DNA of 38,755 bases from a virus: the IMG/VR virus record IMGVR_UViG_3300021964_000184, positions 1-38,755 of that record. One strand, written 5' to 3'. The notes below the pieces were generated by a model, which saw only the letters and a program-made list of their open reading frames with translations, made no database searches and was not told the origin of the DNA. Below are positions 1 through 38,755 of the stretch, one piece after another. The translations under genes were made by a program, and so were the position numbers. Positions within the stretch are counted from its first letter, which is position 1. Every line of letters begins with the position of its first letter.

Positions 1-1
1 G

Positions 2-115
2 CTAACAATGGTTATTAATGAGGAATCGTCCAGATACGAAGCCGAGCTAGCCTTTAGACACTTTCTGGCTGCTGTAGGCTATGTATTTCCATCAGAAGAA
101 TCAGATGATACCTAA
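2..115 (+). CDS. 3' end of an unidentified phage protein (or a complete 35-aa protein)
   Basis: An open frame enters from the left edge and ends with TAA at 113-115. An ATG at 8 would give a complete 35-residue acidic protein ending ESDDT. The seven bases before it hold no ribosome-binding site, so it may equally be the tail of a longer gene. No family is recognised. The stop codon touches the 5' strand of the long-range helix that opens the candidate RNA downstream. Confidence 0.5.
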   Translation, partial: LTMVINEESSRYEAELAFRHFLAAVGYVFPSEESDDT

Positions 116-589
116 GTGAAACGGCTACACCAGTTGTAGTCCTATGAAGAGAAGCTGCGCTTCCTATCGGATCGGGAGTAAGCACGAACTGCCTGTTGAA
201 AAGGGAATAAAAACCGTAAAACAGGGGAGAAACAGGATAACTTGTTTCACTAGTAGTGCTCGTTCTGCTACTATAAATAAGAACGGGCGAGCCAAGCTGT
301 AAGGGCCAACGATAAAATAAAACACAGTCACTCGGGTTTTGTATACTAAGGGAGTGAGTAACAGGAAAGTATACGGTGTTCTACACTACCCCGAGAGTCT
401 TGAGAAGAGGGTAGTAAACTAAAAGGAGAGTCATAGTACTAAGCCGAAGTAGAGATTGAATGGATGAAAGAACCGTCTACCAACTCGGCATTGGAGGCCA
501 GTTATCATAACGTCGATCTAGTATGACTATAAACAGGTGCTCATCGCCTGGAAGATGAGGAAAAAGGGTAGCTAATTTTTTAGCTGCCC
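115..589 (+). ncRNA. Candidate large structured RNA ending in a terminator
   Basis: About 450 bases with no convincing gene but many complementary segments. A long-range helix pairs 115-122 with 244-251 (8 bp) and encloses stems 123-129/135-141, 151-155/159-163 and 192-197/220-225. Further stems are 258-266/280-288 (9 bp), 341-347/368-374, 376-379/383-386, 385-391/409-415 (or alternatively 331-336/390-395), 429-435/522-528, 443-447/485-489 and, nested inside it, 449-453/476-480. Near the 3' end, 534-537/547-550 and 540-545/554-559 interlock as an H-type pseudoknot. A rho-independent terminator closes the region. It does not match tmRNA, RNase P RNA or a tRNA by eye. Large phage RNAs such as GOLLD or ROOL are possible comparisons, but I could not confirm any. 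Confidence 0.6.
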
Positions 590-596
590 TTTTTTT
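566..596 (+). terminator. Strong rho-independent terminator
   Basis: A 10-bp stem (566-575 with 580-589, one G-U pair) and a TTTT loop are followed by seven T. It ends the structured-RNA region and isolates it from the promoter at 602. Confidence 0.9.
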
Positions 597-601
597 ATTT
601 C

Positions 602-630
602 TTGACACCAAGCTAAAAATTTAGTAAAAT
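602..630 (+). promoter_or_regulatory. Sigma70-type promoter for the 682-2374 operon
   Basis: TTGACA at 602-607, a 17-base spacer and TAAAAT at 625-630. It is preceded by TTC, as in the other promoters of this genome. It lies just after the terminator and about 50 bases before the GTG start at 682. Confidence 0.85.
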
Positions 631-681
631 ATATGTATCTGGAAAATTCGACCAGACAATTCGACAAAAGGAAGTACATAA

Positions 682-1011
682 GTGTCAAACGTGATTGACT
701 TTAATAAGGCAAAAGAAAGGATCGAAACGACCCAAACACACGCAGTCCACCAATGGTCCGAAGACCAAATCTGGACAGAGATAGAAAACATCTCTGATGA
801 GTGTGACAACGAATTCACTACATTTCTCGAATTAAATAAACACCTCCTAGAATCTGTAGCATATATGGAAACCCTAAATATCTATCTGGGAGGCTTAATC
901 ATGTCTCACGGAAATAAAACGGGAAACTATGGTGCATGGATGGATTTTTGGAAAAGCAAAGAAGCCGAAGTGCTTCAGCTTGAGTTAGATTTTAATGGAG
1001 ATGACGAATAA
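682..1011 (+). CDS. Conserved-looking acidic phage protein, 109 aa, unknown function
   Basis: First gene after the promoter at 602. It starts with GTG, about nine bases after an AAAGGAAG ribosome-binding site. The protein is acidic and mostly helical in appearance, with a Trp-rich segment near the C terminus (YGAWMDFW) and the ending FNGDDE. No domain is recognised. The next gene starts two bases after its stop, so the two are probably translated together. Its place at the head of a small-protein operon suggests an accessory role, but the sequence does not say which. Confidence 0.75.
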   Translation: MSNVIDFNKAKERIETTQTHAVHQWSEDQIWTEIENISDECDNEFTTFLELNKHLLESVAYMETLNIYLGGLIMSHGNKTGNYGAWMDFWKSKEAEVLQLELDFNGDDE

Positions 1012-1012
1012 C

Positions 1013-1267
1013 ATGGGACGAGTAAATGATCTACAGCTAGAAGCTTTTGAGATCTGTGATGCTCTTTGGGAGGAAAGTACTGAAAGCATCATAGAAGGAT
1101 TGAAAAAAGCTCTGAATGTATCAAGTGGGATGGCAACCGAGCTATATGAGCAGTACTGTGAAAATTTGAAGTACAACTATAGCGAGCCTGATACCTCTGA
1201 TTCGGAAGCATTTGCAAGTGCAGGTTGGGGAACGGATGAAGACTACGGAGCAGGAGAATATCTATGA
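1013..1267 (+). CDS. Small acidic phage protein, 84 aa, unknown function
   Basis: In-frame ATGs occur at 995, 1001 and 1013. I prefer 1013 because it follows the preceding stop directly and has GGAG about a dozen bases upstream. The sequence is helical and acidic, with a Gly/Ala/Glu-rich tail (AGWGTDEDYGAGEYL). Its stop overlaps the ATG of the next gene in the ATGA manner, which indicates coupled translation. No family is recognised. Confidence 0.7.
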   Translation: MGRVNDLQLEAFEICDALWEESTESIIEGLKKALNVSSGMATELYEQYCENLKYNYSEPDTSDSEAFASAGWGTDEDYGAGEYL

Positions 1268-1416
1268 AAATAAATAAAGACTTTTATAACACAACAGCAG
1301 AAAATGATGAGTTTTTTATTCTACCAATGGTATGCCTTGATTGGTATGATGGGTGGAGTATTCAGTTTGCATTTCTATGCTGGAAAGGCTGGATAGGGAT
1401 TCAAGTAAATGGCTAA
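1264..1416 (+). CDS. Small aromatic-rich phage protein, 50 aa
   Basis: A 50-codon gene that starts inside the stop of the preceding gene (ATGA) and overlaps the start of the next by eight bases. The C-terminal half is rich in Trp, Phe and Ile (WSIQFAFLCWKGWIGIQV), which looks like a compact beta structure rather than a transmembrane helix because charged and polar residues alternate. No function is assigned. The tight overlap on both sides supports a real gene. Confidence 0.65.
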   Translation: MKINKDFYNTTAENDEFFILPMVCLDWYDGWSIQFAFLCWKGWIGIQVNG

Positions 1417-1717
1417 CTACACCAAAGAAGAGGTGGCAAGGTTAGTACAGACTTACGAAGAAAACCCCAGCAGGGAGACAGTAGAGACTCTTTCAAAAGA
1501 ATTAAACAAGTCTCTAAAAAGTGTGATAGGAAAGCTATCACGAGAAGGCGTATACCAAAAGAGTACTTATGTATCAAAAAATGGTGAACGACCTGTAACA
1601 AAAGAAAAGCTCGTAAGAACTATAGAAACACAACTGAGCGTGCCTGAAAACAGTTTAACAGGGCTAGAAAAAAGCCCAAAAGGAGTATTAAAAGACTTAT
1701 GCGAACTCACAAAGTAA
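1409..1717 (+). CDS. SANT/HTH-like putative DNA-binding protein, 102 aa
   Basis: The N terminus (ANYTKEEVARLVQTY, then SLKSVIGKLSREGVY) has the three-helix pattern of SANT/Myb-like or GcrA-like HTH domains: an acidic first helix, then a recognition helix of the K-S-V-x-x-K-L type. It appears paralogous to the protein at 17943-18386, which shares the order acidic helix, PS-ET segment, recognition helix and GVY, plus a similar C-terminal helical domain. The likely role is binding phage or host DNA as a regulator or packaging factor; this is inferred. Confidence 0.65.
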   Translation: MANYTKEEVARLVQTYEENPSRETVETLSKELNKSLKSVIGKLSREGVYQKSTYVSKNGERPVTKEKLVRTIETQLSVPENSLTGLEKSPKGVLKDLCELTK

Positions 1718-1866
1718 TATTGGAAATTGAACTACAGGAAAGGGAAACTCCTGAACAGTGGCTAAAAAATACTCTAGGAAGTGTAAAATTCACGAGAATT
1801 AAGAGTATTACTACGGTGGAGGATGAACCACGGAAGGTTTCGGGGAATCCGAAGAAGGCGGGATAA
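1699..1866 (+). CDS. Small basic/acidic phage protein, 55 aa
   Basis: Reads from an ATG inside the end of the previous gene and overlaps it by 19 bases in another frame. An AGGAG lies about 14 bases upstream, which is distant but usable. The protein begins MRTHKVILEIELQERETPEQW and ends in a Lys/Gly-rich tail. The beta-strand-like start suggests a small alpha/beta fold. No family is recognised. Confidence 0.55.
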   Translation: MRTHKVILEIELQERETPEQWLKNTLGSVKFTRIKSITTVEDEPRKVSGNPKKAG

Positions 1867-1937
1867 CGATTGAATAATCGCGAACATGTGCAAGTTGAAA
1901 AAACACGGAAAGCGGCGACGCTTTGGAGAGGAAAATT
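1867..1937 (+). promoter_or_regulatory. Hairpin-rich leader before a small gene
   Basis: Two hairpins stand before the ribosome-binding site of the 1938 gene. One is CGATT-GAAT-AATCG at about 1868-1881. The other is a 6-bp stem with a GCGA tetraloop at 1909-1924 (AAAGCG/CGCTTT). GGAGAGG follows at 1925-1931. The second hairpin ends directly at the ribosome-binding site, so it may affect translation or RNA stability. Confidence 0.4.
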
Positions 1938-2144
1938 ATGATTGTTATTAAATCATTAATTACTTTAGTTGTTGAGGTATCATTGGTTCAATCAATTGTT
2001 TCTAGCATCGTATCTTATATGGACACTGGCCATCACCCTCTCTCCTTTAGTTCCGAGAGGGGATTAGGGCATTGCCATATAAAACATACGACACGAAAAA
2101 AGCGATTGAACCGTTTTATTGAAGAGCTATCATACTCAACTTGA
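1938..2144 (+). CDS. Small protein with hydrophobic N terminus, 68 aa (putative)
   Basis: A very good GGAGAGG lies seven bases before the ATG. Residues 1-27 are hydrophobic (IVIKSLITLVVEV, then IVSSIVSY), consistent with one membrane helix or an amphipathic anchor. A His/Lys/Arg-rich tail follows. No family is recognised. A consensus promoter on the opposite strand at 2155-2183 would be transcribed through this gene, so expression of the two may interfere. Base composition resembles the neighbours. Confidence 0.5.
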   Translation: MIVIKSLITLVVEVSLVQSIVSSIVSYMDTGHHPLSFSSERGLGHCHIKHTTRKKRLNRFIEELSYST

Positions 2145-2154
2145 TTTGAAATAA

Positions 2155-2183
2155 ATTATACCATATATTTTGACACATGTCAA
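2155..2183 (-). promoter_or_regulatory. Perfect-consensus promoter reading leftward against the small-gene operon
   Basis: Read on the minus strand this is TTGACA, a 17-base spacer and TATAAT. The -35 lies inside a palindrome (TTGACA-CA-TGTCAA, 2170-2183). No substantial minus-strand gene lies downstream, so it would make an RNA antisense to the 682-2144 operon. Confidence 0.7.
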
Positions 2184-2296
2184 GCGACCAAAAATGACGT
2201 ACTTGCTTATTGTAACATTTTGAATGCGTTTTAGCAAACACAAAAATGTTTTACTTTTATTTTTCTTGAAGGAGAATAGTGGGATAGGAGATAGTT

Positions 2297-2374
2297 TTGG
2301 ATGGAAACACTATACTTTACCTTGGAATCTTAACTCTAGTAACCTTTATTTGGTTCATGGCAGATTCTGAGTAA
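2297..2374 (+). CDS. 25-aa putative single-pass membrane peptide
   Basis: Starts at TTG with AGGAG about seven bases upstream. It encodes a 25-residue peptide, with a near-continuous hydrophobic stretch (ILYLGILTLVTFIWFM) followed by ADSE. That is a complete short transmembrane segment with an acidic end. The stop at 2372 lies eight bases before a strong terminator, as expected for the last gene of an operon. The function is unknown; small membrane peptides in phages often act on lysis or host membrane proteins. Confidence 0.5.
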   Translation: MDGNTILYLGILTLVTFIWFMADSE

Positions 2375-2381
2375 ATGAAGA

Positions 2382-2404
2382 GGGGCCTTTGTGGCCCCTT
2401 TTTT
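2382..2404 (+). terminator. Rho-independent terminator of the first rightward operon
   Basis: GGGGCC (2382-2387), loop TTTGT, GGCCCC (2393-2398), then six T. It overlaps the stop codon of the convergent glyA gene, so rightward transcription ends at the boundary. On the leftward strand the hairpin lacks a good T tract. Confidence 0.9.
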
Positions 2405-3542
2405 ATGACAGTATAGAGCAGATTCTTTCTGCTAAACTTTCAAACCATTTCTCTTTATGCCCTCTAGTCGTCTCAGCTGCTGTACCAATTCGAACTCCAC
2501 TAGTCTCAACAAAACTGCGGGGGTCATTTGGAATTCCATTCTTGTTTACAGTAATTCCATTCTCTTCAAGAAGGTCTGCAGCCTCTCTTCCAGTGTGCTT
2601 TTTATTGCTAAGATCCAGTAGAATGATGTGAGAATCTGTACCACCAGTAAGGCAGCTAAAGCCTTCATCCTGAAATACAGCACACATTGCTTTTGCATTG
2701 TTTACTACTTGACTTGCATAGGCTTGAAACTCCGGTGTGTTTGCTTCAATAAAACATTGAGCTTTTGCTGCAATTTGATTCATTAAAGGACCGCCCTGTG
2801 TTCCTGGAAAGATTGCAGAATTAATCTTTCGAGTATAGTCTGAATTATTCCAAAGAATGACACCACCTCTAGGACCTCTCAGAGTTTTATGAGTAGTGCT
2901 CGTAACAACATCCGCGTAAGAAATCGGAGAGTCATAGACACCACCAGCAATGAGACCGCTATAGTGTGCCATATCTACAAGTAGTAATGCTCCTACACTA
3001 TCTGCAATGTTTCTCATAGTGCTCCAATGAATCTGTCGAGGATATGCACTTGCACCCGCTACAAGCATCTTAGGTTGAATTACTTTTGCTTGCTCTTCTA
3101 AAGAGTTGTAGTCAATAAACCCTTCAGCATCTACACCGTAGGAATGTGACTCATATACTTTGCCTGAGATATTTACAGAGGCACCATGTGATAGATGTCC
3201 TCCACTTGCTAGATCCATTCCAAGAATACGATCTCCTGGCTTGAGAAATGCTTGGTATACGGCAGTGTTAGCATTTGCACCACAGTGTGGCTGAACATTC
3301 GCATACTCGGAGTTAAACAAAGAACACAGCTCTTCAGTAGCAAGAGTCTCGATCTCATCCATATACTCGCAACCATTGTAGTATCGTTTGCCTGGATAAC
3401 CTTCTGCATACTTATTAGTAAAGATACTACCACTTAACTCCATCACACTCTCACTTGCAAAGTTCTCGCTTGCAATAAGTTCTACTGTAGTTACTTGTCG
3501 TACTTTCTCGTTATTTAGTATCTCACGAACTCTACCATCCAT
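2403..3542 (-). CDS. glyA: Serine hydroxymethyltransferase
   Basis: PLP enzyme that converts serine and tetrahydrofolate into glycine and 5,10-methylene-tetrahydrofolate. The PLP lysine lies in TSTTHKTLRGPRGG (about residue 219). The PLP-ring motif VDMAHYSGLIAGG and the folate/serine-site sequences ELIASENF and NKYAEGYPGKRYY are intact, so it looks catalytically competent. At 379 residues it is shorter than the usual bacterial enzyme of about 415. I chose the second ATG (3540-3542) because GGAG lies nine bases upstream; the ATG at 3549-3551 sits directly on that site. With ThyX at 15952 it would resupply the methyl donor for dTMP synthesis. It is the last gene of the leftward block. Confidence 0.95.
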   Translation of the reverse strand: MDGRVREILNNEKVRQVTTVELIASENFASESVMELSGSIFTNKYAEGYPGKRYYNGCEYMDEIETLATEELCSLFNSEYANVQPHCGANANTAVYQAFLKPGDRILGMDLASGGHLSHGASVNISGKVYESHSYGVDAEGFIDYNSLEEQAKVIQPKMLVAGASAYPRQIHWSTMRNIADSVGALLLVDMAHYSGLIAGGVYDSPISYADVVTSTTHKTLRGPRGGVILWNNSDYTRKINSAIFPGTQGGPLMNQIAAKAQCFIEANTPEFQAYASQVVNNAKAMCAVFQDEGFSCLTGGTDSHIILLDLSNKKHTGREAADLLEENGITVNKNGIPNDPRSFVETSGVRIGTAAETTRGHKEKWFESLAERICSILS

Positions 3543-3543
3543 A

Positions 3544-3708
3544 CTATTCATCTCCTTTTAGTATTTGCATCTTCACCTGTTTTCTAAACCTTTTGTTATA
3601 CCTACGCTTAATCTTTTTAAGCTCACCAGTGCTCCAGTTATAAAATTTACGAGATCTCTTATTTAGAGCATCCCACTCATCTCCTCCACTCATAGGAATT
3701 CTTTTCAT
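3544..3708 (-). CDS. Small basic protein, 54 aa
   Basis: A short gene between glyA and the ParB-like gene. It starts inside the preceding stop (ATGA) and ends two bases before the chosen glyA start. The protein begins MKRIPMSGGDEWDALNK and has a strongly basic central helix (KKIKRRYNKRFRKQVK), consistent with RNA or DNA binding. Its 3' end carries the GGAG used by glyA. No family is recognised. The arrangement supports a real translated gene. Confidence 0.7.
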   Translation of the reverse strand: MKRIPMSGGDEWDALNKRSRKFYNWSTGELKKIKRRYNKRFRKQVKMQILKGDE

Positions 3709-4124
3709 GCTATCTCTCTTTGTCTTATCTCGCTTAGAACACTAAAGGCCCAGTTCAGATCTGGAGTAAGTATAGCATCAATATACTCTACTTCAAGTTC
3801 TTTTGCTATTTCTATTCTTTGATTTCCTGCTGCAGCAATGTATGCTTTCTCAGGTTCAAATGCTAGGATGCATTCGGGTCTTACATTCTGAGAACAACCG
3901 ACATAGTTTTCAAACGAGTTCTCAAGCAGTACAATCGGGTATTTCATACCAATCTGTACAATCTGATCTCGAAGCTCTGAAAAACCTTCCTCTTGTTCCC
4001 GAAGACCTGCGTGAGCTGCGATGGAGCTCATTGGATAGGATGATGCTACCCAGTCTCTTGATTCAATCTCAAGACTGGGTCCAGTTATCATGAAGCTAGT
4101 AATCTCTTTCGTAAGTGCTTCCAT
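3705..4124 (-). CDS. ParB/sulfiredoxin-fold-like protein
   Basis: The segment PECILAFEPEKAYIAAAGNQ, followed by RIEIAKELEVEYIDAI, resembles the core of ParB-like nuclease/sulfiredoxin-fold domains, in which a G-N-x-R motif contacts phosphate and precedes a helix and strand. Known members include nucleases, kinases and DNA-modification partners, so the exact activity is open. A GTG at 4157 would extend the frame by 11 residues. I prefer the ATG at 4122-4124, which has AGAGAGG six bases upstream. It overlaps the glycosyltransferase-like gene upstream by 37 bases. Confidence 0.6.
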   Translation of the reverse strand: MEALTKEITSFMITGPSLEIESRDWVASSYPMSSIAAHAGLREQEEGFSELRDQIVQIGMKYPIVLLENSFENYVGCSQNVRPECILAFEPEKAYIAAAGNQRIEIAKELEVEYIDAILTPDLNWAFSVLSEIRQREIA

Positions 4125-4999
4125 GGTAAGCCTCTCTGAATTTCTGCCGCCTCCCACTGGGCATAGGACAAGTTATAAAATAATTGCTCTCGATCTGGTC
4201 GTTGTAAATCAACTACGTCTTGTGGGTTGTTTTGACAAAGTTCATAAGCAAAACTACTTGGAGAGCAAGCGATTGTTGGACAGCCATGTAGTAAGCTGTC
4301 AATTGCAAAGCCGCTGCTGTAGCATACAGCACAGGACGCAGCTTCTAAAGTAGGGATTAAATTTTCGTAAGTTCCTTTCTGGAAGACCACATTTTTCATG
4401 GGCTTGCGAATCTTTTCCATGTATGGAGAGTTGAAAGCCCTGTCAAGCTGAGGTGTTCTTACAACTATAGGACGATCCGTATACTTACGAATCTCCACAA
4501 TGGATTCGTAAGCCCACTTCTCAATGCTAGCTCCGCGAAGAGACGCATCTGTTGGAAGCTGTAGAGGTAGAATTATGGGACCGTTTGGTTTATAGTTCCA
4601 GGACTGCATCTTTATGTCGAACCAAGACTGAACTTTATCCCAGCGAAGACTATCGCAATCTGCATTGTTGAAGTCCCCTGTATCTGCAAGAAACCCGTTA
4701 ATTCCAATGCGGTACCACGTATCTCTCATGGCTTCTTCCACTTTTTGTCTGCCTAGAAGAGGCGTTTCCATTACTATAAAATTTTTAGCGTTAGAGACTA
4801 TCTTATTTTTAATCTCATGATGACGAGCCTTCATGTTCTTCCACGAACCAAAGAAGACTGCTACATCGCACTCTTCGTATTCGGTTCCTGAATTGACAGC
4901 TACATAATCTCCAGACAGGCTTACGCCTTCTGCAAACCTTAGCAAGTCTCTTTCAAACTGAGGGGCATTTGCTGATGCAGTAAATACGACTACTTTCAT
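4088..4999 (-). CDS. Glycosyltransferase-like protein (GT-B type suspected), 303 aa
   Basis: The N terminus (MKVVVFTAS) starts a Rossmann-like strand. The C-terminal part has the late GT-B or capsule-transferase pattern CAVCYSSGFAIDSLLHGCPTI followed by ACSPSSFAYEL, which resembles the nucleotide-sugar pocket with a surface loop and helix. Full identification is not possible by eye. It lies in a cassette with a nucleotidyltransferase-cupin fusion and two SAM methyltransferases, so transfer of an activated sugar to a surface or nucleic-acid acceptor is likely. It overlaps its neighbours on both sides. Confidence 0.6.
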   Translation of the reverse strand: MKVVVFTASANAPQFERDLLRFAEGVSLSGDYVAVNSGTEYEECDVAVFFGSWKNMKARHHEIKNKIVSNAKNFIVMETPLLGRQKVEEAMRDTWYRIGINGFLADTGDFNNADCDSLRWDKVQSWFDIKMQSWNYKPNGPIILPLQLPTDASLRGASIEKWAYESIVEIRKYTDRPIVVRTPQLDRAFNSPYMEKIRKPMKNVVFQKGTYENLIPTLEAASCAVCYSSGFAIDSLLHGCPTIACSPSSFAYELCQNNPQDVVDLQRPDREQLFYNLSYAQWEAAEIQRGLPWKHLRKRLLAS

Positions 5000-5184
5000 A
5001 TTAAGAAGTTCACTGCACTAGAGTTCGTTACGGTAGATACTACACCGTTTCTATCATACGTAGTTACTGTGTATGTAGTTCTATTTACTTTGTGTTCTCC
5101 GTCTGCAACCTTTGTTACTCGTTCAACCGTATATGCACGGTCAGTTACACGGGGCAGGGATGTTACTGGTGGGATGGAATCCAT
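4996..5184 (-). CDS. Small Thr/Val-rich protein, 62 aa
   Basis: A short gene between the glycosyltransferase-like and cytidylyltransferase genes. It overlaps the former by an ATGA junction and the latter by 22 bases. It is rich in Thr, Val and Asn with alternating polar and hydrophobic residues (TVERVTKVADGEHKVNRTTY), consistent with a small beta-sheet protein. No family is recognised, and it has no signal peptide or membrane segment. Its position links it to the sugar cassette. Confidence 0.6.
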   Translation of the reverse strand: MDSIPPVTSLPRVTDRAYTVERVTKVADGEHKVNRTTYTVTTYDRNGVVSTVTNSSAVNFLI

Positions 5185-5951
5185 TGTGTCTCCGTTATTC
5201 TTCTTTCAATATCATCTTCGGTGCAGTTAGTACCGTATTGAATTTCAATTATTTTTAGAGGTGTTTGTTCTTTGTTGCAAAGCTGATGCCAAGATCCTAC
5301 AGGCACTTTAATCTCCTGATGCTTCCTTACTGTTTGTACAGGACGAGGTCCATACTTTGACCCTTTTGTGATAACAGTAGCAACACCGCTATCAACAAAC
5401 CAAAGCTCAGATCTAAACTCGTGTTTCTGCATGGACAAAGTTCTTCCAGGATCTACTACGAGCTCTTTTACTTTGACCTGAGTTCCTGACTCATGTAGTG
5501 TTCTGTAGTATCCCCAGACTCTCTTAGTCTTAGGCGCCTTCCACTCGTCAAGTAGGTCACTGCTACTATTTGTTTTCTTATAGCCACCTACCCCGAACTT
5601 AAACTCTACACCAGATACTACCATTTCGGGAATATTCTTTGGTGTTCGATCTCCTCCGTTTGCAAATATCACAGTATCGCTAGAGTATCTATACTTAACT
5701 TTCTCGATACAGTCTATGGCACTACCGTCTTGGTCGTTAAAATTCAAGACCTCAGTAACACACCCTAGAGACTCTACTATATACGAACGCTCTTCGACCG
5801 ACATAAAGGCTCGACCCTTTTTTCTTTCTAGCCACGAATCACTATTGACTCCCACTACAAGAATATCACCAAGCTTTCTTGCAGCTTTCAAGTACGATAT
5901 ATGCCCAGAATGTAGAGGATCAAAACCTCCTGTTACTACTACTACTGTCAT
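5163..5951 (-). CDS. Cytidylyltransferase fused to a mannose-6-phosphate isomerase type II cupin
   Basis: Two domains are visible. Residues 1 to about 125 form a nucleotidyltransferase of the glycerol-3-phosphate cytidylyltransferase/RfaE type: VVVTGGFDPLHSGHISYLKA contains the HxGH signature, and NGGDRTPKNIPE resembles the distal site. Residues 145-255 match the C-terminal cupin of type II phosphomannose isomerase/GDP-mannose pyrophosphorylase: VWGYYRTL, then QKHEFRSELWFVDSGVA, VPVGSWHQL and IIEIQYG. The cupin metal ligands His and Glu appear present. It probably makes or remodels a CMP- or CDP-linked sugar for the nearby transferases. It starts by ATGA overlap with the gene upstream. Confidence 0.85.
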   Translation of the reverse strand: MTVVVVTGGFDPLHSGHISYLKAARKLGDILVVGVNSDSWLERKKGRAFMSVEERSYIVESLGCVTEVLNFNDQDGSAIDCIEKVKYRYSSDTVIFANGGDRTPKNIPEMVVSGVEFKFGVGGYKKTNSSSDLLDEWKAPKTKRVWGYYRTLHESGTQVKVKELVVDPGRTLSMQKHEFRSELWFVDSGVATVITKGSKYGPRPVQTVRKHQEIKVPVGSWHQLCNKEQTPLKIIEIQYGTNCTEDDIERRITETQWIPSHQ

Positions 5952-6259
5952 TTTCCTATTTTATCAATATCATCCAAGGGGATGACTTGGTATGCTCCTT
6001 TGTTGTATGGTATGCTTATTGTATATTGTTTGCTGATTTCTTTTTTGAATTCACAGTTCCTGTCAGGCGTCCAAGGCGCCAGCTTAAAAGGCTTAGCTTT
6101 GTGTTCGCTGACTTTTTTAGACCATTCATTTTGTAAAAAATTGTTACTTAACGGATTGACTTTCATTTCTTTAAACTCCGGACTTTTCTTTTTCTTAGAA
6201 ACAACTCGTTTTCTTTTGCGACCACTAGGGGTGAAGTTATTACTGCCGTGTACAATCAT
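5948..6259 (-). CDS. Basic phage protein, 103 aa, unknown function
   Basis: First gene after the leftward promoter at 6285-6313, with GGGAG a few bases before its ATG. The N-terminal third is very basic (SGRKRKRVVSKKKKSPEF). A more ordinary C-terminal region ends PLDDIDKIGK. The basic tail suggests nucleic-acid binding, but I recognise no domain. Being first in the transcript that also carries the sugar genes and glyA, it could be a marker of their timing. Confidence 0.75.
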   Translation of the reverse strand: MIVHGSNNFTPSGRKRKRVVSKKKKSPEFKEMKVNPLSNNFLQNEWSKKVSEHKAKPFKLAPWTPDRNCEFKKEISKQYTISIPYNKGAYQVIPLDDIDKIGK

Positions 6260-6284
6260 AGGTTCTCCCAGTTATTTAGATCAT

Positions 6285-6313
6285 ATTATACTAAAAAATA
6301 ATATAAAAGTCAA
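6285..6313 (-). promoter_or_regulatory. Leftward consensus promoter for the 6259-2403 genes
   Basis: On the minus strand: TTGACT (6313-6308), a 17-base spacer and TATAAT (6290-6285), preceded by GTTC as in the rightward promoters. It sits in the short gap after the methyltransferase gene ending at 6320. Confidence 0.9.
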
Positions 6314-6319
6314 GAACTA

Positions 6320-6799
6320 TTATTTACAGAACACTACTCTTACGTTTTTTGGTAGGGTGTCTAAAAAGCGTATGTTTGTAAACCCCTCCTCTATTAACAG
6401 GGCATTCAAGCTTTTTTGATCGTACCCACTTTTATGGATGTCCCATGTTTCAGTATCTCCCTCCCTTTGCTTCCCCCAAAAACCTTCTTTAGCCCACTGA
6501 AAGTCGCTTCGTGAAAGCCACTGAGTAATATGAAACGACATGTTAGGTATGATCATTTCTATCTGGCCTTCGGGTTTAAGTATGTTTTTCCACGCTGCTA
6601 GTGTCTTAACTCCTTGCGAGAAAGTAAGATGCTCAAAAAAGTGTCGAGAGTATATGTAATCTACGGTATCTTTCTCTACTATACTATCTATCTCCCAAGC
6701 GTTACATACGTAATCTACACCAGGAAGGTCCCTAATATCAACCGTCTTACACCCCTCTCTTGTAGGAGTTTCTCCACATCCAAATTCTATTTCTAACAT
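6320..6799 (-). CDS. Class I SAM-dependent methyltransferase, 159 aa
   Basis: The start MLEIEFGCGETPT is a short form of the SAM-binding motif I. VDYIYSRHFFEHL is the typical D/N-x-x-x-x-HxxEH motif of small methyltransferases found in surface-polysaccharide clusters, and ILKPEGQIEMIIPNM is the strand after it. It is shorter than most (about 200 residues) but contains the core. The substrate is unknown; a sugar or small molecule is the usual case for this type. It overlaps a second methyltransferase gene by seven bases. Confidence 0.85.
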   Translation of the reverse strand: MLEIEFGCGETPTREGCKTVDIRDLPGVDYVCNAWEIDSIVEKDTVDYIYSRHFFEHLTFSQGVKTLAAWKNILKPEGQIEMIIPNMSFHITQWLSRSDFQWAKEGFWGKQREGDTETWDIHKSGYDQKSLNALLIEEGFTNIRFLDTLPKNVRVVFCK

Positions 6800-7353
6800 T
6801 CTAAGTTCCTAAACATTAAACCTCTATTGCGAACAAATGCCTTTTTAGGGTTGTATATATTCATAGTACTAGACTCCCTTAGCTCCTCTGTCCACGTATC
6901 TTCGTATGATAGTCCATAATCAAATAAGGTGTCTATCCAATACTGTCTTTCCTGGCAGTTAACATGGTGGTGCCCCGGCCATCCTGGAGGTGCATACGTT
7001 ATCATTACAGCCTTACACGCACGAAAGGCTTCAACATAGTTAGGAATAAACTCCTCATAGACGTGTTCTACAAATTCACAGCTCCAACCAATATCGTACT
7101 TCTGTTCAGTAATGTAAGGTCCATCACAAAAGTCATGTACTACAAACTTACTAGGATCAAACCGAGATACAGTGTAGTCCCCATCAATGCCTAAGCTCTC
7201 CATGCCATATGCCTGCGCTAGTTCTACCATTTTTCCAGGACCGCAGCCAATATCCAAAAAGCTTTTTGCGGAGAACTTATTTACGAAATATCGTAAAGCT
7301 CCTTTGTCTACGTGAGTTACTCCGCAGTGCCCACCTAAGTGATCTTCTAACAT
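6793..7353 (-). CDS. Class I SAM-dependent methyltransferase, 186 aa
   Basis: FLDIGCGPGKMVELA is a textbook SAM motif I, followed by GIDGDY (acidic ribose contact) and YDIGWSCEFVEHVYEE (motif with EH). The C-terminal part has YAPPGWPGHHHVNC and a Tyr/Trp-rich region, probably for substrate. It follows a leftward terminator with only a dozen bases between, and uses AAAGGAAAATAA as ribosome-binding site. It therefore depends on read-through or on a promoter I cannot see. It is distinct in sequence from the methyltransferase downstream, so the pair may act in sequence. Confidence 0.9.
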   Translation of the reverse strand: MLEDHLGGHCGVTHVDKGALRYFVNKFSAKSFLDIGCGPGKMVELAQAYGMESLGIDGDYTVSRFDPSKFVVHDFCDGPYITEQKYDIGWSCEFVEHVYEEFIPNYVEAFRACKAVMITYAPPGWPGHHHVNCQERQYWIDTLFDYGLSYEDTWTEELRESSTMNIYNPKKAFVRNRGLMFRNLEC

Positions 7354-7365
7354 TTATTTTCCTTT

Positions 7366-7396
7366 ATAAAAAGAAAGGAGCATTGCTGCTCCTTTC
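7366..7396 (-). terminator. Leftward rho-independent terminator
   Basis: A perfect 10-bp stem (7373-7382 with 7387-7396) and a four-base loop, followed on the minus strand by five T. It ends the transcript from 10713 after the MazG-like gene and limits read-through into the methyltransferase genes. Confidence 0.85.
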
Positions 7397-7452
7397 AGTC
7401 TGCAAGTCCCTGCAGCGGGTTATGGTCTTGCATCTCGCGCCATAAGCGAGGA

Positions 7453-7701
7453 CTACTCGTAGTCTGTTTGATTCATTTTTCTATGCCGCTTTAATATCGC
7501 TACATCAAGTTTGTCGGAATCTAAGTCGTATGCGTCTACAACTTCGTCGCACATTGCAATTACATCCCCCATCTCACTAATCAGGTTGTCTAGGTACTTC
7601 TTCTCAGATGTCCCATGTCTTATTACTTTAGAGCATGCTCGAACAAGTTCTCCACACTCTTCCATACAAATCACTAGTTTTGAAATTTTATCTAAGGCCA
7701 T
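7453..7701 (-). CDS. MazG-like nucleotide pyrophosphohydrolase, 82 aa
   Basis: All-alpha NTP-pyrophosphatase pattern: the first metal motif EECGELVRA (E-x-x-E), then EMGDVIAMCDEV (E-x-x-D) about 30 residues later. This family hydrolyses (d)NTPs or alarmone-like nucleotides to monophosphates. The length fits minimal phage members. It is the first of two MazG-like proteins here; the other is at 11056. Its ATG lies inside the last codons of the preceding small gene, and a terminator follows about 60 bases after its stop. Confidence 0.8.
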   Translation of the reverse strand: MALDKISKLVICMEECGELVRACSKVIRHGTSEKKYLDNLISEMGDVIAMCDEVVDAYDLDSDKLDVAILKRHRKMNQTDYE

Positions 7702-7868
7702 TCATCCCTTCTTAGTTCTATTTTTAATCTGTAATTGAGAAAACAGATATTGATGGATCTCCATACGACAACACCTATACTCTCTCGTTTATATTCTACA
7801 CAGGGCGTAATAAACAGTCTGTAGTCTTTTTTACTAACATAGGATTTCTCTAAATGATAATTAATCAT
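7692..7868 (-). CDS. Small basic protein, 58 aa, unknown function
   Basis: Fills what would otherwise be a 160-base gap. It starts in an ATGA overlap with the stop of the lipoprotein gene upstream, with GGAGAA just before, and ends inside the start of the MazG-like gene. The protein (MINYHLEKSYVSKKDYRLFI at the start) is basic and rich in Tyr, Arg, Ile and Val, with a beta-like centre (SIGVVVWRSINICFLNYRLK). No family is recognised. Perfect interlocking with both neighbours is the main evidence. Confidence 0.6.
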   Translation of the reverse strand: MINYHLEKSYVSKKDYRLFITPCVEYKRESIGVVVWRSINICFLNYRLKIELRRDEWP

Positions 7869-8338
7869 TCACTTTCTCCAAACGATAGTTTACTAAAAAT
7901 TCCCTGTTTTTTCACGGGTTCATTTAGTTTTTCTACGTCTCTATTTACTTCCTGTATCTCACTATTAGCTTCTTGTATACTAGAATTTGCATCCTTATAG
8001 TATCTTTCATACGAGGCGATAATTATCTTTTGTTGCTGAACATACGCTCTCAGATCTGATAGGTTCAAAGCAAGCTCTTGGTATCCTTGGTCTGTTAAAG
8101 CAAAGAAAACCACAGGCCTACCGTTAGTTGCTATTTTCTCTAACTTTTCTGTAAAATTTTCCTCTGTAAGTAACGTCCATTTTATGGGACGAAAAACTAA
8201 TACATCCGCTTCTGGTAATACCAGCTCGGGCATTTTTACCGGCTTTGCTGATATTTCTATTGGCGACGGAGGGTTACTACTACAGCTACTTAGTAGGAGT
8301 CCAAAGCCAAGGGCACTCGCTATTAAACTGTTTTGCAC
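7865..8338 (-). CDS. Outer-membrane lipoprotein, probable o-spanin-like partner
   Basis: Signal peptide with lipobox: a hydrophobic run ends in LLLSSC, with lipidation expected at Cys19. A globular middle domain follows, then a coiled-coil stretch near the C terminus (NSSIQEANSEIQEVNRDVEK). Its start lies within the preceding gene, overlapping by 53 bases in another frame. That gene encodes a membrane-anchored coiled-coil protein. Overlapping genes for an inner-membrane coiled coil and an outer-membrane lipoprotein are characteristic of Rz/Rz1 spanins. It is larger than classical Rz1, so the role is a well-supported guess. Confidence 0.65.
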   Translation of the reverse strand: MQNSLIASALGFGLLLSSCSSNPPSPIEISAKPVKMPELVLPEADVLVFRPIKWTLLTEENFTEKLEKIATNGRPVVFFALTDQGYQELALNLSDLRAYVQQQKIIIASYERYYKDANSSIQEANSEIQEVNRDVEKLNEPVKKQGIFSKLSFGESE

Positions 8339-8735
8339 TAGTTGCTCCTTTCTCTTGTTCTGTTAGCTCAGAACCTGACAGTAATTCAAAACATCTTCCT
8401 GCTTTTATAGATGCTCTATTTATAATAGGCTCAACTAATCCTGGCTTAGAGACAGCAAGATTACTTAGATCATGCTTAGCCAGCTTTTTAGAAAGAACAC
8501 TATTCTGAGACCTAGTTTTTGCAAAATCAGTATTTACTCGACTAAGCTCCTCGTTAACTTTTTCCATACTTTCTTGTAATACTTTAACAGTTTCTTCACT
8601 AGTCTGTATAGCTACTTCTAATTTTGAGTTATTATCTGTCAGAACCTTTATAGTTTCTTGAGAACTATTATAGTACCAGTAAAATGCCCCTGAAGTTAGA
8701 GCTGTTGTTATGAAAAATATCCCAGTTAGATTCAT
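8286..8735 (-). CDS. Membrane-anchored coiled-coil protein, probable i-spanin-like
   Basis: Residues 4-23 form one transmembrane helix (GIFFITTALTSGAFYWYY). A long heptad-like coiled coil spans about residues 30-90. The C-terminal domain contains two Cys and a conserved-looking block (AGRCFELLSGSELTEQEKG). N-in/C-out topology with a periplasmic coil is the pattern of i-spanins, which fuse inner and outer membranes at lysis. The overlapping lipoprotein gene supports this. It overlaps the upstream glycosyltransferase by four bases. Confidence 0.65.
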   Translation of the reverse strand: MNLTGIFFITTALTSGAFYWYYNSSQETIKVLTDNNSKLEVAIQTSEETVKVLQESMEKVNEELSRVNTDFAKTRSQNSVLSKKLAKHDLSNLAVSKPGLVEPIINRASIKAGRCFELLSGSELTEQEKGATSAKQFNSECPWLWTPTK

Positions 8736-9391
8736 GCTATTCTCCTACCAAGAGCCTCGTTCTTGAAGTAAGTCCAAGCAGCTACTAGGTCTTTTCTATC
8801 GTGATCTCTGTGCTTTATTCCTTTAGGTAGTGCCCATGAAGGTTTCCAGGGCTGAGTTTCCATCTTGGTAAAGTGTAAATGCCAAATCTCGCTAATCGGG
8901 AGTCCTTCTCCATCTAAGCAGTTCCACCTAGGATCCATAGGCTGAGCTAATGAACACATTTGTCGATAGATTTCATTTCCGTAGTTTGGTCTCTCTCGTA
9001 TTTCTGATACAGGAAGTAAGTACTCTTTCATCCTTGCATTATCAAATACAATTACACACGTTCTATCAGTACGACAGGCTAAAGGAGCACCCTTCAAGTC
9101 CATAGTAAATAGTTCGTTTATGTCTCGAAAGTTTAGCTGATCTACATCCATATAGATCGCTCTACCTTCGAAGTTACAGACTTCTGGTATAGCCCATCTT
9201 AAGTTTGTAAACGGCGTCCACCAAGTTTGATCCTTAAATCGTCCAAAAGGATTATCAGACTCGTCTGTATTCCTCATAAAGTGTATATCTAAAGGAAATG
9301 AGGTATGTAGATTCAAAGAATAACTAAGAGCTAATTCAGCTTCTGTATCTTCCCCGTTCTTCGAGGTACCTACAAAAATCTTAATCGCCAT
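8732..9391 (-). CDS. GT-A type glycosyltransferase, 219 aa
   Basis: The start AIKIFVGTSKN followed by a central GRAIYMDVDQLNFRDINELF gives the DxD metal/nucleotide-sugar motif in the context used by family 8-like transferases. A WHLHFTKMETQPWKPSW region resembles the late H-x-x-G/K-PW segment of those enzymes. It probably transfers a sugar from a nucleotide sugar to an unknown acceptor. It lies between spanin-like genes and a coiled-coil gene, with small overlaps on both sides. Confidence 0.75.
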   Translation of the reverse strand: MAIKIFVGTSKNGEDTEAELALSYSLNLHTSFPLDIHFMRNTDESDNPFGRFKDQTWWTPFTNLRWAIPEVCNFEGRAIYMDVDQLNFRDINELFTMDLKGAPLACRTDRTCVIVFDNARMKEYLLPVSEIRERPNYGNEIYRQMCSLAQPMDPRWNCLDGEGLPISEIWHLHFTKMETQPWKPSWALPKGIKHRDHDRKDLVAAWTYFKNEALGRRIA

Positions 9392-9605
9392 CGTAGTTTA
9401 ATTCTGTCATTGATTGTTGCTTTAGCTTTTGATCCCAGTGGGAGTCTAAAAGCTCACGATACTTTTGTTTGTATTCGTTGTTATCTACCGCCTCTCTGTA
9501 CTTTTGTTTGTATAATATCAACTCTTCCTCAAGAGTTTCTATAAGACTATCAGCTATTGCTAGTTGACTCTGTAGTTCCATTACAGTCTTATGTATTCCA
9601 GTCAT
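9381..9605 (-). CDS. Small coiled-coil protein with an internal duplication, 74 aa
   Basis: Almost wholly helical and charged, with a strong coiled-coil pattern. It contains a near repeat, YKQKYREAVDNNE and then YKQKYRELLDS, that is also visible in the DNA. There is no membrane segment or known domain. It overlaps the transferase gene downstream by 11 bases and touches the bS21 gene upstream at one base, so the three are translated as a unit. Confidence 0.7.
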   Translation of the reverse strand: MTGIHKTVMELQSQLAIADSLIETLEEELILYKQKYREAVDNNEYKQKYRELLDSHWDQKLKQQSMTELNYDGD

Positions 9606-9805
9606 TAGTATTTATCCTTTTTGAGGTTCATTTCTTTCTGTTTTCTTTTAGAACGAAGAGTTCCTTCCATCTTCTTCCTTCTTCTACGTTCACTAGGTTT
9701 TTCATAGTACTGCTTACTTCTATATATTTCTAGTTTATTGTCTTCGTGCAGTTGTCTTTTTAGTTTAGACAATGCTCTTCCAACGTTAGTTCCTTTTACT
9801 TGCAA
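9605..9805 (-). CDS. rpsU: Phage-encoded ribosomal protein bS21
   Basis: The 66-residue protein follows the bS21 plan: an N-terminal part with ALSKLKRQLHEDNKLEIYRS, then the signature KQYYEKPSERRRRKK and a Lys/Arg-rich C-terminal helix. Host bS21 sits near the 3' end of 16S rRNA by the anti-Shine-Dalgarno site and helps choose mRNAs. Viral bS21 homologues are known from aquatic phages and are thought to replace or add to the host protein. The length matches the family. It lies within the early-looking leftward operon that starts at 10687. Confidence 0.85.
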   Translation of the reverse strand: MQVKGTNVGRALSKLKRQLHEDNKLEIYRSKQYYEKPSERRRRKKMEGTLRSKRKQKEMNLKKDKY

Positions 9806-9807
9806 AC

Positions 9808-10278
9808 TTATTCCTTGTAAAAAATATGGTCATCAATTTGTACAACCCTATTTAATGATTTTTTCCAGTACGGTGATACCGTAACGCTATGATAGTGAGT
9901 GCTGCCCTGAGTTAAGTTTCTAGTGTCACGGTCAAGCATTTGTTGCGCAATTTTTATAGATTTAATCCAAGATTGAGTATCTGTAGGCGCATCAGACCTT
10001 CCGTCACAATACCAGCTAAACTGACATTTATTAATTAGTATTTTCCCAAAATGTTGCTTAGCTTGCTTAGTTACAGAGCAGACTGTGCTAGGATACTTGG
10101 TACTTTTTACTCTATTAAGTACTACCTCGGCTACAGCTTCTTTGCCCAAGTCTGATTGATTTCTTGCTTCAAAGTATATATTCTGCGCTAAGCATACTAT
10201 ATCCTCCATCTTGGAAGCATATATCTCAGAGTGAGATATAGAAGGAATTAAGAGACTCAATAGCAGAAGTCTTTTCAT
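9808..10278 (-). CDS. Secreted SleB/CwlJ-type cell-wall hydrolase
   Basis: An N-terminal signal peptide (MKRLLLLSLLIPSISHS) is followed by a Hydrolase_2/SleB domain: CLAQNIYFEARNQSDLGKEA with the catalytic-type Glu, then VAEVVLNRVKS, the CQFSWYCDG block and STHYHSVTVSPYW. These enzymes cut peptidoglycan glycan strands. Export by the Sec route would place it in the periplasm before lysis. A T4-type lysozyme gene also occurs at 14379, so this phage has two wall hydrolases. It overlaps the gene upstream by an ATGA junction. Confidence 0.85.
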   Translation of the reverse strand: MKRLLLLSLLIPSISHSEIYASKMEDIVCLAQNIYFEARNQSDLGKEAVAEVVLNRVKSTKYPSTVCSVTKQAKQHFGKILINKCQFSWYCDGRSDAPTDTQSWIKSIKIAQQMLDRDTRNLTQGSTHYHSVTVSPYWKKSLNRVVQIDDHIFYKE

Positions 10279-10520
10279 GTTTCGTTCTGTAAATTTTCCA
10301 TCAATTTCGATAGCCTATTTGCTACCCCCATATCATTGTCTACCATAACTTCTATGAACTTGATTACCCAAGCAAAGTCATACACAAATTGAGGGTTTGA
10401 GGTGTCTATACCGATCTCACTAGCATGTTGTGCTAGTTCTACTGATAAACACTCTGCAAACTCTTTAGCTTTTTGCACTCTCGTATGATATTCTCCTGTA
10501 AATTCTACTACGTCTCCCAT
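10275..10520 (-). CDS. Helical acidic protein, 81 aa, unknown function
   Basis: Second gene of the leftward operon, two bases after the SANT/HTH gene, with GGATAG-type spacing before its ATG. The sequence is largely helical with an acidic N terminus (MGDVVEFTGEYH) and an amphipathic segment (FAWVIKFIEVMVDNDMG). No domain is recognised. Proteins of this type occur next to early operons in marine T4-like phages, but I cannot assign a role. Confidence 0.7.
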   Translation of the reverse strand: MGDVVEFTGEYHTRVQKAKEFAECLSVELAQHASEIGIDTSNPQFVYDFAWVIKFIEVMVDNDMGVANRLSKLMENLQNET

Positions 10521-10522
10521 AT

Positions 10523-10687
10523 CTATCCTCTTCGTGTACTGTTAAATGTCCAGCCCCTTTTTCTTAGATACTTAACCTGAGATCTTACAGAGTCAGGGCT
10601 TCTATTCAGTTTTAATGCACACTCTTGCACTGAGAGTTTACCATAGTTCAGTTTTAGCCAACTTCTCTCTTTGTGCGTCCAATTCAT
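10523..10687 (-). CDS. Small SANT/HTH DNA-binding protein, 54 aa
   Basis: First gene of the leftward operon, with AGGAGAG eight bases before its ATG. The protein starts MNWTHKERSWLKLNYGKLS and continues with VQECALKLNRSPDSVRSQVK, a GcrA/SANT-like helix-turn-helix: a Trp at the start, acidic/basic helix 1, A-x-x-L-x-R-S in the turn and a recognition helix with S-V-R-x-Q. It sits immediately beside a divergent promoter region with an inverted repeat, so it is a good candidate regulator of that region. No effector domain is present. Confidence 0.7.
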   Translation of the reverse strand: MNWTHKERSWLKLNYGKLSVQECALKLNRSPDSVRSQVKYLRKRGWTFNSTRRG

Positions 10688-10712
10688 GCTGGTACTCTCC
10701 TAGGATTTGACT

Positions 10713-10741
10713 ATTATCCCATAGTTAACAACAAATGTCAA
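10713..10741 (-). promoter_or_regulatory. Leftward promoter of the bS21/spanin operon
   Basis: On the minus strand: TTGACA (10741-10736), a 17-base spacer and GATAAT (10718-10713). The expected start of transcription is about 20 bases before the ATG of the SANT/HTH gene. It faces away from the rightward promoter at 10796. Confidence 0.9.
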
Positions 10742-10750
10742 GTACTTTTT

Positions 10751-10783
10751 TGAGGTTGGTTAAGTATTCACGTAGTAACCTCA
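10751..10783. repeat. Inverted repeat between divergent promoters, possible operator
   Basis: TGAGGTT (10751-10757) and its exact complement AACCTCA (10777-10783) lie 19 bases apart, between the -35 boxes of the divergent promoters. The placement would let one dimeric regulator affect both. The binding protein is unknown; the adjacent SANT/HTH protein is a candidate. Confidence 0.5.
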
Positions 10784-10795
10784 GAAAAAAATTAC

Positions 10796-10824
10796 TTGAC
10801 TTTTTAGTTTATTTATGGGACAAT
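10796..10824 (+). promoter_or_regulatory. Rightward promoter of a tiny transcription unit
   Basis: TTGACT (10796-10801), a 17-base spacer and GACAAT (10819-10824). Only a 30-codon frame and a terminator lie between it and the next promoter at 10991. Confidence 0.85.
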
Positions 10825-10858
10825 ATAACTCGTTGTAATTAATATTTTTGTGGACAGC

Positions 10859-10951
10859 ATGACTGTTCGGGTGGGCAGGTCGTATAGAGTGCTCTACACT
10901 CCACTGACGGAGTATTCTGTACATGGGTATCAAAAAGAAGGCCTGCCCTAA
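10859..10951 (+). CDS. 30-aa peptide or small RNA with its own promoter and terminator
   Basis: The only open frame between the promoter at 10796 and the terminator at 10941. ATG at 10859, TAA inside the terminator loop. The 30-residue peptide (MTVRVGRSYRVLYTPLTEYS at the start) is basic and Tyr-rich. The ribosome-binding site is weak (GTGGAC). The unit could instead be a regulatory RNA: an upstream GGGCAGG at 10873-10879 can pair with CCTGCCC at 10942-10948, which would open the terminator stem. ACTCC/GGAGT also forms a local hairpin. Both readings are possible. Confidence 0.45.
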   Translation: MTVRVGRSYRVLYTPLTEYSVHGYQKEGLP

Positions 10952-10971
10952 AAAGCAGGCTTTTCTTTTTT
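10938..10971 (+). terminator. Rho-independent terminator of the tiny unit
   Basis: GCCTGC (10941-10946) pairs with GCAGGC (10955-10960), extended by A-T/G-U pairs, and is followed by TTTTCTTTTTT. The 5' half is also complementary to GGGCAGG near 10873, so the hairpin may be conditional. Confidence 0.85.
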
Positions 10972-10990
10972 AGCATATGGTAAATTATTC

Positions 10991-11019
10991 TTGACTTTTT
11001 ATTTCATATACTGTACAAT
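10991..11019 (+). promoter_or_regulatory. Promoter for the 11056-14028 gene run
   Basis: TTGACT (10991-10996), a 17-base spacer and TACAAT (11014-11019), preceded by ATTC. The first ATG is at 11056. Confidence 0.9.
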
Positions 11020-11055
11020 GTGTATCTTATTAAATAAAAATGGGAAAAGAATCAT

Positions 11056-11361
11056 ATGGCGAGCCTAGCGTATTATTTATCAAACGTGCGACAGTGGCAT
11101 AAGGAGCGAAACCTAATTGACGGCAGTACCGATAAAGATCAGGTTTTAAAGCTAATGCAAGAACTCGGAGAGCTTAGCGATAGCGTCTGCAAGCAAAAAG
11201 ATATACGAGACGATGTCGGAGATATTTTAGTTATCCTTATCAATATTATTACCAGAAACGATATAACTCTACAGGATTGTCTATCTGTAGCTTGGAACGA
11301 TATTAAGGATAGAAAAGGTAAGATGATTGACGGTATTTTTGTAAAGGAAGCAGATCTTTGA
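11056..11361 (+). CDS. MazG-like nucleotide pyrophosphohydrolase, 101 aa
   Basis: Helical protein with the paired metal-binding motifs of the all-alpha NTP pyrophosphatase family: LMQELGELSDSVCK (E-x-x-E) and IRDDVGDILVILINI (D/E-x-x-D). It likely removes unwanted (d)NTPs or signalling nucleotides. It starts the main rightward block and overlaps the next nucleotide-pool gene by four bases, which supports a shared role. It is longer than and different from the MazG-like protein at 7453. Confidence 0.85.
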   Translation: MASLAYYLSNVRQWHKERNLIDGSTDKDQVLKLMQELGELSDSVCKQKDIRDDVGDILVILINIITRNDITLQDCLSVAWNDIKDRKGKMIDGIFVKEADL

Positions 11362-11756
11362 CAGGAAAAAAGTATGATGGAGAGAAGCCGCAAATGTACT
11401 TGCTTCCTCCAAAAGCTATAACAGAAGTAGCGAAAGTACTAACCTTTGGAGCTTCTAAGTATGGACCTGACAACTGGAGAAGGTTAGATGATCTACAAAA
11501 TAGGTACAGCAGTGCTGCTATGCGGCATATTTTTGCTCACATCGACGGTAGTGTACTAGACGAAGAAAGTGACTTATCACATTTAGCACATGCTATTTGT
11601 TGTTTATTATTCAAATTGGAGATAGAGTTAGAGAATGGCAAGAGTAAAGAAGAAAGACTACGAGAAGTTAACAGACTCCAATATTCAGCGAGTTATAGAT
11701 ATGATGGCCACGTCTACTACGGAGACGAAGCCGATAACGAAGAAAGAGGCGTGTGA
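11358..11756 (+). CDS. DUF5664-type protein (dATP/dGTP diphosphohydrolase N-terminal-like)
   Basis: Matches the DUF5664 pattern: KKYDGEKPQMYLLPP, then AKVLTFGASKYGPDNWRR, MRHIFAHIDG and ESDLSHLAHAICCLLF. The conserved His and Asp/Glu residues resemble HD/MazG-type nucleotide hydrolases, and the family is now linked to purine dNTP diphosphohydrolases. The start is TTG, seven bases after AGGAAG, overlapping the previous stop. The last 40 residues lie in a 122-base overlap with the next gene and look less conserved. Confidence 0.8.
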   Translation: MTGKKYDGEKPQMYLLPPKAITEVAKVLTFGASKYGPDNWRRLDDLQNRYSSAAMRHIFAHIDGSVLDEESDLSHLAHAICCLLFKLEIELENGKSKEERLREVNRLQYSASYRYDGHVYYGDEADNEERGV

Positions 11757-12321
11757 GCTTTTAAACATATCTTATAATACTAAGCGATTAAGCACTATTA
11801 TTGAAGAGTTTAAAGACAGAAAAGAATTTACCGCTAAAAGAAAGGCGCAAAACAGAGGCAAGCCCGCATCTGATTTCGAAATAAAAACAGTAGCAGAAAA
11901 CTATTTAGAGGGCAGCCCTATCTCCGAGATAGCTAAAATGCTGTTTAGATCACCTGCTTTTGTAAAAAACATCGTAGATACCATAGGAATTCCTTCTAAA
12001 AGAAATGCCGAAGACTTAGAGATAGGTCTGCTGCCTGAGGAGTGCGTAGCAGAAGAGTTCTCTGCAGGAGAGATAGTATGGAGCTCGCAGTATAATTCTG
12101 CAGCTAAAATAGTGCAGGAGGATACTAGTATGGACTATGAAACTAAGTACGGGTCAAAGTGTTACAGAATCTATGTAATGGAACCTTTAGTGCATAATCC
12201 TGAGAGTTACTTTGGAGATGTAAGAGGCGGCTTTAACGCAGCACAATGTGCTCATGACTTAGGCAAACTAGAGCATCTAAGTAAGTATGGGCTCAACTTG
12301 GGCCGATTGGAAGATGTATGA
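11635..12321 (+). CDS. Putative DNA-binding protein with HTH segments, 228 aa
   Basis: A basic N terminus (MARVKKKDYEKLT) precedes a helix-turn-helix-like segment (KKEACELLNISYNTKRLSTI). A second such region is SPISEIAKMLFRSPAFVKNI. The C-terminal half is an unknown alpha/beta domain. The start at 11635 gives an unusual 122-base overlap with the upstream gene. A Met at about 11701 would shorten the overlap but would cut into the basic region that looks genuine. Probable role: regulator or DNA-structure protein. Confidence 0.65.
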   Translation: MARVKKKDYEKLTDSNIQRVIDMMATSTTETKPITKKEACELLNISYNTKRLSTIIEEFKDRKEFTAKRKAQNRGKPASDFEIKTVAENYLEGSPISEIAKMLFRSPAFVKNIVDTIGIPSKRNAEDLEIGLLPEECVAEEFSAGEIVWSSQYNSAAKIVQEDTSMDYETKYGSKCYRIYVMEPLVHNPESYFGDVRGGFNAAQCAHDLGKLEHLSKYGLNLGRLEDV

Positions 12322-12578
12322 GTCTAGTAGAGCAGTTCCTGTTTTACTATGTAGCTTTTTGTGTTTCGGGCGCATTAGTTTGCTATATAAGATTATTTCT
12401 TCCTTCCTGGCAGCTACTATCCACGGTATTAGGTAAAAAAGCGAGCCTGTTTTCTACGGCTATAGTATCTCTATCTTTTGTAGGTATTTGCTTGGTTTTA
12501 GGGCCGGGAATGCTATTTATACTTAAGGATAGAGAAAGTTTTATACAAAACTATGTCAAAAACTTTTTGGAAAAATAA
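12318..12578 (+). CDS. Small integral membrane protein with two or three helices, 86 aa
   Basis: Hydrophobic segments at about residues 6-27 and 44-68 indicate an inner-membrane hairpin with a short charged tail (KDRESFIQNYVKNF). It starts by ATGA overlap with the HTH gene and shares one base with the transferase gene. It could be a holin, but the neighbours are a regulator and a glycosyltransferase, so this is only a possibility. Confidence 0.65.
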   Translation: MSLVEQFLFYYVAFCVSGALVCYIRLFLPSWQLLSTVLGKKASLFSTAIVSLSFVGICLVLGPGMLFILKDRESFIQNYVKNFLEK

Positions 12579-13321
12579 TGTCAAAGAACTATATAGTAAC
12601 TAGTTTAAATAAAAAACTGCTTGATAAGTACGCACACAACTTTCTAGATACTTATATTAAGTATGATATACCCGCAGATCTTTATGTATACGTAGAAGAT
12701 GATCTGTCTAATTATATTCAATATCATAATACTAATATAAAATTTATCAATTTATTTCAGCAAGATTCAGATTGCTGGAGCTTTGTACAGAGACACTCTA
12801 AAGATAAAGTAATAGACTATAGGTGGGACTCTGTAAGATTCTGTTATAAAGTTTTTGCCCAATACTTAGGCATGAGTAATCCTGGCAAAAGAATGTTTTG
12901 GATAGATGCAGATTGCATTTTTGTAAAGCCTATAGAGGAGAGGTGGTTCTCGGATATATTAGCCGGTTCTATGATAGCTTTCTTTGACAGACCAAACTTT
13001 TATACTGAGTGCGGGTTCATAGGATACGATACTTCTATGCCAGGCTGTAAACTCTTTTTAGAAGAGTTTCGTAGAATGTACGTTAGTGACGATATATTTA
13101 AAGAATCAGAGCTTCACGATAGTTACATTTTTGATAGAGTAAGAGACAAAGCACTGTCTCTAATAGGCAACTCATATACAGAAACCAAGCTAGGGAACCC
13201 AGAGGGGGACTTGCACATAATGGCAAGATGTCCTCAAGTATCCCCTTATATAGACCATAAGAAGGGCCCTAGAAAATCTCAGGAGCATTCCCCTGAATGG
13301 CTAAAGTTTAACAATGATTGA
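12578..13321 (+). CDS. GT-A type glycosyltransferase, 247 aa
   Basis: MFWIDADCIFVKPI is the DxD motif with flanking hydrophobic strand and following proline seen in GT-A enzymes. The N terminus (NYIVTSLNKKL) is the first strand of the fold. A later ESELHDSYIFDRV region would hold the acceptor-side acid. It probably uses a nucleotide sugar. It is one of several transferase-like proteins here (also 4088, 8732 and 18387). It overlaps neighbours by one and eight bases. Confidence 0.75.
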   Translation: MSKNYIVTSLNKKLLDKYAHNFLDTYIKYDIPADLYVYVEDDLSNYIQYHNTNIKFINLFQQDSDCWSFVQRHSKDKVIDYRWDSVRFCYKVFAQYLGMSNPGKRMFWIDADCIFVKPIEERWFSDILAGSMIAFFDRPNFYTECGFIGYDTSMPGCKLFLEEFRRMYVSDDIFKESELHDSYIFDRVRDKALSLIGNSYTETKLGNPEGDLHIMARCPQVSPYIDHKKGPRKSQEHSPEWLKFNND

Positions 13322-13553
13322 CAACATACTAAAAGCAATGCAAAAAGGACCGGTGCAGCTAACTTATACTAGTCTATCTTCTGGTAGAGAAATTAAAGAG
13401 CTTTATACGTTAGTAGGGGTTACTGTACCCCAGAGCCTTGAGAGCAATAAGATCATAGCCATACATGTCAATTCTGGCCAGTATGAAGACATAGAAAAAA
13501 GTACAATTACAGGGTGGTGCCTATCTCTAGCCCATCCTGACTTTAAAATTTAA
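13314..13553 (+). CDS. Small phage SH3-like/beta-barrel protein, 79 aa
   Basis: The pattern KGPVQLTYTSLSSGREIKEL and a following strand-rich region ending GWCLSLAHPDFKI resemble small SH3-like beta-barrel proteins common in T4-like phages. The function in those phages is unknown. It overlaps the transferase gene by eight bases and precedes the Hsp20 leader. A similar protein occurs at 19189. Confidence 0.6.
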   Translation: MIDNILKAMQKGPVQLTYTSLSSGREIKELYTLVGVTVPQSLESNKIIAIHVNSGQYEDIEKSTITGWCLSLAHPDFKI

Positions 13554-13589
13554 TCAGAGGTAGCTCTCTATAAACTGCTATAACTTAAA

Positions 13590-13641
13590 GGTACCGAAAG
13601 GGCCACGCAGTACTCCGAAAGGGTACAAAGGAGAAAAAAAA
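13590..13641 (+). promoter_or_regulatory. Structured 5' leader of the Hsp20 gene
   Basis: The motif CCGAAAGGG occurs twice (13594-13602 and 13615-13623), each a GAAA tetraloop with closing C-G pairs. The second is part of a strong hairpin (13610-13613 with 13623-13626, plus CC/GG). The ribosome-binding GGAG (13630-13633) can alternatively pair with CTCC (13613-13616). This could hold the site closed until the structure changes, as RNA thermometers do upstream of small heat-shock genes. Confidence 0.45.
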
Positions 13642-14028
13642 ATGACTATCAATAATCTTCAAGATTTAGAAAAGTTCTTTGTAGGGTATACAGACCTACC
13701 TATGACACAGAGCAATGCACATCCTCGATTTAACATATTTAAGTTAAACAATAACGGGTATCATATAGAGCTTGCGGTTCCTGGTCTTTCTAAAGATCAA
13801 ATCTCTGTAACTCACCATAAAGAAACCCTCAGCATAAAAGGCGAAAAGACTTCAGATACGATTCCAGGGACTACAGTTCACAGAGGTTTTAGTGGTAAAG
13901 GGTTTGAACGCTCTTTTAAGGTTGACTCAGACTTAGAGGTGTCTAGTGCAGAGCTAGTAAATGGAGTACTACAGATAGTATTAAATCACTCAGAAGCAAG
14001 TAAGCCTGTCCAGATAAGCATTGGATAG
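13642..14028 (+). CDS. Small heat-shock protein (Hsp20/alpha-crystallin)
   Basis: A 128-residue protein with the alpha-crystallin domain at about residues 34-128: GYHIELAVPGLSKDQISVTH, then LSIKGEK, FERSFKVDSDLEVSSAELVN and GVLQIVLNH (the G-V-L signature). It binds unfolded proteins without ATP. T4-like marine phages commonly carry a homologue, thought to help capsid or scaffold folding. It has a very good AAAGGAG and a structured leader, and is followed directly by a terminator, so it ends its transcript. Confidence 0.92.
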   Translation: MTINNLQDLEKFFVGYTDLPMTQSNAHPRFNIFKLNNNGYHIELAVPGLSKDQISVTHHKETLSIKGEKTSDTIPGTTVHRGFSGKGFERSFKVDSDLEVSSAELVNGVLQIVLNHSEASKPVQISIG

Positions 14029-14035
14029 CAAAGCA

Positions 14036-14056
14036 GGGGGCCTTGCGCCCCCTTTT
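14036..14056 (+). terminator. Rho-independent terminator after Hsp20
   Basis: GGGGGC (14036-14041), loop CTTGC, GCCCCC (14047-14052), then TTTT. The short T tract suggests incomplete termination, which fits the absence of a visible promoter before 14068. Confidence 0.8.
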
Positions 14057-14067
14057 CAAGGATTTGG

Positions 14068-14295
14068 ATGAAACAAAGAACTCGTAAGAAACTGGAGAGA
14101 AAATTGCATCACCAGGAACAACAAATAGCTATTACTTCTAATACGGTTAAAAATCAGCAGATGGTACTAGCAGAAACCCCACTTTTCAAGGATGTTTGTC
14201 CTTCGTGTGGAAGTAGTGGTGCAGATTGCCCAGACTGTACCTGTAGGAGATGGGATTGGTATGGAGCAGAAGAAGAATTTGAACAAGACGTATAA
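14068..14295 (+). CDS. Small zinc-ribbon-like protein, 75 aa
   Basis: The N-terminal half is a basic coiled coil (KQRTRKKLERKLHHQEQQ). The C-terminal half has the cysteine pattern CPSCGSSGADCPDCTC, which can bind one zinc, then an aromatic stretch WDWYG and an acidic tail. Probable nucleic-acid or protein contact domain. AAGGA lies eight bases before the ATG. It overlaps the next small gene by 35 bases. Confidence 0.7.
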   Translation: MKQRTRKKLERKLHHQEQQIAITSNTVKNQQMVLAETPLFKDVCPSCGSSGADCPDCTCRRWDWYGAEEEFEQDV

Positions 14296-14392
14296 AAAAT
14301 TCTATAAACTTATGAAATCCGGAAGGATATATAAGGTTTGGAATAAACAAGAAAAAGCGCGAAAGGAGCAAAAAGCAAATGAACACAGATAG
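14261..14392 (+). CDS. Small highly basic protein, 43 aa
   Basis: ATG at 14261 with AGGAG about ten bases upstream, reading in another frame across the end of the zinc-ribbon gene and into the start of the lysozyme gene (14-base overlap). The protein is Lys-rich throughout (NLNKTYKKFYKLMKSG, then KARKEQKANEHR). Its 3' end supplies GAAAGGAG, the ribosome-binding site of the lysozyme. It may serve mainly to couple translation, or may bind nucleic acid. Confidence 0.5.
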   Translation: MEQKKNLNKTYKKFYKLMKSGRIYKVWNKQEKARKEQKANEHR

Positions 14393-14825
14393 AGTATATG
14401 AACAACTCAAGATTGATGAAGGAGTCAAGTATGAAATTTACAGAGACCATTTGGGGTATCCTACTTTTGGAGTCGGGCATTTAGTTACTCCGGATGATGA
14501 CGAGTACGGAGAACCTGATGGCACTCCTATTAGCGAAGAAAGAGTACACGCTGTATTTATTAATGATTTACATACTGCTGTACGAGAGTGCTTGATTCTA
14601 TATCGAGAATCCTACTTTGAAGATTGGCCTAGTGAAGTACAAGAAGTCCTAGTAAATATGATGTTTAATCTAGGGCGACCTCGATTATCCAAGTTCAAGA
14701 ATATGCACGCAGCTCTTAATAACGAAGACTGGTGCGAGGCGGCTAAAGAGGGACGAGACTCCTTATGGTATCGACAGGTTCCAACACGTGCTGAAAGGCT
14801 AATGAAAAGACTGGAGGCAGTATAG
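14379..14825 (+). CDS. T4-type lysozyme/endolysin (GH24)
   Basis: Follows phage T4 lysozyme: LKIDEGVKYEIYRDHLGYPT with the catalytic Glu in DEG, the Asp in YRD and the Thr in GYPTFGVGH. The C-terminal lobe contains VLVNMMFNLGRPRLSKFKN and SLWYRQVPTRAERLMKRL. It cleaves the MurNAc-GlcNAc bond of peptidoglycan. There is no signal peptide, so it needs a holin. The next gene, a membrane protein translated with it by stop/start overlap, is a natural candidate. Length 148 (T4: 164). Confidence 0.93.
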   Translation: MNTDRVYEQLKIDEGVKYEIYRDHLGYPTFGVGHLVTPDDDEYGEPDGTPISEERVHAVFINDLHTAVRECLILYRESYFEDWPSEVQEVLVNMMFNLGRPRLSKFKNMHAALNNEDWCEAAKEGRDSLWYRQVPTRAERLMKRLEAV

Positions 14826-15187
14826 TGGGCGGTATTTTACAGTTTTTTATGAAGGCATTTTATTCTTGGGAATCTATTATGGAGCTCAAGTATAATCCGT
14901 TGAGGTTTATCGGTGATATCAGTCTCCAGTGCTACTATATGACAGTTCTTTCCATTATATGGTCAGTTGTGTTTAGCTTTTTGATTGCTGGGTGGGCGGA
15001 CTTAATGCCATTAATCTTTGGTCATGTAGGTGCAGTTTTTGCTACTTATTTCACTTATTCTGTATTCTATGACGCACGACGGGACAGAAAAGAGTGGTTT
15101 GTAGGTGCAAACAGTGTGTACATGGCGCAGAAGAATAAAGATCCAAGAAAAAATGTTTGTCAGTGGAAATTGGATGTTGAGGCATAA
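14825..15187 (+). CDS. Membrane protein, candidate holin, 120 aa
   Basis: GTG start at the last base of the lysozyme stop, with GGAGG seven bases before it. Two hydrophobic helices lie near residues 39-58 and 61-82, with charged flanks and a soluble tail (DARRDRKEWFVGANSVYMAQ). The context directly after the lysozyme suggests a holin or related lysis factor, but similar proteins in T4-like phages remain uncharacterised. The promoter for the next gene follows eight bases after the stop. Confidence 0.6.
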   Translation: MGGILQFFMKAFYSWESIMELKYNPLRFIGDISLQCYYMTVLSIIWSVVFSFLIAGWADLMPLIFGHVGAVFATYFTYSVFYDARRDRKEWFVGANSVYMAQKNKDPRKNVCQWKLDVEA

Positions 15188-15194
15188 ATTGTTC

Positions 15195-15223
15195 TTGACA
15201 TGATAGCTAAAATTATATATAAT
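15195..15223 (+). promoter_or_regulatory. Consensus promoter placed for a leaderless mRNA
   Basis: TTGACA (15195-15200), a 17-base spacer and TATAAT (15218-15223), preceded by GTTC. The ATG at 15231 begins eight bases after the end of the -10 box, so transcription would start at or within one base of the start codon. Confidence 0.92.
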
Positions 15224-15230
15224 ACGTCTC

Positions 15231-15812
15231 ATGAATATATTTGTACTTGATAAAGATATTGATTTATGCGCAGCATTTCACATTGACCAGCACTCTGGAA
15301 AGATGCAGCTAGAAGCTGCTCAAATGCTGTGCACAAATCACTGGGTTGATAAATACCTAGGTTACATACCTAGAAAACTTACAAGTGAAGAATGGGCCGT
15401 ACTCAAAGAGGCAAAGAAAAATCCTGTGAGGGACTTTCCTTACCTACCTACAATGTACAATCACCCCTGCACTATTTGGGCTAGAGAGTCACAAGAGAAC
15501 TACGAGTGGCTCTTTTGCTATGCCCATGCTCTAAATCAAGAGCACATATATCGAGGCGGAGCTGACCACAAATCTTTTTGTGAAGTTATAGCACACCTGC
15601 CTGACATGGAAAATTTACCTAATCTTGGCCTCACTGAGTTTGCCCAAGCTATGCCTGATGAACTAAAAAGTGAAGATGCCATTGCTTCTTATCGCATGTT
15701 TTACATGAAAGACAAAGCTGCAATTGGCAAAGGTGCAGCCTGGAAAGTTAGAGGAAAACCTTATTGGTGGGACGAAGATATTGCAGACTACGAAAAGAGG
15801 ATTAGTCGATGA
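15231..15812 (+). CDS. Conserved phage protein of the MNIFVLD family, 193 aa
   Basis: The start MNIFVLDKDIDLCAAFHIDQ, then HSGKMQLEAAQMLCTNHW, matches a family widespread in marine phages with conserved His, Lys and Glu near the N terminus. Later conserved blocks are NHPCTIWARESQENYEWLF and AMPDELKSEDAIASYRMFY. I recall it as function unknown, sometimes compared with DNA-repair glycosylases, and I do not assign an activity. No ribosome-binding site precedes the ATG, in keeping with a leaderless message. Confidence 0.75.
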   Translation: MNIFVLDKDIDLCAAFHIDQHSGKMQLEAAQMLCTNHWVDKYLGYIPRKLTSEEWAVLKEAKKNPVRDFPYLPTMYNHPCTIWARESQENYEWLFCYAHALNQEHIYRGGADHKSFCEVIAHLPDMENLPNLGLTEFAQAMPDELKSEDAIASYRMFYMKDKAAIGKGAAWKVRGKPYWWDEDIADYEKRISR

Positions 15813-15952
15813 AAAGTTTAATACTTATTTGTATAGTTACCTTAGGGTGTTATGGCTGTACTAATTCAAATGTTTATAGTAGAGGAGAACTACCTCCTTG
15901 GTACAACGAGTTAACTACAGAGTGTGATAATAAAGAGGAGTGTTTTACCTAA
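15809..15952 (+). CDS. Small lipoprotein, 47 aa
   Basis: Starts by ATGA overlap and ends in an overlap with thyX. MKSLILICIVTLGCYGC is a signal peptide with a Cys-lipobox; C14 or C17 may be lipidated. A short exposed part (SRGELPPWYNELTTECDNKE) holds two further Cys. Small Pro-containing lipoproteins resemble Rz1 o-spanins, but the spanin pair suggested at 7865-8735 already fits that role. A superinfection-exclusion or envelope role is equally possible. Confidence 0.6.
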   Translation: MKSLILICIVTLGCYGCTNSNVYSRGELPPWYNELTTECDNKEECFT

Positions 15953-16602
15953 TGACAGCAAAACTTATTAGTTCATCAAGTCAATCTGTTGTAGAAGACA
16001 TTGCTTTTGCAGCAAGAGTATCAAATCCTTCTAACCAGAATAATAGTGATACCGCAGAAAAGCTAGTACGATACTTAATTCGAGAGGGCCACTGGTCACC
16101 GCTAGAAATGGTATCTGCTACAATTGAGATTGAAACAACGCGAGACATTGCACGACAAATGCTGCGTCATCGCTCTTTCTCCTTTCAAGAGTTTAGTCAG
16201 CGATATGCTATGCCCGAGGCTTTGGGCAGCCCTACTTTCCGTGAGGCACGTGGTCAAGATCCTAAGAATCGACAGAATTCTGTACGACTTGAGGACGGAC
16301 CGATTCATGCTGAATGGTTAGTAAAACAACGAAATGCTTGGGAGGCTGCTCGTACCGCGTATGAATGGGCAATCAAGCAGGGTATTGCTAAAGAGCAAGC
16401 TCGTGCTGTCATGCCCGAAGGAATAACTCCTTCACGACTATATATGGCAGGGACTATTCGTAGTTGGGTACATTTTATTCAGCTACGAAGCGGAAATGGC
16501 ACACAGCTAGAACATGCACGGATTGCAGTAGAGTGCGCAGAAGCATTAACAGAAATCTTCCCTATGATTACTGAGTTTGTAGAAGGAGCGTACAATCCAT
16601 GA
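15952..16602 (+). CDS. thyX: Flavin-dependent thymidylate synthase
   Basis: Makes dTMP from dUMP with FAD, NAD(P)H and 5,10-methylene-tetrahydrofolate, releasing tetrahydrofolate directly. The ThyX signature RHR-x7-S is present as RHRSFSFQEFSQRY (residues 72-85). The folate/flavin regions EGHWSPLEMVSATIEI and GTIRSWVHFIQLR are clear. The ATG at 15952 overlaps the previous stop and has GAGGAG upstream; a GTG at 15940 is less likely. It overlaps the glutaredoxin gene by four bases. The phage GlyA (2403) makes its methylene donor. Confidence 0.96.
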   Translation: MTAKLISSSSQSVVEDIAFAARVSNPSNQNNSDTAEKLVRYLIREGHWSPLEMVSATIEIETTRDIARQMLRHRSFSFQEFSQRYAMPEALGSPTFREARGQDPKNRQNSVRLEDGPIHAEWLVKQRNAWEAARTAYEWAIKQGIAKEQARAVMPEGITPSRLYMAGTIRSWVHFIQLRSGNGTQLEHARIAVECAEALTEIFPMITEFVEGAYNP

Positions 16603-16823
16603 AGTTTACAATCTATGGAAAACAAGATTGCGATTACTGCGATAAAGCTCGACGATTGTTGAAAAGTAAGAATATAGCATTTGACTATTTACAACTAGAT
16701 AGAGATTATACTTTAGATGATCTCTGGGAAAAAATAAAATTCAAAACATATCCTCAAATATTTGTAGATGACTACCATGTGGGCGGATATGATAAACTAT
16801 ATAAGTATATAGAGAACCTGTAG
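16599..16823 (+). CDS. Glutaredoxin
   Basis: A 74-residue thioredoxin-fold protein with the active site CDYC in FTIYGKQDCDYCDKARRLL, the cis-Pro segment TYPQIFVDDYHVGGYDKL and no extra domains. It reduces disulfides with glutathione and is the usual electron donor for phage class Ia ribonucleotide reductase, which is encoded at 33945-36832. Its ATG overlaps the thyX stop. Confidence 0.95.
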   Translation: MKFTIYGKQDCDYCDKARRLLKSKNIAFDYLQLDRDYTLDDLWEKIKFKTYPQIFVDDYHVGGYDKLYKYIENL

Positions 16824-16830
16824 GAGGCAT

Positions 16831-17106
16831 ATGAACTCAGCCGTAGACGATATACTTCATTATGCAGAAAGAATGGATCTTACTGCACTTGAGGTATCTG
16901 TACTTAACCTAAAATTACAAGATTTACGAAGAGAAATAGAACCAAAAATTGATCTTGCTCAAGCAATTAAGGAGTTGCGAGTAGATATGGATCAGTTCAT
17001 TTACAAAGATGGAGCTCTGTTTGCTACTGAGAAAGAATATTATCAGATTATGCAAAATCTAGAGAACCTGTTATATAAAATATATGGAGAAGTCTATGAC
17101 CGTTAA
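16831..17106 (+). CDS. Helical protein, 91 aa, unknown function
   Basis: Starts seven bases after the glutaredoxin gene with AGGAGG just before. The sequence is helical with leucine heptads (LTALEVSVLNLKLQDLRREI), suggesting a coiled-coil dimer. No domain is recognised. The peroxiredoxin gene begins inside its last codons, so the redox genes and this protein are one translational unit. Confidence 0.7.
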   Translation: MNSAVDDILHYAERMDLTALEVSVLNLKLQDLRREIEPKIDLAQAIKELRVDMDQFIYKDGALFATEKEYYQIMQNLENLLYKIYGEVYDR

Positions 17107-17674
17107 CATCCACTGCTCAAAACTAGAAAGAGAGGACTATAGCAATAGTTGGCGACCTCTGCCCTACGCATTACCTTCAGTAACGTTTCGTACTCGAGTC
17201 TATGATGCTACAGCATCCGGACCAAATCCCTATCAGTGGAAGAACCTTACTAGCTGGGATCTTTTTGCAGGAGGGCGAGTTTTAATCTTCTCCCTGCCTG
17301 GCGCTTTCACGCCAACCTGTGACACCTTTCAGCTGCCTAGGTTTGAAGAGTTAGCACCCGAGTTCTATGAAAAAGGTATTAACGATATCTACTGTGTATC
17401 TGTAAACGATGCTTTCGTAATGAACCAATGGGCAAAGTCTCAGAACCTAAAGCATGTAACAGTGCTTCCAGATGGAAGCAGTGAATTTACGGAAGCTATG
17501 GAAATGAACGTACAAAAAGACAATCTTGGATTTGGTCAGCGTTCTTGGAGGTATGCAGTTATTGCAGATAACGGAAACATTACGGACTGGTTTATCGAAG
17601 AGGGTAAGGATAACAATGTAGAGGAAGACCCCTATCTCTACACAAATCCAGAATATATACTCTCAAAGATCTAG
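17096..17674 (+). CDS. Peroxiredoxin (Prx5-like)
   Basis: FSLPGAFTPTCDTFQLPRFE is the peroxiredoxin-5/AhpC-TSA active site, with the peroxidatic Cys after T-P-T. The DIYCVSVNDAFVMNQWAKSQ segment and WRYAVIADNGNITDWFIEEG complete the fold. It reduces peroxides, likely with glutathione/glutaredoxin from the gene two positions upstream. I chose the ATG at 17096 (GGAGAAG ten bases before) rather than 17084. A phage peroxiredoxin could protect the radical-bearing ribonucleotide reductase from oxidants; this is inferred. Confidence 0.9.
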   Translation: MTVNIHCSKLEREDYSNSWRPLPYALPSVTFRTRVYDATASGPNPYQWKNLTSWDLFAGGRVLIFSLPGAFTPTCDTFQLPRFEELAPEFYEKGINDIYCVSVNDAFVMNQWAKSQNLKHVTVLPDGSSEFTEAMEMNVQKDNLGFGQRSWRYAVIADNGNITDWFIEEGKDNNVEEDPYLYTNPEYILSKI

Positions 17675-17683
17675 GAGAAGTTT

Positions 17684-17875
17684 GTGAAAGTAGAAAGCTA
17701 TAAAGAAAACGAAGATGGGTCTGGCACCTTGCAGGTAGAGTTAACTTCCTACGAAATATCTATTTTATTAGAAAGTGCTATAACAGACATAATAAAACAG
17801 TACGTTGACAAGCATGAGCAAGATAGTAAAACTCTGGGTAGACCCGATCTCCCCAGTAATTCTTTTAACGTGTAG
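17684..17875 (+). CDS. Small acidic protein, 63 aa, unknown function
   Basis: GTG start five to six bases after AGGAGAAG. The sequence (VESYKENEDGSGTLQVELTS at the start) forms an N-terminal strand pair followed by a helix (YEISILLESAITDIIKQYV). No family is recognised. It is the last gene before the promoter at 17887. Confidence 0.65.
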   Translation: MKVESYKENEDGSGTLQVELTSYEISILLESAITDIIKQYVDKHEQDSKTLGRPDLPSNSFNV

Positions 17876-17886
17876 AAAAATATTTC

Positions 17887-17916
17887 TTGACATTCACTCT
17901 AAATTATATGTATAAT
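17887..17916 (+). promoter_or_regulatory. Consensus promoter for the 17943 gene
   Basis: TTGACA (17887-17892), an 18-base spacer and TATAAT (17911-17916) followed by ATAC, preceded by TTTC. It has the longest spacer of the set. Confidence 0.9.
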
Positions 17917-17942
17917 ATACACTTATAAAATTAAGAGAACCA

Positions 17943-18386
17943 ATGAGCGACCGATTTTATAGACAACAGCTAGAAACTCTGGGCACTTGCCCAGGACATA
18001 ATGGAAAACTGAAACGGAGAAGAAAAATGGCGTGGGACGACGAAAAGAAAGCCCAAGTGATTGAAATGTACCAGATGGCAGAGCCCTCTGCCGAAACTTC
18101 TATGGAGATTGTAAAAGAAATCTCTGATGAAGTAGGAGAGAGCCCTAACGGTGTACGAATGATTCTAACTAAAGCCGGAGTTTATATTAAAAAATCTCCT
18201 GGCACATCCTCTTCAACCTCTACTTCTACGGGATCTTCCAGTAGAGTATCAAAAGCAGCAGCAATCGAAGCTCTAGAAAAAGCTCTAGTAGATGCTGGTC
18301 AGGAAGTTGATGCAGATATTGTTAATAAATTAACGGGTAAAGCCGCACAGTATTTTGCAACCGTAATTACCGCAGTAAACGACTAA
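17943..18386 (+). CDS. SANT/HTH-like DNA-binding protein, 147 aa, paralogue of the 1409 gene
   Basis: After an N-terminal CPGHNGKLKRRRK segment, the core AWDDEKKAQVIEMYQMAEPS, then SPNGVRMILTKAGVYIKK, is an HTH unit matching the 1409-1717 protein in order and spacing. A Ser/Thr-rich linker follows, then a C-terminal helical domain also shared with that protein. Two in-frame starts are plausible: 17943, and 18027 with GGAG nine bases upstream. Both could be used. Likely a regulator or abundant DNA-binding protein given its own strong promoter. Confidence 0.75.
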   Translation: MSDRFYRQQLETLGTCPGHNGKLKRRRKMAWDDEKKAQVIEMYQMAEPSAETSMEIVKEISDEVGESPNGVRMILTKAGVYIKKSPGTSSSTSTSTGSSSRVSKAAAIEALEKALVDAGQEVDADIVNKLTGKAAQYFATVITAVND

Positions 18387-19145
18387 GTGTCCCTTCTCTA
18401 TTATAATAGAGGAGGCTGGCACGACTCTAGTCTGCACAGGCTATATAGCTCATCCGTAGCTATATTGGCCTGTGGAGGCCCCTCCCTAAATAAGGTAGAT
18501 TGTACTCTATTACCTGGCCCTAAGAAGGTTGTCTTTGGTTTAAACAATGTTTATCCCAGAGTCTATCCGAATGTCTGGGCAGGAATGGATGACCCTCACT
18601 GTTATGACAGGGATGTTTTCTTTGAGCCTTTTATAAAAATATTAAGATCAGGGTATCAGGATAGAACTTACAATGGGACCAAACTATTTAAAACCCATAA
18701 TATGTACTATGCAACCCTGAGAAAGGCCACCGGAGTTTTCGACATATTTACCGAACTGACAGAAAAAGGTAAGTTTGTTTGGCACCAGAACTCTTTTGCA
18801 ACTATGCTAAATATAATTCTTTGGATGGGACACCGAGAAATATATTTAGCAGGATGCGACTTTACACTTGACAAAGGAGATTACTACAACTCAGATATTA
18901 GCTTAAGCGATAAGCAGAGACGTTGGAATGCAACCCTGTACGAACAGCTTAGTAAATATTTGTATAAGTTCTCTCTCATGTGTAAGCCTCTAGGAATAAA
19001 AATTTATTCCATGAGTCCAGACTCGGCGATTAACGACTTTCTAACTTATGTTAGCATAGAAGATCTAAACTCTAGATTATCTTCGGAGTTGCCGGATAGA
19101 ACCCCAATATATCATGCTCTGGATTTAGACCCCCCAAATAAATAG
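18387..19145 (+). CDS. MptE/DUF115-like or sialyltransferase-like protein, 252 aa
   Basis: SVAILACGGPSLNKVD is the glycine-rich nucleotide-binding start seen in DUF115/MptE and GT42-type proteins. KVVFGLNNVYPRVYPNVWAG, HQNSFATMLNIILWMGHREI and YLAGCDFTL are the corresponding later blocks. These families bind CMP-sugars or pterins, and the exact substrate is open. The start is GTG directly after the previous stop with no ribosome-binding site, so it relies on coupling. CMP-sugar use would fit the cytidylyltransferase fusion at 5163. Confidence 0.65.
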   Translation: MSLLYYNRGGWHDSSLHRLYSSSVAILACGGPSLNKVDCTLLPGPKKVVFGLNNVYPRVYPNVWAGMDDPHCYDRDVFFEPFIKILRSGYQDRTYNGTKLFKTHNMYYATLRKATGVFDIFTELTEKGKFVWHQNSFATMLNIILWMGHREIYLAGCDFTLDKGDYYNSDISLSDKQRRWNATLYEQLSKYLYKFSLMCKPLGIKIYSMSPDSAINDFLTYVSIEDLNSRLSSELPDRTPIYHALDLDPPNK

Positions 19146-19159
19146 TAACTAACCAGTCG

Positions 19160-19187
19160 CGGATTTTTTAATTATATTGGAAATCCG
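19160..19187 (+). promoter_or_regulatory. Hairpin over the ribosome-binding site of the 19189 gene
   Basis: CGGATTT (19160-19166) pairs exactly with AAATCCG (19181-19187), ending one base before the ATG at 19189. The only ribosome-binding bases (GGA, 19179-19181) lie at or inside the stem, so folding would limit translation. Confidence 0.45.
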
Positions 19188-19188
19188 T

Positions 19189-19467
19189 ATGAAAAAATTT
19201 GAAGCCAAAGAGCTTATAGAGAGCTATGGCGATGCTATAATAACGTATAGAAGTACTAACTCTAAAAAGTTAAAGTACAATGTATGTACTTTAGACTTTA
19301 GCACTAAGTACATTCAAGAGAAGAAAAATAGGGCTAAAGAAACTAGTAATAATATTCTGCTATTTTGTTGGGATACAGATTCTTATCGCCTATTAAACCC
19401 TGAGAACATAACAAGTATAGTACCTTTATCTTCCGTGCTAAGAAACGGAGATGTAAGAAATGTATAG
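19189..19467 (+). CDS. SH3-like small phage protein, 92 aa
   Basis: A strand-rich protein with KLKYNVCTLDFSTKYIQ, then NILLFCWDTDSYRLL and NPENITSIVPLSSVL. The last block is typical of a family of small beta-barrel proteins in T4-like phages with no assigned function. The ATG at 19189 is preferred over a TTG at 19177 because MKKFEAKELIE looks like a natural start. It overlaps the PC4-like gene by eight bases. Confidence 0.65.
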   Translation: MKKFEAKELIESYGDAIITYRSTNSKKLKYNVCTLDFSTKYIQEKKNRAKETSNNILLFCWDTDSYRLLNPENITSIVPLSSVLRNGDVRNV

Positions 19468-19759
19468 AGCAGAGTCCTCAGAGCTGTACTCTAGAATTGT
19501 ACACGAGTATGACGATGGCAGGCAGGTTAAACTCACCATCAATAACTTTAACGGAGTAGAGTACCTACATCTAAGACAGTACTACTTGAACTTTGAAGGC
19601 GACAGTATGCCCTCTAGTAAGGGTATATCTATGCCTTTAGACCTTACAAACTCATATGAGCTATTTGCGGGTTTAGTTGAAATATTGTCTTTGGCGGAAA
19701 GCAGAGACAGTATTTTATCTTACTTTAGAGATACTTTTGACGAATTGTATAGATCGTAG
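19460..19759 (+). CDS. PC4-like single-strand DNA-binding transcription cofactor
   Basis: Residues 15-65 follow the PC4/p15 fold: DDGRQVKLTINNFNGVEYLH, then LRQYYLNFEGDSMPSSKGIS and MPLDL. The R-Q-Y-Y and K-G-I-S elements match the strand-turn pattern I/V-R-E-Y-Y ... K-K-G-I-S of PC4 proteins. Such proteins bind melted DNA and act in transcription or repair. A helical C-terminal tail (LAESRDSILSYFRDTF) extends beyond the domain. It sits just before three closely spaced promoters, which fits a role in transcription. Confidence 0.65.
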   Translation: MYRAESSELYSRIVHEYDDGRQVKLTINNFNGVEYLHLRQYYLNFEGDSMPSSKGISMPLDLTNSYELFAGLVEILSLAESRDSILSYFRDTFDELYRS

Positions 19760-19772
19760 TTAAAAATAGTTC

Positions 19773-19801
19773 TTGACTTTTTTCATAAAATCTGACATAA
19801 T
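19773..19801 (+). promoter_or_regulatory. Promoter for the ligase adenylation gene
   Basis: TTGACT (19773-19778), a 17-base spacer and CATAAT (19796-19801), preceded by AGTTC. Confidence 0.85.
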
Positions 19802-19837
19802 ACTCCTGTATTTTAATGATTCTAGGAATTTTAATTT

Positions 19838-20785
19838 TTGATACATAAACTTTTACAGAAAGCATCTAAACTTTATTACGAAGGTACGCCTATCATATCT
19901 GACGAGGAGTTCGACTCTTTGGCTAAAGATATAGGCTGGGATACTGTAGGGTATGCTCTAGAAGACGGGCAGCCTGTAGTTCATACTTTTAGACTATATA
20001 GCTTGCAAAAGCACTATGAAGGAGAAGGTAACTCACCTCTCTCCTCGATCTCTGGGCGGGTAGTTACTACACCAAAATTGGACGGTGCGTCCGTAGCCAT
20101 TACATATTCAGAGGGATTGCTAGTTCAAGTATTGACTAGAGGGAACGGTCTAGAAGGCTTAGATATTACTGATAAGTTTGTTGCAAAAAAACTTGTTCCG
20201 ATTAGAATTAATTATAATGGTCTTATACAGCTCACGGGAGAGGTAGTATCTCCCAAAAATATACCAAACTCTAGAAATTATGCAGCAGGTTCCCTTAACT
20301 TGAAAAGCATACCGGAGTTTATCTCCCGCGAGCTGTCCTTTGTTGTTCATGGATGCTACCCTTTTATAGAAGATACTTTTTCCAAGGATATGGAAGCTAT
20401 ACGACAGCTAGGATTCACTACGATTCTAGACAGTACTTATGAGCAGTTTCCTCAAGACGGAAAGGTTTTTCGTATAGAAAGCAACAGTATGTATGAAAGA
20501 GAGGGCACAACCTCTCATCACCCTAGAGGCTCCTTTGCCCTAAAAGAAAGAAAAGAGGGTGTACAAACTAAGTTGCTAGATGTTGTTTGGCAGACCGGAA
20601 AGAGCGGTGTAGTTTCTCCGGTAGCAATACTAGAGCCCGTCTACATTGACGAGGCAAAAATATCTAAAGCAACCCTCCATAATATAGATTATATTCGTTC
20701 GTTAGACCTAGAGATAGGCTGTACTGTAGAAGTTATACGGTCAGGCGATATAATACCGAGAATTACAAGACGTATAGAAAAATAG
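19838..20785 (+). CDS. NAD-dependent DNA ligase, adenylation and OB subunit
   Basis: N-terminal half of a LigA enzyme. The Ia-like start SKLYYEGTPIISDEEFDSL contacts NMN. TTPKLDGASVAITYSEG contains the nucleotidyl lysine (K-L-D-G). Next come TRGNGLEGLDIT, NYAAGSLNLK (motif IIIa) and an OB region ending VIRSGDIIPRI. The protein ends there, without zinc finger, HhH or BRCT, which are encoded separately at 20847. TTG start with AGGA about 12 bases upstream. It seals nicks using NAD+. Confidence 0.92.
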   Translation: MIHKLLQKASKLYYEGTPIISDEEFDSLAKDIGWDTVGYALEDGQPVVHTFRLYSLQKHYEGEGNSPLSSISGRVVTTPKLDGASVAITYSEGLLVQVLTRGNGLEGLDITDKFVAKKLVPIRINYNGLIQLTGEVVSPKNIPNSRNYAAGSLNLKSIPEFISRELSFVVHGCYPFIEDTFSKDMEAIRQLGFTTILDSTYEQFPQDGKVFRIESNSMYEREGTTSHHPRGSFALKERKEGVQTKLLDVVWQTGKSGVVSPVAILEPVYIDEAKISKATLHNIDYIRSLDLEIGCTVEVIRSGDIIPRITRRIEK

Positions 20786-20788
20786 ATC

Positions 20789-20817
20789 TTGACATTATCC
20801 GTTGATTTTTGTATAAT
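20789..20817 (+). promoter_or_regulatory. Promoter inside the split ligase locus
   Basis: TTGACA (20789-20794), a 17-base spacer and TATAAT (20812-20817) followed by ATACGTCT. It begins three bases after the stop of the ligase N-terminal gene and drives the C-terminal gene separately. Confidence 0.92.
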
Positions 20818-20846
20818 ATACGTCTACTTTTTAGGGAAGAAGTAAC

Positions 20847-21593
20847 TTGAAAGAAATTTTACCGCCTAGCAATTGTCCAGGATGCAATTCTGAACTTGTT
20901 TGGGTTAACGACTTACTGTACTGTGTGGATGACTCCTGTGCAGATAAGACACAAAAAATTGTCGGACATTTTGCTACTTCTTTAAAAATCAAGGGGCTAG
21001 GTCCTGCTACTATTTCTAAGTTAGAGTTGACAGATATCAATGATATTTACGCACTAAACAGGGAAGATGTTATTACCAAACTTAGTAGCACAGCTTTAGC
21101 AGATAAGTTACTTACTCAGATCGAAAATAGTAAGTCAGCAGATCTACAAACCCTTTTAGGATCGTTTTCTATACCTTTATTTGGTAAAACTGCATCAGAG
21201 AAACTATGCTCTCATATTAATACTATCGAAGACATAACAGAGCAAAAACTACTTGAGGCAGGTCTAGGTTCCAAAACGATACAAAATTTTATGCAATGGT
21301 TTACAACCGACTTTGAGCATAAATACAGAGATTTGCCTTTTACTTGGCAAACCTCTACTAAACCAACCGCTGTAGGCCCTGTAGTTGTTATATCCGGAAA
21401 GCTAACGTCTTTTAAAACAAAAGAGATAGCCAAAGGAGCATTACAGCGAGCAGGCTATACAGTAAAAACATCTATTACTAAAGATACAGCTTTTTTAGTT
21501 AATGAAAGTGACATTGCTTCTGCAAAAACAAACAAAGCAGAATCAATGGGAATATGTATTGTAACAGATATCAAAGACTTATTGGAGATTTAA
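20847..21593 (+). CDS. NAD-dependent DNA ligase, zinc-finger/HhH/BRCT subunit
   Basis: C-terminal half of LigA as a separate protein. A four-cysteine zinc finger (NCPGCNSELVW, then YCVDDSC) is followed by FATSLKIKGLGPATISKLEL and further helix-hairpin-helix repeats, then a BRCT domain (GPVVVISGKLTSFKTKEIAK). It should bind DNA and complete the clamp with the product of 19838. TTG start with GGGAAGAAG seven bases upstream. The break falls exactly between OB and zinc finger, so it is a clean division of subunits, not a frameshift. Confidence 0.9.
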   Translation: MKEILPPSNCPGCNSELVWVNDLLYCVDDSCADKTQKIVGHFATSLKIKGLGPATISKLELTDINDIYALNREDVITKLSSTALADKLLTQIENSKSADLQTLLGSFSIPLFGKTASEKLCSHINTIEDITEQKLLEAGLGSKTIQNFMQWFTTDFEHKYRDLPFTWQTSTKPTAVGPVVVISGKLTSFKTKEIAKGALQRAGYTVKTSITKDTAFLVNESDIASAKTNKAESMGICIVTDIKDLLEI

Positions 21594-21594
21594 C

Positions 21595-22308
21595 ATGGCA
21601 GTACCTAAGTGGACTGATGAGCGAACCGACACGCTCACTAATTTTGTCGGTGATGAATCACCTGTTTCCCAAGCTACTATTGCTGAAGCAGCAGATAGTC
21701 TAGAAACTAGTACACGTTCTGTTTCTAGCAAGCTGCGCAAGATGGGCTTCGAAGTAGAACCTGCAGCTACTGGCGCTAGCCGAGCTTTTAATGCAGAAGA
21801 AGAAGAAACTCTACGAGAGTTCGTAGTAAGTAATTCTGGCGAGTATACTTATGGCGAGATCGCAGATACGTTTGCTGGTGGCAAGTACTCTGCAAAGTCT
21901 ATCCAAGGCAAGGTTCTTAGCATGGAGTTGACGGAACATGTTCGTCCTACTGAAAAGCCTGCTAGTACTAAGACCTACACTGACGAAGAAGAGGCAACCT
22001 TCTTAGACATGGTTGCAGACGGTGCTTTCGTAGAAGATATTGCAGACGCGCTAAGCCGTCCTGTAAACTCTATTCGAGGAAAGGCTCTGTCTCTTCTGCG
22101 CTCTAAGCAGATTGAGGCTATCCCCGCTCAGCGAGACCTCAAAGGCTCCACAGCAGATCCTCTCGAATCTTTGGGTGACCTTAGTGAAATGACTGTAGAC
22201 CAGATTGCTGAAGAAATTGGTAAGACGGTTCGCGGTGTAAAAACTATGATTACCCGTCGTGGTCTGCAAGTAGCAGACTACCCAAGCAAGAAAGAAGCAG
22301 TAAACTAA
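21595..22308 (+). CDS. Multi-SANT/HTH DNA-binding protein, 237 aa
   Basis: Contains about four tandem SANT/HTH-like units: VPKWTDERTDTLTNF...TSTRSVSSKLRKMGFEV; AFNAEEEETLREFV...KSIQGKVLSMEL; TYTDEEEATFLDMV...NSIRGKALSLLR; and MTVDQIAEEIGKTVRGVKTM. Each ends in a recognition-type helix S-V/I-x-x-K. A repeated DNA-binding array on an acidic background suggests a chromatin-like or regulatory protein. It has its own terminator, shares the transcript of the ligase C subunit and begins two bases after that gene. Confidence 0.75.
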   Translation: MAVPKWTDERTDTLTNFVGDESPVSQATIAEAADSLETSTRSVSSKLRKMGFEVEPAATGASRAFNAEEEETLREFVVSNSGEYTYGEIADTFAGGKYSAKSIQGKVLSMELTEHVRPTEKPASTKTYTDEEEATFLDMVADGAFVEDIADALSRPVNSIRGKALSLLRSKQIEAIPAQRDLKGSTADPLESLGDLSEMTVDQIAEEIGKTVRGVKTMITRRGLQVADYPSKKEAVN

Positions 22309-22332
22309 TATATTGCTCTTTTTTCTCTTAGA

Positions 22333-22364
22333 GGTGGGGTGCATTCGTACTCCACCTTTATTTT
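22333..22364 (+). terminator. Rho-independent terminator after the multi-SANT gene
   Basis: An 8-bp stem (22333-22340 with 22349-22356, one G-U pair) is followed by TTTATTTT. No promoter is visible between it and the helicase gene at 22389, so some read-through is expected. Confidence 0.8.
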
Positions 22365-22388
22365 CGCCTAAATAATGTATACAGCTAT

Positions 22389-23726
22389 ATGAATATTGCC
22401 ACTGCTCTTATCAGTTCTATTATCAGGGAACAGGATATAGAAACCTGGGGCAGCTTACGGCTTGAGTATTTACCTAAAGAATTTCATTCAATTTACCGCG
22501 CTGTCTCTAAGCACTTTGACTTAGAGAACTCTCTTCCCTCGTTCGACGATCTTAAACTTAGTGTACCCAGCAGAGAAGTAAAAGAGAAAATTACCGCCCT
22601 GGAATCTACTGAAGTAGACTCTGAGCCCCACCTTCTCTTGGAATATCTAAAGAATGAGTATACTCAGGACTTAATTTTGGGAGAGATTGATGAATATTTA
22701 GATAAATCTATAGCTATGTCTAGGGCAGAAGAGAACCTAGAAGCTATGGAAAACATAATCTTAACAGTCAGAGATAGTGTAGAACTAGACATTGAATCTG
22801 TAAGTATGCAAAAGATTGAGCTTTTTCAGACGGAAGATGAACTCAAGAACTATATTAGTCTTGGACTTAACGATGAATATGATACTGCACTAAGATTTGC
22901 TAAACAAGATCTCGTTCTGTTAGGCGGCAGACGCGGATCGGGTAAGTCGTTCACCTGCAGTAATATAGCTGTTAACCAGTATCTACAAGGCCACAGCTCT
23001 TTGTATTTCAGTATTGAAATGAGCAAAGAGCAGGTCTTTAGACGAATGGTATCTATAGCTACAGAAATCCCTTTAGAGAGACTGAACTCTCGAATGATTA
23101 CAAAAGCTGAGCTAGATGTTCTTGCTAAATTTCAGGCTGGAAGGTTTGAAAGATCCGATGAGGCACTAGAGAAGTATTTGGTATCAAAAGACTTTGCTTC
23201 TTTTCAAAAAGAAGTTACAAGACTACCTCTAAGAAGAGACGTTCAGATGGATATTGTGTATGACCCTGCTCTAACTCTGGCTAAAATTAAGTCAGAAATA
23301 GAACATAGGGTGTCTACACAGGACATTACTGTAGTTATAGTTGATTACTTAAATCAAGTAAAAAGATCCAATATGCCTAGCCGCAATGGCCAGTACGATT
23401 GGACTGAGCAAATAGAGGTAAGTAAGGCACTAAAGCAGTATGCCCAGGAGCATAGCATTTTGGTTCTGTCTCCGTACCAAACTGATGCAACTGGCGAAGC
23501 GCGCTTCGCAAAAGGCATACTAGACGCGGCAGACTCAGCTTATTCCCTAGAGACTTGGGAGCCTGAGGACGCTTGTATAACTTTCGAGTGCAAGAAAATG
23601 AGGAATGGCCCGATGACCGATTTTACTAGTGAAATGGATTGGCAAACGCTAAAAATCGGGCCTACTCCCGCTATGAGCCCTAAACAAAGAGACAGGCTTG
23701 CAGCAGATCTAGAGGATGGAGAATAA
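22389..23726 (+). CDS. Replicative DnaB-like helicase
   Basis: A 445-residue hexameric helicase of the DnaB/T4 gp41 type. The N-terminal helical domain is followed by Walker A LLGGRRGSGKSFT (Lys186), then SLYFSIEMSKEQVFRRM (motif H1a) and Walker B ITVVIVDYLNQVKR. The following H3/H4 motifs include LSPYQTD and the arginine-finger region. It unwinds DNA at the fork and partners the primase encoded next. No clear ribosome-binding site lies before the ATG at 22389, which is unusual for this genome. Confidence 0.92.
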   Translation: MNIATALISSIIREQDIETWGSLRLEYLPKEFHSIYRAVSKHFDLENSLPSFDDLKLSVPSREVKEKITALESTEVDSEPHLLLEYLKNEYTQDLILGEIDEYLDKSIAMSRAEENLEAMENIILTVRDSVELDIESVSMQKIELFQTEDELKNYISLGLNDEYDTALRFAKQDLVLLGGRRGSGKSFTCSNIAVNQYLQGHSSLYFSIEMSKEQVFRRMVSIATEIPLERLNSRMITKAELDVLAKFQAGRFERSDEALEKYLVSKDFASFQKEVTRLPLRRDVQMDIVYDPALTLAKIKSEIEHRVSTQDITVVIVDYLNQVKRSNMPSRNGQYDWTEQIEVSKALKQYAQEHSILVLSPYQTDATGEARFAKGILDAADSAYSLETWEPEDACITFECKKMRNGPMTDFTSEMDWQTLKIGPTPAMSPKQRDRLAADLEDGE

Positions 23727-23728
23727 GC

Positions 23729-24568
23729 GTGGAAGTGGGAGAGTTATTAACAAAAAAGAAAGTAGCTTACAAACACTCTGGTCAGGACTATTTAATTAGA
23801 TGTCTAAATCCTGATCATGAGGATAGAAACCCATCCCTTCGAGTTAATAAAGTTAGCGGAGTGATGAACTGCTTTAGTTGTGGTTTTAAGGGTAGTGTTT
23901 TTAAGTTCTTTGGAGAATCAGTAAATCAAAGAGATTTGCAAAGAAAAAGATTACAGGACAAGATTTTAAGTATTCGAGCAGACAATATAGGGCTACAAAT
24001 GCCAAGTAACTATACGCCTTTCATAGGAAGATATAGAAGTATTTCTGCTTCTACAATTAAAAAGTATAGAGCATTTACTAGTGTAGAGCCAGAATACGCA
24101 GGAAGGATAGTATTTCCTATCTATGATATAACAGGAAAGATTAGAGCTTTCATAGGGAGAGCCACTGATAGTACGATTACTCCTAAGTATAGAATACATC
24201 CACGAGGAGTAAAACTTCCTTTATTTCCAGGAGACTTTGATGTGGTTCAGGGAAGTGTTATCCTTGTAGAAGGTATATTTGATTGCTTGAATTTAATTGA
24301 CAAAGGTTTGTCTAACGTTATTTGTATATTTGGCACAAATAACTTTGACAGCTATAAAATGTCTCTACTCAAAGTAGTAGGAGTTACAACCGTTTACACT
24401 ATGTTTGATGGAGACGAGGCAGGAGAAAAAGCCACCGAAAGAGTAATGGACTTAGGTGAGAAGGTTGGCTTAACAGTAAAGAAGATACCTATAGGTAAAG
24501 GAACCGATCCAGGAGACCTATCCTTAGGACGAGTGCAGAAATTAGAGGAATATTTATATGACAGCTAG
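23729..24568 (+). CDS. DNA primase (zinc finger plus Toprim)
   Basis: An N-terminal CHC2-type zinc finger (RCLNPDHEDRNPS, then VMNCFSCGFKGSVFKFF) is followed by a Toprim domain: VILVEGIFDCLNLI with the catalytic Glu, then TMFDGDEAGEKATERV with the D-x-D. It makes RNA primers for lagging-strand synthesis. At 279 residues it lacks a helicase-interaction domain. GTG start two bases after the helicase stop; overlaps the polymerase gene by 11 bases, so helicase, primase and polymerase are coupled. Confidence 0.93.
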   Translation: MEVGELLTKKKVAYKHSGQDYLIRCLNPDHEDRNPSLRVNKVSGVMNCFSCGFKGSVFKFFGESVNQRDLQRKRLQDKILSIRADNIGLQMPSNYTPFIGRYRSISASTIKKYRAFTSVEPEYAGRIVFPIYDITGKIRAFIGRATDSTITPKYRIHPRGVKLPLFPGDFDVVQGSVILVEGIFDCLNLIDKGLSNVICIFGTNNFDSYKMSLLKVVGVTTVYTMFDGDEAGEKATERVMDLGEKVGLTVKKIPIGKGTDPGDLSLGRVQKLEEYLYDS

Positions 24569-26837
24569 AGTAGCCTTAATTGAAAAGACTCCAAGCAAGA
24601 CAGACTTTGTACGACAGTTCGACAACGACTTTGAGTTCGATAGATACAGTTTGTGTTCAGACAGAGCTAAGAAGAAAGTACTACGAAAAGACGTAGACAT
24701 AGAAATAAATACTTCAGAATATGATTATGTTATATTGGTTGGCGGAGAGACTTTAGAGTATTTTACTAAGGAACGTTCAATTACGGAGCATACCGGCAGG
24801 CTTATTAATGATAAGTTCATTCCTATCATTAGCCCAGGAATGCTGGCTTTTAAACCAGAGGCACGCCCTGTCTGGAATGACTCGGTAAGCAAGTTGAAAG
24901 GCTATATCTCTGGGGACTTAACGGTAGAGAAGATTAATGAGAGTTTGTTCTATGGAATCCAAGATACTCAAGAGGCGTACGATTGGGTATGCAAGGCTAT
25001 AGATAGTGACTACCCTCATGTTGCAGTTGATACAGAAACAACTGCTTTGTACCCGAGAAACGGTCATATTCTTGGAATTAGTATGTGCTGCGAGCCTGAC
25101 ACGGCTGTATATATAGATACAGACTATGTGGATGATGTAGTGGCAGAAAAAATGCAGGAACTGTTTAACAAGAAAAAAGTAGTTATGCACAACGCTAAGT
25201 TTGACCTAGCAATGTTAGAGTACCACTTTGGTTTTGATTTTCCTGATATTGAAGATACCATGCTAATACACTACATGTTGAATGAGATTCCTGGAAATCA
25301 TGGATTAAAGCAGTTGGCTATAAAACATACTAAATACGGGGACTACGAAAAGCCTATGTATGATTTTATTGAAGATCACTGTAGAAAGAATGGAATCTTA
25401 CGAGGTGATTTTAACTTTAGTATGATTCCTTTTGACATTATACAAGTGTACGCTGCAATTGACGCTGCAGTAACATTTTTACTATATGATATACTAATCA
25501 AAGAATTGAATGAAGATGCAAACATTCGCAGAGTGTATAAACACCTTCTTATCCCAGGCATGAGATTTCTAACTGACATACAGGAAAACGGTGTGCCTTT
25601 TGATCGCCAAAGGCTACTCCTTGCCCAAGAAATAATGAGCAATGATATAGAACATGCAATGAAGGGGTTATACTCCTACAAAGAAGTATCTGCCTTTGAA
25701 ACTTTTCAAGATAAAGAGTTTAATCCTAATAGTACCCTTCAGCTCAGGAAACTATTGTTTGACCATATAGGCCTTAAGCCTACAGGTAAAAAGACTGGAA
25801 CAGGAGCACACTCCACTGATGCGGAAGTATTAGGAACTCTTGCAGAGGAGCATGAAATTCCTGCTCATATTCTTAGTATACGACAGAAGGGTAAGATAAA
25901 GAATACTTACTTAGATAAGATTATACCTCAGCTAGATAGAGACAGCCGCCTTCGAACTAATTTTAGCTTGCATGGAACTACCAGTGGCAGACTTACAAGC
26001 TCCGGCAAACTGAACATGCAACAGCTTCCTAGAGACAATCCAGCGGTTAAAGGTTGTATAAAAGCGGCCGCAGGGCATAAGATTGTAGCCATGGACTTGA
26101 CTACAGCCGAAGTATATGTTGCTGCAGTTTTAGCTAAGGATAAGAAACTGCAAGATGTATTTAGATCGGGAGGAAACTTCCACTCTACTATTGCAAAAGT
26201 AGTATTTAGACTACCTTGTGAGGTAGATGAGGTTGCTTCGCTATATTCTACACAACGCCAAGCGGCTAAAGCGGTTACTTTTGGAATTATGTACGGAGCA
26301 GGCGCTTCTAAGATTAGTGCTCAAGTTACCAAAGACTCAGGAAAGTACTTCTCTAAGCAAGAGGCTCAAGAAGTAATTGATGATTACTTTAATCAGTTTA
26401 GTAAACTACGAGACTGGCTAACTACCAAACAGGCGGAAATAGCACAAAAAGGTTATATTTATTCTGTATTTGGAAGAAAGAGGAGATTACCTAACGTATT
26501 CTCTACAGATAAGGGAGTAGCCAGTCATGAAGTTAGGTCTGGGATTAACTTTTTAGTGCAATCTGCCGCTAGTGATATTAACTTGCTAGGCGCTATAGAT
26601 ATGCACAAGTTCATTAAGTCTAACGGCTTAAAGAGTAGGATATTTGCGTTAGTCCATGACTCGATTCTAGCAGAAGTGCCTGAAGATGAGGTAGACTTAT
26701 ATTGTGAAAGATTAATGCAGTACGTACAAAAGCCCCGAGCAGGGTGCCATATTGAAAATGCGCCGGTAGGGTGTGACTTTGATATTGGAGAGGACTACAG
26801 TTTTGGTAAGTTTGAGAAAGAATACCAAAATATTTAA
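24558..26837 (+). CDS. Family A DNA polymerase with 3'-5' exonuclease
   Basis: 759 residues. The N-terminal 130 or so form an extra domain that loosely recalls uracil-DNA glycosylases (ILVGGETLEYF, then FIPIISPGMLAFKPEARPVW). Residues about 150-330 are the DnaQ-like exonuclease, with D158-x-E160 in VAVDTETTALY. The polymerase domain has RLTSSGKLNMQQLPRD; an unusual motif A, MDLTTAEVYVAAVLAKD with D513 and E518; O-helix R567, K571, F575 and Y579; and motif C LVHDSILAE with D701. Phe575 is the residue equivalent to E. coli Phe762. It is the replicative enzyme. Confidence 0.94.
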   Translation: MTARVALIEKTPSKTDFVRQFDNDFEFDRYSLCSDRAKKKVLRKDVDIEINTSEYDYVILVGGETLEYFTKERSITEHTGRLINDKFIPIISPGMLAFKPEARPVWNDSVSKLKGYISGDLTVEKINESLFYGIQDTQEAYDWVCKAIDSDYPHVAVDTETTALYPRNGHILGISMCCEPDTAVYIDTDYVDDVVAEKMQELFNKKKVVMHNAKFDLAMLEYHFGFDFPDIEDTMLIHYMLNEIPGNHGLKQLAIKHTKYGDYEKPMYDFIEDHCRKNGILRGDFNFSMIPFDIIQVYAAIDAAVTFLLYDILIKELNEDANIRRVYKHLLIPGMRFLTDIQENGVPFDRQRLLLAQEIMSNDIEHAMKGLYSYKEVSAFETFQDKEFNPNSTLQLRKLLFDHIGLKPTGKKTGTGAHSTDAEVLGTLAEEHEIPAHILSIRQKGKIKNTYLDKIIPQLDRDSRLRTNFSLHGTTSGRLTSSGKLNMQQLPRDNPAVKGCIKAAAGHKIVAMDLTTAEVYVAAVLAKDKKLQDVFRSGGNFHSTIAKVVFRLPCEVDEVASLYSTQRQAAKAVTFGIMYGAGASKISAQVTKDSGKYFSKQEAQEVIDDYFNQFSKLRDWLTTKQAEIAQKGYIYSVFGRKRRLPNVFSTDKGVASHEVRSGINFLVQSAASDINLLGAIDMHKFIKSNGLKSRIFALVHDSILAEVPEDEVDLYCERLMQYVQKPRAGCHIENAPVGCDFDIGEDYSFGKFEKEYQNI

Positions 26838-27306
26838 TGCACAGTTTCCTTTATTTGTACTACCTAAAGACGCTTTCATAGAAGAGAAAGATGGAGTAGT
26901 ATTCTTAGATGGTCAATGTTTAGACGATAAGAACGTTTCCGATGAGAGACTGGGAATAAGAAGGCTGCGATCTTCTTATCCCAGTAAGTTTGCTCTTACT
27001 AAAGCAATCCATGATATACCTTCTATGCTAAAGTCTAGCTACAGAAGATTTATAGACTCTACAGGAGAGATATTTTCTTACGACAAGACGTTGGTAGTTG
27101 ACCTAAAATACCATAGGATAACTAAAGTAGAGGACAGAGAGATTGCGTGCTTAATCTGGGTAAAAGGAATAAATTCTCCTTTTACTGTGTTAAGACCTCC
27201 TCTGTCTTATATGAAGTGGGCAGGTATCCTGTATAACGGCAGTTATCCTTGGATTCTGTACGAATTTTGCGAAGAAAAAAAGAAAGACACTAAAAGAAAA
27301 ATATGA
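26812..27306 (+). CDS. Conserved-looking phage protein, 164 aa, unknown function
   Basis: Lies between polymerase and helicase. The reading frame is open from 26773, but RKNTKIFNAQFPLFVLPKDA after a TTG at 26812 looks like the natural beginning and gives a 26-base overlap with the polymerase. The protein is alpha/beta with TLVVDLKYHRITKVEDREIA and a Trp/Tyr-rich C-terminal part ending in Lys-rich KKKDTKRK. No domain is recognised. Its place inside the replication operon suggests a replication accessory. Confidence 0.65.
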   Translation: MRKNTKIFNAQFPLFVLPKDAFIEEKDGVVFLDGQCLDDKNVSDERLGIRRLRSSYPSKFALTKAIHDIPSMLKSSYRRFIDSTGEIFSYDKTLVVDLKYHRITKVEDREIACLIWVKGINSPFTVLRPPLSYMKWAGILYNGSYPWILYEFCEEKKKDTKRKI

Positions 27307-28601
27307 AAGCAGTTATATCCGACAGAATATATTTATCTCTTGAAAATGACGAGCAAGTCTCTGCCATTGACGAAGAGCTCACTTACCGTATTCCTACGTA
27401 CAACCCTATGGACCCTCCCACTATAATTAAAAATATGGGCAGGTTGAAAAGACTATTAGTTAGTATACCTTGTGGTAGAGTAGATCTTATACCAAACGGA
27501 TATGAAGTAGTAGATAAAAGGATAGAAAGACCTGTAGACTTTCCTGAGTTTAAGTTTTCTTTGAGAGACAGCCAGCAGGAGGTATATGATGCCGTAGACG
27601 ACAACTGCATAATAAATGCGTGGGTTAGCTGGGGTAAAACTTTTACAGGTCTTGCCATAGCTTCTAAGCTCAAGCAGAAAACTTTGGTAATAGTTCATAC
27701 AGTAGCTCTAAGGAATCAGTGGGAGAAAGAAGTTCAAAAGGTTTTTGGAATTAATCCCGGCATAATTGGTAGCGGAAAGTTTGATACAACTGGTCCAATC
27801 GTCATAGGTAATGTACAAACTCTAACTAAGAGAGTACCTAACATAATTGATGAATTCGGTACAATTATATTAGATGAGATGCACCACGTATCTAGTCCGA
27901 CTTTTAAAAACATAATTGATAAGTCAAAAGCTAGGTACAAAATAGGGTTGTCAGGTACTATAGAGCGGAAGGATGGAAAGCATGTATTGTTTAGAGACTT
28001 TTTTAGTCCTACAGTGTATATGCCTCCTAAAGAGAACTATATGCCGCCCAGTATCCACATATTCGATAGTGAAATTAGATTTATGGATGGTATGGGGGTT
28101 CCTTGGGCTAAGAAAGTCAATAATTTAGCTTATAATGAGGAGTACCAACATTTCCTAGCGCTGCTAGCTAGTGTCTACGCTACAAAAGGTCACAAAGTGT
28201 TAGTAGTTGCAGATAGAGTGGAGTTACTTAAAAAGTGCTGCAATCTAGTGGGAGATATAGGAATTGTAATAACGGGACAGACTCCTCAAGAAGACAGGCT
28301 AACCCTGATGGATGAAATTAAAAAGGATAAAAAAGTTCTTTTTGGTACGCAATCTATCTTTTCAGAGGGGGTATCTATAGATGAACTTAGTTGCCTGATA
28401 TTAGGTACTCCGGTTAATAATGAGCCTCTACTTACACAGCTTATAGGCAGGGTTATACGGGTGCGAGAAGATAAGAAAGACCCAGTAATAATTGATATAA
28501 ACTTAACAGGTAATACGGCTCGCAAGCAGGCTAATAACCGTAAGGGTTATTACCTAAAACAAGGCTATAAAATACTAAACATGGGTAAAAATAGTTCTTG
28601 A
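27303..28601 (+). CDS. SF2 DNA helicase (UvsW/RadD-like)
   Basis: 432 residues with the two RecA lobes of superfamily 2. The Q-like region FSLRDSQQEVYDAVDDN is followed by motif I as AWVSWGKTFT (the usual G-x-G-K-T glycines are replaced but K-T is kept). Motif Ia is TLVIVHTVALRNQW, motif II ILDEMHHV (DEMH), motif III GLSGT, motif V IFSEGVSIDEL and motif VI LIGRVIRVRED. It likely remodels forks or recombination junctions like T4 UvsW. Its TGA stop is part of the -35 box of the next promoter. Confidence 0.9.
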   Translation: MKAVISDRIYLSLENDEQVSAIDEELTYRIPTYNPMDPPTIIKNMGRLKRLLVSIPCGRVDLIPNGYEVVDKRIERPVDFPEFKFSLRDSQQEVYDAVDDNCIINAWVSWGKTFTGLAIASKLKQKTLVIVHTVALRNQWEKEVQKVFGINPGIIGSGKFDTTGPIVIGNVQTLTKRVPNIIDEFGTIILDEMHHVSSPTFKNIIDKSKARYKIGLSGTIERKDGKHVLFRDFFSPTVYMPPKENYMPPSIHIFDSEIRFMDGMGVPWAKKVNNLAYNEEYQHFLALLASVYATKGHKVLVVADRVELLKKCCNLVGDIGIVITGQTPQEDRLTLMDEIKKDKKVLFGTQSIFSEGVSIDELSCLILGTPVNNEPLLTQLIGRVIRVREDKKDPVIIDINLTGNTARKQANNRKGYYLKQGYKILNMGKNSS

Positions 28602-28626
28602 CAATTTATATTTGGTTTGGTATAAT
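28598..28626 (+). promoter_or_regulatory. Consensus promoter overlapping the helicase stop
   Basis: TTGACA (28598-28603), a 17-base spacer and TATAAT (28621-28626) followed by ATATG, preceded by AGTTC. The ATG of the next gene lies only two bases after the -10 box, upstream of the expected transcription start (about 28633). Confidence 0.9.
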
Positions 28627-28628
28627 AT

Positions 28629-29000
28629 ATGCTACTATTTGATTGGAATAAGATAGTTAAAGAATCTGGTGGTAAGGCTAAGAAAGCTCTTGACATAGTA
28701 CACCATATTACTTTTGCGACAATACCTAAAAATAGAAAGGATATAGTATATTCTTTTTACGGTAAAGACTTCTCTGGATCTTCATTCTTGATTAATCCAG
28801 AGAAGATATTTTATCACTTCAAACAGTACACCACAACCGAGTGGATTGAATATATAAGGCTAGCTAGTATGAGGAACTATAGTAATTACAGAGTGTCCGG
28901 AGAGACTAGCTTAGCCACATACATTCACAAGCACACAAACAACAATAGACTTCTGATAGTAAAAGATAATAAGATATTTTTTATGTTTGAAGACGCATAG
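28629..29000 (+). CDS. Conserved-looking phage protein, 123 aa, unknown function
   Basis: The start MLLFDWNKIVKESGGKAK fits a family found in T4-like marine phages near the gp32-like gene. Further conserved-looking blocks are KDFSGSSFLINPEK and WIEYIRLASMRNYS. No function is known to me. There is no ribosome-binding site, and the ATG overlaps the promoter region. Full-length protein would therefore have to come from transcripts that read through from the helicase gene. Confidence 0.7.
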   Translation: MLLFDWNKIVKESGGKAKKALDIVHHITFATIPKNRKDIVYSFYGKDFSGSSFLINPEKIFYHFKQYTTTEWIEYIRLASMRNYSNYRVSGETSLATYIHKHTNNNRLLIVKDNKIFFMFEDA

Positions 29001-29013
29001 GAGAAAATAACAG

Positions 29014-29646
29014 ATGGGATTGAAATTTACTGAATCAAAAGGTTCTGCACAAAAAAATAGCTTAAAGCAATACGCTTATGCCGATGGCGATAATAAGCTA
29101 CGCCTAGTAGGAGACATTCTACCTCGATATGTATACTGGGTAGAAGGCGAAAACAAAAAGCAAATTCCTATGGAGTGTCTGGCTTTTAATAGAGACACAG
29201 AGACTTTTGATAATGTAGAAACAGATTGGGTTAAGAAGTATCACCCTGAAAAACGCTGTGGATGGGCATATGCCATTCAGTGTATTCACGAAGGTGAGAT
29301 CAAGATTCTTAATCTTAAGAAAACTTTGATGGAACAAATTAAACTAGCCGCAGATGACCTGGGAGATCCTACGGACCCAGAAACGGGCTGGGATGTACAC
29401 TTTCGACGAGTAAAAACAGGTCCTAATGTATACAACGTTGACTATCAGCTACAAGCACTGAAGTGCAAGCCTCGTCCTTTAACAGATAGCGAGCAAGCTC
29501 TAGTCTCTGAGTTGAAATCTATGGACGAAATTTTACCTCGACCTACTACGGATCAGCAAAAAACCTTCCTAGAAGGCGTAGCAGGTACTGCAGGTGTACC
29601 AGATGAAGTATCAACTGAACTAGAAACTGAGGATCTTCCTTACTAA
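29014..29646 (+). CDS. gp32-like single-stranded DNA-binding protein
   Basis: A 210-residue protein with an N-terminal basic segment (GLKFTESKGSAQKNSLKQYA), an OB-like core with many aromatic residues (ILPRYVYWVEGENKKQIPME, then RCGWAYAIQCIHEGEIKILN) and a strongly acidic C-terminal tail (STELETEDLPY), the hallmark of SSBs that recruit partners. It lacks the zinc-binding cysteines of T4 gp32. It has AGGAGAAAA upstream and overlaps the SbcD gene by one base. It coats single strands during replication and recombination. Confidence 0.8.
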   Translation: MGLKFTESKGSAQKNSLKQYAYADGDNKLRLVGDILPRYVYWVEGENKKQIPMECLAFNRDTETFDNVETDWVKKYHPEKRCGWAYAIQCIHEGEIKILNLKKTLMEQIKLAADDLGDPTDPETGWDVHFRRVKTGPNVYNVDYQLQALKCKPRPLTDSEQALVSELKSMDEILPRPTTDQQKTFLEGVAGTAGVPDEVSTELETEDLPY

Positions 29647-30602
29647 TGAAAATATTGTTCACAGCAGACTGGCATATAAAATTAGGGCAAAAAAATGTTC
29701 CTGAGCAGTGGGCTCGTGAGCGATACCTCAAGTTCTTTTCTGACGTACATGAAATAGAAAAAGATGTAGATCTTCATATGATTGGAGGGGACCTTTTTGA
29801 TAGGGTACCCTCCATGGGTGAATTAGAGTTGTTTTTTGAATTTATCTCTGGCACGGAAGTTCGTACAGTTATATACGACGGTAATCACGAAGCCACGAAA
29901 AAACATCAAACTTTTCTAACACAACTGAAAAAAGCGAGTAAGGAGGTGAATAATCACGTAGAAATAATTGATTCTATTCACAATGAAGATCACTTCGGGA
30001 TACTCCCGTACTGTGAGGTACACGGTAACTGGCATATTACAGACTTTGACTCAAGAAGACCGTTGTTTACCCACGTGCGTGGAGCTATCCCTCCCCATGT
30101 TACCCCCGAAGTAGACTTGAAAAGGTTTGAGCCTTTTCCCGTAGTATTTGCTGGCGATTTACATAGTCATAAGAATACTCAACTAAATTTAGTGTATCCA
30201 GGTAGTCCCATGACCACCTCTTTTCATAGAACAGAAGTGGATACGGGATATATTATAATAGACACAGAAAATAACAGTTGGAATTGGGAAAAGTTTGAAC
30301 TGCCTCAATTAATCAGAAAGCTAGTATCTTCCGAAGAGGATATGGTACAAACAAGCTACCATCACACTATATATGAACTAGAAGGTGATATAGCCGACTT
30401 GTCAATGGTTGCAAACTCTGAACTTTTAGATAAAAAGTTGATAAAGAGAAAAACGGAAGCAGCCCTCATACTTGATAAAGAAATGAGTATGGAAGATGAG
30501 TTAGTAGAGTATCTAACTTATATTTTAGAACTAGAGTCTGGCAACGTAAAGGATATATTAGGCACATTTCATGATTACTCTAAAAACCTTGCAATGGGAT
30601 AA
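29646..30602 (+). CDS. SbcD/gp47-like recombination nuclease subunit
   Basis: Metallophosphoesterase with all five motifs: FTADWHIKLG (D-x-H), MIGGDLFDRVPS, VIYDGNHEATKKH, a later His segment FTHVRG, and VFAGDLHSHK. It forms the Mre11-like nuclease of the SbcCD/gp46-gp47 complex, which degrades host DNA or resects ends for recombination. The C-terminal portion (about residues 235-315) should bind the SbcC coiled-coil base. It overlaps the SbcC gene by 32 bases. Confidence 0.93.
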   Translation: MKILFTADWHIKLGQKNVPEQWARERYLKFFSDVHEIEKDVDLHMIGGDLFDRVPSMGELELFFEFISGTEVRTVIYDGNHEATKKHQTFLTQLKKASKEVNNHVEIIDSIHNEDHFGILPYCEVHGNWHITDFDSRRPLFTHVRGAIPPHVTPEVDLKRFEPFPVVFAGDLHSHKNTQLNLVYPGSPMTTSFHRTEVDTGYIIIDTENNSWNWEKFELPQLIRKLVSSEEDMVQTSYHHTIYELEGDIADLSMVANSELLDKKLIKRKTEAALILDKEMSMEDELVEYLTYILELESGNVKDILGTFHDYSKNLAMG

Positions 30603-32379
30603 TTGCTTTAGCTACGGTTCCTCCAATAGTATAGATCTTAGTCAAAATAACTTAACACAGTTAATCGGCAAGAATGGCGCTGGTAAATCTTCTATACCTC
30701 TAATTTTGGAAGAAGTGCTGTTCAATAAGAACTCAAAAAATATCAAAAAAGCAGATATTCAAAATAGAGAATATAACAAGGGTTATAATATATCTTTAGA
30801 ATTTTCTGTAGACACAGATAACTATAATATTGATGTAAAGCGCAGCCGAGGAACTATAAAAGTAAAATTGCTAAGAAATGGAGAGGACATTTCTAGTCAT
30901 ACTGCTACGAATACGTACAAAACACTAGAAAGTGTCTTAAAGTTGGACTTTAAGACCTTCTCTCAATTAGTGTACCAAAATACCGGTGCTAGCTTACAGT
31001 TTTTAACTGCTACTGATGCTAATAGAAAGAAGTTTTTAACAGACTTATTCGGTATTGATGAGTACGAAAAATACTACGAAATATTCAAGAGCGCTTCTAA
31101 GGATATATCGAACAATGTAATTCGTCTGAAAGCAGACGTAGACCGAATACAAAGTTGGTTAGATAGAAATAATCTCGATAGTACTATCACCCAACCTTTG
31201 TTAGATCCACCAAAAATATCGGAAACAGACGAAGAACATTTGCGTTATTTACGAAAAAATTTGGAACATATCTCGCAAAATAACAAAAAAATTCGAGAAA
31301 ATAATACTTACAAAAACTTATTGTCTAAGATATCTGTCTCAGACTTTAGTTTAGTAGGAGAAGAAGAGAAAGGAATACAGTCATACGACAAATTGATGTC
31401 AGAAGTAGGGGCCAATCAACATGAAGTTAGAGAGGCTGCTAAAGAGATCGCTCATCTGAGCAGTCTAGATAAGGAATGTCCAACATGTCAGCAGGAAGTC
31501 AATCAAACTCTTATCACAAGCCTAAAAAGCCAAAGCCAAAAACGAAGCCAGGAGGCAGAGGAGGCCGTAAGAAGTCTACAGCTTAGAATTGATAAGATTA
31601 AGGAAGTTAATTCTGAGATAACGAAGAAGAAAGCAAAGAAAAAAGAGTTTGAAGAGTTACTTAGTAAATACGATTCGACTATTGACACTGAGTTACTAGA
31701 TGCAGATAAGATTTCACACGACATACAAGAGACTACTAATAAGATAGATACTCTAAAAGCTGAGATAGATAATATACACTCAGAAAATGAAAAAAGAAGA
31801 GTACATAATACAAAGATTAGTATTTTTTTGGAGCAGTCAGAGAAACTAAAGTCTGATTTAAGTACTGCAACAGATTCTTTGCTTGTAGAGGAGAAAAAGC
31901 TCTCTAATTTAGACATACTAAAGCGAGCTTTTTCTACAAATGGACTACTAGCTTATAAACTAGAGAACCTTGTAAAAGAGTTGGAAGATCTGACTAACAC
32001 TTACTTATCGGAGCTAAGTGACGGCAGATTCGGTCTTTCTTTCGTAGTAGAGAAAGATAAGTTGAATGTATCTTTGTCTGATAACGGAAATGCGGTAGAT
32101 ATTCTGGCACTCAGCAGTGGAGAATTAGCAAGAGTAAATACTGCTACTCTACTATCTATAAGAAAATTAATGAGTAGTATTTCTAAGAGTAGGCTAAATG
32201 TTCTATTTTTGGATGAAGTTATAAACGTTATAGACGAATTAGGCAGGGAAAAGTTAGTAGAAGTTTTACTATCGGAAGAGGAGTTGAATACCTATATGGT
32301 ATCCCATGGATGGACTCACCCTCTACTAGATAAGATTGAAGTGATTAAACACAAAAATATAAGTAGGTTAGAAACATGA
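30571..32379 (+). CDS. SbcC/gp46-like recombination ATPase
   Basis: 602 residues: Walker A LIGKNGAGKSS (33-40), then long coiled coils with a zinc hook CPTC (303-306) at the tip, then the ABC signature LSSGELARVNTATLL and Walker B LNVLFLDEVINVIDE near the C terminus. It is the Rad50-like partner of the SbcD-like protein. Compared with cellular SbcC the coils are short, as in T4 gp46. It overlaps the following small gene by four bases. Confidence 0.93.
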   Translation: MITLKTLQWDNCFSYGSSNSIDLSQNNLTQLIGKNGAGKSSIPLILEEVLFNKNSKNIKKADIQNREYNKGYNISLEFSVDTDNYNIDVKRSRGTIKVKLLRNGEDISSHTATNTYKTLESVLKLDFKTFSQLVYQNTGASLQFLTATDANRKKFLTDLFGIDEYEKYYEIFKSASKDISNNVIRLKADVDRIQSWLDRNNLDSTITQPLLDPPKISETDEEHLRYLRKNLEHISQNNKKIRENNTYKNLLSKISVSDFSLVGEEEKGIQSYDKLMSEVGANQHEVREAAKEIAHLSSLDKECPTCQQEVNQTLITSLKSQSQKRSQEAEEAVRSLQLRIDKIKEVNSEITKKKAKKKEFEELLSKYDSTIDTELLDADKISHDIQETTNKIDTLKAEIDNIHSENEKRRVHNTKISIFLEQSEKLKSDLSTATDSLLVEEKKLSNLDILKRAFSTNGLLAYKLENLVKELEDLTNTYLSELSDGRFGLSFVVEKDKLNVSLSDNGNAVDILALSSGELARVNTATLLSIRKLMSSISKSRLNVLFLDEVINVIDELGREKLVEVLLSEEELNTYMVSHGWTHPLLDKIEVIKHKNISRLET

Positions 32380-32582
32380 TGAGAGAGAAGATTTTATCGG
32401 CAGCAGAAAGCTATTTTCTTGGAAAAATAGATTTTCATAGAGTAAACCTAGAAGTTTACTTAGAAAACTCTGCGGGTATCGGGGAGCATTCAGATATTAT
32501 GGGTGCAGTAGAAAGTGAGCTAGCAAAAATTGCTGAGTTTGAAGAAAAGCTCTCTGTTCTGAGGAACTTAGATGACGCATAA
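32376..32582 (+). CDS. Small helical protein, 68 aa, unknown function
   Basis: ATGA overlap with the SbcC gene. The sequence is helical and acidic (INLEV-type segment FHRVNLEVYLENSAGIGEHS, then MGAVESELAKIAEFEEKL). Related small proteins appear next to recombination genes in T4-like phages, without known function. The next, 36-codon gene starts within its last codons. Confidence 0.7.
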   Translation: MMREKILSAAESYFLGKIDFHRVNLEVYLENSAGIGEHSDIMGAVESELAKIAEFEEKLSVLRNLDDA

Positions 32583-32682
32583 TGTTTATTGCGCCAAGTA
32601 CTGGTGTCCTTTTAGGAAATCATACTTTAGATGGGTAGAGTATATTTCCTACTATAAGGAATATAATAATGGTGGACTCTAG
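32572..32682 (+). CDS. Tiny aromatic/cationic protein, 36 aa
   Basis: Reads from an ATG inside the end of the preceding gene (11-base overlap) to a TAG inside the start of the nuclease gene (14-base overlap). It fills the only gap in this operon. MTHNVYCAKYWCPFRKSYFR begins with a Cys-x4-Cys pair and Tyr/Trp/Phe-rich sequence and ends EYISYYKEYNNGGL. No family is recognised. The exact interlocking and the unusual composition support a real gene. Confidence 0.6.
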   Translation: MTHNVYCAKYWCPFRKSYFRWVEYISYYKEYNNGGL

Positions 32683-33121
32683 AGCTAAGGGAGCAGAGGG
32701 AGAGCGACAGGTAAGAGAGCTTCTAAAAAAGCACACCAAGCTTCCTTTTGAGAGGGTGCCTATGTCAGGTGCCCTTCCTTACATGAAAGGAGACTTATTT
32801 ATACCAGATACTACCATGAACTACTGTATAGAAGTTAAATTCTATAAGAACTCGCATTTTGATGATAAGATACTCACTAATAAATCCAATGAGTTTATTG
32901 GTTGGTGGAATCAAGCAGTATCTCAAGGAGATTTAACGTCTAAGAAGCCCTTGTTGTTCTTTAAGTATAACAGGTCAAAGATATTTGTAGCTACCACAGA
33001 CAGGCCAGCAAAGGTTGATAAATATTTTTATATATCACACCTAGGATGTTATGTGATGATAGCAGATGAGTGGCTAACCTATGAAACCCCGAGATTTATA
33101 AATAATGGCAATACAGTTTAA
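32669..33121 (+). CDS. PDDEXK-type nuclease, Holliday-junction-resolvase-like
   Basis: The pattern AKGAEGERQVRELLKKH (N-terminal Glu helix), then GDLFIPDTTMNYCIEVKFYK (D ... E-x-K), is the active site of archaeal Hjc-like/VRR-type PDDEXK nucleases. The remainder is a compact alpha/beta body of suitable length (150). It would cut branched recombination intermediates, or act as an endonuclease in host DNA breakdown. It lies between SbcCD and the flap exonuclease, which supports a junction-processing role. Confidence 0.8.
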   Translation: MVDSRAKGAEGERQVRELLKKHTKLPFERVPMSGALPYMKGDLFIPDTTMNYCIEVKFYKNSHFDDKILTNKSNEFIGWWNQAVSQGDLTSKKPLLFFKYNRSKIFVATTDRPAKVDKYFYISHLGCYVMIADEWLTYETPRFINNGNTV

Positions 33122-33941
33122 CAATTTAAAGAAACCTAGCGAAAAACGTGTGATAGTCATAGACTCGTTAAATCTGGGGTTTAGATGGAAACATCAAGGA
33201 AAAGTAAGTTTTACAGATGAATATGTAAGAACTGTAAATTCGTTAGCCGACTCCTACAACTGTGGTACAATTATCATAGCGGGAGATAAAGGCAGCAGTT
33301 CTTACAGAAAAGAAATTTATCCAGAATACAAACTAAATAGAAAAGAAAAATACGAAAAGCAAAGTGACCAAGAAAAAGAGGCTTTTCAAGTATTCTTTGA
33401 GGAAATGAAAAATGTTATGGAGTACTTTTCCGAAAAGGAGATAGTACTACAGTATAGTGGGGTAGAAGCAGACGACATAGCTGGATACCTCGCTAGTGCA
33501 GCAGATGTTGAGCATATGTGGCTAGTTAGTTCTGATAGGGACTGGGACCTGCTCGTGTCTCCTACAGTGTCTAGGTTCTCCTATATTAATAGGAAAGAAT
33601 CTACATTCGATACTTGGAGGGATACTAGGGACTTCTCTATAGATGACTATATAACCATAAAATGCTTAATGGGAGATAAGGGAGATAATATACCTGGAAT
33701 TCCTGGTATTGGAGAAAAGCGAGCCACTTCCCTAGTAAAAGAGTATGGAAATGTATTTGATATATATGACGCGTGTCCTATAGATAGTAAGTATAAATTC
33801 ATACAGATGTTAAATGACAACAAAGAAGTTCTACTGAGAAACTTTGAGCTTATGGATCTAAAAACATATGCAAGAGAAGCAATAGGACAGGAAAATATTC
33901 AAGACATTAATAATAAATGTGCTAATATTTTAAGAGGGTAA
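33105..33941 (+). CDS. 5'-3' flap exonuclease (T5 D15/FEN-like)
   Basis: Metal-binding acids in VIVIDSLNLGF, IIIAGDKGSSSYRKEIYPEY, SGVEADDIAGYLAS and LVSSDRDWDLLV. A helix-hairpin-helix follows in KCLMGDKGDNIPGIPGIGEK, as in T5 exonuclease and the 5' domain of Pol I. It removes RNA primers and flaps. The phage polymerase lacks this domain, so the separate enzyme complements it. ATG at 33105 overlaps the nuclease gene by 17 bases. Confidence 0.94.
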   Translation: MAIQFNNLKKPSEKRVIVIDSLNLGFRWKHQGKVSFTDEYVRTVNSLADSYNCGTIIIAGDKGSSSYRKEIYPEYKLNRKEKYEKQSDQEKEAFQVFFEEMKNVMEYFSEKEIVLQYSGVEADDIAGYLASAADVEHMWLVSSDRDWDLLVSPTVSRFSYINRKESTFDTWRDTRDFSIDDYITIKCLMGDKGDNIPGIPGIGEKRATSLVKEYGNVFDIYDACPIDSKYKFIQMLNDNKEVLLRNFELMDLKTYAREAIGQENIQDINNKCANILRG

Positions 33942-33944
33942 TAA

Positions 33945-35714
33945 GTGGAAATTTTATATTCTAGAGATAAGTATCTTTCGGAGTTTAGTATAAAAACTTT
34001 AGAAGATAGATACTTAGTAGACGGAGAGACCTCTCCTCAAGATGCGTTTGTTCGTGCGGCTAAAGCATTTGCGGACAATGATGCCCATGCTCAAAGACTA
34101 TATGACTATGCAAGTAAGTTGTGGTTTATGTTCTCTACTCCTATTCTATCGAATGGAGGAACAAAGAGAGGCATGCCTATAAGCTGCTTTTTAAACTATG
34201 TTGACGATAGTAGAGAAGGTATTACCGACCATTACACTGAAAATGCATATCTGTCTTCTGTAGGAGGTGGAGTAGGCGGGTGTTGGAACGAGGTCAGGAG
34301 TGTAGGCTCGAAAACGAGCAACGGCTCCGAAAGTACGGGAGTAATTCCGTTTCTAAAAGTGGTGGATGCTGAAATGTTGGCATTCTCGCAGGGTGTAACA
34401 CGAAGAGGAAGCTATGCAGCATATCTTGACATCTCTCACCCAGAAATTGAAGAGTTTCTGGATATTCGTAAACCTACAGGCGGTGATATTAACAGAAAGT
34501 CTGTTAATCTTCATCATGGCATCCTTATATCTGACAAATTTATGGAATTAATTGAGAATGCTACCAGACACGAAGGTTTTGATGATTCTTGGGATCTAGT
34601 AGACCCCCATTCTAATAAAGTAGTAAAAACTGTTTCTGCAAAGACACTTTGGGTGAAGCTCATACAAAATCGAGTAGAAACAGGCGAACCTTATATTATG
34701 TTTAAGGATACTGTAGATAAGGGTGTTCCAGAGTTTCAACAAAAACTAGGGTTGAGTGTTCACCATTCTAATCTATGCTCTGAAATTACGCTTCCTACAG
34801 ATAAAGACCGCACAGCAGTATGCTGTTTGTCTAGTGTTAATCTGGAGGAGTATGATGAGTGGAAAAGTGATCCAAAGTTTATACCGGATCTAGTTCGTAT
34901 GCTAGACAATGTTATTGAGTATTTTGTTCAACATGCCCCAGATCAGCTATCTCGTGCTAAATTTAGTGCTATGAGAGAGCGCAGCTTAGGCTTAGGTGCT
35001 ATGGGATTTCACGCCCATCTTCAACGCCACAGCATTCCGTTTGAAAGTGCTATGGCAAAGAGCAGGAACATGCAAATGTTTCAGCATATTAAATCGGAGG
35101 CAGTACGTGCAACAAGAGAGCTTGCTGAAGAAAGAGGCGAGTGCCCTGACGGAGAAGGTTATGGTGTGCGTAACGCTCACCTTCTGGCTATTGCTCCTAA
35201 CGCCAGTAGCAGTATTATCTGCGGTAATACTTCTCCTTCAATTGAGCCTTATAGGGCTAACGCTTTTACTCAAAAAACTAAAAGTGGGTCTAGTTTACTT
35301 AAAAACGAGTATCTTGAAAATATATTACAAGATCTAGGACAGGACACAGATGAAGTCTGGAAGAGTATCGTAACAAACGGTGGCTCAGTGCAGCATTTAG
35401 ATTTTCTAGATGATTGGGATAAAGATGTTTTCAAAACGGCTGTTGAGCTGGATCAACGCTGGGTAATTGAGATGGCAGGGGATAGACAGGAATACATCTG
35501 TCAGAGTCAGTCTCTAAATGTATTTTTTCCTGCAAATGTCTCTAAACAAGAACTTCACGCCACTCATATGATGGCTTGGAAAAGAGGAGTGAAAACTCTA
35601 TATTATTTACGTAGTGAAGCGTATAAACGAGCAGAAAACGTTTCCGATGAGGCTTTACGAAGACAGATCTTTGAAAGCATTGACGATGAGGCCTGTTTCG
35701 CTTGTGAAGGCTAA
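33945..35714 (+). CDS. nrdA: Ribonucleotide reductase class Ia large subunit
   Basis: 589 residues beginning directly in the catalytic barrel; the N-terminal ATP-cone of cellular NrdA is absent, so dATP inhibition is probably lost. Visible residues include the first active-site Cys in MPISCFLNYVDD, the substrate site N-L-C-S-E (SNLCSEITLPTD), APNASSSIICGNTSPSIEP, and the C-terminal redox pair in EACFACEG. It reduces ribonucleoside diphosphates to deoxy forms. GTG start with GAGGG seven bases upstream. Glutaredoxin from 16599 would re-reduce it. Confidence 0.96.
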   Translation: MEILYSRDKYLSEFSIKTLEDRYLVDGETSPQDAFVRAAKAFADNDAHAQRLYDYASKLWFMFSTPILSNGGTKRGMPISCFLNYVDDSREGITDHYTENAYLSSVGGGVGGCWNEVRSVGSKTSNGSESTGVIPFLKVVDAEMLAFSQGVTRRGSYAAYLDISHPEIEEFLDIRKPTGGDINRKSVNLHHGILISDKFMELIENATRHEGFDDSWDLVDPHSNKVVKTVSAKTLWVKLIQNRVETGEPYIMFKDTVDKGVPEFQQKLGLSVHHSNLCSEITLPTDKDRTAVCCLSSVNLEEYDEWKSDPKFIPDLVRMLDNVIEYFVQHAPDQLSRAKFSAMRERSLGLGAMGFHAHLQRHSIPFESAMAKSRNMQMFQHIKSEAVRATRELAEERGECPDGEGYGVRNAHLLAIAPNASSSIICGNTSPSIEPYRANAFTQKTKSGSSLLKNEYLENILQDLGQDTDEVWKSIVTNGGSVQHLDFLDDWDKDVFKTAVELDQRWVIEMAGDRQEYICQSQSLNVFFPANVSKQELHATHMMAWKRGVKTLYYLRSEAYKRAENVSDEALRRQIFESIDDEACFACEG

Positions 35715-35868
35715 GTTTTGGACTATTTGGAAATATACAATAGGAAGTTTCTCCGATGAAAAAACAGCAGAGTATGATAATATAGTAGCAATTCTTAGAA
35801 CTGCTATAGTAATTGTCAACTTTATTACCTGTTTTTTCATTATGGCAAACGTGGTACACAATTGGTGA
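35704..35868 (+). CDS. Small membrane protein between nrdA and nrdB, 54 aa
   Basis: GTG at 35704 inside the end of nrdA (11-base overlap). The N-terminal segment (KAKFWTIWKYTIGSFSDEKT) is basic and amphipathic. The C-terminal transmembrane helix is IVAILRTAIVIVNFITCFFI. An ATG at 35686 would add six residues. Similar small membrane proteins occur in this position in T4-like marine phages, with unknown function. It ends four bases before the nrdB ATG. Confidence 0.65.
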   Translation: MKAKFWTIWKYTIGSFSDEKTAEYDNIVAILRTAIVIVNFITCFFIMANVVHNW

Positions 35869-35872
35869 ACAT

Positions 35873-36832
35873 ATGAATTTATTAACAGAAAGAGAATACT
35901 ATAAACCCTTTAACTATCCTTGGGCTTTTGAGCACTACAAGTCTCAGCAGCATATGCATTGGCTTCCTGATGAAGTCAATCTAGCGGATGATTTAAAGGA
36001 TTATAGAGAAAAAATGAGCGAGGGAAATAGAAGGCTGCTTTCAAGCATCTTTCGTTTCTTTACACAAGCAGATGTAGATGTATGCTGTGGCTACGCAAAA
36101 CACTATTTGCCTACATTTAAGCAGCCAGAGGTTCGAATGATGTTGTCGGCCTTCGCCGCAATGGAAGCAGTGCATCAAGAGGCATACTCGTTACTTCTCG
36201 AAACTCTAGGGTTTGGGGATGATGAGTATCAAAAGTTCTTTGAACATAAGGCAATGCTTGATAAGCATGAGCATCTAAGTAACTTTGGAATGGATACACC
36301 TATGGATATTGCAAAAACCATGGCTATCTATTCCGGATTTACCGAGGGAGTACAGTTATTTAGTAGCTTTGCTATTCTACTAAACTTTCCTCGCCATAAC
36401 TTGATGAAAGGCATGGGACAGATTGTCACATGGTCAATTCGCGATGAGACCCTTCATGTTGAAGGAATGTCACAGCTATTCCGAACGTTTATTAAAGAAA
36501 ACCCAGATCTATGGAATGACGATTTAAAGTATGAAATCTATTGCGCGGCAGAGCGAACCGTGGAACTAGAAGACGCTTTTATTGATTTGTGCTTTGAAGG
36601 CGCAGACGTGCCTGAGCTAACAGCGGAAGAAGTAAAGTCTTACATTCGATATATTGCAGATCGAAGATTGCTAGGTCTAGGTATGAAGAAAATCTTTTCA
36701 AGCGAAGAAAATCCTCTTCCTTGGTTAGATTATATGCTGAATGGCGTAGAACACGCTAACTTTTTTGAGAATCGAGCTACTGAATACTCTCGAGCGAGTA
36801 CTACAGGTAATTGGCAGGACATTTTTAAATAA
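35873..36832 (+). CDS. nrdB: Ribonucleotide reductase class Ia small subunit
   Basis: 319 residues with ferritin-like di-iron fold. AAMEAVHQEAYSLLLETLG supplies Glu, His and the radical-type Tyr (E-x2-H-x3-Y), and TWSIRDETLHVEG the second Glu-x2-His. FFTQADVDVCCGYA is the first-ligand region. It generates the tyrosyl radical for NrdA. I chose the ATG at 35873, after the small membrane gene, over the frame opening at 35813. It is the last enzyme of the long rightward operon. Confidence 0.95.
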   Translation: MNLLTEREYYKPFNYPWAFEHYKSQQHMHWLPDEVNLADDLKDYREKMSEGNRRLLSSIFRFFTQADVDVCCGYAKHYLPTFKQPEVRMMLSAFAAMEAVHQEAYSLLLETLGFGDDEYQKFFEHKAMLDKHEHLSNFGMDTPMDIAKTMAIYSGFTEGVQLFSSFAILLNFPRHNLMKGMGQIVTWSIRDETLHVEGMSQLFRTFIKENPDLWNDDLKYEIYCAAERTVELEDAFIDLCFEGADVPELTAEEVKSYIRYIADRRLLGLGMKKIFSSEENPLPWLDYMLNGVEHANFFENRATEYSRASTTGNWQDIFK

Positions 36833-36843
36833 GGAATCCTACT

Positions 36844-37077
36844 ATGGCCACCGCAGAAATGCAAGAAGAAACAAAATCAACTTTAAACTTCAATGGTATT
36901 GAGTATCCATTAGATGAGCTAACTGAAGAACAGCATTATTTAGTAGCTCAAATACAGGATATTGAAAACCAGTTGAGGCAATTAAACTCTAGAGAGCATC
37001 AAGCAAGAATTGCTAAAGAAGGTTTTGTAGAATTACTTGGAAGATCTCTCCAGCCAGAAGAAGCTGGAGAAGGTTAG
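36844..37077 (+). CDS. DUF6447-like small phage protein, 77 aa
   Basis: After a short acidic N terminus, the pattern TLNFNGIEYPLDELTEEQHY, then DIENQLRQLNSREHQARIAK, resembles a family of small phage proteins with a two-strand start followed by a coiled helix (DUF6447). Its function is unknown. It begins 11 bases after nrdB and is followed directly by a terminator, so it ends the replication operon. Confidence 0.7.
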   Translation: MATAEMQEETKSTLNFNGIEYPLDELTEEQHYLVAQIQDIENQLRQLNSREHQARIAKEGFVELLGRSLQPEEAGEG

Positions 37078-37083
37078 GGGGAA

Positions 37084-37105
37084 GGGAGCAAAAGCTCCCT
37101 TTTTT
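37084..37105 (+). terminator. Rho-independent terminator at the convergent junction
   Basis: GGGAGC (37084-37089), loop AAAA, GCTCCC (37094-37099), then six T. It separates the rightward replication operon from the leftward tail-fibre gene. Confidence 0.92.
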
Positions 37106-37109
37106 ACGA

Positions 37110-38755
37110 CTATGCGTTTTCTAGTTGAGTAATTCTTGCCTCTAACTCTTGTATTGTTGCTACAAGTAGTGGAACCAATTTACTCTGATCTATGCCTTGA
37201 TAATCGGGTATTGTATTACCGTCCTCATCCAGTTTATTATCACCAACAGAAACGCCATCCGGCAATTCCTCGCCCTCTTGCCATACTTCTACTTCATTGT
37301 GTGTTCCTGTAATCGCTTCAGGCACAACAGACTGCACTTCATGCGCCAAGAAACCATCAACAGTTGTATCAGCATCTGCAATAAAGTTAAACCTTGAAGG
37401 ATTGAGCTGCTTCAGACGTTCTGTAGCCCCTGTTAGTGCTACTACATTTTCTTTCAGTCGATAATCTGAACTAGTGCTGTAAGTAGTTGAGGTAGTACTG
37501 ATAGTGATCTTACCTACAAGACTGGAACTATTCGATGTATTTCTAAATTGCATAACATCAGAGCTTGGAGCCCACATGTATATCTGCCCACCATTGGTGT
37601 CTCCAATTGCTGAACTATGGATCTTAACTCCAGCCCTAGTGCTGGTGGAGGCGTCCGCCTTTTGCCTATGTACATAGAAGTGTCCATCTCTATCAATAGT
37701 AACATGAGGATCTTTGTTCTCAAACTTATACCGTTCTCCGCTAAGAAACAAGTTCATCTTACCATCGGCTTCTGCTTCAGCCCACATCCCAGAGAAGTGT
37801 CCTTCAGCTCCACTTGTATCATTATTGCCTATGAGAAAACCGCCGCAAAAATCTCCGTTAGCTGTTTCCGCATTTCTAAAGGCAATTACTACTGAACCAG
37901 TAGGGCTGGCAGATACTAGCTGTGTACCAGGATTATAATTAGATGTGGATCGCGTAGGAGCAGTAGTCATTCCGTGAAACAGATCTCCCGCAGAATCAAT
38001 TGTGAGTGCTACTGAAGTCGCATTGTCATCGATGCCAGCACTACTACCACCTCCAGTACCTGTGACACCTTGGGGACCCGTAGCACCTGTAACACCTGTA
38101 GCGCCTGCAGGGCCAGTAGTATTTGCATCAGTACCATCAGCACCTGTAGCACCTGTAGCACCTGTAGCACCTTGAATACCTGTAGGGCCTTGAATGCCTT
38201 GAGCGCCTGTAGGGCCATCAGCACCGTCAGCACCTGTAGCACCTGTAGCGCCTTGAATGCCTTGAATGCCTTGAATGCCTGTAGCGCCCGCAGCACCTTG
38301 AATGCCTTGAGCACCTGTAGCTCCTGTAACACCTTGAGCACCGTCAGTACCATCAGTACCATCAGTACCTGTAATACCTTGTATGCCTTGAGCACCGTCA
38401 GCACCTGTAGCACCTACAGCACCATCAGCACCTGTAGCGCCTGTAGCGCCTTGAGTGCCTTGAATGCCTTGAATGCCTTGAATGCCTGTAGCGCCCGCAG
38501 CACCTTGAATGCCTTGAGCACCTGTAGCTCCTGTAACACCTTGAGCACCGTCAGTACCATCAGTACCTGTAATACCTTGTATGCCTTGAGCACCGTCAGC
38601 ACCTGTAGCACCTACAGCACCATCAGCACCTGTAGCGCCTTGAGTGCCTTGAATGCCTTGAATGCCTTGAATGCCTGTAGCGCCCGCAGCACCTTGAATG
38701 CCTTGAGCACCTGTAGCTCCTGTAACACCTTGAGCACCGTCAGTACCATCAGTAC
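37110..38755 (-). CDS. Tail fibre with collagen-like repeats and S74 autocleaving chaperone (5' end outside window)
   Basis: The frame stays open from the right edge to TAG at 37110, at least 547 codons. The first 230 or so are collagen-like G-x-y triplets, then a short linker (GGGSSAG), a beta-rich segment, and a C-terminal peptidase S74 domain: [20 protein letters not shown] with the Ser/Lys dyad, then [15 protein letters not shown] and [21 protein letters not shown]74 chaperones trimerise fibres and then cut themselves off. The Met at 37970 is internal; the collagen region continues in the same frame. It is the receptor-binding or fibre protein, and the only structural gene seen. Confidence 0.93.
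38049..38755 (-). repeat. Collagen-like triplet region with 207/189-base higher-order repeats
   Basis: The 9-base G-x-y-like unit repeats to the window edge on the minus strand. A longer block recurs with starts at 38281, 38488 and 38677, giving spacings of 207 and 189 bases. The two blocks differ by 18 bases, i.e. two 9-base units, so the reading frame is kept. Confidence 0.9.

Follow-up and report, generated by a model that had tools for sequence, protein, structure and literature searches.

What kind of element occupies positions 115 to 596 of this viral DNA, between a stop codon and a terminator, and does it belong to a larger set of phage RNAs? A first-pass annotation had taken it for a structured RNA without a name, and this description is supported, as the region is noncoding, conserved, rich in pseudoknots, terminated, and located in a slot that holds covarying RNAs in related phages. 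A structured RNA gene is likely. The reading favored here, at a probability of roughly 0.6, is that 115-596 represents the terminated 3' part of a large multi-pseudoknot RNA locus and belongs, as a lineage-specific variant, to a set of RNAs encoded directly after the gene p1 that had not been recognised before, here called p1-slot RNAs.

The window and its closest homologue

The window, i.e., the whole stretch of 38,755 nucleotides analysed here, is a 38.7-kb record of an uncultivated marine virus whose DNA polymerase has its nearest counterparts in Proteus, Aeromonas and Vibrio phages (about 43% identity), which are presumably T5-like. Its close relatives in IMG/VR are mostly fragments and do not reach the left end. 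The only sequence homologue of 115-558 lies in L002 (the same contig as L023 and L333), is 96% identical, and places base 1 of the window at L002:1968. Apart from the contig of L002, exact DNA patterns searched for among viral and genome contigs matched only by chance, as 17- and 18-mers of L004 and L331.

L002 extends the locus to the left. Its order is p1 (a PHROG 1725 DNA-binding protein, 1246-1557), a structured stretch, tRNA-Met (1811-1889), a small ORF, the RNA, a terminator (2528-2565), a promoter (2571-2599), and a gene. The tRNA-Met is thus found between p1 and the RNA, an association with a tRNA like that of GOLLD. The main elements of the window are the following:

1-115, plus strand: 3' end of a small ORF, with its stop at 113-115; the ORF has 57 aa in L002:1912-2085, where it follows tRNA-Met
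115-558, plus strand: core of the structured noncoding RNA, with no coding signal, conservation relative to L002 and an excess of pseudoknots
559-596, plus strand: intrinsic terminator with 17 pairs, a 4-nt loop and a T-run; 559-601 is unchanged in L002
602-630, plus strand: sigma-70-type promoter for the next genes, TTGACA-17-TAAAAT, with 11/12 matches; 602-681 is unchanged in L002
682-1011, plus strand: first downstream gene, 109 aa, starting MSNVIDFNKAKER; a related gene follows the slot in L339
1409-1717, plus strand: p2, an HTH-type protein (PHROG 323/1725) and paralogue of p1, which itself lies left of the window edge

The small ORF evolves fast between the window and L002, and L380 has a similar ORF beside a tRNA-Met (the alignment scores 46, whereas shuffles reach 36 at most). 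There, in slot positions 501-853, a second tRNA-like fragment is found 5' of the ORF. The relation between the window and L339 versions of the gene after the slot is weak. Farther downstream, the intergenic stretch 1867-2402 is highly conserved and holds a sequence resembling a promoter and, possibly, a small ORF for a membrane protein with a start near 1938. Similar AT-rich regulatory gaps are present in relatives; as carriers of this RNA, these gaps after p2 were rejected, being AT-rich promoter or regulatory regions. The minus-strand gene at 2403-3551 is a phage-encoded one that resembles serine hydroxymethyltransferase; its L002 counterpart is 89% identical, and those of many other marine phage contigs about 70-76%.

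A noncoding region with its own terminator

From the stop at 113-115 to the start of the next gene at 682, no convincing gene is found, in agreement with the first reading of the sequence. The sole notable plus-strand ORF, 144-302, carries seven nonsynonymous and two synonymous codon changes relative to L002, and these changes fall evenly over the codon positions [3,3,3], which is not the pattern of a protein gene. A conserved protein frame across the region, which would have spoken against an RNA, was not found.

The terminator that had been proposed at the end of the region is present, with its 17 pairs. With the promoter directly behind it, the next genes can be transcribed afresh, which speaks against the RNA being their leader; a free-standing RNA is favored over a leader because the region has its own terminator followed at once by a promoter. 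A convincing promoter belonging to 115-596 itself was not seen.

The core differs from L002 at 21 of 441 positions, whereas the nearest gene downstream has diverged by about 0.29 per fourfold site, and divergence rises sharply at both ends of the region, into more diverged coding sequence. The divergence between window and L002 is nevertheless a mosaic. Since other low-divergence blocks exist (3/43 fourfold sites in 1409-1714 and 4/59 in 3708-4157), recombination may contribute to the high identity.

Pseudoknots and helices of the core

H-type pseudoknots were scanned for as stems of at least 5 bp in which the hairpin loop is almost fully paired with the next 3' stretch. Three of them are found in the core, with scores of -28.6, -19.9 and -16.9. 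None of 6000 dinucleotide shuffles matches their summed score, and three of 6000 reach the best single score. This statistic was picked after the helices had been seen, and it was for that reason calibrated against this and related phages, where the core ranks in the top 0.16% of 47,042 stretches of equal length. The pairings drawn for the core are listed below:

115-251, plus strand: 10-bp helix 115-124/242-251, which would close a 5' domain; invariant in window and L002
159-179, plus strand: hairpin 159-164/174-179, with a compensatory change of U-A to C-G at 161/177 and of U.G to U-A at 162/176
192-225, plus strand: hairpin CCUGUU/AACAGG, 192-197/220-225, kept in window and L002
251-288, plus strand: H-type pseudoknot a, 251-257/267-273 with 259-266/280-287 and an A-rich third loop UAAAUA; score -28.6
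328-376, plus strand: candidate long-loop pseudoknot, 328-333/352-357 with the 9-bp helix 339-347/368-376; pairs in both sequences
385-415, plus strand: hairpin 385-391/409-415, with one U-A changed to U.G in L002
534-559, plus strand: H-type pseudoknot b before the terminator, 534-538/546-550 with 540-545/554-559; score -19.9, identical in L002

Pseudoknot a is the strongest of the entire 38.7-kb window on either strand, and it is retained in L002, where 286 G>A turns a U.G pair into U-A. Between its stems hardly any space remains for the first loop; in the real fold, one or two of the pairs given here may thus be open, or the two hairpins may be alternatives. Pseudoknot b is the one that had been described immediately before the terminator, and it pairs in both sequences. 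The third candidate, 123-157, is absent from the L002 homologue; the other two persist. The long-loop candidate at 328-376 lies beyond the loop limits of the statistical scan, and two of its U-A pairs become U.G in L002.

Pairing is kept by all eight substitutions that fall inside proposed helices, one pair (161/177) having changed on both sides; these helices were chosen with the window and L002 both in view. At least ten helices had originally been claimed for the region, and they can indeed be drawn, the 10-bp and 9-bp ones pairing in both sequences, yet their number and stability are not by themselves evidence of structure. The fold z-score of -2.95 for 115-600 is owed to the terminator; the core without it scores -0.40 and its L002 homologue +0.40, which is the level of shuffled sequences, and minimum free energy was accordingly rejected as proof of structure. 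Covariation among homologues of 115-558, proposed earlier as a check, gave no support: the two sequences available are nearly identical, and when the same substitutions were placed at random and refolded, 31% of the simulated mutants reached the consensus energy, which is not significant.

Comparison with known RNA families

Membership in a known large phage RNA class had been offered as one option, together with a scan of all Rfam families, and neither led to an identification. Rfam 15 contains no match to 115-596 at the gathering threshold. At E<=10, window positions 1-700 give only sub-threshold hits at chance level, mostly on the terminator, and GOLLD and ROOL are not among them. The GOLLD model RF02032, for which more than 150 bits are required, reaches at best 3.9 bits on 23 records (L002 and 22 slot records), and this in a record other than L002. 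The ROOL model RF03087 (more than 99.1 bits required) has no hit at E<=10 in the same 23 records; the control genomes are silent with it too, which makes this a weaker test than the one with GOLLD. Phage and plasmid collections searched with 115-600 yield terminator-sized matches only. The slot RNAs of relatives likewise have no Rfam match and nothing of note to GOLLD or ROOL, and the isolated-phage collection contains no hit for these RNAs or for the p1 protein.

The resemblance to these known RNAs is one of kind. GOLLD (RF02032) is a large phage RNA near tRNAs, at times with a tRNA inside the locus and with a variable 5' part (PMC12286853), whereas the part in the window has only about 450 nt and does not match the model. 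Similarly, ROOL (RF03087) is a large multi-pseudoknot phage RNA often near tRNA islands (PMC12286853), and its model does not match 115-596 either. Both form homo-oligomeric RNA cages whose role is not known, and in one host strain ROOL reaches the abundance of 16S rRNA (PMC12286853). Another phage RNA without an ORF is the noncoding transcript of about 800 bases that is the most abundant transcript of ICP1 (PMC7567579); ICP1, however, is an unrelated Vibrio phage without tRNAs, and the likeness drawn here is one of description.

Slot RNAs after p1 in related phages

The pseudoknot scan led to noncoding stretches of other marine contigs that are located likewise after p1. The p1-slot RNAs are defined in this analysis by a position between p1 and a terminator plus promoter on the same strand, and they include those of L261, L255, L252, L302 and others. 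At least two promoter-like sites follow p1 in 53 of 62 non-redundant p1 loci, and in 49 of the 53 they are separated by at least 600 bases; the median distance over the 53 loci is 1015, and the longest same-strand ORF in the stretches between promoters has a median of 52 codons. Sequence similarity connects the slots of 73 of 80 p1 loci.

The slot RNAs share a motif, GUGAUUGA-NN-CG-U-AGAUN...NAUCU-CG. Its 13 aligned members have 98.1% of cells paired, with none of 500 shuffles as good, four pairs changed on both sides and 15 double-change cells; pairing is lost when the partner strand is slid along. A wider set gives 96.0% of cells paired and 29 double-change cells, again with 0/500 shuffles. 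The model built on the motif finds 39 of the 80 p1 loci, some of which are contigs of the training set. In L255, L256 and L266, both kinds of stem of the H-type pseudoknots show two-sided changes, and 55 of 55 pairs are kept. The slot RNAs after p1 are one family with strong covariation: noncoding RNAs of roughly 0.5-1.2 kb, widespread in marine T5-like contigs, mostly with a promoter, a terminator and the covarying motif, and absent from Rfam 15. Loci include L252:740-1890, L255:2205-2790, L261:2247-3085, L302, L309 and about 60 more p1 loci (L333-L412).

Relation of the region to the slot RNAs

Seen through L002, 115-596 has the location of a slot RNA, between p1 and a terminator plus promoter and on the same strand. 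A terminator-promoter unit like 559-630 also follows the slot in relatives, and the whole L002 slot, of about 1 kb, equals theirs in size. Richness in H-type pseudoknots is shared with the slot RNAs of L255, L256, L266, L257 and L252; the same scan finds no excess in those of L261, L300 and L302. On the other hand, 115-558 has no significant primary similarity to any slot RNA (p 0.055-0.4), and the model of the slot motif finds nothing in 115-596. An apparent alignment of 115-558 with L339, L394 and L412 was rejected, as it does not rise above shuffles.

Homology to another slot RNA is confined to the part of L002 upstream of tRNA-Met, which matches the slot RNA of L339 with 85% identity over 60 nt (E 3e-10). 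This part, L002:1600-1810, is a structured, covarying RNA domain directly upstream of tRNA-Met and left of the window edge. Its stem and pseudoknot have 96.4% of cells paired over L002, L339, L394 and L412, with six pairs changed on both sides. Because this domain matches L339 and covaries, a slot RNA is very probably present in the window phage, with 115-596 as its 3' part or as a neighbor. Probably, then, a larger RNA locus runs across the window edge, and 115-596 is its 3' part. The extent first given to the RNA holds at its 3' end, at the terminator, but its boundaries are probably incomplete, given that the L002 domain lies farther upstream, past tRNA-Met and the small gene. That 115-558 is itself a member of the p1-slot set is probable, if far from certain.

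Alternative explanations

A structured RNA of this lineage's own, not homologous to the large slot RNAs, might instead have taken over the slot, the domain by tRNA-Met being a separate RNA. The absence of sequence similarity and of the family motif in 115-558 would fit, as would the tRNA-Met and the small ORF intervening between it and the conserved upstream domain; however, its strand and its position between p1 and the terminator-promoter unit are those of the relatives, as is the overall size of the L002 slot, so that this explanation is considered doubtful. Considerably less probable is a cis-acting leader or attenuator governing read-through past the terminator toward the gene at 682 and those behind it. 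Attenuators usually consist of a structured stretch ahead of an intrinsic terminator, but the strong promoter at 602-630 can drive the next genes, relatives have a like unit after the slot, and a leader of 450-1000 nt would be very long.

It is similarly improbable that there is no RNA gene at all, and that a noncoding spacer or decayed sequence looks conserved through recent recombination of two phages. The shuffle-level fold energy, the mosaic divergence with its other low blocks, and the availability of two sequences only are consistent with a spacer, whereas the pseudoknot content (0/6000 shuffles), the compensatory change at 161/177, the sharp shift to more diverged coding sequence at both ends, and the slot context with covarying RNAs in relatives argue against it. 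As for a very divergent GOLLD or ROOL RNA, the similar kind of size, the phage origin, the pseudoknots and the nearness to tRNA-Met invite the comparison, all the more since GOLLD env-38 is located downstream of a Met-tRNA and the GOLLD linker may contain tRNAs (PMC12286853). Neither family appears at E<=10 for window 1-700, though, the best GOLLD score of 3.9 bits belongs to another record, and ROOL has no hit in L002 or the 22 slot records, all of which makes this the least probable of the explanations.

Proposed working of the RNA

Under the favored reading of a p1-slot RNA, 115-596 would be transcribed together with p1, the upstream RNA domain and tRNA-Met as a putative transcription unit. 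Transcription would end at 559-596, the RNA would be released or processed, and the next genes would be transcribed anew from the promoter at 602-630, a restart that suggests an RNA acting in trans. Held together by its pseudoknots, it may form a compact and stable particle. ROOL and GOLLD, which it resembles in size, pseudoknots and tRNA neighborhood, suggest by analogy that the RNA is most likely structural and perhaps self-associating, acting in trans; a capacity to oligomerise is presumed from the same analogy, and it could hold or shield a partner such as the adjacent tRNA. A bolder proposal, rather unlikely in its full form, is that 115-596 and the domain upstream of tRNA-Met make up one ornate RNA, about 1 kb long and containing a tRNA, of a new class separate from GOLLD, ROOL and OLE, encoded by most marine T5-like phages with p1 and assembling into RNA-only particles as GOLLD and ROOL do.

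Large ornate phage RNAs are few, and a further class would widen the set formed by GOLLD and ROOL with one that is common in uncultivated marine T5-like phages and absent from Rfam and the isolated-phage collection searched. Small members such as 115-596 could be easier to probe than relatives of 800 nt, and the constant place after one HTH gene, here beside a tRNA, offers a testable handle on function.

Two further loci have a tRNA or tRNA-like features. In L339:1211-1380 (slot positions 18-187), about 170 nt are enclosed by the acceptor-like ends GGCCUCC and GGAGGCCACCA, together with a T-arm-like GAAGGUUCAAUCCCUUC; the look is that of a tRNA or tmRNA, yet ARAGORN makes no call. On the minus strand of L301:1792-2443, about 490 noncoding bases and then a terminator come after a tRNA-Met, another possible tRNA-linked large RNA, for which no similarity was found.
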